64,000 nucleotides of DNA from Blepharisma japonicum (lineage: Eukaryota; Ciliophora; Heterotrichea; Heterotrichida; Blepharismidae): contig CATKHK010000027.1 of assembly GCA_949751835.1 (NCBI GenBank), positions 310,001 through 374,000 on the forward strand, given 5' to 3'. Both the position numbers and the translations under genes were made by a program. Position 1 is the stretch's first letter. Each line of letters opens with the position of its first letter. Below the pieces are notes generated by a model. The model was given only the letters and a program-made list of their open reading frames with translations. It made no database searches and had not been told where the DNA came from. Positions 1-64,000 of the stretch are shown in pieces.

Positions 1-1
1 A

Positions 2-1903
2 GGACCTGGGGCTAGTCCTCCAATGACCTTCATAAATATTTTTCAAGATGCTTTACAAACCCATGCCCAGCAGCCTGCTTTACGAGTAAAGCGTGGAGGA
101 AAGTGGGTCACGTGAACTTACCAGCAATATTACGATGACAGCTTACGGTTTGCTAGAGCTGCAATTAATTTAGGAATTAGATCTCGAGCAGTCACAAACA
201 TCATTGGATTCAATGCTCCTGAATGGCTGATAAGCTTTGCAGGCTCATTAATTGCTAATTTAGTTCCAATTGGAGTCTATACAACTAACGGTCCAGAGGC
301 CTGCTTTTATATAGCAGATCATAGTGAGGCTGAATTATTAATTGTTCAAAATGAAATTCAGCTCAAAAAATATCTTGCAATTTGGGATAGGCTACCTCGC
401 TTAAAAGCAATTATTGTCTATTTGCCTGGGTCAGAATTGGAGTCTTTAAGAGCTGGGAAGCAAATTTTTACTTGGGAAGAATTCATGGCAACTGGAAGTG
501 ATGCTGAAGGAAAAGAGCTTGCAAAGAGAATGAGAGACATCAGTCCTGCTCAATGTGCAACTGTAGTTTATACATCAGGAACTACTGGGCCTCCTAAAGG
601 AGTACTGCTTAGTCATGATAACTACATTTGGTGTGCAAAATCCTGCGTTGATGATGCTCAACTGATGGCTGCAGATCCCAATGTTTTGGTATCATATCTT
701 CCTTTAAGCCATTCTGCAGCACAAATTATTGATATTTTTGGCTGCATGTATAAGAAAGGAATTTTATATTTTGCAGACGAAAACTGCTTGCAAGGGACTT
801 TGGGAAATACACTTAAAGAAGTTCGTCCAACCTTTTTTATGTCAGTTCCAAGAGTTTTTGAAAAAATTGAGGAAAGAATTAAAGCAATCGCAGCAAGTAA
901 AGGGTCATTCGCTAAAAAAGTTGGCACTTGGGCTAAAAAAGTTGGATATGAAGGAACTATTGAGCAGCTTCAACAGAAGCCAACTTCTTTCAGTTTTAGT
1001 ATTGCAAATGCTATTATCTTTACAAAAATAAAGCAAGCATTAGGATTAGATAGATGCAAGGCTTTTATTGTGAGTGCTGCACCAATCGCCAAATCAACTC
1101 TTGAGTATTTTTTAAGTCTAAACATACCATTGTTAAACGTTTATGGAATGTCAGAGTGTGCAGCCCCAGAAACTATGAACTATCTTCATAATAACAATAT
1201 ATGGAGTGTAGGGCAGCCTGTTAACGGCACAAGGCTTAAGATTCTAAGCCAAAGTGGAGAAGAATTACCTAGAGGGACCCGCGGAGAAATCTGCATGAAG
1301 GGTCGTAATAGATTTATGGGCTACTATAAGAATGAAACAGAAACCAAAGCAACAATTGATAAAAATGGTTTCTTGCATAGTGGAGATGAAGGATATCTTA
1401 ACGAAAAAGGGTTTCTATTCATAACAGGAAGATTTAAAGAACTTATCATTACAGCTGGTGGAGAAAATATTCCTCCAGTTTTAATAGAGGATACCATAAA
1501 AGAGGAATGCAAAATAATCTCAAACTGTATGCTGGTCGGAGACCATAAAAATTATTTAGCTTTAATGCTAGCTATTAAAACTGAGCCTGGACCTGATTTG
1601 AGCTTGACTAGAGTTTTATCAGGAGAAGTATTGAGGATCCTTGCAGAAATAGGATCCACAGCTAAAACCTATGATGAAGCTATGAGTGACCAGAAAGTAA
1701 AAAAATATATACAGGAAGGAATCGATAGAGCAAATAAAAGAGCTATTTCAAAGGCCCAACACGTGAGGAAATGGGTATTTTTGCCAAATGATTTCTCATT
1801 GCAAGGTGGAGAATTAACGCCAACCATGAAATTGAAAAGGAAATTTGTAGCACAAAAATATGCTAGTCTGATTGAAGAGCTCTACACCAGTCCTAATTTA
1901 TAA
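2..1903 (+). CDS. long-chain acyl-CoA synthetase, bubblegum (ACSBG)-like, 5' partial
   Basis: Activates long-chain fatty acids to acyl-CoA through an acyl-adenylate, probably at a membrane. The frame is open from the left edge, so the start is outside the window (633 residues visible). The N-terminal stretch reads GKWVTWTYQQYYDD and GFNAPEWLISF, as in ACSBG proteins. The AMP-binding P-loop YTSGTTGPPKG is at about 569-601, followed by YGMSECAAPE and the C-terminal adenylation signature HSGDEGYLNEKG..FITGRFKELIITAGGENI. One in-frame TGA (113-115) sits in WVTWTY and is read as Trp. It stops at TAA 1901-1903. Class is certain; the bubblegum subfamily is judged from the N-terminal block. Confidence 0.9.
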
Positions 1904-1958
1904 TTAATTATAAAATTTCTCAATTGATTATTATAAGCATTCTGTATATTATTTAGCA

Positions 1959-2486
1959 TTAATTTTTTGGCTTTGTGATAATCCTCTCTTTTGTTGGGTT
2001 ACTGAAGAGCCGATAATTGAGGATCTTAGTATTATAACTTCCAAAGCTAAGCGAGCTGCTCAAATCACTTGGAATATCTACTGAAGCCCCGCAGTCTTCG
2101 ATATTTTTCGACTCAAATCCTGTCACGTGAAAGCTTTCATTCATAAACAGCTTTCTATTACTGTTATTTGAAGAAAATACCTGTGGACGTCTAAGCATAG
2201 GCTTTTTTAGTGCGCTCTCCAACTCGCGCGCTGACTGAGATCCTAGAAGCTTGCTAGGCGAGCTTGGAGCGGTCTTCAAGGCTCTATCATCCCATATAAA
2301 ACAATCAGGTGTTTGCCTATTTAAGAAATTGTTTTCATTAAAGCCAGGCTTGCCAGACTTTTTTGTGAGGGAGTTACGACTTGAGAAAGTATGGAGGAGG
2401 GTTGGAGTGCTAGGCTTCTTCATAGGATAACGGGCATTACGAGTATCATTACCCTTTTTTAACGAACTTTTCGAATTCGAATCCAT
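1959..2486 (-). CDS. hypothetical protein, Ser/Lys-rich, 175 aa
   Basis: Not recognised. The protein is basic, serine-rich and predicted disordered, with no membrane segment or clear domain. It starts at the ATG at 2486 (MDSNSKSSLKK) and stops at TAA 1959-1961. It is convergent with the upstream acyl-CoA synthetase gene, with a 55 nt gap between the stops, and divergent from the coiled-coil gene at 2700. Open length, codon use and spacing like its neighbours argue for a real gene, but nothing shows its function. Confidence 0.55.
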   Translation of the reverse strand: MDSNSKSSLKKGNDTRNARYPMKKPSTPTLLHTFSSRNSLTKKSGKPGFNENNFLNRQTPDCFIWDDRALKTAPSSPSKLLGSQSARELESALKKPMLRRPQVFSSNNSNRKLFMNESFHVTGFESKNIEDCGASVDIPSDLSSSLSFGSYNTKILNYRLFSNPTKERIITKPKN

Positions 2487-2699
2487 TTATTTCTTAATAG
2501 AACGTATCAATATGCTATGCATAAATTTTATAGATAGCAAGCTAAACTAATAATTGTAAAAATATAAAGCTAATTAAGTGTCCTTATAGTTTTTTGCTTT
2601 AAATCTGCAACCTTCTTGATGATAATTTAATATAAATTCCATAATCACTTCATACTCACACTTTCTCAATAATTTTTCTCTTTCATATGTTTAAAATTT

Positions 2700-4688
2700 A
2701 TGCAAATGGAACTCAAAAAATCAAAAACTTTAAAGTCAACTCGTCCACCTTCTGCCGGCAAAAACACGATGGAAGTTATAGCTCCCCGCCAATCCACTGC
2801 TGAGTCTCAGCGTTCTCGTAAAACTCCTACCCGTAAACTTGAAAGGGTTTCCTCAGGTTCTACCTCTCCCAGCACCTCTTTGACTGATTTTTCTTCAATA
2901 CGTCCCTCTACTCTTGACTCCACCGAAAGATCTCGTCTAGAACTCTTAGCCACAAATCCTCTAAAAGCTTCTACAAACATCCAAGAGCTTTCGCAAAGAT
3001 CCCTAGAGCTTCAAGAAATGCTGCGAGAAAAAGAGGAGCAAATGAAACAAATCCAATCCATTGTTAGCCAAATGCAAGAAAAATCTGAATTATTTGAGGA
3101 AGAAGAGAGCTATGAGCAAGTAATGGACGCGTGAAGAGACATAAATGACGATGGAAAAGAAAAAGCTAGACAAAAAAGGATCAAAGAGATTGAAGATTTC
3201 ACTGAAAGCTTGAAAAGTCAAAGGGACGAGGAGGGAAATAAAATTGTGGAGTTACCAGAAGATTATGAAGAAATTTTGCAAACAGCGACAGATCATGCTG
3301 TGCTAGCGAAAAAGGCGAATCAAGAAGAAGAAAAAGTGGATTGGATACAGGTGTATGAAGCAAAGCATGCAAAGGAAAAAGAAGATGCTAAATATAGACA
3401 AAAAATGGAAAGAATTAAACAATTAGATTTGGTAATTGCTGAGAAAGAAAAGCAATTAAGAGATATCAGAAGTAGGGACTCGGAAAGTGATAGGAGAAGT
3501 GTTGATAGTAAAGAATCTGTTTTTATTACTCGTCCTGGAGCAAAAAGTCAAGCTCATTCTGTTTCTTCTATTAGCACTCGTGCACAGCCCAAGGATAAGA
3601 TTCTTAAAAATATAGAAGCAGCTTCAAACTATAAAGGACATTATTCTTTAATCGATAGGCTTGGAAATAGCGATAAAACCAAGCTAGATCGACTTTTGCA
3701 AGAAGCAGATTCAAAAGCAATACAAGAATATACAGGAATTATATCAAACGATACCTCCAAAAGATTAGAAGAAATTGATGCTGCACTCAGAAACATGGTC
3801 CCACAAAGTGATTGGGAATCAAGGTCAATCTCAAATGGAGCCTCCTCTGAGATGAGCTCCAAAAAATCTTCAACTGCTTCTAAAAAATCCAAAGCAAAAC
3901 CAGCAGAGCCAGCAATTTTAGAAGAACAAGAAAGAAGAAATGACTATCAAAGGATAAAAGAAATCAATAAATCTTTGGCTGAACTAAATATGAGACCCCA
4001 AAGAGCTTTGACTGAAGAAGAGCTCCAGAGCTTAGTTCTTGATGCTACACTATCTATTGAAAGCAGCAATAGAGAAATCCAAAAAGCAATTTTATATGAT
4101 AACTCCTCAATGCTGGATGAAGCTAAAGATATAATCAAAAAATTAGAAAACTTGGAAAGCCTTGATGTTGGACAACTAAATAATTTACTAGGTGATGCTG
4201 AAAATGCAGTAGAAAAATATGAAAAAGCAGTTGAATTACAAGAAAAGGTAATTGAAAATGAGCCTCAATTTGTGCAGGCTAGACAAACATTGGAGCAGTT
4301 TATGAAAGAATGTGATGAAAAAAAGGCTGAACTGGAAAATGCATTAGAAAAATTAAATAAAATGGATAGTCGGATTCAGAAAGAACTCAAAGCTTGCCAA
4401 GATAGCGAAGAACTTGAAAAACTAGCTGAAATGGAAAAAATATATGTTCCTGAAGATAAGCAGTTGTCAATTGAAGAAATAGATCAAGAAATTGAAGCAA
4501 AAGTTATGAACAATTATAATCAGCCACAATCAAATTTTAGTGATCTGGCTGATATTAATCCAGAAAATTATCCAACTTTATACTATATGTATGAAAAAGT
4601 TCTTCAAGAGCCAGATGGCGAAAAACTTGTGAATCAATTGGCAAATAATGATGAATCTCATAATGATGAAGAAAAGAATGATGAATAA
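2700..4688 (+). CDS. coiled-coil protein, 662 aa (possibly FSIP1-like C-terminal region)
   Basis: One reading frame interrupted by a single TGA at 3132-3134, read as Trp. The N-terminal ~100 residues are Ser/Thr/Pro-rich and basic. The rest is strongly charged with long predicted coiled coils (about residues 100-160, 190-260 and 380-560). A C-terminal block (LEKLNKMDSRIQKELKACQ) faintly recalls the fibrous-sheath-interacting protein region, but this is only an impression. The C-terminus is acidic. It is probably a structural or cytoskeletal protein. ATG at 2700, TAA at 4686-4688. Confidence 0.75.
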
Positions 4689-5261
4689 TAAAGAAATTAA
4701 TTTGAAGAAAATGCTAAAAATAAATATCATTGATTTCATACATTATTAATCTTCAGTGCATAATATTTTCACTTAATTCTTCACAAATCTTTTCGCTTCT
4801 TGCTTTATGTATATTAAAAAAAGCAGAAATAGTAAGTAGCAATTTTTATATGGTCTATATTAAATAATCAAAATCAAAGCCAAAAGAGAAAAAAGGAAAA
4901 AAGATAGGCAAATGGTAAAAGGATTTCCAGATTTTAGCATTTTCTTTAAACTAATCTTCAATTTAGTATTTAAATAATCTTATTGCCTATTATGAAATTT
5001 AACCTAACCTAAATTAAAATTCAGTTAGTATTAATCTGATAAGTAAAGAGATCCCTGCATTTATCAGTTTAAAGATTAAAGTTTATTTTATTATTAATAT
5101 TACTATCTATTTATCTATCTCAAACTAATTTATATTTTAAATATATTTTAAGTCAAAATGAATTTCACAAACCTATCAAGTCTAAATTTACTGATAAATT
5201 GTAATATTCGACAAAAAACTTGTAAATTCTCTTGATTGGCCAAAATATTGATAGAAATAAA
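4689..5261. other. intergenic, 573 nt
   Basis: AT-rich spacer with no convincing coding frame. It holds a purine run near 4880-4905, two CCTAA units near 5001-5012 that are too short to be telomeric, and a degenerate TATC/TATT stretch near 5100-5120. The promoter of the kelch gene presumably lies here, but no motif can be assigned. Confidence 0.6.
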
Positions 5262-6779
5262 ATGGGTTCATGCATTTCAAAACATGATAATCAAAGCAAG
5301 AATGTTTCAATGCTGCCTGTTGTGCAACAAATTCCAGAATTTTATTATTTGTCCCGACTAAGCAAAGAGATCCTCCACATAAAGCCGCAAGCAATAACTA
5401 AGTATGCGCTTGACAAAAAATTAAAAATTTATGAAGATTCTGCAGTAGGGTATCTTTCAGACAATCAATTGATGGTTATTGGTGGAACCGATAAAACTGG
5501 CTGTTTAGTTAATAATGCTTATATAATAGATTTAGGCAGCAAGAAAGCCTCAGTTATTTCGAAATTGCCTTTGGGATCAAAGGGAGGGTACATATTTCAA
5601 TATAACAAATATGTCTATTATATTGATGGGCTGATTGAAGGAGAAAACGAAGATTCTAATCTAATGGTAGAGCCTGCTCCTCTTATGAGATATAGCATAG
5701 ATGATAATTGTTGGGAATACTATGCCAACCGTGAGCCTGCAGTTAAGAAGGAAATAAAAAGATTTTTAACAAAAAAAGTCACTGAAAGATATGATGATTA
5801 TGAGACTGAAAAAATTCATATCAGAGAAATTTCATACACTGATCTAATCAATTCAGGTATCTTTTTGTATAATGGGAAAATTTATTTCCTAGGTGGGCAG
5901 AGAATTAATACAATAGGAAAATTAAAATCAACTAAAAAGATTTACTCTTTGGATTGTGACTCTCTGGAATTTAAAATTGAACCATGCAGAATGCCTATAA
6001 AAGTAATTAATCCTCTATGCGCAGTTCGCTCCAATAATGTTGTTATAACTGGAGGCATTAATCCAATTGATAATAAACCGAACTATCAAGCTTACACTTT
6101 GGTTTTCGCTGAAAAATTGGAATTTAAAAGATTGGAATCAATAAAAGACCCTCTTTCAGAAAAATATCCTCCTCTAACAACAAAGGAAGCTTCACTATTT
6201 TTTTCATATCCAAAAGTAGTTTATATAGATAATGGCCTGTTAAAATGGACTCAAAAAGATATTGAAGAAATCTCATCAAAAGCAATTGTCAATCCCGATA
6301 AAAAAATAGAAATTTCAGAAATGAAAGCTGAAGAAAAAGATCCAGTAAAATATCACCATAAAATTTCCACAGCTCTTCCTCTTGAAAAGCATAGTAGCTT
6401 CGATAAAGAAGAGGGATCGCCAAGCTCAAGTGAGTATAATGAAGAGCCTTTGGTGGAGCCTATTGAAAAAAATCATAGAATCCAAACAGAAAATCCAAAT
6501 GCAATTCATGATAGAATTATTGAAAAAAATAATTTGGTTTATGAAGAAATAGGACCTGGAGGGTTGAAAAGGTTAATTAGAGGCATGACGTTTGATGTAG
6601 ATGAGTTTAAGAGGAGACTTACAATTATAGAAGAAGAAAAAATGAAGAAAAAAGAAATGGCAATGCATAAAAATACAGGGTTCAAAGATTGAATTGTTGG
6701 GGAAAAAATTGAGGGAGAAGAACAGCCTGAAATAAGAAAAAGGAATGAAGAAAATAAAATTGTGAGAGATCGAGCGTAG
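5262..6779 (+). CDS. kelch-like repeat protein with N-myristoylation signal, 505 aa
   Basis: The first ATG of the frame (5262) gives MGSCISKH, a classic N-myristoylation signal (Gly2) with a palmitoylatable Cys4, so the protein is likely membrane-anchored. The body has kelch-like blades: MVIGGTDKTG, YIFQYNKYVYYIDGLIEG, GIFLYNGKIYFLGGQ and NNVVITGGINP, roughly residues 60-330. The C-terminal third is charged and ends in a helical block containing LKRLIRGMTFDVDEFKRR. The TGA at 6690-6692 is read as Trp and the frame continues 28 codons to TAG 6777-6779. A TTG 10 codons upstream is open but is not a plausible start. Ligand or partner unknown. Confidence 0.8.
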
Positions 6780-7232
6780 ATTTGAAATTTTAATAATTTT
6801 CCATTAAATTTAATTTAGAAAGATTTAATAATTGAGGTTATAAGTAGGCATTAAAGTAATCATTAAATCTGGTAAAAAGTTAAAAATCGATCCTTTATTA
6901 TATTTCTTATTTATGTTTAAATTTAAAAATAAAATTTTTGGTAATAATCCGTAATTTTATAATGAGATTTTATATGTAGTAACGAAAATAGCACAAAATT
7001 ATAATTTTATAAAATCTTCATTTCACATATTACTGACTTTTTGATTGCTACTTATTCTAGTATGGTCTTATTTCAGATTAAATATTTAAAAAAGCCATTA
7101 ACATTATTTAACTGATTAATTTTCTATGCAAACCTAAAATCTGACATTTTAATATATATCCCTAATTACCAGCAAAAATGCCGTTCCATTTTAGCATATT
7201 TAAGCAAAATACAAAAGTAATAATTTATAACA
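6780..7232. other. intergenic, 453 nt
   Basis: Very AT-rich, with no coding frame. Around 6950-7040 two ATTTTATAA-type blocks give a loose, imperfect inverted arrangement that is not distinguishable from low-complexity AT sequence. Confidence 0.5.
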
Positions 7233-7703
7233 ATGGAATCAAGAGAACCAAGGTCAGGCTCTAGAAACGCTAACAGGATTAATGTAGATGATATTGAAGG
7301 AAGTTCCTCAAGCTCTTCTGAAGATGAAGGACCAGAATTGCCTAAGGAGCTTAAACAAATCCCGAGTAGTTATGCCTCGAGTTTTCAAAAAAAAAGAAAA
7401 TGTAATTGCACAGTCAAATGCTGGAAAGATTGAATAATTATTTTTTTAGCATTTTTAGCTTTTTATTGCTTTTTGGGATTTTTCATGTGGGCAATGGTCG
7501 AGCCAATGCTTTATGATACCTATACCACTCTGATAATTTGGGGAAGCATCTGGGTTGCTTTTGTTACATGTATTCTGATTGCTGTAATATGGAGGCAACA
7601 CCAGCTTAAATTAGAAAGAGTTAAGCTAGAAGAAGCGGAAAAACGTGCAGAAGAAGAAAGACTGAAGCCAGTTCAAATAAAAGTTGAGGAAGACAGAGAA
7701 TAA
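7233..7703 (+). CDS. two-TM membrane protein of unknown function, 156 aa
   Basis: A TGA at 7431-7433 (Trp in CWKDW) joins two frames into one protein. Residues 1-60 are polar with an acidic Ser-rich patch (EGSSSSSSEDEGPE). Two hydrophobic helices follow: IIIFLAFLAFYCFLGFF at about 68-84 and LIIWGSIWVAFVTCILIAVI at about 98-117. A charged, Glu/Lys-rich coiled-coil tail ends the protein. Both termini are probably cytosolic. The fact that the first helix begins exactly at the UGA supports UGA as sense. Family not recognised. Confidence 0.75.
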
Positions 7704-7941
7704 ATAATACAAGTTTTTAATAGCAAACTTTTGAAAAATAGGGTTGATTTAATTAGCCTATTGTTTATAAATTTCTATGGAGACATTTATAGCTTGTTAT
7801 TTGCAATAAATTATGCTATTTTATTATATAAGCCTGAGATCTTATAAAGAACTATTTTAAATGTTACAAGTTTCTTTAGTTATAGAAAAATCAACTAAAC
7901 AGCTTTCTTATCACTTTGAATTATATCATAAATTATTTATT

Positions 7942-8685
7942 TTAAGTAGCTGTAAGCATCCTTTCAGCATCGTTTGAAGGTTTAAGTAAGAATCTTTCTC
8001 TTTTTGCAGATGTGTCCCTTATAGGAGTTTTCGTTCTTTCATGTTCAGAAGGTGTAAGAGGAATATATTGCTGCGATTCTAGCCTATCTAGTCTAGATTT
8101 AAGTAAATGCAGCGTCTGCAATGCCTCAGTATGTTCTTCCTGCATGAGTCCAAGCTGAGTTTTAAGCCTTTTATTTTCCATCTCCAAAGCGTCAACTCTT
8201 TGTTCATATTCCGAATGCTTATGCGATTTTAAATCCTTTTTGACTCTTTTTATAATTTGTCTCAAATCTACAAGTTCACGTTGCAAGACTGAGTAAACGT
8301 TTTCAGGTAGCTTGTCAGGCATAGCTTCAGTTTGTGCATATTGGCGGGCTTTCACATTTGACTTTTGATTCTGAGTTTGTCTGCTTGGGTCTGCTGTTGC
8401 TAAAAGCTTTTTTAAGTTCTTTATCGTCTCATTATACTCTGTCCTTAGTCTTTCTGCCCTCGCTTTGACAGCTTTCGGTGTCAATGATTCGCTTCTTAGC
8501 TGGGAACACTTAGCCATAACTTGTACCATATTCATTTTCAAAGTTCGCAATACTTCCACAAATCTCTCTCGAATTTGCATAGGAATTGAGGCATCTTCTT
8601 CGACTTTTTCTTTGCAGGACTGAAGCCCTTCAAGTTCTTCTCTCAGCGTGGATTCCCATTCTCTTACTTCTTCTAAAATATCCAT
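7942..8685 (-). CDS. coiled-coil protein, 247 aa
   Basis: Starts with MDILEEVREWESTLREELEG and is mostly helical, with predicted coiled coils over residues 1-75 and 130-205. A linker of basic, Gln-rich sequence lies between them. The C-terminus (LTPSEHERTKTPIRD) carries Thr-Pro sites typical of CDK/MAPK targets. No known domain. ATG at 8685, TAA at 7942-7944. Confidence 0.7.
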   Translation of the reverse strand: MDILEEVREWESTLREELEGLQSCKEKVEEDASIPMQIRERFVEVLRTLKMNMVQVMAKCSQLRSESLTPKAVKARAERLRTEYNETIKNLKKLLATADPSRQTQNQKSNVKARQYAQTEAMPDKLPENVYSVLQRELVDLRQIIKRVKKDLKSHKHSEYEQRVDALEMENKRLKTQLGLMQEEHTEALQTLHLLKSRLDRLESQQYIPLTPSEHERTKTPIRDTSAKRERFLLKPSNDAERMLTAT

Positions 8686-8794
8686 ATAATGATTTTATTG
8701 CATTTCCATAAAGTTTGAAATTTACGAAGTCAAATTACAATTTTATTAACAAAATGGCAAAATAAAAAACTATAAAATTCGTTATACAATGCAT

Positions 8795-9313
8795 TTAATC
8801 TTGTCTTGGGCGCTTCACAGGCTCACCACACGTTATTGGGATGAATCCAGACATGTCACACTGGGTGTTTTCTGAGAAATTCCTCAAAGGCCCATACTGA
8901 GAGTTATACCCTGAGGCTGGCTGAGGATAGCAAAACCCTTCATTTGTCCTCCAGTAATGACTTTGCTGGACATTTATTGCCTTATTTAATTCTCCCATGT
9001 ACTTCACGTAAGCACTATATTGCATCATCTGCATGTACTTGTAGTAAAACTGCAAGTGCACATTAGGTTGTAGGTTTGGCTTAGAAATCGCTTCAGGCTG
9101 GACTTTCGAGGCTCCAAGCTTCTCTATTTTGATGAAATATTTCTGGGCATGCGATCGAATTTGTGCCCCAGTTCGGGTCACCACATGCTCTTCTACCTTT
9201 TTCCAGTTCTTCCCATATAATTCGATTGCCTTTAAGAAGCGTTGATGCTCTTCATAAGTCCAACGGCCTGGCCTTTTCCCGAGCTTTGCTGAGTCGCTGA
9301 ATTCATGGTCCAT
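8795..9313 (-). CDS. SHAQKYF-class MYB/SANT protein, 172 aa
   Basis: A single MYB-like repeat at residues 14-68 begins GRWTYEEHQRFLKAIELYG and ends with the diagnostic GAQIRSHAQKYF. This is the one-repeat class best known from plant CCA1/REVEILLE regulators and also expanded in ciliates and other protists. The remainder is Tyr/Gln-rich and probably disordered. Likely a sequence-specific DNA-binding protein; target unknown. ATG at 9313. Confidence 0.9.
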   Translation of the reverse strand: MDHEFSDSAKLGKRPGRWTYEEHQRFLKAIELYGKNWKKVEEHVVTRTGAQIRSHAQKYFIKIEKLGASKVQPEAISKPNLQPNVHLQFYYKYMQMMQYSAYVKYMGELNKAINVQQSHYWRTNEGFCYPQPASGYNSQYGPLRNFSENTQCDMSGFIPITCGEPVKRPRQD

Positions 9314-10172
9314 GTTTATTTATTGGATTTATTGTTAAATGGATGTTAATTGAACTGAAATTTACACAAAACGGTTTTGTTCACCAGCATAAAATTCTAA
9401 GACTCGAAAAATTAATTTTAAACGTGAAAAACAGAAATCTCAAAATAATGAGTATCTTGATTTGTCTAAAATAAGATTCAAGACTTGAAAATTTCCCTTT
9501 CAATTTCTTATGGAATTTTGTATAAGGTTGGCACGTTGTGGTATTTGCAATATGTTTCAACAAAAAAGAAAAATCTAGAATCCCTGTTGAATTTAAGATA
9601 TTAGCAATTTATTCAACAGCAAGTTTAATGGGAATTCAAAATTTAACCAGAGATGCAGAAAGCCTTTGAAAATTCTGAGTTTTTGATAAATCTCTAATGC
9701 TTTGGTGGAAAATGGTAATGATATTAAAGCATATTACCAATATTTTATAAATTTGTCCTTTAAAAATAAATTCTAATTAAAAGATTGTTTTATATTCAGT
9801 TCTTTCCAGGTATAATCTGGCAGTTCAGAACTAATAAAAAATTGCCAAAATTTTCTAAGATCTATATGATATGAAGAAAGATGGATGAAATTCAATATCG
9901 TAATTACTGATAAGACATTTACCCAAAATTATAATTGGCAGACTTATAAAATAATTAATAAGAGAGAATGGAAAAGAAAGAATAGAAAATTTGGCTTATT
10001 TAGAGAATTTTATCATATGATATGCTAACCTAATTAATCAATTTTTTTATCTCATAAATATGTGAAAACTTTATAATAGGTCATCAAAATTAGTCCCAGA
10101 TTTTTAATTTTGAATTATTTAATTTGATAATCCTAGGGGGCATTGACTAAAATAGTTACTAAAATCATAGTT
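9314..10172. other. intergenic, 859 nt (largest gap in the window)
   Basis: AT-rich with no convincing gene. A 74-codon open stretch (9526-9750, three UGAs) translates to fairly protein-like sequence containing RIPVEFKILAIYSTASL and RDAESLWKFW, but it has no good start and ends abruptly. It may be a gene or transposase relic, or chance. An in-frame TAG at 10134-10136 bounds the next gene. Confidence 0.5.
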
Positions 10173-10805
10173 ATGGAAAATTTAGACATATGCTTGACTT
10201 CAGGTTCTCTAAGAGACATGCTCACAAAAAGGGCCAAACTTCCACTTTATTTGCAAGTTCTAAGAATAAGAGAGATAAGACAAATATATCTTAAAATAGA
10301 ATTATCAGATTCTAGTTGTATTTTTAATGGAGTTGGAACAAAGACAGCAGCTTTTAAAAGCTCAATACACTATGATTTCTCACCAACATGCTTAATTCAA
10401 GTTAACTCTTATGACATTATTACAAGTAAAGATGGAAGTGATAAAGTGATTACTTTAGAGAATTTTTTGGTAGTTAGTCCTCAAACAAGTATCATTGGAA
10501 ATCCAAAGTGAATCAGCAGTTTTAATGAATCTGATGAAAATCCAACATATGTTTCAGATAATAACTCTAATAAGTCAGTACAAATATTGAGCGAGATGGA
10601 GAAAAGTGGGAGCGAATCAAATCATTCTGAAGGTTCAACTCTTATTCAAGGACAAAAAGTAGCTCAGCGCATTGAGGATGCAAATAAAATGTTATGTGAA
10701 ATGAAGACTATTTATGATTCGAGATTTAATCAGTTGGAAAGCCAAATGCAGAGACTGCAAGCAACAATGCAGAAAATTATTAACAATTTTAAAATAAACA
10801 GTTAA
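10173..10805 (+). CDS. stand-alone RPA1N-like OB-fold protein, 210 aa (tentative)
   Basis: Residues 1-115 resemble the N-terminal OB domain of the large replication protein A subunit: LTSGSLRDMLTKR, then LYLQVLRIREI, a strand block with LKIELSDSSCIFNGVG, then CLIQVNSYDIITSKDG and VITLENFLVV. In RPA1 this domain binds partner proteins rather than ssDNA. Here the ssDNA-binding domains are absent. A polar linker and a C-terminal coiled coil (about 155-205, ending MQRLQATMQKIINNF) follow, which suggests oligomerisation. The TGA at 10509-10511 is Trp. ATG 10173 is the first Met after the upstream TAG. An RMI1-type OB fold is the main alternative. Confidence 0.6.
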
Positions 10806-10903
10806 GTTAATTTAGTAGATTTAGCGCATGATGTATAAAAATACTAAGAAGCTTAAATATAAATGAAGTCATTTAGACCCCCCTTCTTAAGCTAATAAAA
10901 TAA

Positions 10904-13054
10904 ATGTCTGACAGTGAGAGTTCTTATGAGGATAGCAATATATCTGACGAAGACTATGAAGCAGAAGTCTCCAAAAAACGATCAAAAAAATCTTCAGCGC
11001 GTCCAACAAAAAGACTAAAGAAAACTAGATTCGCAATGAGTAAATTCATTGATGATGCCGCAGAGAGCGGAGACGAAGAAGAAAGTGACGTTGACTCTGA
11101 ATTTGAAGCTGAGCGAGTTGAAGCGGAAAAATTAAGTAAATCCCTCCACAAGAAGCGAAACAACGCTATCGATACCATGGAGCCAGAAGAAATCGCTCGC
11201 GAGCTTGAGCGCAGAGTCCACCGAGTTTCTTTTTCTGCAATTCCTAAAGATCTGGCACATGTATCTCAGCAACAGCATCTTCCCTCCATTGAAGATCCTA
11301 AACTTTGGCTCGTTGCCTGTCGAAGCGGCAAAGAAAGAGAAGGTGCTATAAATTTGATCCAGAAAGCCTTGCAAAGAGCTCAAGAAGGGTATGCCCTTGA
11401 AATCTTCTCAGTTTTTGCTTCTAATTATGTCAGGGATTATATATATGTTGAAGCTTATAAGAAAGCTCATGTCATCACAGCTGTAAAAGGAATCCATGTG
11501 CTCTTTGACAATAGAATATCAATTGTGCCTATAGAGGAAATGGTTGATGTGTTTTCTATGGACAAGTCGAAAAAGCAAACTATTGAGCAAGGGATGTTTG
11601 TCAGAGTTAAAAATGGGGATTATAAAGGAGATTTAGCACAAATTGTATTAGTGGAAGAACATAGGGGTAAAGCAACTGTAAAACTAGTCCCAAGGCTAGA
11701 AAAAACGGGAAATAAAAAAATAAGGCCGCCTGCTAAACTTTTCAACCCTAATGATTATAGAGATTATGAAAGAAAAAGAGACACAACATCTCATGAGCTG
11801 TATTACCAATGAAATGGTATGAGCTTCCATAACGGCTTTTTATATAAAACTGTCGCACTTAGAAGTTTGCAAATCGAAAACGTCAGCCCTTCTCTTACAG
11901 AAATCCAAATTTTCCAAATAAATAATCAAGAAGATTTAGAAGATCAAAAAGCTCCTGTGATTCAAGCTAGAAAAATCCAGTTTGTACAAGGTGATAAGGT
12001 CAGAGTCACAAAAGGTGATGTCAAAGGTCTTACTGGGATCGTTATTTCTTCTAGTGATGGGATGGCTTCAATTGCTCCATTTGTTGAAGAACTTTGTGAT
12101 CAGCAGCTAGACTTTCCAATAGACGATCTTTCAAAGTTCTTTGAAACTGGCGACCATGTAAAAGTAATTTCAGGAAGATACACAGGAATAACAGGAATGG
12201 TTGCAGCTTCTAAAGAAAGCTCAGTAGACATGATCTGTGATGTCTCCAAAAACGTCATTACAGTCCTCAGTAATGATTTGAAGCTCAGCGATGAAGTAAG
12301 TTGTGGAAATGGACAAATTGATAATTTGAGGGTCAATGATATTGTATCATTGAATAATGATAAAGCCTTTGGGCTTGTATTAAAAGTAGACAGAGATTGT
12401 ATAAAAGCTATCATGGATAATGGAGAAATTCGAACTGTGTGGTCTCATGAAATAGCAAGGAAATTTAACCCGAATAAAGCATCAATGCTTGATAGGGATG
12501 GAAATACTTTGAACTCAGGAGATATGGTGAAAGTCACTTTTGCAAGGCATGAAAGACATGATAAGTCAGGATCAGTTAGAAATGCCTTAAGAGGGGTTTT
12601 GTTTTTATATATGCCTGATTCAATTGATTCTAACTGCATTATCCCAATAAAAGCGAGCTATTGCATATTATTAGGAAGCGACAAAAACAAGCCACAAACT
12701 CAAGGAGTGTCTAAAAAAGAATGGGTTGGAAAAGCAATCAGATTAACTGCAGGACCTTATAGAGGATATACTGGGAAAATAATTGATCTCATAGATAAAA
12801 GAGCAAGAGTTGAACTAAACACAATTAGCAAGACCATAACTGTAGATATTGAAATCTGTGCTGAAGTAGGATCTGCTGCAGATGGGTTAGGGCTTCAAGC
12901 TCCTCAAGACAATCTTTCAAGAACCCCTGCACACTCGCCTGGATATCCAATGGGAACTCCTGCTCATGATATTGCTTCACCTTGGGGTGAAACTCCAAGA
13001 CATGATCCGTTCAGATCAGAATGGGCACGCTCTCCAAGTGCGAAAAGATTTTAA
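10904..13054 (+). CDS. SUPT5H: transcription elongation factor SPT5, 716 aa
   Basis: Large subunit of DSIF, which binds RNA polymerase II. An acidic N-terminus (1-100) is followed by the NGN domain (about 132-225, LWLVACRSGKEREGAINLI) that pairs with SPT4. Several KOW modules come next: GMFVRVKNGDYKGDLAQI, GDKVRVTKGDVKGLTGIV, GDHVKVISGRYTGITGMV and GKAIRLTAGPYRGYTGKI. The C-terminal region is short and Pro/Ser/Thr-rich (TPAHSPGYPMGTPAHD, SPWGETPRHD) rather than a long regular repeat array. The TGA at 11810-11812 is Trp and joins the two halves in frame. Shorter than animal SPT5 (about 1,090 aa), close to minimal forms. Confidence 0.96.
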
Positions 13055-13146
13055 TAAAGGAATTGAAAAATTAAATAATTTCACATCTTTAATATGAGAA
13101 GAAAGAATATATAAAAATTAATTTTTATCAAATTATATTCTGTATG

Positions 13147-14697
13147 CTAAAAGTTTCCTCTTGAATCTCTGCGAGGAGGTCGTGAATTTGGTGTGGTATC
13201 TCTTGTAGGCCTTCTTCCTTCTCTTTGATTGCTATCATACCGCTTTAAAATATTTTCAAATGAGAAATAGTCTTTTTCTGCCTCTTTTTGATTCTCCCTT
13301 AATATTTCAATCGGTTTACGAACAGGAGAGTTTCTGGATATTCCTTCAATTCGATTTTTTGGAGATTCTCCTGATAGATAAATGCGAGTTCTTGAGCTTG
13401 GTCTCGTGCATTCTTCATTTCTTAAAAGTGGAGATTTTCTTGAAAAATCTTCTTCAGGTTTTTCATTCGATCTCAATCTTCTTCTTTCTTCTTTTTCATA
13501 TGGTGATATATTATTATCCCTTGGCTTTAAATCTGCTAATACTCTTCTTGGAGAGCAGTTTGCAGCTGCAGTTTTTTCTCTTTGAATTGTATTTATTTTT
13601 CTTGGAGATTTTTTTTCGTGTTTTTTAATATTTGTTTCATCTCTGTTGACTTTTTCTAATCCCTCCTCTAATAAGTTTTCAAAATTTCTAAACCGTTTTG
13701 GTTCCTCAACTCCTATATTTTCTTTTTCAGCAACTAGTTTTGCCTCTTTCATTTTTCTTTCTTTTACTTCAACTTCTCCTTCTCGCTTCTTTAAAGCTTC
13801 TTTCTGCTGGCTTAAATTTTCTTCTTTTTCTTTAAGAACCTCTTCTTGCTTTTTTAAGCTAGCTGCAACTTCTTTTAATTGTTTTTCTTTCAATCTTAGC
13901 GCAATCAGCGGTTTTTGAAGAATATCTTGGACACTAGGCCGAGATTGATGATTAAGAGACAGCATTTCATTTATAGTGCTCTGAAGATCTTCAGAGTATC
14001 TAATTGGAATTCTCTCAGCTCTCCCCTCTTGTATCTTTCTTGCTAACTCCAAATGTGATCTAGCTTGAAATGGCGGGTGAAGTGCAGCAGCTTCATAAAT
14101 CAAGCACCCAACAGACCAAATATCAGATTTCTCGTTATATCTCGACTCTGATATCTGCTCTGGAGACATATAATAAGGGGTTCCTACATGAGTGTAAGCA
14201 TAAACTGAATCCTCCCCCATAATTTTGCTGAGTCCAAAATCTCCCAGTTTTACATTTAACCCTTCATCTAAAAATATATTCCCTGGCTTTATATCTCTAT
14301 GTATTATTTTCCCAGCCTCTCTTTCATGGCATGCCAACAGTGCTACACAAACCTGCATAAGAATTTTTCATATAAGCTCCTCATTGAAATAATCATTATT
14401 CCTCCTATTCCTCTTAATAATCGTCCCCAGGTCTCCTCCAGCACAGAACTCCATCACAATATAAATAGTTGAGCTCTTTTTATCAATGATCCTATCATAA
14501 TATCTCACAATATTCGGATGTTTCATTTCCCTCAAAATATTAACCTCCGAGACTAGCTGTGCTTTTTCCTTTTCATTCATTTTCGCAAAACTTATTTCCT
14601 TCCAAACAAGCTCTTTCCCATCTGCCTTCCTTCTTATTCTGGACACCTCTCCAAATGATCCTTTTCCAATTCTCTCAATGATTTCATACTTTTCCAT
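13147..14697 (-). CDS. NEK-family protein kinase, NEK2-like, 516 aa
   Basis: Kinase domain at residues 1-265: IGKGSFGEV glycine loop, catalytic Lys in ELVWKEISF (VWKE is a NEK signature), HRDIKPGN catalytic loop, DFGLSK, and GTPYYMSPEQ. A long coiled coil with many EKEE/KKQE units follows directly, as in NEK2, then a basic Arg/Ser/Pro tail. The TGA at complement 14368-14370 is Trp. NEKs act at centrosomes, basal bodies and cilia and are greatly expanded in ciliates. Its ATG is only 57 nt from the divergent CFAP20 start. Confidence 0.94.
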
Positions 14698-14754
14698 TTC
14701 AAATTGAATTATGAATTATTTCGTTTGAATGGCATCTATAAATAATAACTGAAA

Positions 14755-15330
14755 ATGTTTAAAAACACGTTCCAGTCTGGATTTCTCTCAATCTTGTATA
14801 GCATAGGAAGCAAGCCTCTGCAGATCTGGGACAAAAGTGTGCGAAATGGACACATAAAAAGAATAACTGACCAAGACATCCAAAGCTCTGTGCTCGAAAT
14901 CATGGGAACCAACGTAAGTACCACCTTTATAACTTGTCCAGCAGACCCTAACAGTACCTTGGGAATCAAGCTGCCCTTTCTTGTGATGATTATCAAGAAT
15001 TTGAAGAAATATTTCACCTTTGAGGTGCAAGTCCTCGATGACAAAAACATCAGGAGACGGTTTCGAGCTTCCAATTATCAAAGTACCACAAGGGTAAAAC
15101 CTTTTATTTGTACAATGCCTATGAGGCTGGACGAGGGTTGAAACCAAATCCAGTTCAATTTGTCGGATTTTACAAGGCGAGCCTACGGAACGAATTATAT
15201 TGAAACACTTAGGGTGCAGATTCATGCAAACTGCAGAATGAGGAGAATTTATTTCTCAGATAGACTGTACTCCGAAGAAGAGTTGCCGCCTGAGTTCAAG
15301 CTCTTTTTGCCGCTTCAGAAACAGAGTTAA
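14755..15330 (+). CDS. CFAP20: cilia- and flagella-associated protein 20, 191 aa
   Basis: Near-identical to the family over its whole length ([19 protein letters not shown], then the block [20 protein letters not shown], then [20 protein letters not shown]). CFAP20/BUG22 is an axonemal doublet inner-junction protein needed for ciliary motility and tubulin modification. An in-frame TGA at 15139-15141 lies in RLDEG(W)[10 protein letters not shown], exactly where all homologues have Trp. This makes the gene the best internal proof of the UGA=Trp code. Full length, TAA at 15328-15330. Confidence 0.99.
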
Positions 15331-15377
15331 TTAACTTAAATAGGTGAGCTTATATTTTGCAAATGAAAATTTATTGT

Positions 15378-17201
15378 TTACATTAAGGAGCAGCTGTTAC
15401 AGCTGGATTTTCCGAATTTTTCTTCGTCAAGAGATGATATAAACGTTGACCTGGAAATTGCGCTTGTGACATGGTTTAAATCTTGTTCTTTTGCTCCTAC
15501 ATGATCTGATAAGCATGCGTAGAGTACAGGGTCAGCTATAACTTTGTTGTAAAATTCTGAAAATACAACAGAATCGTTCGTGCTTGAAATCAGGGCTTTC
15601 ATTTGTGTGTATATTTGCTCTGCTTTTTGCTTAAGCAAAGGGTCGTAGCATTCTCCTAATGCTTCGATATATGGAGAAAGCAGATTTTGGGTTAAAAGAT
15701 TTAGCTCGTGCTCATGAAGAATTCCGGTATGATTTGAATCGTAAGAGTCAAAACAAAGTTTAAGCTTGTCACTGAAGGTTCCTTTGCTTAAAACTGATAT
15801 GCAGATTGTGAATTCTCTGAAGTCAAGATACCCTGAGCGGTCTTCATCGAATTGGTCAAATAATGATTCTGCGCTTTCGGCGAGACCAGGAACTAAATTT
15901 TGAACCAGTCTTACGAATTCAGGCTTCGCAAGGCCAATATCTCCGCCTCCATACTTTTCCACCTCTCTTTGGATAGTGTCAGGCAGAAAAACAGTTCCTC
16001 TTCTTTTTACATTTATATTCGGTTTTTCTGGCTCTTTCCTTTTTTGCTCTATCATTTTCGTAAATTCGCTTTTTAAAATATCGATTTCTTCTTTACTGAA
16101 ATTTGAGCAATTTTCCAGTTTCTTTTCTAAAATTCTTTCACTTTTTTGCCACTGTTTGGCCCTGTAGTCTCTTGCTCCTCCTCGGAGTCTTCTGACTCGA
16201 ACTTCTGTGATTTCTTTCATTAAATCGTCATAAATTAAGCTTAGTTGAGGAGCGATTCTTTGTCCAGCCATCTGTTGAAGAATTTTTAAAGGGTGTTCAC
16301 CTTTCTTGACATTTCTTTCAAAAATTGAGACAATGCTTACTACGCCTCGTATCAGAGCAATTGAGCCTTCAGAAGCTAGCCTGTCCCATAAAAATACAAG
16401 ACTTTCTAAATCTACTGTATTTACAAACATTTGAATAAGAGGCTGCATAGAAAAGAAATCAGAAAATTCATGTGAAGTTAAGCATGAAGATTTCATTCCA
16501 GGAACTAAATGGTCAAGCAAGCCTGCAATTACAGTTGACTCAATAAAAAATCCATTTAATGAATTTCCTCTCTTAGCACCATTATAAAAATCAGGTAAAA
16601 GCCATTTTTCAATTAAATATGAGAGCATTCAAAATGCTGAATTGTGGTCAAGAAAAACCAGTAGCCACATACAAATATAATTCATTCCTTGACAATATCC
16701 AACTTGAGGGTTCCTTGATGTATAAGCTTTGAGAACTTTATAAATATCTTCCCTATATGAACCACCGATGATTCTTAGCAATAATTCATGAATTTCTCAA
16801 TTAAATACTCCTGGGTCTGATCTGCCTGTTGTGACATCTTTAGTAATGATTTCTTCATCATCTGTGGAGAGTGGGAGAATTAAATAAGTGTTTATATCCC
16901 CAGGTTGGTTTTCCATAAAACCTCAGGCGCCACTGCTTCTCATCCAAGACTCTCCTCTTTTGGTTAGCTGGCACCATCTGATGCCTTCTCTCTCAATAAA
17001 ACCTTCTAAAGAAACAATTAGTGAATGGCAGCCTGTACATACTTCATATTCCCCTTTACCTTCTTCACAAGAGTATATCAAAGCTTTATTTGCTGCACAC
17101 TGATGGCAAAATCACTCTTTGCAGATTTTGCATGCAATTTGGTTATCGTTTTCTGACTGACAATTAAAGCACTTTCCCTTTTCTTCTTCTATAACTTCCA
17201 T
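15378..17201 (-). CDS. FYVE-like zinc finger / TBC Rab-GAP / EF-hand protein, 607 aa
   Basis: Start ATG at 17201 (MEVIEEEKGKCFNC). Residues 11-58 carry Cys pairs C11xxC14, C24xxC27, C32xxC35 and C55xxC58 in FYVE-like spacing, but without the basic RHHCR lipid-binding motif. A TBC domain follows (about 75-330), with NPQVGYCQGMNYIC containing the glutamine finger and a weakly conserved arginine-finger segment (EIHELLLR). EF-hands are near residues 470-540 (FDEDRSGYLDFREF, YDSNHTGILHEHEL). Four in-frame TGAs serve as Trp. TBC plus EF-hands recalls TBC1D8/9. Likely a Rab GTPase-activating protein with possible Ca2+ control. Confidence 0.9.
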
Positions 17202-17259
17202 TTATGCCAAGTCTCTATATATAATTTCAAATTAAAAGAATCAATTTACTTAAATAGTA

Positions 17260-18007
17260 ATGCAAACAAATTTTGGAAGATTAGATTTATGATATAAATA
17301 AATGCCAATACTTTTTAATATGGGTAGAAAGGTTTGCATTCTTTAAGTCTGCTCTATTGTGAAACAGAGATTATAAAGAGTTTAATAAACACGCAGATAA
17401 AGATCTATAAACTCAAGAAATTTTAGATTAAATGGATGCTCTTAATGAGGAAATCAGACTCATGGAAGAAAAGCTAGAAAAAGAAATTGCTGACGAGTAA
17501 GAGAAGAGAGTGAGAAAGGTTATGGGTGAAACGAGGATGAGGGATAATCGAAGAAATGAGGCTATGATTACAGGAGCTAGAAAGAAGAACCTTGAGAAGG
17601 CAAGCTAAGGATTGGTTAACCTAGTCTCATTTGAAATGAAATCAAGTGAAAGAGAAAATTTAAGTGAAGCTACATCAGTCAGAGCCATAGATTTTGGGGC
17701 AGACACTAAAGAGAGACAGGAGGAGAATCGAAAAAAATGAAATTCAAAAAAACTTAACAATTCAAGAAAAGGTATCGGATCAGTAAGAATTGAGAAAGAT
17801 TGAGGGAAAAGCTTAGAAAATGGCAAGGAAGAAGAGTCAAGGACTAGAGATGAAGATGGGTACTCTAAGCAGATTTTTCCCACATGCTTTTGATCAAAAT
17901 GGCACAGCATTGAGCTATGCAGGGAATCAATGAAAAGAGGAATTAGAGATGAGGAGATAATACACAAAGAATTGTTACAAGTAATGGTGGTGAATAAAAA
18001 TCTATAA
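17260..18007 (+). CDS. putative gene with several in-frame UAA codons, function unknown
   Basis: A purine-rich, coding-like frame in which UAA recurs at 17408, 17429, 17498 and 17606 (and at 17299 if the ATG at 17260 is the start; the ATG at 17302 is the alternative), with no UAG and four UGAs. Read with UAA as Gln it gives natural coiled-coil sequence, e.g. TQEILD-x-MDALNEEIRLME and EKEIADE-x-EKRVRKVMGE. The first ~24 codons join the rest only if a 16-nt GT..AG segment (17332-17347) is removed. The final 132 codons before TAA 18005-18007 are open. It could be a recoded gene, a decaying gene, or a chance run. No homology recognised. Confidence 0.4.
17332..17347 (+). other. candidate 16-nt intron in the UAA-containing frame
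   Basis: The segment GTTTGCATTCTTTAAG has GT..AG ends and the 16-nt length used elsewhere, and its removal joins MGRK to SALLWNRDYKEFNKH in frame. Unlike the confident introns here, it has no A at position 10 or 11 and starts GTTT, so support is weak. Confidence 0.35.
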
Positions 18008-18219
18008 ATGAGCGATGCTAATAATATATAAATTAATAAAAATTAGTATAATCATTGCTGTGATTTAGAAAATAATATTAATTTTGAATTAAATTTTAAG
18101 AAGATTAATTTTCAATTGAAAAAGGTGAGAATTGCTGGTTTCGGGATCATTATTTCGCAATCCAGTTACAAGAATGGCGAAGACCATAAATAATTACGTA
18201 ATGGTAATTCGCTATAAAA

Positions 18220-20037
18220 ATGACCGAAAAGCTGGCCCAAATAAGAGAACTTATGAGTTCTGAAGGCCTTGACGCTTATTTTCTCCCGAATAACGATTTT
18301 CATAATGTAATGCATAACCAGAACGAAAGCTTATGTGATCACGATAAGCGAATGGCATTCATATCTGGATTCCAAGGCTCAAATGGGCAAATTTTAATTA
18401 CAAAAGAGCATGCTTTACTTTGGACTGATGGAAGGTTCTGAAAAACCGTAAAATTTATTTAGGCTGAAGAGGAGCTCCATCCTGGATGGGAGATTATGAA
18501 GATGGCAATAGGCTACCCTACTTATTGTGATTGAATTATACACCATTTACCATCCGGAAGTGTGGTCGGCTACGATCCTGCTTTAATATGTGCGGAAAGT
18601 GTATTAGCAAGAACGCAATATTTTGAAGATAAAGGATTCGCTTTTAAGCCACTTACTAAAAATCTCGTCAATTCTATTTGGACAGACAGGCCAAAAATGC
18701 CAGACGAGAAGCTTTTTATTCATGAACTCAGATATGCAGGAATAACAGCTGAACAGAAGATATTTATGGTCCTAAACCAACTACATAAACTTGGTTCTAA
18801 TTATCTCTTCACTCCAGTTTTAGATGAAATAGCCTGGACACTTAATTTGAGGGGAAAAGATATCCAATATAATCCATTATTTTTCTCATTTTTACTACTT
18901 CATGCCACATATCCCAGCTTCCAAGCAATCTTATTTGTTGACCAGGAAAAGGTCAATGGGATTCAAGAATACTTGGACCAAAACCATATAGAGATCCAGC
19001 CCTATGAGTCAGCTTGGGATTATCTGAATAAAATTGAAGAAAGTGTGATAATTGATAAAAATGAATTAAATTACAGCTTTTATAAGAATATCAAGACCCC
19101 AGTTCATTACTCTGGGCTTATTGCAAAAATCAAAGTGATAAAAAATCCAAGAGAAATGCAAGGATTCAGAGAAAGTCATATAAGAGACGGAGTTGCCATA
19201 TCTAAGTACATATCCTGGATGAAAAGTCAGCTGGATGCTGGAGCTGATCTAACGGAATGGTCTTCTGTTGAAAAATTAGACGAATTTAGAGCTTCAGAAG
19301 AGCTTAACGCTGGACTTTCTTTTGAAAATATTTCTTCAGTAGGGCCAAACTCAGCTATAATCCATTATGCTCCTACCCAAGAAACTGCAGCAAAAATAAC
19401 CAAAGATCAAATTTATCTTCTTGACTCTGGAGGACAATATTTAGATGGAACCATTGATACTACTCGAACATGGCATTTTGGAGAGCCTACAGACTGGGAA
19501 AAAGAGTGCTATACAAGAGTGCTTCTCGGAAACTTAGATGTCGAGCGACTTATTTGGCCTGAATACAGCAGAATAAGTGGCAACGAAGTCGACATGATGG
19601 CGAGAAAATGGCTATGGGATATAGGCCTTGATTATCCTCATGCAACTGGGCATGGTGTTGGGTATTTCTTAAATGTTCATGAAGGCCCACATCGAATGTG
19701 TAAAGGAAGCACTGAGCCGTTTGAAGTAGGAATGAATATAACAAATGAGCCAGGATACTATGAAGAAAGCCATTTTGGAGTAAGGGTTGAAAATATTCTT
19801 TTAGTGGTCATGCATCCGTCTTTTCCAGGATTTTTAGGCTTTGAAAACGTGACTATGGTCCCTTATGATAAAAATTTGCTGGATTTCAAATTGTTGTCAC
19901 ATAGAGACATTACGTACATTGATGCGTATCATAACAAAATTTGGAGAAATTTGAGTTCGATTTTGGAAAATAGAGGAGAAAACATAGCTTTAGAATGGTT
20001 GAGGGAAGCGACGTCGCCAATAAATCGTAGTGATTAA
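18220..20037 (+). CDS. XPNPEP1: X-Pro aminopeptidase (aminopeptidase P), 595 aa
   Basis: Removes N-terminal residues preceding proline; M24 pita-bread metalloenzyme. Exons 18220-18306, 18322-18447 and 18463-20037. The dinuclear metal ligands are all visible: Asp in LLDSGGQYLDG, Asp in GTIDTTRT, His in GHGVGYFLNVHEGP, Glu in TNEPGYYEE and Glu in VRVENILL. Two N-terminal creatinase-like domains precede the catalytic domain, and the length matches cytosolic XPNPEP1 (623 aa in human). Two TGAs (18439-18441 and one near 18531) are Trp. Two 15-nt introns interrupt it, one of which keeps the frame open. Confidence 0.95.
18307..18321 (+). other. frame-preserving 15-nt intron in XPNPEP (inferred)
   Basis: GTAATGCATAACCAG has GT..AG ends, length 15 and A at position 10. 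It lies in phase 0 and has no stop, so an ORF caller would translate it as VMHNQ. Removing it makes NDFHN-NESLCDHDKRMAF the same length as the human DAHQSEYIAPCDCRRAF segment, with D, H, E, D, R, A and F in register. Confidence 0.75.
18448..18462 (+). other. 15-nt intron in XPNPEP
   Basis: GTAAAATTTATTTAG, phase 0, with A at position 10 and an in-frame TAG. Removal joins FWKT to AEEELHPGWE, restoring the conserved segment after WTDGRF. Confidence 0.95.
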
Positions 20038-20262
20038 TTCATCTATTTTCTTAATTATTTCTTATAATTGAGAATATTCGTCCTTACATAAATTACATAA
20101 AGTAAGCATGAAATCAATCAGACAAGTATCGAGGTAGATATGATAGACTTCATAAAATGAGCCAGTTCTTTTCCAAAAAAAGAAATTTTTAATTGAGTCC
20201 AGTATTAAATGTCTTTTTATTAAAAATTAATTAAATAATATAAGATTATAGTTTGAAATTTG

Positions 20263-21261
20263 TTAATTTGAGTATATATACAGATAAATACGCGCTGTAA
20301 TCTTCTTCGATAAGTTAAAAACCGTGAATTCATTTTGCTCAGGTATTATAAAGCTGTCTCATTGACTCATGCTATATGATTGCCCATTCAAGCGAAGCTG
20401 AAAACCATGTCGCTCTGAACGTAAAACCATTCCTCTGATGGAAGCAGAGGATTTTGGGAAAGTGAGGCCTTTATGTTTGGGAAAAGAAATTTGCTTTACT
20501 TCATAGTTAGCATTTGAAAAGATTGAAAAAGTTTTTATTGAATCTTCCACAATGAAACTTGCGTTTTTGCTTCTTCAATAAAGATTATAATGAGCAACAA
20601 TGCTACTTCCTGTTATTTCATCCGCTATAACTAGGCTACCCTCAACTTCTTCTAAAATTGTTGAATTTGGCTTTTTCCTTTTGTTCCCTTTACTTATAAA
20701 CTTTTTCTCTACATTTTTCGCTTTTTCAATTCCCATAAATTTACCTTTTGAATCATAAATTATTTTTTCGTTGAGCCAATGCCTCAGCCTTGGGACTCTG
20801 TTTCTGACTGGATACCTTCCATTCGCAAAAGTTTGCTTTTCCAAGCTTTTCTCATCTTCTTTATCTGAATCACTTGTTGAGAGATCACTTTCTATTATTT
20901 CATATCTCTTCCTTTTCCTGCTTTTACTTTTAATTGGTTTTGGCTTTTGTGGGGAAATTGAGAAATCAAGTAATTTTTGTTTATATGCTTGAACAACACT
21001 AGAACAATCAGATTTATCTGAAGAAAATTTGATTCTTGTTTGAAAAAGGCTGCATTGTGAATCAGGTTGGCTATCATCCATTTGGCTGAATAAGTCATTC
21101 ATCTCGTTTCTCAATTTTTGGAAGTACATGCTGAGACGAGGGCCTCTGAAAGATGACGAGCGCCTTTTGCTAGATATTGACCATTTCGATGAACGTGAGT
21201 GACTGCGATGCCGTTTGGCTGACGAGCATCGATTTCTTCTAAAGAAATAGAGATCTTCCAT
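20263..21261 (-). CDS. CENP-C/Mif2-like inner kinetochore protein, 332 aa
   Basis: Two TGAs read as Trp (complement 20575-20577 and 20359-20361) extend the frame to TAA 20263-20265. The N-terminal 45 residues are Arg/Ser-rich. A CENP-C motif occupies about residues 149-170 (GRYPVRNRVPRLRHWLNEK), matching the R..R.R..P...W.NE pattern that contacts the nucleosome acidic patch and the centromeric H3 tail. The last ~90 residues (from about 240: VKQISFPKHKGLTF to ARIYLYIYSN) look like the C-terminal cupin dimerisation fold of Mif2. It probably marks centromeres, and in a ciliate presumably works in the micronucleus. The two-domain order supports the call. Confidence 0.8.
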
Positions 21262-21537
21262 TTTAAATTTTCAATTCTAAGCGCTATAACGTAATATTTA
21301 ATATGAGAAGTCAAATTTTAACAGCAGTTAAATTTTAGAACACTATTATCTATCTGGATACTTAATTTTCCATTCAAGAATTATCCAATCTATTTACTTA
21401 AATATTATGCTTTGAATAATAAAGAATTATTTATTAAAGCCTTGCTACTATTATTTTCCTCAACACACAAGAAACTATCAATTTTCATTTCCAACATGAT
21501 TTATTATTAAGAAAATTTCATAAATATTCTGGTTAAC

Positions 21538-22419
21538 TTAAAGCACGTCACGTGACCAGTATTTTCTATTTCCACCTCTATTAAAGGTAGGACGATAAAT
21601 ATTGTCGTCTGGGAATGGATATTTCAATCTATAGTTTGGATCTCCAACTCCCTTTCTAACAGGGAATAAGTAATCCATGATTTCATCATTTTCCAACACT
21701 TCTGCTTTTTTATCAGGATCAGCAGGGTTGATCAGTTCATCAATAACCTGGTTTCCAGGGTCAACTCCAAAAGTGATATGGTTGAAGAGCTGTTCCTTTG
21801 TGAAGTACATCCCATAGAAGTAAGGCATAACTCTTGGAAACTCATTCCAATACTTTCTCAATGTGATTGTTGGGAGCATAGCTAAAAAGTAAGTGTCTAG
21901 CCCTGTATAAGTCCAGTCGTCATCAGTCATTCTGAAAATCTTGTTGTCGTAGTCTTGGTATTTGCGGACAATGCCGAGATTAGGACCTGGTCCTTGCTTT
22001 TCAGGGACTTGCATACCCCATGTTCTCCAGTTTCTTGCTCTCGTGTTTCTAGCTTCCATAAGGATTTGGTAGTAAGGATCTCTATTTTTGGCGTAAACTG
22101 GGAACCTAATTTTCAACCTATCGTCCGTATGCATATCAGATATGCAGCCACCTCTTCTCTTCAGTTGTCCAACTGTGAAGTCTACGTATTGCGACATGAA
22201 CCTGCGCCAAAGGCTGGACGTCCAGATCCATCTCCAGATTTTGGTGCCATTTGTGGGATTCCATCTGAGATGAAGGTCTCTGTCCTCAATTTGAGGCATG
22301 TTATTGTATGGAAGGCACATTTCACGCTTGATGAGGAACCATTTTCCGTTCAATTTGTGAGGAGAGAAGAACTTGAGCTGATACCAAAAGATAGGGTTAA
22401 GCCATGCAAATATGGACAT
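21538..22419 (-). CDS. unknown protein rich in aromatic residues, 293 aa
   Basis: Not recognised. The protein is very rich in Trp, Tyr, Phe, Arg and Asp (for example TKIWRWIWTSSLWRRF, then ILRKYWNEF-type segments later), with no predicted TM helix beyond the mildly hydrophobic N-terminus MSIFAWLNPIFWYQL. Composition and length would suit a ciliate-specific mitochondrial complex subunit, but that is a guess. The frame has no UGA and no obvious intron. ATG at 22419, TAA near 21538. Confidence 0.75.
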   Translation of the reverse strand: MSIFAWLNPIFWYQLKFFSPHKLNGKWFLIKREMCLPYNNMPQIEDRDLHLRWNPTNGTKIWRWIWTSSLWRRFMSQYVDFTVGQLKRRGGCISDMHTDDRLKIRFPVYAKNRDPYYQILMEARNTRARNWRTWGMQVPEKQGPGPNLGIVRKYQDYDNKIFRMTDDDWTYTGLDTYFLAMLPTITLRKYWNEFPRVMPYFYGMYFTKEQLFNHITFGVDPGNQVIDELINPADPDKKAEVLENDEIMDYLFPVRKGVGDPNYRLKYPFPDDNIYRPTFNRGGNRKYWSRDVL

Positions 22420-22488
22420 TATTTATTATTACAATTCAATTTAGATTGTTTTAAAAATATTTCGCAAATTGCATTGGAGGAACATTAA

Positions 22489-24351
22489 TTATTTGGTCTC
22501 GGAAAAAACAGATCTTGAGTCTCTATACAGTTTGGGGTTGGATTCTGTCACATTAAATCCTTTAGTTTTCAAGGTTTCTTGCAGCTCGAGGCTTGGAAAA
22601 GCAGAGCAGTTCTCGTTGTAGCTGGGAGAAATTTTTTCACTATAGCTGACAAGTGATTTAAAAGAAGCAGACATGGGACTGAGGAATTTGCCTGAGGAGC
22701 TAAAATTGAGCTGAAGACTTTCGGTGTGTCGGTTTCGCTTGGATTTTTCGAGTAACGAACTAACGACTACACTTTCAGCTTCTCCTGGAAGAAAATCATC
22801 AAGAGACTCTTTGTCTGAGCGAGTTTTGATGGTGTCAGCTTGCTCAATTGCTTTTCTATGTATAGAGAGTTTCTCTAAGCATGATAGTCTTTCTTCAAGC
22901 TCATTGGTTTCTGCTTTCTTGGTTGATAATGGAGATATATCCCCATTTGTTAATATATTTTTGGAAATTCCTGAAGGAGTAGAAGGCTTTGTGTAGGCTC
23001 TTTTTGGAAACTTGGAATAGGACGTGGACATTCTTGTATTCAGTCTTGAAGCAGACTCTGATCTTCTTATAGGGGTGTATGGACCGTTTTCTTGAAAATT
23101 AGTTGAACTGTTAAGTTTTTGGACATTATCACACAGCTCCTGCTTCAAATCAATAATAGATCTTTGGTGGTTCTCTAAACTGATAATTCTTTCTTCAAGT
23201 TCTAGATAAGCTGCAATATTAGTTGTGTCTTCATTTGAATCGTGCTGCTTGGACAAATCTAAATATTTGTGCTCTAATTTTGTGACTTTGTTTCTAACTG
23301 CATTACTTAATTTTTGATGGTTGCCTCTGACTATTAGAATTTCGTTGCTCATTTGATCGAGTTTTGCTTTTAAATCTTCTTGAGCTTTTAAAAACGTTTC
23401 GCTTGTAGAGTTGATTTCTTTTGATATTTTAATGTTTGCATCCTTAAAACTATAGAATTTGGATTGAATAGTAGAAATATTGTTTTGTAACTCTTTAATC
23501 ATAGCTTTCAGATTTTCCTGCATTTCTTTTAGGGAATCAACTGATAAAAGGGTTGGTTTCAGATTTGTTTCTAATAATTCCAGCTTACTTTCTAGATCTT
23601 GCGTCTTTTTGCTGCTTAATATCATTTCAGCTTTGATTGCTTCAACTGAATAATCTAAGTTTTGTCTTTGCTCATTAATCATCGGTATCTGGTCTTTAAT
23701 TTCCATCAAAGGCTTTAAGCTTTCATTTATTCATTCTTTTACCTTATTCTCAAAATTTTCTTGAAAATCTTTTGCTGAATTACTTTGATTAATAAGTTTA
23801 TTTTCTATGCTTGACATTTTGGCGTTCAAATCTTTATAGTTTTCAACAGATTCATTGGAAACCTTACTTAATGCAATTGAGAAGCTCTCAAATAATTTAT
23901 AAATTTGATGGTGTTCCACATTAGATCGCCGATCAGTGCTGAGTGAAGTTCTCGGCTCTTCATTCCTTGATCTGTTAGAATCCATTAATCTAGGAGTTTC
24001 ATTAAGACTGCTTTCTGAATAAATTAAGTTCCTTAATGAATCTTCAATGGAAGAATTTGATACTATATCTTCACTGAGCTCGGCTTTTATCTTTTGGGAT
24101 GAGTCTCTTGCACTTGGACCATAAGCTTGCTCTATTAGTTCTTCTTCATTTGTTTTATCTTGAGTGTCAGATTTGGATTGATTATAAAACGTCAGTTCAA
24201 ATTTGTCATTCATTTGAGGATTCTCTTCTATTCTGATTGGCCCGTTTTGATGCTGTGATTCTGTGTCAACAACTCTTGAAAGAAAGGTATATTGATTATG
24301 GGTTGGGCTTGAATCTTGGAAAGCATAATGAATACTAGGGTTCATGTACAT
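22489..24351 (-). CDS. coiled-coil protein, 620 aa
   Basis: A TGA at complement 23731-23733 is Trp and joins two frames. Residues 1-160 are polar and Ser-rich. A long predicted coiled coil (about 165-380) contains heptad-like SLKEMQENLKAMIKEL, and the C-terminal 240 residues are basic, Ser/Pro-rich (TPIRRSESASRLNTR, YTKPSTPSGISKN). Possibly cytoskeletal or basal-body associated, but no homology is recognised. Start ATG at 24351; a second ATG two codons in is equally plausible. Confidence 0.75.
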
Positions 24352-24736
24352 GGGTTTTATAAATTAAATGGGAAAATAAATTTGTAATTTTTTTATATTT
24401 TATCTTAAAAGAGGCACCCAATTTAAGTTATTATGCTAAATATATGTCTATAAGAGTATAGATATTATGTAGCAACTAAAAAATGATTATAATTGTTTGC
24501 ATTTAATAAATTAAAAATTGCACATAAGCTATATGTAAAAGTATTATTGAACCTTTGAATCATTTTATTATTATAAAAATATGTAATTCTTAACTCCCTT
24601 TTGCCAATAGAGCAGATTCAAGATCAGCGCTTTCTATAAAGCATAATCAGCTATTTCACATACTATAAAATTTTTTCTTTATTTATTCTCAATCCTCTAT
24701 CCTTCTCGTCCTCTGCACTTTTGATATCCTTAAGTA
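24352..24736. other. intergenic, 385 nt, divergent promoters
   Basis: AT-rich spacer between two divergent starts. It should contain both promoters, but no shared motif can be assigned. A pyrimidine-rich tract (about 4680-style TTTCTTTATTTATTCTCAAT at 24672-24691) lies just upstream of the M16 gene. Confidence 0.5.
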
Positions 24737-26266
24737 ATGGCTTTGGATAATAATTATAAAATGGTTATGAGAGCACGTGCCTGGCCTCTCGTTCGCTCCT
24801 TAGTGCGATTTAACTCCAATCTCACTACAACTCGCAATCCTTCAGCTTACATTCTTGACCCAACTTCAGATGTTTCTCAATTTTCAAAGAGCAAGCTGGT
24901 TTACCACGGAGAACTCGAGGATGGAGTAATTCCTGAAGCACTCAAGTATTCGTATCCTTGCAACCAAACTACTCTTTCTAATGGACTTTTAGTTGCATCA
25001 GAAGCAAGCCATAACGCCTTAGCCCACTTATGTGTCGTTGTTAAAGCTGGAGTGAGAAATGAAAATTTCCAAGTCAATGGTATTGGCCATTTTGTGAGGA
25101 AACTTAGATTTAAAGGGACTGAGCAAAGAAGCAAACTTCAGCTTGCAGGAGACGTCGAAAATATTGGAGGGGAGCTTAGGATTAAGGCTGGAAAAGAAGT
25201 CACAGAGTTCCACATTGAAGTACCAAAGGCTTATACAGCAAAAGCAATGGAAATTCTTGCAGATGTAGTTCTCAGCTCTAAATTCAATAAAAATGCTATT
25301 GAAGAACAAAAGGCAGAAAGCGCTGAAGCACTTTTCGACACAGCAGATAATAAAAGGCTTATCTTAGAAAACATTCACTACACTGCTTATAGAGATCATA
25401 TGATTGGACAACCAATTAGAGGAAACCAAAAAAGCATCCAAAATATTACTCAGGACGCTATCAAAGATTATATCGATGCACACTATATTACTCCAAGAAT
25501 GGTGTTGACAGCTACAGGAAATGTAGATCACAAACAAATAGCTGAGTTAGGAGAAAAATACTTTGGAAAAGTAGCTAAGTCTGGAAGAGAAATCACGGGA
25601 GATGATAGGCCAATTTTCACACCTTCAACAGTCACAATCAGAGATGATGATGTCGATTTAGCTCATATGGGTATTTTCTTCCAAGCACCATCATGGAACC
25701 ATGAGGACTTTTATGCCTTCCAAATGCTTGTAAGACTTTGTGGAGACTATGTTCCTGAAAGAGACTCAATTATCAATCATCCATGGCTACAATATAACTA
25801 TCTCCATACCTGGTTTGGAGAAATTGAAGATTTTGGAGGACATTCAAATCACTATTTCCCTTATAGCAATGCTGCCTTGTGGGGACATTATACTCAGAGT
25901 TTAGATTTATCAAGCTTTATCTCCCCTCAAGCTTGTTTATCAGGGACAAAGCGCTATACTGACTATATTATGGAGTCAGAGCTTTACAGAGCTAGAAACC
26001 GTTACTACAACGACTTATTAAACAACACCAGTTTGGGTTCATGGTCAAGCGAAATCGGCCATGAATTATTATACGCAAAGAGAAGAATCCCAAGATCTGA
26101 AGTAGCCAAAAGAATTTCTGTCATGGGCTCCAGACATTTGGAAAAGACCTTCGCAAAGTGGCTTTGGGATTGCGAGCTAGCGGTTGCTATGTATGGTCCA
26201 GTCTTCATGCAGATCAGATTCCATAGTGTCTATCGAGGATACATGAATGGAGGTAACGTGTGGTAA
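24737..26266 (+). CDS. M16 peptidase-like complex III core / MPP-beta-like subunit, 509 aa, degenerate metal site
   Basis: Full-length relative of mitochondrial processing peptidase beta and complex III core protein 1: TLSNGLLVASEA, GVRNENFQVNGIGHF, FKGTEQRSKLQL, MEILADVVLSS, YTAYRDHMIGQPI and RRIPRSEVAKRIS. The N-terminus (RARAWPLVRSLVRFNSN) looks like a mitochondrial presequence. The zinc motif HxxEH of active MPP-beta (HFLEHM) is replaced by HFVRKL, so the chain is predicted catalytically dead, as expected of a structural core subunit or an alpha-like partner. No UGA codon is present. Confidence 0.9.
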   Translation: MALDNNYKMVMRARAWPLVRSLVRFNSNLTTTRNPSAYILDPTSDVSQFSKSKLVYHGELEDGVIPEALKYSYPCNQTTLSNGLLVASEASHNALAHLCVVVKAGVRNENFQVNGIGHFVRKLRFKGTEQRSKLQLAGDVENIGGELRIKAGKEVTEFHIEVPKAYTAKAMEILADVVLSSKFNKNAIEEQKAESAEALFDTADNKRLILENIHYTAYRDHMIGQPIRGNQKSIQNITQDAIKDYIDAHYITPRMVLTATGNVDHKQIAELGEKYFGKVAKSGREITGDDRPIFTPSTVTIRDDDVDLAHMGIFFQAPSWNHEDFYAFQMLVRLCGDYVPERDSIINHPWLQYNYLHTWFGEIEDFGGHSNHYFPYSNAALWGHYTQSLDLSSFISPQACLSGTKRYTDYIMESELYRARNRYYNDLLNNTSLGSWSSEIGHELLYAKRRIPRSEVAKRISVMGSRHLEKTFAKWLWDCELAVAMYGPVFMQIRFHSVYRGYMNGGNVW

Positions 26267-26490
26267 GTAATAGAACTTACTTATTTAATTTTTATTCTCA
26301 TAAAATATATAAGTCAAAATCAAAAAAAATGTCATGACGTGAGCTGTGTTAAATGGACAAAAAAGGGCTTTTCACCCTCAAAATGTGAAGTAATTAATAT
26401 AAAATTTATTTTCCAAGTTTCAAAAATATTATAACATTATCTCCATTTCACTGACGTTCTAAATCCATTCATAAATAATAAACCATAAAT

Positions 26491-27345
26491 ATGAGCTTTC
26501 AGCCTGAATTAAGGCCTATCCTCCCTGCAATTAATCTTATTCCTGCACAAGAAGGCTGTATATATCCTATAATACCCATTTATTCGCCTCTTGTCCCTAT
26601 TCCCATCCAAAATAACCAGCCAGAAGTAAAGCCCAAATATAAAAGGACTTGGAAGCGCAACCAGGTCGAAGCTTTATATGCATTTGCAAAGCTGTATTGT
26701 GGGCAAAATGGTAAAAGCCTCGAAGACCTACAGCTTTTAGATTTTATTGAAATTGCAAAAAGCACTGATAAAACCGCTGAGCAATGTAGAGCGAAACTTC
26801 ATGAAATCCATGCTTCGGGCTCTTTGAGATCTGGAACTTGGTCCGAAGTCGAAGATGGGATGATAAAAGACATGGTCTTGACCGAAAAACTGAAATGGGG
26901 GCAGATTGCAAATCAGTTGAATTCGAAAGTTCATAAAAACATGAAAATAAGAACAGGAAAGCAGTGTAAAGAAAGATGGAATAACCATCTTAATCCACAT
27001 GTAAATAGAGGTGAGTGAACAGCAGTAGAAGATTTAAAGCTCTTAGAGCTTCATAAAGAACATAAAAATCATTGGAGTTTAATTTCTAAAGAAATGACAA
27101 CAAGAACTGAAAGTGCAATAAAGAATAGAATCAAGTCACTTATGAATAAAGAAATGCAAGATGTAAATAATATAAACAACCCGTCGGCTGCAGTTGATAG
27201 ACTTATCATGAAGAAGAAGATTGAAATCTCAAATCTTAAAGATGCACAGGATAATGCAAGCCCCGGAAGTGGCACGAATTATAGTCGTGCTACAATAAAG
27301 AAGCCAACCTTCTCTGATCTTGCGATGGGATTGTTTCCTAACTAG
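26491..27345 (+). CDS. three-repeat MYB DNA-binding protein, 284 aa
   Basis: MYB/SANT repeats at about residues 50-105 (degenerate), 113-168 (RSGTWSEVEDGMIKDMV to GKQCKERWNNHLNPHV) and 173-225 (RGEWTAVEDLKLLELHKEH to TESAIKNRIKSL). The TGA at 27016-27018 provides the first conserved Trp of repeat 3, further support for UGA=Trp. It is a c-MYB-like R1R2R3 arrangement with the N-terminus Pro-rich. Likely a nuclear transcription factor. Ends with TAG at 27343-27345. Confidence 0.93.
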
Positions 27346-27372
27346 CTAAATAGTGTAAATAAAGCATTATAT

Positions 27373-27855
27373 TTAGTGTTTAAACAGAGCCCTTTTCTTC
27401 CAGCTACTTTTTAAAAGTCGAATTGGTCTATTGCAAATATATTTTCCATTCATTTCTTTCATAGCTTTTACGTAATCATCAACTGACCCAAAACTTATAA
27501 ATCCATATCCTTTGCTTTCCCCTGATCTCTTATCAAGAACAATTTTTACTTTTAGGACAGAAGAATATTTCCTGAATGCATTTTTCAGCTTCTCTTCTGT
27601 GACTTCGCTGCCTAGATCTCCTACAAAAGCTCGATAGTCATTTTCTGGCCAGTCTTCCATAGTGGGATCAGTCCATTCTTCCTCTCCAGATTTTCTAAAT
27701 ACTCTTCTCTGAGTTTTCTTTTCTTCTTTTGTCTGCTTTGGTCTGATATTAGGTTGCTCTGGAGGTAAAGTGGCAGGAATAGGCATTCCGTTTGGAAGTT
27801 TGGACAAACCTTCTCCTGTGCTTAGTTTTAACTTCTTAACTGGTTCGCCTTCCAT
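27373..27855 (-). CDS. RBM42: RNA-binding protein, RBM42-like, 160 aa
   Basis: Single C-terminal RRM at residues 70-150 with RNP2 YRAFVGDLG and RNP1 KGYGFISF, closed by MNGKYICNRPIRLLKSSWKKR, the arrangement of RBM42. A conserved lead-in (RVFRKSGEEEWTDPTMEDWPEN) precedes it. At 160 aa it lacks the long N-terminal region of animal RBM42 (about 480 aa). It binds RNA and in other organisms is linked to spliceosomal and mRNP functions. It is convergent with the MYB gene, with 27 nt between stops. Confidence 0.92.
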   Translation of the reverse strand: MEGEPVKKLKLSTGEGLSKLPNGMPIPATLPPEQPNIRPKQTKEEKKTQRRVFRKSGEEEWTDPTMEDWPENDYRAFVGDLGSEVTEEKLKNAFRKYSSVLKVKIVLDKRSGESKGYGFISFGSVDDYVKAMKEMNGKYICNRPIRLLKSSWKKRALFKH

Positions 27856-28099
27856 AATAAAAATAATATAGCTGTAATTTGAGAATCATCTTTACAAAAG
27901 GCAATCTTATAAGGATTTCTATTAATAATAGAAACTATTTTAATAACCAAAATCAGATAAAATATTGTAACTCTTTTAAATGATTCAATAATATTTTCCT
28001 AGAATCTTTAAGTACCGCATTAAATTTTCCTTAAATATTAGAATACTACTGATGTCGCTGATTAAATACACTTTTAAAGTTTGAATTTTTTCTGAAATA

Positions 28100-29947
28100 A
28101 TGATTAATTTAACTGGATTTTCAATCCCTGAATCTTTCGTCCGAGGAGAAAAGCCAATCCAATTCCGCACAATCAGGGCGATGAATAAAGACAAACTTGA
28201 AGAAATCCGTCGAAAAGAAGTGCGGCTCCGTCAGCAGCTAAGAGAAAGGTTTATTTCTGATAAATACAGTCCTACCCGGATATCAATACTAGAAAAACCC
28301 ACTAAACGATTCCATCAAAATGAGCTTTTTATCTCAAGTGAAAAAAAGAAAATCGTAAGGAGAGCACTAGATCTTAAAGCCAAGACAATCAAATTTTCAC
28401 GTCCATCGACTTCTCCTAACAATGAAGGACTGCTATTACAAACATGTGCACTTGTTCAGAGTAAAAATACTCACTCTGATGATAAACTGAGTATAAATCT
28501 GCCTTTATTCTTTTCAACGCCTCAGCTTCCAAAGATAAATAACACACTAGAAAACTGAAAAGTCCTCAATGGGATACCGAAGGATTCAAAAATATTCATA
28601 ATAAACGGAAATTACCCTGTGCTGAGAGAAGCTTTCTTGCAGAGGGGATGAGCAGAAAATACAGACCCTGAAAGCATGCATTTTGATATAAAATGAGCCA
28701 GAAACCCAAGAGTCCCAGCTGATATTCGTGACTGGCAAATGATCAATCATTTCCCTAGGAACATCGAGTTGGCAGCTAAGTGGAATTTTTGTGAAAACAT
28801 AAAAAAGCTTCCCAAGAACACCAAATTCAACCCTTTGAAATTCTTCCCAAGGTGCTTTAAAATTGGATCAAAAGAAAATGAAGAGTTTTACGAGCACTAT
28901 AAAGCGTTAAAAGCATTAGGGATCCTTAAAAGCTACGTCGAAGGTCAAGAAGATTTCTGCTATGAGAAAATATTAGTTGCTAGTAGAGTGTGCCAACGAT
29001 GAGCATTTGATATAGAAAAAAATCCAACTGGTGAAAGAGCAAAACCTTTATCATTAGTCTTAACTGTTGAGTGGAGAATTTTAAATTCAAACAGTCCAAA
29101 CGAAATGGCAAGCGAGCTCTCTAAGCTTCATTTACAAAGTATGCCATCTGCTCAAGACTTACCATCCTATGCTGCAAGCTCCCTTTCTGCTATAAAGAAT
29201 GCTGATCCACAATTTTATATCAATGGCAAAAGAGATATCTGAATTGTAAAGCCAGGAAGAAAATCAAGAGGTAGAGGAATCGCTTTATTTGATAGTATTG
29301 ACCAAATAAGGCAATACACAGGCGGCTCAAAATATTGGGTTATTCAAAAATACATAGAAAATCCTTTGATAATTCAAAAGAAAAAATTCGATATAAGACA
29401 GTGGGTGCTAATCAGTAATTCAGATCCTTTAACTGTTTGGATTTATCAAGATTGCTACCTCAGATTTGCAGTGGATGACTATGAACTTGACAAATTGGGA
29501 AATAAATATATGCACTTAACAAATAACAGCATTGTAAAAAATTCTGATAATTTTGAGGATGCAGAGATTGTAGGCTGCATGTGGCACATAAATCAGCTGA
29601 AAGAGTACTTTCAAGAGAATTGACAAAGAAATGTATGGCAAGATGAAATTTTTCCAAAAATCAGGAAAATTGTGAAAATGTCACTTATGTCAGTCGGGAA
29701 TTTAGGAAGAAGACAATCGTCGTTTGAAATGTTTGGGTATGATTTAATGATTGATGAAAATCTGCAACCTTGGCTGATAGAAATTAACTCAAGCCCAGCT
29801 ATGGATTACAGCACACCAGTGACTGAAGTCCTTGTTAAAGAAGTCTTAAGAGATGCAGTCAAAGTTGTAATTGACCATGCATCTGACGAATGCTGTGACA
29901 CCGGCAAATTTATTTTATGCTATAAAGCAAGATCACGCATTAAGTAG
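28100..29947 (+). CDS. tubulin glycine ligase, TTLL3/8-like, 615 aa
   Basis: TTL-family ATP-grasp ligase that adds glycine to tubulin tails in cilia. ATP-grasp motifs: IVKPGRKSRGRGIALF, WVIQKYIENPLIIQKKKFD, IRQWVLISNSDPLTVW, YLRFAVDDYELDK, HLTNNSIVKNS and PWLIEINSSPAMDYSTP. The pattern IQKYIENPLII and EINSSPxMxxSTPVT matches glycylases rather than glutamylases. The N-terminal 150 residues are basic. Six TGAs are read as Trp, including the one in DIWIVKPG. ATG 28100, TAG 29945-29947. Confidence 0.94.
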
Positions 29948-30009
29948 AATAGATAACTCCTATGTAAAAGAATCATATTTACAATAAATAAATATTATGC
30001 AAGCAATGA

Positions 30010-32454
30010 TTATTGCAAAATGCTTCCTCCAAGCCTTCTTCGCTGGGTTGCATTTTCAAGTTTCTGAGTTTCAATTCCTAGCTCTTTCCAAACGTGCTTT
30101 AGCAGTTTAGCAGACTCTTTCCAGCACTTTTTGAGGTCTTTATTAGACTTGAGCAATGAAGTGATTTCTTTCTCTTTTTCTTCAAGTTTACCATTGAGCT
30201 TGGCAATTTCATCTAAATAGCCTTGGATTTCTTTGGCGGTATTTGCTTTGGCGATTTCGTTGATTGTATTACTTTTTAGGCATTTTAATTTAGCAGCAAG
30301 CTGTTCTCGCTCATTTTGAAGCTCATTCAAAGCTTCTTCTGTCTGTGTGATCATTTGAGTGATCTTTCTGTCGTTTTCATATTTAACTCTGTCAAGCACT
30401 TCATGATGTTCTTCTTCTAGGATTTTGATAGTTTCAGCTTTATCTTTCAAAATTTCTTCGATTCTTTGATCTTTATCATTTAGCCTCAAGGCAAGGCCAG
30501 CTTTTTCTGATTTTTCAGTTATGAGTTCTCTTTCTAGCTCAATGAACTTGATATGATAGTCTTCGTTGACTTCTTGTTTCTGTTTTTTCAATGATTCTAT
30601 GACTTCCATTGAAACTTTTTCTTTTTCTGTCAGTTCTTTAACCTTATCACTCAGCAGTTTCTCATTGAGGGTTTTTTCTCTTATTTTTATTTCTTTTTCA
30701 TTTGCGGTGTTTTGGAGAACTATTGTTTCTTCTCTACATTCAATAAATCGTCTGTACATTAAGTCTTTTTCTTCATGAAGCTTTTTGATTTCTTGTAGAA
30801 ATCCTTCTTTGGACGATTTTAATTTGTCATATTCGTATTGAAGCTGCTCCATCTTGACTTTGTCAGTTTGGTTGTTTGCTAGAGATTCTTGTAAGGCGCA
30901 CACTTGCATTTTCAGAGCATTTATTTGCTCAGTTAGATTAGCAATAATTTTTGCTCTTTCTATTTTGTAAGATTCGAAATCTTCTTGAAGCATCTTTAGA
31001 CCTTCATTTTGAATTTTGGACTTTGTTTTGTATTTTTCGCATTTTTCTTCTATAATTGATTTCTCTTTGGCCATAGTATCCATATGCTCAAGAGCTAGAG
31101 AGTTTGAAGGTCTTTTAGTTGTTGATCTATTGAAATCTTCTTTTTTATGCTCATTTTTTGCCAGTTCGCTGATTTCATCCCCTAGTACAGTCAGCCCAGT
31201 TAATCCTCTATGATATGAAAACGAGTCATCACTCATATTTGACCCACATTCAAGCCTTCTTTCTACCTCCAACTCCTGCATCTTGGTCTCAGCAAAATTT
31301 AGCTTATCTTCCAAGTCATGGCATTGTTTTGTCAACTGTTTAATTTGCTTTTCTTTATTTTCTAGTGCGAAAGCCAAAGACTCAGATTTTTCTTTTTCAT
31401 GCACCAGCTGGTCTTTTATAAAATTGGCCGTTTTTGCAGCTTTATTCAGGTCAACAATTTCTTCTTCTAATGAGTTAACTTTTTTTTGCAAATACTCACT
31501 TTGCTTCGTTACTTCAGACAGCTTTTTTGTTGCATTTACCATATTTTCACATTTCTTTTTATATTGATGCAATTGCTTTTCTGCTTGCTGTAATCGAAAG
31601 ACATTAGAATTTGCGACATCTAATTCATCTCTTAAGCTTGCAATTTCATTTTCATATCTTCTTTTAGCTTCACTTAGCTCTTCTTGTATTACTGATAATT
31701 TGCCTTCTTTTTCACTGATTTTTGATTCTAACTCTATAAAAGTAATATTTGGAGATAGCAATGATGGAGATTTTCTTACCAATTCACTTTCTAAATTGCA
31801 ATTCATTGCTTTCAGCTCATCTCTTTCACTAGCAATTTCATGCTTTTGTGTCGCCAGCTGTGAAAGCTCTTCTTGCATTGCTTGGATTTTATATGTAAGT
31901 CGCTTCTTTTCGTGTCGCAAAATGTGCACTTCTTTCCGCTCAGGGTCTGGAGGTGGTGGTTGATTAGTTGGGAGTTCATTTCCTAAGACTTTTTGAATAA
32001 AGAACATAAGCTGCGTTTGGCATTTTTCATCCAACTGCATTATTGGGTGAATGAAATTTTCTTTTTGAGGCGAATTTAATATTGCGAAAACAACGAGCTC
32101 CATTAAGCTGACTATATCATCAGTTGACTCTTTTCTCGCTATATTTGCAAGATCGATTTCTCCAAAACGATCATGAGGAACTTGTACGACTTGGTCGAGA
32201 TAAGAGTCAATCGTTTTTTTGAGCCTTCGGAGGTTGGCTAGCTTTAAAGCTCAGTTATCGCGTGCATCAAGTGTTATGCACTCTATGTCAAAATGATCTG
32301 GCGACCTTTATAAGTTTTACAGTTTAGCCATCAGCTCATAAAGCAATATGCCATCAGAAAGTTCTGATATTTTTTCACAAGCGTGGCTCAAATTCATTTT
32401 GTTAAGCTGCATAAACCTTACTCATTGAATCAGACTGTAGGAAATATCGTCCAT
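30010..32454 (-). CDS. HOOK-family dynein adaptor, 809 aa
   Basis: Exon 1 is 32321-32454 and exon 2 is 30010-32305, joined across a 15-nt intron. The N-terminal HOOK/CH-like domain (1-150) includes LIQWVRFMQ, ELSDGILLYELM, LDARDNWALKLANLRRLK and VVFAILNSPQKENFI. The rest, from about 170, is almost continuous coiled coil, as in HOOK proteins (about 720 aa in human). HOOKs bind dynein light intermediate chain and activate dynein transport of endosomes. Two TGAs are Trp (LIQW and DNW). A GIRDIN-like hook protein is the alternative. Confidence 0.88.
32306..32320 (-). other. 15-nt intron in the HOOK-like gene
   Basis: On the minus strand, GTAAAACTTATAAAG, phase 2, A at position 10. Unspliced, the frame meets TAA at once; spliced, LMAKL runs on into SPDHFDIE within the HOOK domain. 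Confidence 0.93.
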
Positions 32455-33027
32455 TTAATTTGAAATTTTCTGTATTATATATTTGCATTTCAGTTGTTAT
32501 CTTAAAAATAATATGTAAATAAAAAAAAGTATTGTTGAGGAAAGGAAATGCTGATTTTGGGTAATCTTAAGAAGAGAAGAGCTTATTTTTAGCAATCCTC
32601 CTTATTAATGATAAAAGCATTTTTAATAGGGGTGATATTTAATAGCAAAGTTACTTTAAAAATATTTTAGTTAAAGTTTTGATTAAGTTGCAAATCATCA
32701 AATAAATAAAAAATCATTTCAAACAGTTGCATTTATTTGGCTATGATTTTTATGAATTAAAGATTAAGCAATATATTTCATTATATTTAGTATTGAAAAT
32801 TAAATTATTAAAAAAGAAATTAAATAACTAATAAATCTGGATTTTCCCTGAAATTATTTATTAAAGGAAATTGATATCATTAAAATTATAAAAGGAAACC
32901 TAAAGATTTATGCCTTTCTCATACGTTTTAACTTCAAATAGTAAAATAAAAAGCCTTTGAAGTTTGACAGCAGATAATAATTATAAAAAGTATAGACTAA
33001 AATGGAGGGGTAAAAGATCTTTAAAAT
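32455..33027. other. intergenic, 573 nt
   Basis: Strongly AT-rich with many TTAATTAAA-type runs. No open frame of note on either strand and no structured repeat. Confidence 0.55.
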
Positions 33028-34137
33028 TTAATGAATATGTGATTTATTTTGTTTGATTATTTTCGCAGTCAAAGCATAAGGCTCAGATTCATCAATTTCT
33101 ACTGAATTCTCAATGTCTTCCCACATTTTTCTAACTATGTCAAAATACGGATGCTCCATAGCTTCTTTAGGAAGCAGTCTATCTATATGGTCATACACAA
33201 ACAATTTTGACAAAAGATCAATTGCTTGTGGATTCGCTAAATTGCTATTTTCATTTGTGACAAATAAATTAAGACTCTGCTTGCTTTGATATATGATTTT
33301 TTTCTCAAGAGCCCTATCAATATCTACCCTATGTTTTGCTATATACTCTCCTAATGCTTCAGACCCTAAAACTGCAATAATTTTCATAAGCTGGTCTTCA
33401 TTGTCTTCTCCTTGGAAAAATGGTTCTTTTTTGAAAACTATCCCAGCCATCATGCACGCCAGACTTCAAGAATCAAGTGAATAATTGTAAAATCTATGGC
33501 CTACTAGTAGCTCTGGGCCTTTAAAATATCTAGATGCGACTCTAACATGATATGGATGCCCATGAATGTAATATTCTGCCAAACCCCAATCAATAATCCT
33601 TATTTTTCTTTTGGGATGGTCAAACATAATATTGTGTGGTTTGATATCTCTGTGGATTACTCCTTTTGAATGGCAATAATCCAAGGTTTTAAGAATTTCA
33701 TACATATAATATCGAACATCAAAGTCTCCCCATTCTTTATAAAGCTCTCTGAAATCTTGACCTATAGAATACTCAATAATAAGTGCTGGAGTATTTGTGA
33801 TTCGATCCCTTACAAGGTCGATAAATCTTGGGACTGATGGATGGCCTGTAAGTGTTTTTAAAATACTGATTTCTCTTGCAATTTTGTTTATGCCTACTTG
33901 CCTTAAGAATTTTATAGTGACTCGATCATAATTCAATAGATTGACACCTTCATATACTTCAGCATATTTTCCTTGCCCAAGTTTGTTTACAATCTCATAA
34001 TCGTCAAGCCTGCCAATTTCAAAGGGTCGAAATTCATAATTATAAAAGTCTCCTGGCACTCCTTTATTGACGTTAGCGTAAAGTCTAGGTTGCATTCCAT
34101 AGTTAAACCTCTTTAAAAGGTTTTTGATTCCAATCAT
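33028..34137 (-). CDS. casein kinase 2 alpha catalytic subunit, divergent, 369 aa
   Basis: CK2-type kinase: LGQGKYAEVYEGVN glycine loop, catalytic Lys in VTIKFL, HRDIKPHNIMF, the CK2 hallmark DWGLAEYY instead of DFG, VASRYFKGPELLVG, and FFQGEDNEDQLMKI. The TGA at complement 33466-33468 is Trp in the conserved SLDSWSLACMMA. The usual lysine-rich cluster after the catalytic Lys (KPVKKKKIKREI) is replaced by RQVGINKIAREI, so substrate or regulatory binding may differ. Start chosen at ATG 34137; ATG 34095 (MQPRLY) is possible. The in-frame extension above it has no ATG. Confidence 0.92.
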
Positions 34138-34520
34138 AAATTTTTTAATTATTTTATAAAATTGATTAAATTTGAATTCATCTAGAAGAATTGGATTTTG
34201 ATTGAAGTTGCAGGATAAACATAGCACTATAAATTTCTTAGAAAATTTCTTAGATATCAAGTCTATATTATCAATTTGCAAATCTATTTATTGCATAAAA
34301 TAGCTACAAATTTGCGATTTGATTATGTGAAAACCACACTTATAAATAACTTTCAAAGTTTCCAAGAAGAGAAAAATTCTATTCAAATAGCTTTATATTT
34401 CAATCAAAACAAATATTTCTAAAAATAATAATACCCAATTGAATTCTAGCTCTTCACTTCTCTTCAAACATTATTTGCTCTCCCAGATTAATTATAAATC
34501 ACGAGTATAATAATACTTAA
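34138..34520. other. intergenic, 383 nt, divergent promoters
   Basis: AT-rich region between the divergent CK2 alpha and CX9C protein genes. The frame above the CK2 start stays open to about 34281 but is Lys/Phe/Ile-rich and looks like chance. Confidence 0.5.
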
Positions 34521-35057
34521 ATGTCAAGCATTTACAATTGGAATGTACCAATCACGGTGCCTCCAGTTCACGATACAACACCGTGTATGGATTACATGAT
34601 TGCTTATGAAGAGTGCTTAGTAGATGCAGTTCCCCGCAATATGGAAGTCTTTCACCCTAATTGGCCTACCATGTGGCCTCGCCTTCTTACAGATGGTAAA
34701 CTAAGACCTGATCTTTTAGATGACGAAACAGCAGAAATTGGCCCTGTAATGGACAGAGCTTTTACCTGGATGAAGCCACTCTCTGAAAGTGTAAAAGAAA
34801 AACTTTGGGAATGTGAAGAAGAAAGATTCCTCTATAAAGGCTGCCTTAGAAAGCTTTTATCAAGAAAAAATGATCCTAGAACTAGATATCCATTTTGGCA
34901 GCCTGAAGAGCACTCCACTAAAGCACTTGGAAGACGTCTCTATGTGGATCCAAGAAATAGATATCCATCTGATATGAATCATGATGTCAAAGAAAGCGAC
35001 CAAGATTATGTCAGAAGACGCTGGGCTAAATTTGTTGAGGAAGGAGGAGACTTATAA
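34521..35057 (+). CDS. twin CX9C protein, likely mitochondrial intermembrane space, 178 aa
   Basis: Two Cx9C motifs, CMDYMIAYEEC (about 22-32) and CEEERFLYKGC (about 93-103), the signature of MIA40/CHCHD-imported proteins. The spacer is long, rich in Pro and Trp. The C-terminal half is basic with repeated RTRYPF and RNRYPSD segments. The pattern recalls complex I accessory subunits such as NDUFB10 or NDUFA8, but assignment to one is not possible by eye. No presequence, as usual for MIA40 substrates. TAA at 35055-35057. Confidence 0.8.
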   Translation: MSSIYNWNVPITVPPVHDTTPCMDYMIAYEECLVDAVPRNMEVFHPNWPTMWPRLLTDGKLRPDLLDDETAEIGPVMDRAFTWMKPLSESVKEKLWECEEERFLYKGCLRKLLSRKNDPRTRYPFWQPEEHSTKALGRRLYVDPRNRYPSDMNHDVKESDQDYVRRRWAKFVEEGGDL

Positions 35058-35111
35058 ACCCAAAAAATTCTTAAGACTAAGAATCAGTTTATTAAATACA
35101 GACAATTTATA

Positions 35112-37688
35112 TTATCTAAATTTACTTGTTGTATGGGGACGCGTATAAGGAATAGAGGATCTCCAATGTATTGAGGAAAAGCCTTTGACTGCAAGCTTTG
35201 AGCTGAGAGGATTAAAGTTGCTGAATTTTTCAATACATTTAGAAAAGCTTTCTCCATCAGATTCAGCTTCAGCATAGTATCCTTGTGATTGATCCGGCGT
35301 TTTGATTGCTTGAAGAGTATTGATGATATCGCTGAGAAGTCCCTTTTCTCTTCCTACAATGCAAGAAACAATGTCTTGAGCGACTACGTTGGATGAAGAT
35401 TTCAGCATTTCTTCAAGTTGTATGATGGAGCACTTGCCGATAGTTTGATTTCTAACTTCTTCAAGCATATCATTTTCCAAATCAGGTTTTGAAGAAGTGC
35501 TGTAGACTTTTTTTCTTTTCATTTCTTTCATTTCAAATAGCCGAGCTTCTAATTTTTGTTGTAAAGTTCCAGTTTTGTGTGCTTCAGGGTTTTCCCAAGC
35601 ATGGTGACAGATAAATTTCTCAATTGATTTTTTCCATTCTTTTCTGAGTTTTTCTTCTGAAATATTATTAATAAGATCGATTATCCTTGAAACATAACAG
35701 ATCAATACGTCATCCCCAGTAACCACAATCTTATCAGTTTCAGGCTGTTTATGACTGCAAGCAATTTCTGAAGAAGCTTGAGACTTGCATTGTATGTAAG
35801 AAAAATTATCAATTTTGGAATTGACTTTTTTGTTTGTAAATTGTTCGTTAGTATCTAGAGTTTGATTATTATTTATGAGGGGATTGCTTTGATCTCCTAA
35901 TGTATTGATTTTAATATTCCTTTTCAATAGTGATGTAGTTTGAGGGCGAGTAAAATTTTTGGCTGAAGATGATAAGTGGAGATCTGGGGAACCATTAAAA
36001 AGAGAATTGTAGAGAGCTTTGTTAATGGGCCGTATTGTAGAAAAATATTGATCGTAGTAATCACAGTCTTTGGCAGGATAAATTCGTAAAAATCCTCCTT
36101 TTCTATCATATTCTTCTATGGTTTCTTTTATTACATCATTGAGCTTTGATCTGCTGTTTGTATCCTTCCTTTTCATAGAAGGAGATTGAGCTCTAGTAGG
36201 CTGACTACTGACTCCCCTAAATTTATTAGAATATTGGCTTTGCCTAAACCTTATTCTTGCTCTAATCTTACTAGGATTTTCTTTTTTTCTGTCATAAACC
36301 CTTACTCCAATTAAATTAAAAGCATCTGCAATTAAATTTCCTTTGATATGCAAATCCAAAGGTGCATCAGTCGCTAAAGATGGGCTGAGGTTTACTTCTA
36401 GCAGCCAGGGCTTCAAATTTGAGTCCAGCAAAACATCAAACCCAAACAAATCAAAACAATTATTTCTATGCAGTCCAAGCCTCCTAGTATTATCAATAAG
36501 AATTTCTTCAACCGAAAGTATGGCTTTGACAACTAGCTCGTAAATCCTATTCCACATCAGATCAGTATCTATCCCAACGCTTTCCAAATGCTTCATTAGG
36601 GCATGCAAGCTTCATTTATGCCCGACATCATCTTGTCTTCAGTCATTGTTTTGTACAAATTTATCATTATTTTTATTCACACTATAATTCGTCAGATGGA
36701 TAAAATGATTATTTTTGTTCCCCGGCGTATAAGGCTCACTGGCGAACCTTGCTAAACCTTCTTCATATATATAGATTTTCAAAGGGTCTATACTTGTGAT
36801 GAGAACATAAAGTCTGATATCAAATTTTAGACCATTGATGAGTAATGGGTTTTGAATGTATTGGGAAACTATACAAGGCTCATCTGTTGGGACATCATCA
36901 ACATTTTCAATCAAATAAATACCTCGTCCTCTAGAGCTTGCAGATGGCTTCAATATCCATTGAGCAGTTTTATCTCGATAAAATTGATTATAAAAGTCAG
37001 AATACTCATCAGGTAGGACAAAGGTATCAGGTATAAAATCAAATGCTTGCTTACCAAATTTTTTCTGCATTGCTACAATGTTAGCACACATCCTATCTTT
37101 TCTAGTCAATTCAAAAGAATTTGGAAAATGATTGATTCTCTGATATTCATTTAAACCTTCATATAGGTATGGCTTAGCACTTGAGCCTATTCACATAATA
37201 TTCCAATCGTGTGAATCTGTATAATTAAATCCTGATGCTTCAAAAATGGATCGAACAAGTTTTGCATCGGTTTTATAAATCCTATATAAGAGCTCGTGCG
37301 GCTGTAGAAAATTTCCTTTACAGTAGGAATTTTGAGGGAGAGAATTCTTTACTAATTGTTGTTCACTTACTGGCATAAACAGTATCAAAGAAGGTCTGTA
37401 GTCTTCTTCTTTTTTTAGTTCATCAAGCTTTTGACGACAGGTTGCTTCAAATGATTTCAAAAATTTAGTAGATGTGCCTCGTTGTGTGTGCAGGCCTTGC
37501 CCTGGCCTCCCAACTGTTTCTATAGAGATACCTTTTCATGAATTTTTTTCGAGCTCTTGATTGGCTTTAAGCAGTCTCAATGCTGAGTTATCTGAGGTTC
37601 CTCCTTTTGGAGCTACTGTGACTATTGTAAATTCTGTGTTTGAAGATTTCGGAGTTCTGTGAGAAATTGATTTAGCTCTAAATGACAT
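35112..37688 (-). CDS. tubulin polyglutamylase-like TTLL protein, 858 aa
   Basis: Five TGAs read as Trp join the frames. The TTL domain (about residues 155-500) contains WNIMWIGSSAKPYLYEGL, RINHFPNSFELTRKD, QWILKPSASSRGRGIYL, VSQYIQNPLLINGLKFDIRL, HLTNYSVNKN and PWLLEVNLSPSLATDAPLD, the glutamylase pattern (ROGRGI/FDIRLYV, EVNLSPS). The C-terminal ~350 residues are polar, Ser/Asn-rich and not recognised; such tails often bind tubulin. It should act on axonemal or cortical microtubules. Start ATG at 37688. It is convergent with the CX9C gene. Confidence 0.93.
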
Positions 37689-37876
37689 TGATTAATATTT
37701 CTTTAATTTATTGCTCTGTTTTTCTTATTTGGCTTGCGAATTCTCAAGAAAAGAAGGTCTATAATACTGAGAATAATGATAAAAGCTTATTATTCTATTT
37801 TTTAATTTTCGCTACTGGTATGGGATTTGTGGTAATACCATCTTCAGAAGTTTATTGGTTTGCGTGTTTAATATAA
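37682..37876 (+). CDS. possible small two-TM protein, 64 aa
   Basis: An open frame from ATG 37682 to TAA 37874-37876 with two hydrophobic helices (INISLIYCSVFLIWLA and LLFYFLIFATGMGFVVI) separated by a charged loop. Its ATG overlaps the 5' end of the divergent TTLL gene by 7 nt, leaving no room for separate 5' UTRs, and AT-rich DNA readily yields hydrophobic frames. Kept as a possibility only. Confidence 0.25.
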   Translation: MTLINISLIYCSVFLIWLANSQEKKVYNTENNDKSLLFYFLIFATGMGFVVIPSSEVYWFACLI

Positions 37877-38155
37877 CTGAACAAATTTTAATTTTTCTAT
37901 TTTTGATTTTAAGATTTAAAGATAAATTTCTTAAATTATAATAGCATTAAGAATCATCAAATATTTGAATTATATTGTAAATATAAATATTTAGTAAATA
38001 TTTGCTTTCGTTATTTTCAGTGTAATGTAATGCAAAATGATTGCATTGATAAATATAATATGCAACCTGAGATGGAGTTTTGATAAAGATTAATCTATAA
38101 AAATCTTTGCAGAAATCATAGGGGCTTTGTCATCTTTATAAAAATTATTAAAATA
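37877..38155. other. intergenic spacer
   Basis: AT-rich region upstream of the RBR gene. If the small ORF at 37682 is not real, the gap extends from 37689 and is 467 nt. No motif recognised. Confidence 0.45.
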
Positions 38156-39262
38156 ATGAGTATACCGAAATTTACAACTGATTCACATATTATCTTCAGC
38201 ACAATTTGCAAACAGCTTGAGTGTCCAATTTGCATGATATCTAAATCTATTTCAAATTTTATCACGATTAAAATCTGCGGACACTCATTTTGCAGCCTTT
38301 GCATTCAATCCTATTTACTTAATCAGATTGATATGGGTAAATTCTATCCTTTAAAATGCCCAAACTTTGAATGCACAACAGAAGATATCGACATTGAAGA
38401 GTTTCAAGAATTGCTTACTGATGACCAATTTCAGCAATTTGCAAGACTAAAGAAAAGAGCTTTGCTTGAAAAAGATCCAAAATTTAGATGGTGCCCCAAG
38501 CCTGACTGCAAAGGATATTGCTACATTGAGAACTCAAACATGAACTTAAAATGCAACTTGTGCAGCTTTGAATTCTGTGCAAACTGCAAAGAAGCTTGGC
38601 ATACCGGAATCTGTATATCTGCTGAAGATGGGCTCAGGCAATATGCAAAAGACAAAAATCTTAAAAAATGCCCTTCTTGTCATTCTTATGTCGAAAAGGT
38701 GTGGGGATGTTCCACTATGGTATGCAGATGTGGAGTAAGCTTTTGCATGAGTTGTGGAAATCTTCTGGACGATAAGCATGACCCAATTGTTTGCACGATC
38801 GGAGGAAACTATTCTAACGCTTCATGGAGTATGATTCTTTTATTTCTTGCAGCTTGGATTATTTTTCCAATTGATTCCTTTGTGTTGATTGTTCATATTG
38901 GAGAAAACTGGGGAGGGCCTGAAATTGAAGATAAATGTGATCGATATATCTGGGAGCATCGAAAAGTATTTTATGTCTTGGCGCTTTTATTGTCACCAAT
39001 CTTTACTGTGCTACTTCTGATGCTGTTTGCTGGAATATTTTCAAATGAAATCTTAAATGATTTTTTGAAAAGCCATTACATTGAAGAGAAACTTAACTGA
39101 AAAGTCTGACTCGCAATCAAAATTGTTTACTATATCCTTAGTACTATCCTTTTACTAGTATTAATTACTATAGTCTGGCTTATATTCCATGCTCTTTTGC
39201 CTTTGTTTGGTTTAGGATTATTAATAGCAAAACTGGTTTATATCTGCAAAAAAGCTAAATAA
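38156..39262 (+). CDS. RBR-type E3 ubiquitin ligase with C-terminal membrane segments, 368 aa
   Basis: RING1 (about 24-75: CPICMISKS, CGHSFCSLCIQSYL), IBR (about 95-150: WCPKPDCKGY, CNLCSFEFCANCKEAWH) and RING2 (about 175-205: CPSCHSYVEKVWGCSTMV, CRCGVSFCMSCG). The catalytic Cys of RBR ligases corresponds to the Cys in VWGCSTM. Hydrophobic helices follow at about 225-245, 270-295 and 320-360, as in membrane-anchored RNF144/RNF19 types. Two TGAs (39098-39100 and 39107-39109) are Trp, extending the protein to TAA 39260-39262. Likely ER or endomembrane quality control. Confidence 0.92.
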
Positions 39263-39295
39263 TGCATTAATAAAATTTTATTCAAAATTTGATAA

Positions 39296-40753
39296 TTAAT
39301 TATTTTTAAGGTTTTCTAGTTCTCTCCTGTACATCCCCAATATTTCTTCATACTTTTTCAAAAGATTTTTCATATATGCAAACTTTTCTTCATACTTTTC
39401 TTGATCTTCTTGAGCATTCTGTTGGAATTGTAGCAGCTTAGTTTTAAGCATATAATTTTCTTCAAGTTTTAATTGTGATTGTTTAATTAAATCATCAAAA
39501 TATTTGAATTTATCAACTTCTGAAGCTAGTACTAATTCACAAAGGCTAATCATTCCAGCAACTATTATTCCTATCATTTTGGACTCCTTTGGGATTTTTT
39601 TTGCTGTATCATTCAGCACAATTGTTAAATAATTGAGATATTTTCCATAATTTTCCTCACATATACTTTTGACATCTAATATCTGAAGGTCTTGATTTAG
39701 CATAGCAATTTGTTCTTGAATTATTGCGTAAACTTCATTATTATCAGATATAAAATTTTTGAAATTTTCTGATTTTTCTGTGCCTTTGAAATTTGGAGTC
39801 AATGGCAGATTAGATGATTTGGAGCTGTTTCTACTTAACTGAGAACTACTTATTTCTCCAGATTCTCAATATGAGTTTACTTCATTATCGATATTTTTAT
39901 TAAAAATTTGACTTCCCCGATGCATATAACTTGGTTGAAACTGCTGAGACCCTCCTAGAGAGTCTGCTCGCTTTTTTCATGGTATTGTTAAATGGACTAA
40001 ATGTATTGTAGGGTTTTCTAGTGATATCTGTGCTGATTTATTTATAGATTCAATTTTGATTATTTTAGAGTTGATTTTTCTGGCATGAGCTGATGCATTT
40101 TCGTTCAAAGTTGAGAGCTCAAGAAAAATTGATAAGGAGTTAAGCTTTTGGCTTAAACTTTTATTATCAGTATTTTCACAATAGCTACAAATACGCTTTT
40201 TTGACTGTGCAGGAAAGAGGCTGTAATTTTTACAGCTTAAACAAAGTTTAGGCACCCCTGAAGTCAAATCAATGTTATAATATTTTTTTCTTGGCAATTT
40301 TGTGTCTACATAGGATTTGCCTTTACAAGTACAGCCACATAAAAGGCAGCATTGAGAAGTTTCATTTTTTTGTACTGCTTCAAAAAGTTCGGCTATTTTT
40401 GTTTTAAGTGAAGATAAGTTATTAAGCGAGGAAATTAGTCTTTTATAAATAAACCTCTCTTTTTCATCAGCGTTTTCAGGCGGTGAGTCTCCTCTGTCCT
40501 TATCATATAATTCTAGTAAATTTTTGGCAATTTCTCCAATTGGGATTTCTTTGCTTACAAATTTTTGCCCTTGTTGCATTTTTTCAGATTCAGAATATCT
40601 TCAAGCCTCAGATAAGTCTTTTGTGGATTTATTTGGAGTCAGGGATCTGCAAGCTCTCTGCTTAGATTGTGATGGAGACCTTGAGTGGTTTGGTGCATTA
40701 TTATTAAATCCGATTTTTTGAAGAGAGCTTCTCCCTTGATTTATATCTTGCAT
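39296..40753 (-). CDS. coiled-coil protein with Cys pairs, 485 aa
   Basis: Three TGAs read as Trp join the frames from ATG 40753 (MQDINQGRSSLQK) to TAA near 39296. The N-terminal 55 residues are basic and Ser-rich. Around residues 110-185 there are Cys pairs (CCLLCGCTC, LCLSCKNY, ICSYCENT) that could bind zinc. A long C-terminal coiled coil (about 325-485) includes LKTKLLQFQQNAQEDQEKYE. Function unknown. Only 22 nt separate its ATG from the stop of the upstream SAXO-like gene on the same strand. Confidence 0.8.
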
Positions 40754-40775
40754 TATATTATTAATAAATTAATTA

Positions 40776-41546
40776 TTATTGCATTTGTTTTACTTGCTTC
40801 AATGTAAGAATCGTTCTTTTGCGAGGACTCGAACTGAAATCTTTTCCATAAGTTGACTTGTATTGGCTTCTTGCAGATTCAGTTTGAGAATAATCTAATG
40901 ATTTATTCCTTGATTTTATTATAAATTGTTCTCTTTTAACAGGCTTGAATGTATTTCTATGTGTAGTTTCGCCATAGAAAAAGTCATTTATTCCAATTAT
41001 TCTGCTTGTCGGAGAGTCGAGTGGCTTATTTTCGATAATTTTATCAGGAAATGAAAAGCTGTCAGCATATGTTGTATTTGCTTTTAGTTTAATATCAATT
41101 GGCTCAGTAAGCAGCTTGGGTAGCTTTTTGAGTGGTGGAGGAGTTTTTCAGTCCTGAAAATTAGAAGAATATGTCGATGTTGCTAAAAATTTTGGTCTTC
41201 ACTTATGTTTGTCTTCAAGGTTTAAACTTTTATTTAGTCTTTCTAAAGGCTTTTGACAAAAATCTTCTTGCTTTGTAGTCCTCAAATCCATCTTCTGTCG
41301 GCTATGCAAGAGTTCTCCTTCTGCTTTCACTGGTTTAATAGGTGACAAAGGTTTGGTAATAAACTCTTTTTGATATATTGACGAGTACATAGTTTTTGAT
41401 CACGGCCTATCATGAGGAGTTAAAGAAGGGCAGAGATGCTCTCCACAGCTGCATAGATAGCAATAACAGTTTCCATTTCTATGATTAATTTCTCCAACTG
41501 GTGGGATATCAATGGTATCAAGATCGCATTCTCTTTTCTCTTCCAT
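40776..41546 (-). CDS. SAXO-like stabiliser of axonemal microtubules, 256 aa
   Basis: Three TGAs (Trp) join the frames. A Cys-rich N-terminal block (NCYCYLCSCGEHLCPS) matches the start of SAXO1/2 (FAM154), followed by several Mn-type modules: STYSSNFQDWKTPP, NTTYADSFSFPD, RNTFKPVKREQF and KSTYGKDFSSSPRK. SAXO proteins bind inside or along axonemal and basal-body microtubules and stabilise them. Assignment rests on the combination of Cys block plus repeats. ATG 41546, TAA 40776-40778. Confidence 0.82.
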
Positions 41547-41642
41547 CTTTCACAGTTATCCTCAAATTTAAATTCTACTACAAAGTTGCTATAATAAAAA
41601 TAATTGAGAATTAATTATCATTCGTAATAATTATAATAATCG

Positions 41643-42629
41643 CTATGATACTTTTGCGAGATCGGTGAGTTTGACTCTTTGGATTCCTTGGATTAATTTT
41701 GTTGGCCAGATTTTATGGGGTCTCATTTCGACTTCTAGCTTGTTTTTAAGACTGGTTTGTGGTGAAAATGCTTTTCTAACTTGTGAGTAGTATTCTTTCA
41801 TTTTGTGTAGCTTTTCGCTGTCTTTTTTTTGCACTCTATATTATAATTACTTTGTGAGGGCTACATCTCTAAATGAGTGGTGATAAGGAATATGCTCTTT
41901 CCTTAGTTCATCGCTAGATGAATTTAAATTGTTTTTTACTAAATAAGATTTGGAAAGGTCCTTTATATCTTTTATTGCTGATTCACTTCTTTTATGAATC
42001 TTTTCAACTTCATTCCAAGTTCTTTTTGGAGGAGAAATGCTATTTACTGATCTTCCTCCTGGCGATTTCTCATTCTTTTTCCTCTCTCAAGATTTATTTC
42101 CTATCATATGAACTAACACCGTGTCTTTATCGGATTTTTTCAATATAAAAGGAGGTGGGATTTTTTCAATAATATTCGGTTTTATTTCTTTCATTATTTC
42201 AGCTTCATTTGCCTCGCTTTCTTGATTTACCAGGCCCCCTGGTAGTTTTTTAGTTGTTCTCTTCTTTTTCAACAGTGAAATTTTTTCTGTTTCAGTTGAT
42301 TTATGGTTTAAATAATAAGGCATACCATCATATTGTATTGAAGCATCAGAGACTTGCTTTTTTGGAGGAGAATATACTGGTAAATTATTATTTGAAGAAG
42401 CCAAATTAGTTTCTTTTAGCTGCACTTTTTCTCTCTTAGCGAGTTCTGCTATATAGCTTTCTTCTAATTCAATAAAGTTCATAAGAGATCCATCAATTGT
42501 TTTATCTTGAGACTCGTCTCAAGAAATTTTGTCACTTTTCCAGAGAGCCCGAGCTTTTCGGATTTCTTCGGCTTGTTTGAATTTTATCATTTTAGATTTC
42601 ACGATCTTTTGGGGGTTTGGTCAGAGCAT
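41643..42629 (-). CDS. unknown basic protein with one 15-nt intron, 323 aa
   Basis: Exons 41851-42629 and 41643-41835. Three TGAs are Trp (MLWPNPQK, KISWDES, NKSWERKK). The protein is Lys/Ser/Glu-rich and mostly polar, with a helical N-terminus (FKQAEEIRKARALW) and PPKK/PPPF segments. No domain recognised. Its position beside the SAXO-like gene gives no strong hint. The C-terminal exon (MKEYYSQVRKAFSPQ, RPHKIWPTKLIQGIQRVK) is the most structured part. Confidence 0.75.
41836..41850 (-). other. 15-nt intron
   Basis: Minus strand GTAATTATAATATAG, phase 2, A at position 10. Without splicing the frame ends at a TAA; splicing joins DVALTK to VQKKDSEK. Confidence 0.88.
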
Positions 42630-42775
42630 TGTGACAATTAGAGTTTATAATGAATTATTTTAATGCAATTTTCGGAATTTGAATAATTAATATAAAGATG
42701 CATATAGCAATAATATATAGCAAATTAAATTACCCTTGAAGCATTATTTCTTTATTGTAGTTAACATTGATAAAC

Positions 42776-44812
42776 TTAAAACTCCCAAGAAACAGTTGGC
42801 ACATTTCCGTTTTTAAATGCTTCCCAATCAATCTCTGCTAAGAACTCATGAGATTTTATTTCAGCAAATTTAGGACGGATGGCAGTATCTCGATTTAATA
42901 GCTTTTTTATTAAATTTTTGGCACATTTTCCAACATAATGAGGAAATTTCAGCTTAGCAGAGACAATTTTGTGGAGAAGGTTTGTCATATTTTCTGAATA
43001 ATAAGGTGGGTATCCACTGAGCATTTCGTATAATATGCATCCTATTCCATAGATGTCGACAGATTTATTAATTCCTGCTTTATTAAGCATTTCAGGAGAT
43101 AAATATGCAGGAGATCCACAAAATGACATAGAAACATCTTCATCTTTCATATTTTCCTTTGCAAGTCCAAAATCTACTAGTTTTATATGCCATCTATTAT
43201 CAAACATAATATTTTCAGGCTTCAAGTCTCTAAAAACGACATTATTTTCATGCAAATATTCTATCGCCACAATGAGCTCTGCTATATAAATTTTTGCATA
43301 CCTTTCAGGCAGATAATTTACTTTCTGTAGTAAATCACTAAGAGAGCCATTCTGACAATAATCCAATGCTAAGTATAACATTCTTGCAGTTTGAAAAGAG
43401 TAGTAAAGCTTTATTATAAATGGAAAATCAGCAATGCTTAAAACATGTACTTCAGCAATTGCATACTTTGTATATCCTTGCCTTATTAATTTTTCTTTGA
43501 GCATTGCTTTCAAAGCATAAGTTTCTTCAGTATTTTTTTTCTTAGCCAAATAAACAACCCCAAAACTTCCAGTACCAATTTGCTGAATTATTTCAAAATC
43601 ATCATACCCTACATCACCTATTGTTGAAAAATCTCCTAATGCAGATTCATATTTAGTATTATAAGTTTTCGATCTGTTTTGCCTGTATAGAAGGGCTCCA
43701 AAAATATTTCTAACCCACACATTTGCAGCTTCTTCTGATTCAACTATGAAATAATTCGGCTTCCCCATTTTCATAGATATCTGAAACCTAAACCCTTCTT
43801 TTTTATTGAATTTATCTTTACACCTTTTAATCTCTTGAGCTTCATTTAATTTATAAACCTTTGCTGCTAAAGAATCTCTACATTTATCTTTATTAGCAAA
43901 TAAACACAATTCTCCTTCTAGAGGCTTTAACACAGCTCATACTTTTTTGCTTCCAATTAATTTAGGGATGCTTAGATATCCTTCAAAAGTTTCTGGTAAA
44001 TCTGAAGTATCTCCCATATATTTACACAATAAATCTTTAATACTTTTATTAACTGTAACTTCAACAGGGAGTTGCCCTACTTTATTTTCAATAGAATAAT
44101 TTGCTTTGGCTTGTAGAAGTAAGTCAACAAGTTCCAAGCTTCCACATATGCAAGCGCAATGCAAAGGGGTTGAATTTGCATCAGTTTCATTATCTACAAT
44201 AATATTTTTATGTCTCAACAATAAATCAGTAGCTGCCAAATGCCCTTTAATGCAGCTTAAATGTAGAGCAGCCCAATTCCCATCTCGTGTCAATTGATTT
44301 ACATTGATTTTATACCCAAATAGCAATTCCATAAGTTGCGTATAGTTGTTATATGCTGCATAATGTATAGAAGTCCATCCTTCTGAGCTATAGGTCATAG
44401 CTAATTCTTGATTGTATTCAAGCTCCCTTGCAATTTCTCGATAGTTACCTGATTTGCAAAGGTTGAAAAATCCTTCTAAAGGATCTACTGTGGAAAAGAC
44501 ATTGAAAGACTGGCTTCTGATGTTTTCAATTACTGGGATAATTCTATTTCCATTGAGATGCTGGCTCTGTATTCTTCTTTCATTAGGAAGTTTTAAGCAT
44601 AGACACGAATGATTTGCAATTCCATAAAATTCTAAATTATATTCATCATCTAGTATCAGCTCAGAATCATTCAGAACAAATTTAAGGATCTGGTCCTGGG
44701 CTGGAATTCCTAAGTGGCTCTCAATCATTGTTTTTATATAGCCAATGCTGCAGTAAGCCTCAACTTTGAACTCCAGTGTGCGATTATTTTCGCTTTTGAT
44801 GAAAATCTTCAT
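42776..44812 (-). CDS. ubiquitin-like / ankyrin / PH / AGC kinase fusion, 678 aa
   Basis: Domains in order: a ubiquitin-like fold (1-75, MKIFIKSENNRTLEFKVEAY); ankyrin repeats (about 115-275: EGWTSIHYAAYNNYTQLMEL, GNWAALHLSCIKGHLAATDL, STPLHCACICGSLELVDL); a PH domain (about 290-375, ending EEAANVWVRNIFGALL); and an AGC kinase (about 404-650) with IGTGSFGVVYLAKK, Lys in YALKAM, FRDLKPENIMF, DFGLAKE and CGSPAYLSPEML. The PH plus FRDLKPEN pattern recalls AKT/SGK. The tail is short with no FxxF-S/T-Y hydrophobic motif. One TGA (complement 43937-43939) is the first Trp of the PH domain. Probably phosphoinositide-responsive. Confidence 0.9.
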
Positions 44813-45137
44813 ATAATTATTTATTTGGAAATTAATTTAAAAATAACAGATTATACTGGACTCTAATTATTCTAAGCTTTAATTTTTAATTATGCTTTTT
44901 ACTTGATAAAATAATCCCTCCAAGAATTTGGAGAAATATTAAGCCTATGATAATTCTTCATTCTTGTTTTAGAATTTAAAATGCATATATCAATTATTGA
45001 TTATAAAGCCTGGTGTAACCCATAATTCTCTTCTAATTTTTTTAAAAGCTGATTATCACTTAATAAATCCTAATTCTCAAATGCATGCATTTTATTTAAA
45101 AAAATTGTCAACAATAAACTCAATATTTTAATTGTAT
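44813..45137. other. intergenic, 325 nt, divergent promoters
   Basis: AT-rich spacer between divergent starts. No recognisable element or open frame. Confidence 0.5.
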
Positions 45138-46715
45138 ATGGAGAGAAAGCTTGAGCTTCTAGAAACCAAACTTAACAACCTTACCAATGAACTGAATGGT
45201 GGCAGTTTCCAAAATTATCTATCTGATTTCATTAAATCCCACATTGATGAATGGCTTTCAGATACTCTCACAGTAAGCTGCATAAAAGAAGAAATTGAGA
45301 GACGATACAAAAGAAATCGAACTGAGTTACTAGAATTTGTGAAAACAAACAATAACACTCAGCATGAAGTCAGAGAACTTCAACACAAGTTCAAAGTCTG
45401 CTTTGAAGATATTCAAAGGCTGCGTGTTTCAATAGATGATGTTTCTAACGATCTCAAATACAGAGCATATCAGTCAGATTTGTTCAAGGTTGAAAAAGAG
45501 CTCCATACAATGTGCCCGCTATCTTATGCTCAGCAATTAGCTGCTGAACTAAGAACAATGGCAACTGCTGAAGAACTTATTAAAACACAAAACAATATAA
45601 AAGCTTCGACTGCTGAAATGTACTCAACATTTTTAAATAAAAGTGAACTTCAAAAAGAAATGTCTCGTATTCAGAATCTTGTTAGTGAACTGTTTTATGG
45701 ATATGCAAAAACTGAAAAAGTCAATGAAATTAACGAAGCTTTAAGCGATAGATGCAACCAAATAGAAATTACTAACAAGAAAATTTCAGAACAGCAAGAA
45801 AAATCTGCTGCTAACCTAAAAATGTTAATTTATGAAAATTCCCAAGAATTATCAACTAGGGTCAAAAGAGAAGAAATGGATGAAGTTCTGAAAGAGCTTT
45901 CATACAAAGCCACAATTGCTGAATTTTGCAAACTCCAATCTGAAACTTATCCACGATTAACAAATTTCGCTATGGATTTAGAAAAGTTCAATAGAATCCA
46001 GCAAGAACAAGAAACTGCTTTAAGCCGACTCGATGAAATTATCCTTCAAAAAGCATCAAAAGTAGACGTTAGAGATTTAACAAACAAAGTAAAATCAATC
46101 ACAAAGCATATTGATTTGGAACAAAAAATTGACGATTTATTGGAAAAAATAAAATTCATATCATATCAAGACGAAGAAAGAGATAAAGGAATGAAAAAAC
46201 TTCAAAATCAATTGCATGAAATCTGAGATTTTTACACTAAAAAGAGAAATGATGCTGATGACCGAAAAATGATAAAGGACCAAATTATTGAGCTAAATTC
46301 GATACTTACTTATAAAATTGATAAAGATGATGTTGCTAAAAGTCTTGAGGAAAAAGCTACAGTGGAAAGTGTGAAAAATTTGTCAGTTTCGATTGAATCG
46401 GTTCATAAGCAGATGAAACTTCTTGCTGTGCAACTTGGAGCTATTCAGAAAACATTTTCGAGCTCAAATAATGATAAAGGAAGCACACGATCCAAAAGGG
46501 ATCATTTTTATAAGATAACACAGAGATTGGTGGAATATATAGTTCGCTCTCAGCCAATTGGTGATAAGTCAGTGGGGGAAGAGTTCAAGTCTTTTCTTAG
46601 ACTTCCTGAGACAATAAAAGTGACTTCTCCTGAACCTTTGAGGACAATGACTCCAAACAATCGTTTGTTGACTCCTCATCGCAAAATTTATTACTCATTT
46701 GAGAATCCTGTGTAA
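45138..46715 (+). CDS. coiled-coil protein, 525 aa
   Basis: First ATG is at 45138 (MERKLELLETKLNNL); the frame is open two codons further but from a TTG. Nearly all helical, with coiled-coil heptads across residues 1-420 (TKLNNLTNELNG, QQEKSAANLKMLIYENSQ, KVDVRDLTNKVKSITKHI). The last 60 residues are basic and Thr/Pro-rich (TVTSPEPLRTMTPNN-like), possible phosphorylation sites. The TGA at 46224-46226 is Trp. Composition suits a basal-body or axonemal structural protein; no specific family recognised. Confidence 0.8.
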
Positions 46716-47098
46716 TTTAGCAGCACTAAGTTAATATATTTTAAATTACCCTCTTAATTATCTAGAGAGAATTCAACATTCTTTGATATTACTGCGATAG
46801 TTTCATTTGATCCTTGACATTAGAATGCATAAAGTGACTCATATACCTCCATAGGTAAGAAATGGTACTAGAAGCTAAAAATAAGCTATGGATAAGCAAG
46901 CAAGACAGTCAACTCATCACTTTTGCAAAAAAGCTAAAGCTATTTAATAGTAGATATACTATTGTAAAGCAAAAATAGCTATGAGTCTTGATTTCATCTA
47001 TAAAAAATCAATAATTATATTTGCATGCTAATTTAATTAAGATTCTTTCTATTATAAATTATCTTATGATTAGATTTTCATAATTAATTATACTCTGC
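46716..47098. other. intergenic, 383 nt, between convergent genes
   Basis: Between two 3' ends. AT-rich with no open frame; checked by eye for a tRNA because it is slightly less AT-biased around 46840-46930, but no cloverleaf or TTCNANNC box was found. Confidence 0.5.
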
Positions 47099-49408
47099 TT
47101 ATTGGCAGTAATTATGATACGCACGTTTTAATGAATCATAATCAATTTTAGCCTGTCCTTGTGGGAACAATTCTCTTATTAGCTCATTGCTCTCAACACT
47201 GGAAAGTGGATAATCCAGCATCTTATTAAATCCTTTTACAGTTTCGTCTTTTGATATCCAGCAATCCTTATTTCTATCAAAAATCTGAGTATATACCTTT
47301 ATAAATGGCATGCCATGGGCTTCCATATATTGATCCATTGCTTTAAATAAAGCTGGTACATTTCTTTGACTATTTCTTGTATACGCTTGGCTGTCAAAAC
47401 TTGTATCGTATTTTCTAAAAAGTTCCAAAAACTCATTATATGAAATTCGATCGTCTCCTGAAGTATCAACAATTGATAAAAGTGCTTCTATTTCATCCTC
47501 ACTGATATCAAATTTCATTTGATGGAAAACCCGTGCGAATTCTTGCTTTGATATAAAACCATCATTGTCTGTGTCAAATACTTTGAAAGCATCATATAAA
47601 CTGATTCCACTAGATGTAATAGCTTTTACGACAACTTCCAAAATATTGCTTCTTTGGGGAGTTCTTCCTCTTGGTTTTCCTTTTTCTGGGGATTGTGGAA
47701 TGTAAGCTTGATTGCTCATCACGTCTAAAAATTCATTATAGCTTATTAAACAATCTCTGTTTCTATCAATTTCATTGAAAATCTGCTCGATTTCAAGACT
47801 TGTGGCTGCTAATTTAAACCCTGAGCAGATTTTTTTGAATTCTTCTATAGAAACAACTCCATCCCTATTTATATCGAACATCTGGAACATATCATAAGGC
47901 GAAATTCCGCTTGTTTTCATCATTCTTCTGAATACATTTATAGAATTTCCGGTTGGCTGTATAAACTCAATAAATTCATGCAAGGAGATCATTCCATCTT
48001 TATTAAGATCTGCAGCTTCTACAAGTGCTTCAATATCCTGAGTTTTTAAATCTAACTTTAAATGTCGCAAAGCTGCTCTAAACTCTTCAATACTTAGCTG
48101 GCCATTAATATCATGATCAAATGCTCTAAAATAAGCACCTATTGTTGTACCTTTATATTGAAGCTGAGATTGAATATGCTCTCTTAAGATTGAAAGAGGT
48201 GGCATTGGATTTGGGTCAACATACACTCTATTATTAGCATTATGTGAAATGTAACTTCTGTGGTCAAAATTACCTTCCATTGCATCACAAAATCCTTGGT
48301 AATCCAAGTAACCTCTTGGATTCTTAGGCAAATAGTCCCATAAGCATTCTATTTCTTTTAAATTTAACCCCATGTTCATTTTTTGGAAAACTTTGAAAAA
48401 TTCTTGCATAGAGATTTGATTGTCTCTGTTTTCATCAAAAACCCGAAAAGCGTGAACTAAAGTGACTTGACTGTCTTTGATAATATTTCCAACTCTTATG
48501 AAAATAGATGCTGGATTAAACTCAACTGGGATTAAATATCTTTGGTGAATTATGTCACAAAAAGTCCTGTAGTCAATCATCCCAATTCCTCTGGGATCAA
48601 AATATGTATAGATTTTATCAATTTCATCATCTCTCAATCCAAGTCTCATTATTCTAAATGTTTCTTTAAATTCAGAAGCAGAAATAATCCCATCTTTATT
48701 GCTATCAAATGCTTCAAAAGTTTGCCAAATGCTGAGATTTTTTTCTTGAATTCTTTCTCTAACTCTATTAAGAACACTGTCTTTCCACTGCTCAAATTCA
48801 TCAGGACTCATTATGTTTTGATCTAAATTAGAAAATAGCTCACAAAAAATCTGTTTCGTAATTCCTCCTTGGGCAAGATCACATTTATTAATCAATATTT
48901 GTATTTCCTCTTCAGAAAGCGAAAGATTGAGTCTATTAGTTAAAACCTGTCTTATATGGCTTGGAGACAAAATGCCTGCATTTTCCATGTCGAAAAATAA
49001 AAAAGCATTAATTGTATTTAATTGGCGATTTCTTAAAGCATTTTCAATTTTTTGCATGACCTCTTTTTCATGAGGAAGGATTTCCTGCAAATTACCCTGC
49101 TTTGGAGGAGAATTCATACCATATGAATGCTCAGGCAAAGGATGATTATACGCAGGATTATTACTTGGATAATACAAATCTCCATCGTTTAAAGTATGAC
49201 TCATTAAATCTTGCCTATAATTTTGATTTTCTTCATATCCAGTGGTTGTTTTGGAATATTTCAAATCAGGCAAAGAATACTCAAAATTATTAGGTGAATG
49301 CTCGGGGTATGTAGGATCAAGATCACGAAATTGAGAAGACCTTTGTGGGTTGCCACTTCACTGTTGGAGTTTATTTACATCACGATATCCATCATAAGAA
49401 CCAGCCAT
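47099..49408 (-). CDS. multi-EF-hand Ca2+-binding protein, 769 aa, about 14 EF-hand motifs
   Basis: The ATG is at 49408; the TGA at complement 49358-49360 is Trp. After a disordered ~75-residue start, EF-hand units run in pairs to the C-terminus. Near-canonical loops: DSNKDGIISASE, DENRDNQISMQE, DHDINGQLSIEE, DLNKDGMISLHE, DINRDGVVSIEE, DRNRDCLISYNE, DTDNDGFISKQE and DTSGDDRISYNE. Six others are degenerate (e.g. DPRGIGMIDYRT, PKNPRGYLDYQG). The layout resembles EFCAB6-like proteins of cilia. Function probably Ca2+ sensing in the cortex or cilia; the paired order suggests growth by duplication of a two-hand unit. Confidence 0.92.
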
Positions 49409-49452
49409 TTTATTATTGCTTCAAATGAATTAAAATGATGTCTGGATGATTT

Positions 49453-50506
49453 TTATACAAAGCTAATTAGCAAAGGCACCCCACTATCACCTCCAGTTAT
49501 TAATTTTCTTCTTCCAGGAGTTGTGGCAAGACAATTAATGCCGCCTTGATTGTCAGCTCCAAATCCAAATGTGGCTTCTTCAGTGTCTGTATTAAAAACA
49601 ATCACATTTCCATCTGAGCAGCCAACAGCTACTAAATTTTCAAATAACTCGCCACAGAGGATTTGGCCTGGTGCATTCATTTTACTTCTAACCCTAAAGT
49701 TCATAAAAGCGTCTAGCACATTTACTGATTTATCAGAGCTCCCTGTTACAAGGGTATTGCTTAAGCTAGGCATTATGAAATTGATTGCTCCACCATGGAC
49801 TTGGGAATTGAAAACTGGTGAAGAAGTTCTCATGTCTGTAATAGCGACCTTGCCATCTTTTCCACCTGCTGAAGCAATAAAATTCATTTCTCCTCCATCT
49901 GAAGAAAGGCAGACTTTATGTATTGCACCATTATGAGGAACTGTTGTTAGTACATTATTTCCTGTATTTATGTCCCAAAGAGTAAGCTGTCCTTGTCTGT
50001 CACCTGCCGCAACAAGGGAATTGTGCCATGCAAAATCCATGACAGGTCCTGAGCACTGCATTCTTTGTAAAGTGTTGATTCTATGCAAATCCCACACTAT
50101 TAATGTTTTATCATAGCTTGCAGAGATACCGATGTCGTTTTCGTCTGTTGCAACTTTAGAAATTGATGCCTGATGCTGATTAAGGTTTTCGCATCTTACT
50201 ACTCTTCTATCTCATAAGCATAATGACCCATCCATAGATCCAGAAAGAATTCGATTGTCTTTTAAAAAAGCACAGCAAGAGACTCATTCCTGATGACCAA
50301 AGTTTTTATTGTAAAGCTGCCTCAGATGTGATCCGCGATTTGTATCTCATACTCTAAGACCATGATCGGCGGATGCTGTCACAGCCAGCTCATTTTGAGT
50401 TGCTATGGCAAAAATCTGAAATAATATTTACAGAGCGATCATGAGGAGGCCGAAGCTCTTTGTCACTGACAGGGCCTGAGAGTCATGCAGGAGGGTAGCC
50501 TTCCAT
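49453..50506 (-). CDS. WD40-repeat protein, 345 aa
   Basis: Exon 1 is 50432-50506 and exon 2 is 49453-50415, with a 16-nt intron between. A seven-bladed propeller is suggested by repeated GH..W/VWD units: AVTASADHGLRVWD, GHQEWVSCCAFLKD, RILSGSMDGSLCLWD, ISASYDKTLIVWD, AAGDRQGQLTLWD, SAGGKDGKVAITDMR, VTGSSDKSVNVLD and AVGCSDGNVIVFN. Four TGAs are Trp, several at the WD position. Not assigned to a named family. It lies head-to-tail with GPN3. Confidence 0.88.
50416..50431 (-). other. 16-nt intron in the WD40 gene
   Basis: Minus strand GTAAATATTATTTCAG, phase 0, A at position 10. Splicing joins PPHDRS to IFAIATQNELAVTASADHG, a normal WD40 blade; the unspliced frame soon meets a stop. Confidence 0.93.
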
Positions 50507-50602
50507 AATTTAAATAAAATTAGCTATTTTCTTTTTGCTTGAATGTGTTTGCCTATTATTTTTTAATTAGTCTTATATAAAGAATTTAATTAAAATTGTT
50601 AT

Positions 50603-51433
50603 CTAATAATCCTGCTCCATAGCATCTTCATTGATTTTACTTTCAAGATTTTCTCCATATTGGATACTCTGATCTATTTGGTACACCACATTTCTTATAG
50701 AATCTTCATCTGATAAGTCCAATGGTATGAATTGGACTAAATTAAATTCAGTCAAAACTTTTGCAATGGACTCTGTGAATGATTTAAACTTAACAGAATA
50801 AGCACTTTTGGCAATTCCAATTGCAATTTCACTTGGATCTGTATCAAGCATCTCTTCAAGTGATTCTTTATTACCAATTAAATCACATTTTGTTAATATG
50901 TTTGTGTGTGGAACTTCTAATTGATTCATGGCAGCTAAAGCCATCAAAGAAGCAGAAATATACTTTGTAGGGTCCGATAAAAAAGTACAATCAATGCAGT
51001 AAACTCCTCCAACACTAAATCCAATATCTTTTAGCGACTTTACAAAGTCTTTCATAACTGTCATATGTGTGTATAACTCTATTTGTCCTGGGCAGTCTAT
51101 CAAAATATAATCATCATCCCCTAGTCCATCAAGCTGGTCACGCAGCCAATCTGTGTTTTCTATAAGATATCTGAGTAAATCTTACTCTATAGCTGTCACT
51201 AAACCTCCATTAGGACCTAATTCAAGTTCTTGCATAACATCATCAAGTGTGACCAACTCTCGGATATCAATATCACAGCGATATTTAAAGTATTCTGCAG
51301 CTGGATCTAAATTCATTACTCTCACAGTCCTACCAAGTGTATCAGCATGTTGCTGGATTATATTGCAATACATTGACTTTCCGGAGCCAGCTGGACCCAT
51401 CACTATTTGTGCATATCGAAAATATTGAGTCAT
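50603..51433 (-). CDS. GPN3: GPN-loop GTPase 3, 271 aa
   Basis: Exons 51186-51433 and 50603-51170. P-loop [22 protein letters not shown], the GPN loop [13 protein letters not shown], the switch [16 protein letters not shown] and a guanine-specificity TKCDL motif. Length matches human GPN3 (284 aa). GPN3 works with GPN1 in assembly and nuclear import of RNA polymerase II. Ends with TAG. It lies 35 nt downstream of the kinesin gene's stop, same strand. Confidence 0.97.
51171..51185 (-). other. 15-nt intron in GPN3
   Basis: Minus strand GTAAGATTTACTCAG, phase 2, A at position 10. Splicing rebuilds [17 protein letters not shown], the conserved segment after the GPN loop. Confidence 0.97.
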
Positions 51434-51468
51434 TATAATTTTTATTATAAAAATATCGCATTTATAAT

Positions 51469-53938
51469 CTAATGAAAAACAGGTCTACGCTGTGAGCCAG
51501 AGATGGGCGCCTTGCTTGTGTCTTTTTCCATAAGTAATTTGTAGAGATTTTTAGCCAAAAATGCAGCTGGGCTTGGCTTTTCTTGAAGCTGTGCAGATGT
51601 GTTGACTTTCATGAATTTTTTGGTATTGTTCGTATATCTTAGCCTACTTCTACCATCGCTGCTTTGCTGTCTTTCTCTTTTTGGTTTGATTTGATGCATA
51701 TTGCTGAATGCTCCTTTTTGTATCTTTAAGTCATAGCTTTGATCTTGTTTAGAAGGAGACAAAGATTTTGTAGGAACTTGGGAAAATGACCTTAATGAAT
51801 TTGCGGTTACTGCCGCCTTTTGCGAGAATTTAGTGTCTTCAGATGTTTTTTCTGTAGGATAGTTTTCAAGAAAGCGGATAGTTTCTATATTTGGGGAGGT
51901 TGGCCGAGATCTTGATTGGCTTCTTCTCCTTTCAGTTCTAGCTTGATCAAGGTCAGAAATGTTACATTTTATGGGGGTTCTACTTCTATGAATTATTGGT
52001 GAGTTTGAAGAAGACAAAGGGGCAGGAGACTTCTGACGACTTTTTCGTTCACTTCTAGCTTGCTCTAATTTTGTGACTGTATGCTTAATAACTTTACTTG
52101 ATGGGTAAAAATTTGGTTTTGGATCTTCGAATTCTCTGGAAATGCTGTGTGACTCAGGAGTTCGAAATTCAGGAGAATTAGCCACCTTTGTTCAAGGTGG
52201 CGAGTCATGTTCTGGAGTTTCAAATTTATTGATAATCTCTTTCAAGTTTATTATTTCGCTTTGCAGACTTGCAATTATGGTATCTTTTTGCTTACTTTCA
52301 TGCTTGGCTTTGAGCATTTCTTCTTTATATGACATGTTTTCTACTTGTAAATTGAGTCTCTGCATTCTGGAGCTTCTCAATTTTATCTGTAGCTCCAAAA
52401 TTTCTCTTTTCTTATCTTTATTTAAATCCCCAGCCAATTGCATCAGCCTTGCTTTTTCCTGTATATTTTGGTGCAAGTTCGCAAGCAGCTCTTTTCTGGT
52501 ATCCTCATTTTCTTTTATAATTTGATTAATAGTTGCTATATATGAATCTTTATTATCATTTTTTTCTTCTAAAGCAGATTTAAGCAGCATTTTATTTTTT
52601 TCATTCAGGGCTTCAATTTCTTTGACATTTTTCTTAATGTCCCAATGCTCTTCAAAGTTGGCTTGCAATTGGCTTTGTAAATCGTAATATATTTCTTCTT
52701 GCAAGCTTCCTTCTTCTTCAGCATTTTCTTCTATTGAAATATTTGGAGTCTTTTCGATAGCTAATTTACGGTTGCTTTCGTCTCGTTTGAGCTGCATTGA
52801 TAAAAATTCTATTTCTTGTCTAAGACTTAATATGATTTCTTTATACTCAGAAACGTGAGCTTCCACTTCGGATATATTTTGAGTGGTTTTATTTATGATT
52901 TTGCGAGCTCTCTCAGCATATTTTAAAGTATTTAAAGTTTCATCAATATAATGAAGGGAAGGTGAAATGCAAGCAATCATGATTGTTTTGGTGTTTCCTC
53001 CTAGAGCTTCTTTTAATATCCTAGTAAGCTTAGAATCTCTATATGGGACAAACTTGCCTCTTTTTCTGGAATCGCTTAGGATATTAATACAGTTTGCAAG
53101 TGCTAATAATGATCGATTTATGTTTCCACCTTCAATAGATCTAAGAACTCCTCTACTTTCAGTAGCTGATATTTTTTCACTTCCTGCCAAATCAATTAAA
53201 AACAGCTTGGAATAAATTATTTCTTCAATAACATTTCTAAAATTTGAACTCTTTTCGACTGATATTTGAAGTATAACATGTGAACGAGTTGATGCATGAT
53301 TTGCATCTGTGTAAGCGATAACTCTTTTAGAGTCGCCTTCTTGAATAAGCTGTGAAGCAAGCTGATTATCATCAATTTGATACTCGCTGATGCCAGAAAG
53401 AATGGTGCCTTTTAACGGATCTTCAATAACTAAGATATTTCTTGATTTTTCGTTCAACAAATCTATAACTTTTTCGTTATAGATTTCAAAATAACTTATT
53501 TTTATTGCAATATGACCTTTATCAGCTTTTGACCTCGCAAATAAATCATCTATAGCTAATAAAGATAACCCTGGCTCTCTCATGTGAGAGCATGGGTTAC
53601 CTATCATTGTAAATGTTTTTCCAGCGCCAGTCATCCCATAAGCAAAGCAAGTTGCATTAAATCCACTAAGCACGCCTCCAATAATAGGATAAAGTGTTTC
53701 CTGATAGATGTGATTATTTCTGTGATTTTCTGAAAAAATCCTATCAAATGTATAACAATGATCTTTATTATGATTTCACCTCTTTTCTTTTATTAAAATC
53801 TATATAGGATAATACAGTAGAGTCATGGATTTTTAGCTTATGAGATTTGCTTTTGTGATTTTGCTGGGGATTTTCTTTGTCGAGTAATGGTCTCACTCGT
53901 ATAAATACTTTAAATGCACTTTCTTCATCTTTATTCAT
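51469..53938 (-). CDS. kinesin motor protein, kinesin-8-like, 817 aa
   Basis: Exons 53816-53938 and 51469-53799. N-terminal motor domain (1-~350): [38 protein letters not shown]-loop, [13 protein letters not shown] switch [11 protein letters not shown] switch [16 protein letters not shown] and [20 protein letters not shown]. The [14 protein letters not shown] plus early coiled coil favours the kinesin-8 (KIF18/19) group, but subfamily needs phylogeny. Coiled coils span about 360-600; the tail is basic Ser/Pro-rich with two similar motifs ([30 protein letters not shown]). TGAs at complement 52192-52194 and near the start of exon 2 are Trp. Confidence 0.93.
53800..53815 (-). other. 16-nt intron in the kinesin gene
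   Basis: Minus strand GTATTATCCTATATAG, phase 0, A at position 11 (six from the 3' end). Splicing joins KIHDST to [20 protein letters not shown] in the motor domain. Confidence 0.88.
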
Positions 53939-54006
53939 AATATATCACTAATTAAATTCAACATATATAAAGAGAAGTATTTTGATATGTTAAAAACATC
54001 ATTAAG

Positions 54007-54759
54007 CTAGTTATTTTCAATATCATTGAATCTCTGTGAAAGAAAAAGCTTTTTGGAGTAGCTTGGACTTGGGAAATTTTTAAAATTGTAATTCTTAGGA
54101 ATACTTTTGCATATTTTGGGCCTGGGAATTCGATTTTTCCGAATTGGAGGTATCCCAGAGCCAGACTTTTCTTTTGTTGCTAATCCTCTTGGAGTCAAAA
54201 TAAGGTCGTCAATATTTCTTTCTTTTCTATATCGATTTTCAATATGTGAAAAGCATCGAGTTCGTGTTTCTTCAATCAAATCATTGCGGTTTTCGCATTC
54301 TGAATTTTTTGAAAATTTGTATTTTAGTAAATTATCTTCTGTAATATGATGTTTTTTAGGGCTTTCTTCTAGTTCAACAGGTTGTTCAATGATTCCTGTC
54401 GATTTTTTGATAGTAGACCTACCATTTCTGTTTTCAGTTAAAATGAAACTATAGCTCTCTTTAGAAACTTTTAATTCTTCATCGTCACTGCTGTTCTCAG
54501 TAGACAAATCTGTATCAGTTTCTTTAGTAGCAACTTTAATGAGTCTTGGCTTTAATTTCTTAGCAAATAAGTGCAAACGTTGCTTTATTTGAGAAATTTC
54601 TTGGTTGAGATTGAAGGAATTAGAAAAAAAGTGGCCATTTGATGATGAGCATGGTCTCGAGGTAAATGGAGCATGAGAGCAGCTGATTTTTGGAGGAGAA
54701 TCCGAAGAAGATTGGCTTCTTGGAAGAAGAGGTTGAAAAGACTTGTAAACAAAACTCAT
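54007..54759 (-). CDS. hypothetical protein, Ser/Lys/Arg-rich, 250 aa
   Basis: Not recognised. The protein is mostly disordered, basic and rich in Ser, Pro, Lys and Asn, with one acidic patch (TDTDLSTENSSDDEELK) around residues 100-120. Starts MSFVYKSFQPLLP at 54759, ends near 54007 with TAG. Length and position support a real gene; no domain is visible. Confidence 0.6.
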   Translation of the reverse strand: MSFVYKSFQPLLPRSQSSSDSPPKISCSHAPFTSRPCSSSNGHFFSNSFNLNQEISQIKQRLHLFAKKLKPRLIKVATKETDTDLSTENSSDDEELKVSKESYSFILTENRNGRSTIKKSTGIIEQPVELEESPKKHHITEDNLLKYKFSKNSECENRNDLIEETRTRCFSHIENRYRKERNIDDLILTPRGLATKEKSGSGIPPIRKNRIPRPKICKSIPKNYNFKNFPSPSYSKKLFLSQRFNDIENN

Positions 54760-55172
54760 ATATGTCTGTTAAAAATCTAAAGAATTAAATTAATGACAAA
54801 TAATTTAAATGAAATTCCAATTTAATAGAAAATTTACTCTCATTGAAACATTTTGAATTTCCTTAAGGGATTTAAGAAATAAAGTCCTGTAATTGAAAGC
54901 CGTATCAAAATAAATTTAAAATTAAAAAATTGGTAAAATATATAAGAACAAATACTACTTGTGCAATCTGGATGATAATAATCTAACTCCGAGAGAAAGG
55001 TTTTTGAAAATATATAAATAGGGATTCTATCTCATTTTTGAAAGCTTATCATAATAAAATAATGATGAAATAATACCCTAAACAATTATTTTAAATTCCA
55101 AAAATTATTACAATTAATTCAGTTCACAATAAAATTATCAATATTAAAATATATAGTTGAATAAATAAATAT
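54760..55172. other. intergenic, 413 nt, divergent promoters
   Basis: AT-rich spacer between the hypothetical gene and ARPC1. No open frame or repeat of note. Confidence 0.5.
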
Positions 55173-56195
55173 ATGAATTCCCCTTTAGGAATAACTTGTC
55201 ATGCTTGGAATAATATCCGAACCCAAATTGTTGTAGCAACCAACTCAAGTGTGCTTGAAATTTACCAAGTGCGTGGCGAAGAATGGGACAAGCTCTATGA
55301 ACTTAAAGAGCATAATCAATTAGTAAGTGCTGTTGACTGGCACCCGATCACAAATAGGATCATTTCTTGTTCCCACGACCGTAATGTCGTCGTATGGGAG
55401 TTCTCAGGAGAGTGGAAACCAAACCTGGTTAACTTTTACCAAAACAGAGCTGTCTTAGACGTGTCATGGAGTGCAAGAGGGGATAAATTCGCAGTTGGGA
55501 CAGGCTCAAAGCTTGTTGGAGTTGGATTTCCTAGCCAAGTATTGCAAGGCTGGACAACTAAAAAGGCCAGATGCACCACTTCATCAGTAACTTGTGTCAG
55601 ATTTGACCCATCTGGATTAGTTGTCGCTGCCGGAAGTACTGATATGTCAATTGTGGTCATGACTGCTTATATCCCAGAAGTAGATAGCTCCCAAACTCCA
55701 TCAGGAAGGTTCGCATCAATCAATACATTTGGAGATGTTATTTACAGTTTAGCAGCTGATGCATGGGTTAATTCTTTATGCTGGTCTCCTGATGCCACAT
55801 GGATCGCTATTGCAACTCATAAACCATCAATGATTTTCACAGATCTTCAGACACCTCAAAAAATTGATCTTAAAGGGAGACCTTTCTTGTCTACTACATT
55901 TATAGGCGAAAATAAAATAATTGCAGGCGGATTTGATTTTCTCCCTGTTTCATTTGAGCTTGCAGGCAATTCATGGAGAGAAGGGAGAAAATATGAGTCA
56001 TTTGAAGAAGCAAAAGCACCAGCAGGAGGAGTTAAAAGCAGCTTTCAAATAATAAGAGACCAACTCGATCAGAAAAAAGGAAGAGCACAACTAAGCACTC
56101 GCCATAAAAACTTTATAACATCCATCAGGGCAATTAACCAGTCAGGATTTTCAACTTCTGATATTTTGGGGAATATTTACTTATGGACTTCTTAA
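55173..56195 (+). CDS. ARPC1: Arp2/3 complex 41 kDa subunit (ARPC1), 340 aa
   Basis: WD40 propeller with ARPC1-specific order: ITCHAWNNIRTQIVV, YELKEHNQLVSAVDWHP, ISCSHDRNVVVWEF, RAVLDVSWSARGDKFAVGTG, VVAAGSTDMSIVVMTAYI and SLCWSPDATWIAIATH, ending in a final NFITSIRAINQ..GNIYLWTS blade. Slightly shorter than human ARPC1 (370 aa); the insert after blade 6 that contacts Arp2/3 activators is compact. It nucleates branched actin; in this cell it may serve phagocytosis. No UGA is present. Confidence 0.96.
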   Translation: MNSPLGITCHAWNNIRTQIVVATNSSVLEIYQVRGEEWDKLYELKEHNQLVSAVDWHPITNRIISCSHDRNVVVWEFSGEWKPNLVNFYQNRAVLDVSWSARGDKFAVGTGSKLVGVGFPSQVLQGWTTKKARCTTSSVTCVRFDPSGLVVAAGSTDMSIVVMTAYIPEVDSSQTPSGRFASINTFGDVIYSLAADAWVNSLCWSPDATWIAIATHKPSMIFTDLQTPQKIDLKGRPFLSTTFIGENKIIAGGFDFLPVSFELAGNSWREGRKYESFEEAKAPAGGVKSSFQIIRDQLDQKKGRAQLSTRHKNFITSIRAINQSGFSTSDILGNIYLWTS

Positions 56196-56355
56196 TTAAT
56201 TATTCTGAAAAAAAAGAATCATTTTCTGATAATTAAAACTCCGTAACATTTATGAGTGGCTCAAAGCTGATGCTAATAATTTTTCTTAAGAAAAATAGAG
56301 TATTATAAGAGAATACCGTATTTTTATTTAATAATTTTGAGATAAAATCATTTTA

Positions 56356-58188
56356 ATGCTGAGATTTACCAAAAATCAATGTGAAACCCCTAAAGGAAAT
56401 GCTAAGAAAGGGAAAAGCGGAATAAGGCCAAGTACAACTCGTACAAGTCCAAGCAATTATAAATCGTTTAACGTAAGTTCTCCTCCTAGCAGTAGTCCAA
56501 AGCTCTTTACTTCTACTTTATTCCTGAATTCTGGTTTAAAAACAAGTCGAACCATATCGAAAAACCAGCCAGCCAAGCCTCAGCCTAAATTAAAAGCAAA
56601 GCCAAGCCTAATAACTCATATAGGAAAATCTAATAGAAGTTCGCCAGTAAATGATAAAAAAGAGGTTCAGCGTTCGAAAATAAATATATCACTCAATAAT
56701 CTATCAATCAATTCTGGCAATCTTGACATAAAAAAGCCGATATTAATGACAGCAAGACCTGTGATCTCAAAAGATCCATCTATTATGAATGAGAATCTCA
56801 TATCTTCAAAATTAATTGCTGAAACCGAGCCTTCTAATATAAATACAGAAAGAAGCACTCAAAGTACATGAGAAGACATTGAGCTGCCTACAACTCCTGG
56901 GACTGTGCTTAAACTATTTAAAGACAAGCTAACTGAATATGAGCAAGGTGAGATCTTGATCTACAATAATATTTATTATTGTGGTATTAACTCAAAAAAA
57001 ATCAAGCCAAATCCGAAATCGAATTTTAATTATGGCTATGATAATGAAAGTGGAGATTATGAAATAGTTTTAAATGATCATATTGCATATAGGTATGAAA
57101 TCATTGAAATAATAGGCAAAGGCAGCTTTGGACAGGTTTTAAAAGTGTATGATTATAAGAGAAAAACATTATTAGCCCTAAAAATGATTAAAAGCCAATC
57201 GAGATTTCAGAAGCAAGCTGAAGTGGAAATCGAAGTTTTGAAATTTTTGAGGAAAAAGGATGAGAAGGATACTCACAACATTATTCATATTGAAAGCTAC
57301 TTTACTTTTAGGCATCACATTGTAAGCTTTACTTAGTGCATGACTTTCGAGCTTTTAGGCAGCAATCTTTATGAATTTTTAAAATTAAGCAATTTTCAAG
57401 GTTTTTCATGTAATCTTATTCGTCGCTTCGGATTGCAAATACTCAAAGCGCTTAAACTAACAGAAAAAAATCAAATTGTGCATTGTGATCTAAAACCTGA
57501 AAATATTTTGTTAAAAAATTCAAATAGATCTAACATAAAAATTATTGACTTTGGCTCATCATGCTTTATTGACAAACAAATATATACATATATTCAAAGT
57601 AGGTTTTACCGAGCTCCCGAAATAATACTAGGTCTGCCGTATAGTTCTGCCATTGATATATGAAGCTTTGGCTGCATTTTAGTTGAATTATTTTTAGGAA
57701 GACCGCTTTTTCCAGGCGAAAGTGAAGCTGATCAATTGCTCTGCATAATGGAAGTATTAGGAACTCCTAGTGAAGAATTATTATCAAGATCAACAAGGAA
57801 AAAAATGTTTTTTGGCTCAAATAATGAGCCTAAAATAATTGCTAATTCTAGAGGAAAAAAAAGATATCCTCGCACAAAAAATCTGAGAGAAATATTACGA
57901 GGAGCAGAAGTAGGTTTTATAGAGCTAATGCTGGCATGCTTAGAATGGGACCCTGATAAAAGAGTTACAGCAAAAGATGCCCTAAAACACCCTTGATTTT
58001 CTGATGAAGGAATCTGCTCTATTACTAAAGTGAGTTCTGTAAATAATATTGCAACACTTAAAAGTCAGACAGCAAATGATCCATGCAGAAGACGATCAAG
58101 TGATCATATGATCCAAAATCCAAGTTTCCAGGTTAAGCTAACTGCAAGGAAAATTGGAAAAGATTCCCGCCACTTTTACGAAAATTAA
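56356..58188 (+). CDS. DYRK-family protein kinase, 605 aa
   Basis: Exons 56356-57321 and 57337-58188, with three TGAs as Trp. Residues 1-170 are Ser/Lys/Pro-rich and disordered. A DYRK homology-type lead-in ([18 protein letters not shown] and [18 protein letters not shown]) precedes the kinase (about 245-545): [14 protein letters not shown], Lys in [26 protein letters not shown] and the autophosphorylated YxY loop [19 protein letters not shown]. The pattern fits DYRK2/4-like class II. These kinases act in the cell cycle, and in ciliates several are basal-body associated. Confidence 0.94.
57322..57336 (+). other. 15-nt intron in the DYRK gene
   Basis: GTAAGCTTTACTTAG, phase 0, A at position 10, with an in-frame TAG. 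Splicing joins TFRHHI to [15 protein letters not shown], rebuilding the kinase hinge region. Confidence 0.97.
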
Positions 58189-58223
58189 GAGATTAAATAG
58201 GATTTTCAAAGAAAAAAATATGA

Positions 58224-59279
58224 TTATCTTAACGTATTTTGTCCAAGCTGTGCAAGATGTTTTTCTGATTTTCTTGAGTCTCTTCTTAGCTTTTTAGAAA
58301 GCCCAACAAATTCAATTTTAGGATCATATGCTCCTGGGCCTGGAACTATTCTAACATGCTTTTCTTCATTTGTGAGCTCAAATCTTTTACTTTTCCCAAT
58401 AATCGTCGCGTGTGATCTTTCAGTCATCAAATCATAATTGCCTGGTCCTGGTGCTTCAGTATTGAGCTTTTCTGTTGATTTATGCCCAAGAGTGTAAGCT
58501 GGGCCGTGCGGCTTTAAAGAGGTTATTAAATAATTCCCAGGGCCAGGGGTATCACTTCTCTTCCAAATTTCTTCCCTTTTGGCAGTAAGAGTAGGGGCTC
58601 TAATTTCCCTGGTATCAGGTATATTATAAGCGCCAGGCCCGGGAGTAAGGTCCCTTTCTTTCCGAGGAATTCTACTCATTAGGCTGAACCCGATTTTATC
58701 AGTAAATTTCAAAGGGATATTATAATCTCCAGGACCTGGAACATCCTGGTGTTCTATAAAAGGCTTTCTTTTCGAAGTCCCAATTATAGTTGCAGTTGTT
58801 GAAGCTCGATCATTCATTGTATAAGCTCCAGGCCCAGGAATTTCAGGATCTGGTCTTTTAAATCTCATTTCTTTTCCTACACTTACAGAACGCACATAAA
58901 ATTTTTTATTAGCTTCATAAGCCCCTGGACCTGGAACATGGTCTAATTGTTTTGGTAATGTTCTCCCCAGTACTAATGCAGCTTTTTTATCAAGAGTTAC
59001 AGGAATATTGTAGGCTCCAGGGCCAGGTGAGTTATCCGGTCTCAATTTGTCTCTAGATTCTGTTCCAAACCTGACGGTTGATCTTTCTGTAACCGAGCCA
59101 GCTTCATATGCTCCAGGGCCTGGAGTTTTATTCAAATTTTCAGGCGATGGTTCTCTTTTCGAAGTCCCAAACTTATAGGATGGGACTTTGATGTAGGCCA
59201 ATGTTTGGTTATATTGCCCAGGTCCAGGAATGTCAAAATTTGGGTCTTTGATGTTTTTGCTTGATGCTGAAAACTTCAT
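58224..59279 (-). CDS. PGP-repeat (SHIPPO/ODF3/CIMAP-like) protein, 351 aa
   Basis: At least nine repeats of the form P-G-P-G-x-Y (DIPGPGQYNQ, KTPGPGAYEA, NSPGPGAYNIP, HVPGPGAYEA, EIPGPGAYTM, DVPGPGDYNIP, LTPGPGAYNIP, DTPGPGNYLI, EAPGPGNYDLM and IVPGPGAYDP), spaced about 32-38 residues, each after a F/S-x-G/TSKR segment. Such repeats occur in outer dense fibre / ciliary microtubule-associated proteins. It probably binds axonemal or cortical microtubules along its length. No UGA; ATG 59279. Confidence 0.93.
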   Translation of the reverse strand: MKFSASSKNIKDPNFDIPGPGQYNQTLAYIKVPSYKFGTSKREPSPENLNKTPGPGAYEAGSVTERSTVRFGTESRDKLRPDNSPGPGAYNIPVTLDKKAALVLGRTLPKQLDHVPGPGAYEANKKFYVRSVSVGKEMRFKRPDPEIPGPGAYTMNDRASTTATIIGTSKRKPFIEHQDVPGPGDYNIPLKFTDKIGFSLMSRIPRKERDLTPGPGAYNIPDTREIRAPTLTAKREEIWKRSDTPGPGNYLITSLKPHGPAYTLGHKSTEKLNTEAPGPGNYDLMTERSHATIIGKSKRFELTNEEKHVRIVPGPGAYDPKIEFVGLSKKLRRDSRKSEKHLAQLGQNTLR

Positions 59280-59354
59280 AATTTAATTAAGAAAAGTTGA
59301 AAAATAAAAAGTGGCAGTAGGTTATATGTAAATTCTAGATGGTTAATCATTAAT

Positions 59355-61004
59355 TTAAGCTTCAATTTCATCAGGGGCAGCTGCAACTGGTCCACTCTTT
59401 TTCTCTGGTTTAGAAATTCCGCTAACTACTTCGTCAATTCTTAAAAGCATACAGGATGCTTCAATTGCAGTTTTGAAAGTTTGTTTCTTGACAGCTAAAG
59501 GCTCCCAAACTCCTACAGTCCTCATATCAGCTAATTTCCCTGCATTCCCATCAATCCCCCAGAATGGAGCGTCTGGGTTATCTTCAGCGTGTTTAGCTCT
59601 CAGCTCAGTAACAATTCTTACCACATTGCATCCACAGTTCTGAGCTAAAGTTCTTGCAATAATTTCAAATGCTTGGGCAACCGCTTGGAATGGTAGCTGC
59701 TCAATACCTTCAATAGTCCTTCCAATTTTAGTTAGTTCATTAGCAACGTGCATTTCAACAGCTCCTCCACCTGGTACAAGTTTTGGCTCAATCATAACAT
59801 TTCTTGCAACAGACATGGCATCATGCATATTTCTTTCAATTTCATTGAGAACATCTTTAGTTGCACCTCTAAGCAATATAGAGCAAGCCTTTGGGTCTTC
59901 ACACTCTTCCATAAAGGTATAATATTCATCTCCTATCAGTTTAATTTCAAATTTATGGCATTTTGTGCCGACATCGCTTTCTTGCAATTCTTCAGGGCGA
60001 TTTACAATTGTGGCCCCAGAAACTCTTGCAATCCTATTATTATCAGTTTTTCTGATTCTTCTGATAACTGAGATATTTTGTTTAAGAAAATAATGTTGGG
60101 CTAAATCAGAAACCCCTTTTTCTGTTATAACTACATCAGGGTTAAGACGCATAATAGCTTGACATAATTTTTCGACTTCTTCTTCCTCTAATCTTAATAG
60201 TGTGTTAAAGTCTTCTTCTTTGGTCATTTCTACATTAGTCATAGACTCAGCTTTTTTATATTCCAGTGGGCAGTCTAACAAAATGACTCTTGGGTTTTCT
60301 ATAAATCTCCTCATCTTAGGATGCGTGACGTCTTTATTAAACATGACTCCTCTTAATACTCTAGACTCTTCTATATCACCTCCAGGTATTTTTTCAATTT
60401 TTGCATATCTTTTGACGTCTACTTCAACTTTTCCATTATTATTGATATAAACTGTTTTAACTGCTTCAGTTGCTAAATCGACAATTAAATTGCCCCATCT
60501 GCTAGAAAATTTTGTACCAATGCAGCTTTGGGCAATGACTGAAAGAGTTTCTTTATCTTCGATTGATACTAGTTTTGAAATGGATTCAGCTGATTTTAAT
60601 GCGGCTTCTAAGGCTTTGAAATAAGCACTTACTACGTTTATTGGATGAATTTTTTGAGTAAGAAAAGGCTCTGAGACTCCCATAAGTTCACCAGCGAGAA
60701 TGATGACTGAAGTTGTGCCATCTCCGACTTCTTCATCTTGAGTACGGCTTAAATCAATCATGGTTTTGGCTGCAGGGTGCTTTACGTCGATTTCTCTAAG
60801 GATTGCGTTGCCGTCATTTGTTAGAACGATTCCACCCATAGGGTCAAGAAGCATTTTTAGCATGGATTTTGGACCAAGAGTGGTTCTAATAATGTCAGCC
60901 ACAGCTTTTGCAGCTCGAATATTGGCTAGCTGGGCTTTTTTGCCTTCTTCACGTTGTGTATTCTGGTTAAGAACAATCACAGGAGCTTGGTTCCCAGGTA
61001 GCAT
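59355..61004 (-). CDS. CCT3: T-complex protein 1 subunit gamma (CCT3), 549 aa
   Basis: Group II chaperonin subunit of the TRiC ring that folds tubulin and actin. Conserved ATPase motifs: [50 protein letters not shown] and [14 protein letters not shown]. Gamma-type features include the short N-terminal [13 protein letters not shown] and the segment [20 protein letters not shown]. Length equals human CCT3 (545 aa). High demand for tubulin in a multiciliate fits its strong conservation. No UGA in the frame. Confidence 0.98.
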
Positions 61005-61245
61005 TTTATTATTAAATAGGCATTTAATATTAGCTTTGGCTTAAATGTCAAGGCTCGACTTTTCTAAAACACATTTAATTTGAATTCATTAAATTGCTTC
61101 CTTTATAGCTTAGATATAGAAATCTCTTTGGGCTTTAGCAGGCATAAATCAATTTAATTTTTATGTTTTCATTTAAAAAATTACTTCAAAATTTATTACT
61201 GTCAAAGTAATATAAATATTTTATATTTACAACTTTATATTATAA

Positions 61246-62370
61246 TTAAAAAATCATGCATCCTTTACAGGAAGAACATGATGAGTTTGTATTGCCCAAG
61301 CCTCCAACTCGTTCACGCACTTTTAACTCATTTTCTTTACTGTGAGCATTGGGTTTGGCTCGTTTTATAGAAGTTGCTGGTAAAGATCCTATATTTTCAT
61401 GCTCTGAAACAGATTCCATTTCTTGTTCTAATTTATTGTTATTAGTAGAATTTGATTTTTCATCATCGCACCCTACTTTAATCGGTTTCAGCACAAAAGG
61501 TTTCGGTTCTGGCTTTTCTTTTTCAAGTATCATGATATCTTGGAAGTCATTAAATTCTGAAGGGCTTAATAATTTTTGTTCTGACTCTATTGAAGAATTA
61601 GAAAATAATAATTCAGTCCTTCTTAACTGAGGCGAAATAGCACCAATTGATAATGGTGAATCAAGTTCTCTATATGGATAAGCTGTATTTGGCTCCTTGC
61701 TAGTCTGCTGCTTCTCTGTAATTACAAGCTTTTCCAATCTTTCCTTAAATTTTTCTTTGGCTTCTAGCTTTTCCTTGCTTTGGTTTTCTTCAGAAGTTAC
61801 CGAATTTAAACTATTGTTCTTTTCTGGCAAAATCTCTGAAATTCTGCTGATATCAGAATCAAAAGATATTGTAATTAAATCAATTATTTCTGCTTCTTCT
61901 GATGATATTGAATCAGTTGAAAGTGATCCTAAGCTTGAAGTTCGATCAACTCTTGTCATTATTGCACTGATACAGATAATTGCATTTTTATCTGAGCAGT
62001 GTTTAAGTCTGATATTTTCCTTCTCAAAATCTGTGCTATAAGTAAAAATTTTGGATAAATCAAGCTTTACTGAACCATTCTTTACAGACTTATTCTTAAC
62101 AATCTGAAAAAGTTGAAAAGAAACAAATTTCTTCAAATAAGACCTATTTTTTCTAAACATGGTGACTGGAATTAAAACTGTGTGCTCTAAAAACGTTGTT
62201 CCTAGAATAACATCGTTTTCAACAGCTGGAGACTCTTCTCTATATTTTTTGCCTCTTTCGACCACAACTTTTAACTTGGCTGGATAAGGGATATTTATTG
62301 TGACTGAATGGATAGTTAATTCTAGCAAGTATGATTCTGTACTCGATCCGATCCGCTGGATTAGAGACAT
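61246..62370 (-). CDS. NT-C2-domain-like protein with C-terminal CaaX-like box, 374 aa
   Basis: Residues 1-150 resemble an N-terminal C2-type domain (NT-C2 as in EEIG1/EHBP1): ESYLLELTIHSVTINI, AKLKVVVERGKKYRE, TTFLEHTVLIPVTMF and SVKLDLSKIFTYST. The middle (150-330) is acidic, Ser/Glu-rich and disordered. The last residues read CSSCKGCMIF, and CMIF fits a prenylation CaaX pattern with further nearby cysteines for palmitoylation. This would put the protein on a membrane. The domain call is tentative; the C-terminal cysteines are directly visible. Confidence 0.65.
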   Translation of the reverse strand: MSLIQRIGSSTESYLLELTIHSVTINIPYPAKLKVVVERGKKYREESPAVENDVILGTTFLEHTVLIPVTMFRKNRSYLKKFVSFQLFQIVKNKSVKNGSVKLDLSKIFTYSTDFEKENIRLKHCSDKNAIICISAIMTRVDRTSSLGSLSTDSISSEEAEIIDLITISFDSDISRISEILPEKNNSLNSVTSEENQSKEKLEAKEKFKERLEKLVITEKQQTSKEPNTAYPYRELDSPLSIGAISPQLRRTELLFSNSSIESEQKLLSPSEFNDFQDIMILEKEKPEPKPFVLKPIKVGCDDEKSNSTNNNKLEQEMESVSEHENIGSLPATSIKRAKPNAHSKENELKVRERVGGLGNTNSSCSSCKGCMIF

Positions 62371-62587
62371 ATTTTTGTTGAATTATGTTTGCAAACCCAT
62401 TATTTATTCAACATTAGTTAATTCAGTTCATTTTAGGCGAAATATTTAATTGAAAATAAGTCAAAGGATATATGGTTGCATTGGCACATTCAAAACCCTA
62501 ATCTAGCTTAAAAATAGATCAATTAATTTTATGATAGTGGTAAGAAGTCTAAATGATAAAAATAATTCTTTATAAATTAAATTTTTA

Positions 62588-64000
62588 TTATAACCTATTC
62601 TCTATTTCTTTTTCCAATTCTTGGATAGAAATTCGCGTATCTAAATAAAAATTACTTAATTTAAGGGCAGCCTTCACTTTATTCAGTATCACCATATAAT
62701 TTTCGTTATCTGCTAATAACTTAGTCAATGATCGAGGAATTTCATCTGTGTTTTCTATACACAAAGCCTTTTTCAGCTTACTTAAAATTTCTTTTTCAGA
62801 TATATTTTGGTTATTTTTTTTCTTCAATTGAACATATTCCTCTGTTAATCTTCTTATTCATTTTCATATAGTTTTTAATGAAGGATTTTTCTCATAAATT
62901 TCTGGAGGAGAGTAATCCATAATTAGTTTTTTCAATCTCTCTACTAATTTACGCTGATGAGATTGAGCTTTTGTATCATGTAATAGCAATTTTGCATTTG
63001 ATAATAAAGATGATGGTGAATTAACTGAAAATTCATTCATTAGCTCTCTTATAATTTCAGTGCATTTTGCAGAGTCAAGATTTTTTGATGGAGAATATTC
63101 GTGCTTTCTTTCTCTGTTTTCACTTCTAGGTCTTATTCTAGGCAATTGTGGGATTTTTTCTCTTAATCTTTTAGCAGACTCTGACCTTCTCTTCTTGGTT
63201 CTGATATCTTCAATTGCTATTTCAAGTTTTTCTATTTTTTGGTTTGCTTTTCTTAATTCCACACAGCTTGGCTTCCTTCTTAAAGCAGTTTTGAGCTTAT
63301 TATTTTCATTTTTGAGTTCTTTTAATGATCCTTTAGTATTTTCTTTACAATCAGAATTTAAAGGCTTATGTTTAAGTCTATTAGATAGCTCCTCAATTTT
63401 TTCTTCTAATTCTTTAATTTTTATAATCGCAGATTTTAACTCTGAGTTTTTCTGATCAATTTCTTTCAAAAATTCTATTTTTTCCTTTTTTAAATTTGCT
63501 ACTTCTTTTTCGAGTTCATAATTATTTGTTTTCAATAATTTTATTTCATTTTGTATAGAAGATTCTGACTCAATAATTTTAATTTCTTTTTCAAGGTTAG
63601 CTAGTTTTTTATGGAGTATCAAATTTTCTTGAAGTAATGCATTTTTTGCAGTTTCTAGTTCATTTGCTTTATCTTCTAATCCTCTTGCTGAAGCTGTCAA
63701 ATCACTTATAGGTGATATATAATTTTCTTTATTTTCTAAATGATAAGTTTCTTTAGTTTTTTTCAAAGAAGCATCTCTTTTATTTCTTTCATTATGAAAA
63801 TCAGATTTATTCCTATCAGTTGCAAAGCCACTTTTTCCTCTATAAGCAGTAGATACAGTTGGGTCTATAATTTCAGAATTTCTCATAGGATTCTTATTAT
63901 AAGTTTCCATTTCATTATAGTGTTTAGCTGATGGTTTTGAGTTTTGAGCAGATTCCAAGAATGGTCCTTTATGTTTTCTCAGTTCACTAACAGATTGTGA
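62588..64000 (-). CDS. coiled-coil protein, 5' end outside the window
   Basis: The frame runs in from the right edge (residues before 63958 read SVSELRKHKGPFLESAQ) and continues across two TGAs (Trp, complement 62864-62866 and 62858-62860, in KTIWKWIRRL) to the stop at 62588. About 470 residues are visible. A coiled coil covers roughly 95-260, followed by a basic linker and a helical C-terminal block (FSVNSPSSLLSNAKLLLHD, IWKWIRRLTEEYVQLKK). It looks like a centrosomal or basal-body structural protein, but no specific family can be named. Confidence 0.75.

Follow-up and report, generated by a model that had tools for sequence, protein, structure and literature searches.

A coding-like frame with four in-frame TAA codons in Blepharisma japonicum, probably a gene decaying between two intact neighbours

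A RabGAP-TBC gene (minus strand) and an M24 peptidase gene (plus strand) of the Blepharisma japonicum genome are separated by a gap of ~1 kb that holds a frame with four in-frame TAA codons, and this stretch is probably a single-copy gene that is decaying between two intact genes. Decay is favoured because a native-like coding signal is broken by the four TAAs, has no in-frame ATG ahead of the first of them, fades at its end and has no second copy. It is also supported by the existence of a clear ABC-transporter relic in this genome and by the rarity of UAA and UAG in the best-scoring kinase matches. The window, i.e. the whole stretch of 64,000 nucleotides that was analysed, is C27:310001-374000; the genome searched was the assembly of 224 contigs (45.2 Mb). 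Unless stated otherwise, positions are those of the window and features lie on the plus strand.

Neighbouring genes and the TAA-bearing frame

Both neighbours are readily recognised. The gene at 15381..17201 (minus strand) is open and encodes a RabGAP-TBC protein with an EF-hand (PF00566, E 5.2e-25), and the peptidase gene at 18220..20037 (plus strand) belongs to family M24 (PF00557 on 18463-20034, E 3.3e-43). The latter is interrupted by a 15-nt intron, GTAAAATTTATTTAG (18448-18462, plus strand), that contains an in-frame TAG; this TAG could pass for a recoded glutamine codon. For B. stoltei, UGA = Trp and 15-nt introns are described in the accessible part of PMC9942806, and the UGA = Trp and 15-nt introns seen here agree with Blepharisma.

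In the gap, the first-pass annotation had reported TAAs at 17408, 17429, 17498 and 17606 without TAG, in a frame that also uses UGA, and a further TAA at 17299. The letters, when read again, agree for the first four, all of which lie in frame mod 3 = 2. This frame has no TAG between those at 17282 and 18044 and is closed by the TAA at 18005..18007; four UGA codons, read as Trp, are found in 17360-18004. The TAA at 17299 is indeed present, but it sits in a different frame, mod 3 = 1, apart from the other four. The encoded protein is rich in Glu, Lys and Arg and is probably a coiled coil.

The coding character of the frame was assessed with a codon model trained on 165 long ORFs, minus the ones overlapping the frame, from 51 sequences with 356,180 bases. 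The region 17348-18004 (215 codons plus the four stops) scored 0.20 bits per codon, higher than 72.7% of the gene chunks (n = 264) and 99.92% of the shadow-frame chunks (n = 1320). One of the six frames scores well, and does so in each half of the region. A Markov model gave 32.4 bits for the claimed frame over 17348-17720, versus -15.9 and -13.3 for other frames. Because the codon score beats chance frames and the Markov model agrees, 17348-18004 is, or was, coding sequence, and the coding-like frame of the first reading is upheld, most clearly over 17348-17720. Codon usage is native and its bias little eroded.

A search for homologues had been suggested as a check on the frame, and it returned no relative in the own genome, in Pfam or in the PDB. 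The own assembly was the eukaryote genome covered; in it, the frame protein had a single match apart from its own locus (26%, E 0.418), and no second DNA copy of the frame was present. The top Pfam match, PF10459 (E 0.037), fails the family cut-off, and the best PDB matches (E 0.035 and 0.41) are unconvincing. Phages and plasmids gave zero matches to the frame, and viral contigs yielded 23 pattern stretches with no relative among them. A single-sequence fold model of the protein has a mean pLDDT of 67.2 with a long helix at 2-99, and a fold search with this model gave two matches, the better one at E 7.8.

Start, introns and the fading 3' end

Frame mod 3 = 2 has no ATG between the TAG at 17282 and the first TAA at 17408. 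Joining the ATG at 17260 to the claimed frame requires the 16-nt string at 17332..17347, GTTTGCATTCTTTAAG (plus strand), to be an intron. The putative first exon (17260..17331, plus strand, frame mod 3 = 1) is doubtful and contains the TAA at 17299, and the candidate intron is atypical in having neither GTA nor A10. Inferred 15-nt introns have A10 in 17/17 and a GTA start in 16/17 cases, inferred 16-nt introns A10 in 4/7 and a GTA start in 6/7. The junction had been described as weak, and it does lack both features; given the 4/7 among 16-nt introns, however, it is atypical rather than impossible.

Tiny introns as the origin of the TAAs were considered and found no support, since no 15-nt intron of the usual form spans them. 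Between 17201 and 18222 there is neither a 15-nt GT-N7-A-N3-AG nor a 16-nt GT-N7-A-N4-AG string. Two strings of 16 nt with A11 do occur (17772 and 17783), with no reported TAA inside them. For the TAA at 17498, there are overlapping GT..AG strings that have A at -6 and measure 14, 18 and 22 nt; over all lengths from 13 to 30 nt, none with A at -6 overlaps the other three in-frame TAAs. As expected of a pseudogene, the coding-like frame has nonsense codons that introns of the usual form leave in place.

The frame had also been taken as a single natural one up to 18007, and this is not upheld; the claimed frame is probably not whole. A Viterbi path with stop/switch penalties of 4/6 outlines the relic coding frame (mod 3 = 2, with the TAAs at 17408, 17429, 17498 and 17606) at 17361..17875 on the plus strand, and the outline is the same with TAA free; even with TAA unpenalised, the path stops at 17875, 130 bases short of the claimed stop. 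At penalties of 6/8 and 8/10 just 17607-17875 is kept and the TAA-bearing part is called non-coding. Counted from 17852, the first 20 codons rank in the lowest 1.1% of genuine blocks (n = 3752), the first 30 in the lowest 4.5% (n = 2471) and the first 35 in the lowest 10.6% (n = 2106).

As the claimed frame fades at 17876..17957 (plus strand), frame mod 3 = 0 scores better at first. The blocks 17858 and 17894 (17858-17929) favour mod 3 = 0 on codon and Markov scores, block 17930 (17930-17965) is mixed, and the low-penalty Viterbi path runs in mod 3 = 0 at 17876-17948, which suggests a frame slip near 17876. An open 47-residue piece in mod 3 = 0 extends over 17817..17957 (plus strand) and has no relative in the own genome, the PDB or Pfam; in its early part, block 17822-17857, the claimed frame is far ahead. 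Over 17721-17957 as a whole the measures split, with codon scores of 8.4 for the claimed frame versus 12.2 for mod 3 = 0 and Markov scores of 4.3 versus 2.1. A slip at ~17720, which would add the TAA at 17784 and the TAG at 17814 (mod 3 = 0) to the gene, is not favoured, because the claimed frame is backed by 17822-17857 and a slip first appears in the Viterbi path at 17876; therefore, a UAG within the gene is not claimed.

UAA and UAG elsewhere in the genome

Among the best 134 of 1185 kinase candidates, 10 scored rows contained 3 TAA and 8 TAG, and these 11 may be intronic; sense UAA or UAG in many conserved genes, as in a Condylostoma-type code, was not seen in this set. In the 356 kb sampled, 79 TAA and 11 TAG lie outside intron-like strings, a count that includes the four TAAs at 17408-17606. 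A segment scan kept 204 segments, of which 68 had stops; 45 of them were listed and 14 of these were examined as protein. By eye, 11 of the 14 were gene ends running on into the next gene, one was intron-shifted and two (L023 and L051) were ambiguous. Flanked stops were found at 62 sites, 11 of them within intron-like strings; 35 of the other 51 were checked, and 22 fall in an ORF of at least 100 codons in some frame. In the stretch L033, two near-identical sequences ~2.2 kb apart (~6178 and ~8380) each have a weakly coding-like frame, interrupted by identical TAAs.

The search for a suppressor tRNA was partial. No stop-anticodon tRNA was among the 34 tRNAs in 30 loci that were read (63 scored of 2483 candidates), and ARAGORN called no tRNA in the window or in the stretches L033-L052. 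The loop-pattern search addressed UUA and gave 14 matches versus 66 for the control; the single match checked in context is no tRNA. The tRNA-Gln(UUG) has five identical copies and one degenerate relative in the genome. This degenerate copy, L054 (C82:83930-84010), is 85% identical, has an anticodon arm that by eye is unpaired and was not called by ARAGORN. Assays cited in the accessible part of PMC4967479 suggest that B. japonicum eRF1 recognises all three stops, and the titles and abstract openings of the papers listed in literature searches gave no report of sense UAA in Blepharisma.

Decay and the alternatives

If the gene is decaying, a single-copy gene for a Glu/Lys/Arg-rich protein would be wearing away in place within a heterotrich genome. 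The TAAs would be ordinary point mutations of several different codons, the 5' start may have been lost or shifted, and the 3' end may have slipped or been worn away; UAA and UAG would remain stops, so that a full-length product would not be made. Up to 12% of the runs that simulated neutral decay had at least four TAAs and no TAG. This share fell to 2.2% at most when the observed codon score was required too and, under an assumed indel rate, to 0.6% at most when a frameshift was excluded as well. TAA made up 70-74% of simulated new stops, and 16-33% of simulated new TAAs derive from Gln codons. The missing TAG is thus unremarkable. An old decay is somewhat disfavoured by a codon bias that has not eroded and a frame that is open, and a young relic is the reading that fits best. 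Against decay count the rare fit in the simulations, the uneroded codon score, a slip for which the scores point both ways and the fact that neither parent nor orthologue was found in the own genome. The locus resembles a unitary pseudogene in its coding signal with nonsense codons, its absent start and the lack of a second copy; it differs in that its ancestral gene is putative and its codon bias little eroded.

The first-pass annotation had named recoding, a foreign gene with UAR = Gln, decay and chance as possible origins. Decay is the best supported of these, while recoding and foreign origin have no support beyond the pattern and chance is unlikely. Expression of the gene with its internal UAAs decoded as Gln and with termination only near the mRNA 3' end, as in Condylostoma magnum, would agree with the native, uneroded codon score, and four TAA, zero TAG and no frameshift in the 219 codons of the claimed frame are atypical for neutral decay; Condylostoma is likewise a heterotrich (PMC4967479, accessible part). 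Such recoding is nevertheless quite improbable, as UAA and UAG are seldom seen in the best 134 of 1185 kinase candidates, no suppressor tRNA is among those read, a start codon is reached only via a doubtful intron and the coding signal fades ahead of the claimed end. A tRNA efficient on UAA is expected to affect every gene, which argues against recoding of a single one. It is also unlikely that we are dealing with a real gene whose exons are misread and whose TAAs are excised in long or atypical introns. The strings of 14, 18 and 22 nt over the TAA at 17498 and the 16-nt strings at 17772 and 17783 would fit such introns, but the 15-nt GT-N7-A-N3-AG and 16-nt GT-N7-A-N4-AG forms are missing from 17201-18222, and the TAAs at 17408, 17429 and 17606 escape every GT..AG candidate that has A at -6 and a length of 13-30 nt.

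That the stretch was never a gene and that a purine-rich strand mimics coding sequence would agree with its Glu/Lys-rich character and with the lack of a relative. The signal is confined to one of six frames, persists in both halves and lies above 99.9% of the 1320 shadow chunks; because it is frame-specific in this way, pure chance is very unlikely. Transfer from a ciliate with UAR = Gln has the TAA pattern and nothing else in its favour and is extremely improbable, given the native codon usage, the four UGA codons of 17360-18004 that are read as Trp and the open, native genes on both sides.

With Condylostoma magnum and its ambiguous code, in which UAA and UAG are Gln or stop, the locus shares internal UAA within a heterotrich frame. 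There the ambiguity is general and comes with glutamine tRNAs for UAA and UAG (PMC4967479, accessible part), whereas here one locus is concerned and the partial search found no UAA/UAG glutamine tRNA. One might predict, with little expectation of being right, that a heterotrich in which UAA and UAG are otherwise stops translates this gene through several UAAs as Gln, an ambiguous code thereby gaining a foothold in single genes. If true, the genetic code would be seen changing gene by gene. As a probable relic, the locus is a caution: where UGA is Trp, introns are tiny and genes compact, a decaying Glu/Lys-rich gene may mimic UAA = Gln, and in-frame stops should therefore be checked first against 15-nt introns, absent starts and fading frames.

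A relic of an ABCC/MRP-type ABC transporter lies on the minus strand of contig 10, at 2600-6200 of the stretch L052 (C10:152600-156200), fragmented over more than one frame and with in-frame TAA and TAG. L052 belongs to a set of 20 stretches (L033-L052) taken from fixed positions of contigs 1-10, and the Pfam comparison covered L052 and part of L037. Like the probably decaying frame in the gap, this relic (~6200-2600) is broken by in-frame stops, in its case both TAA and TAG; it differs in that it carries more stops, is spread over more than one frame and has recognisable relatives. ABC_membrane is matched at E 1e-07 with two TAAs and one TAG inside the match, and ABC_tran at E 1.1e-05 with two TAAs inside. 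The piece in the other frame matched no Pfam family when used alone, while PDB and longer Pfam queries did match; with a TAG inside, it matches MRP-type transporters at E 3e-05, and its 10 other matches in the genome are stop-free.
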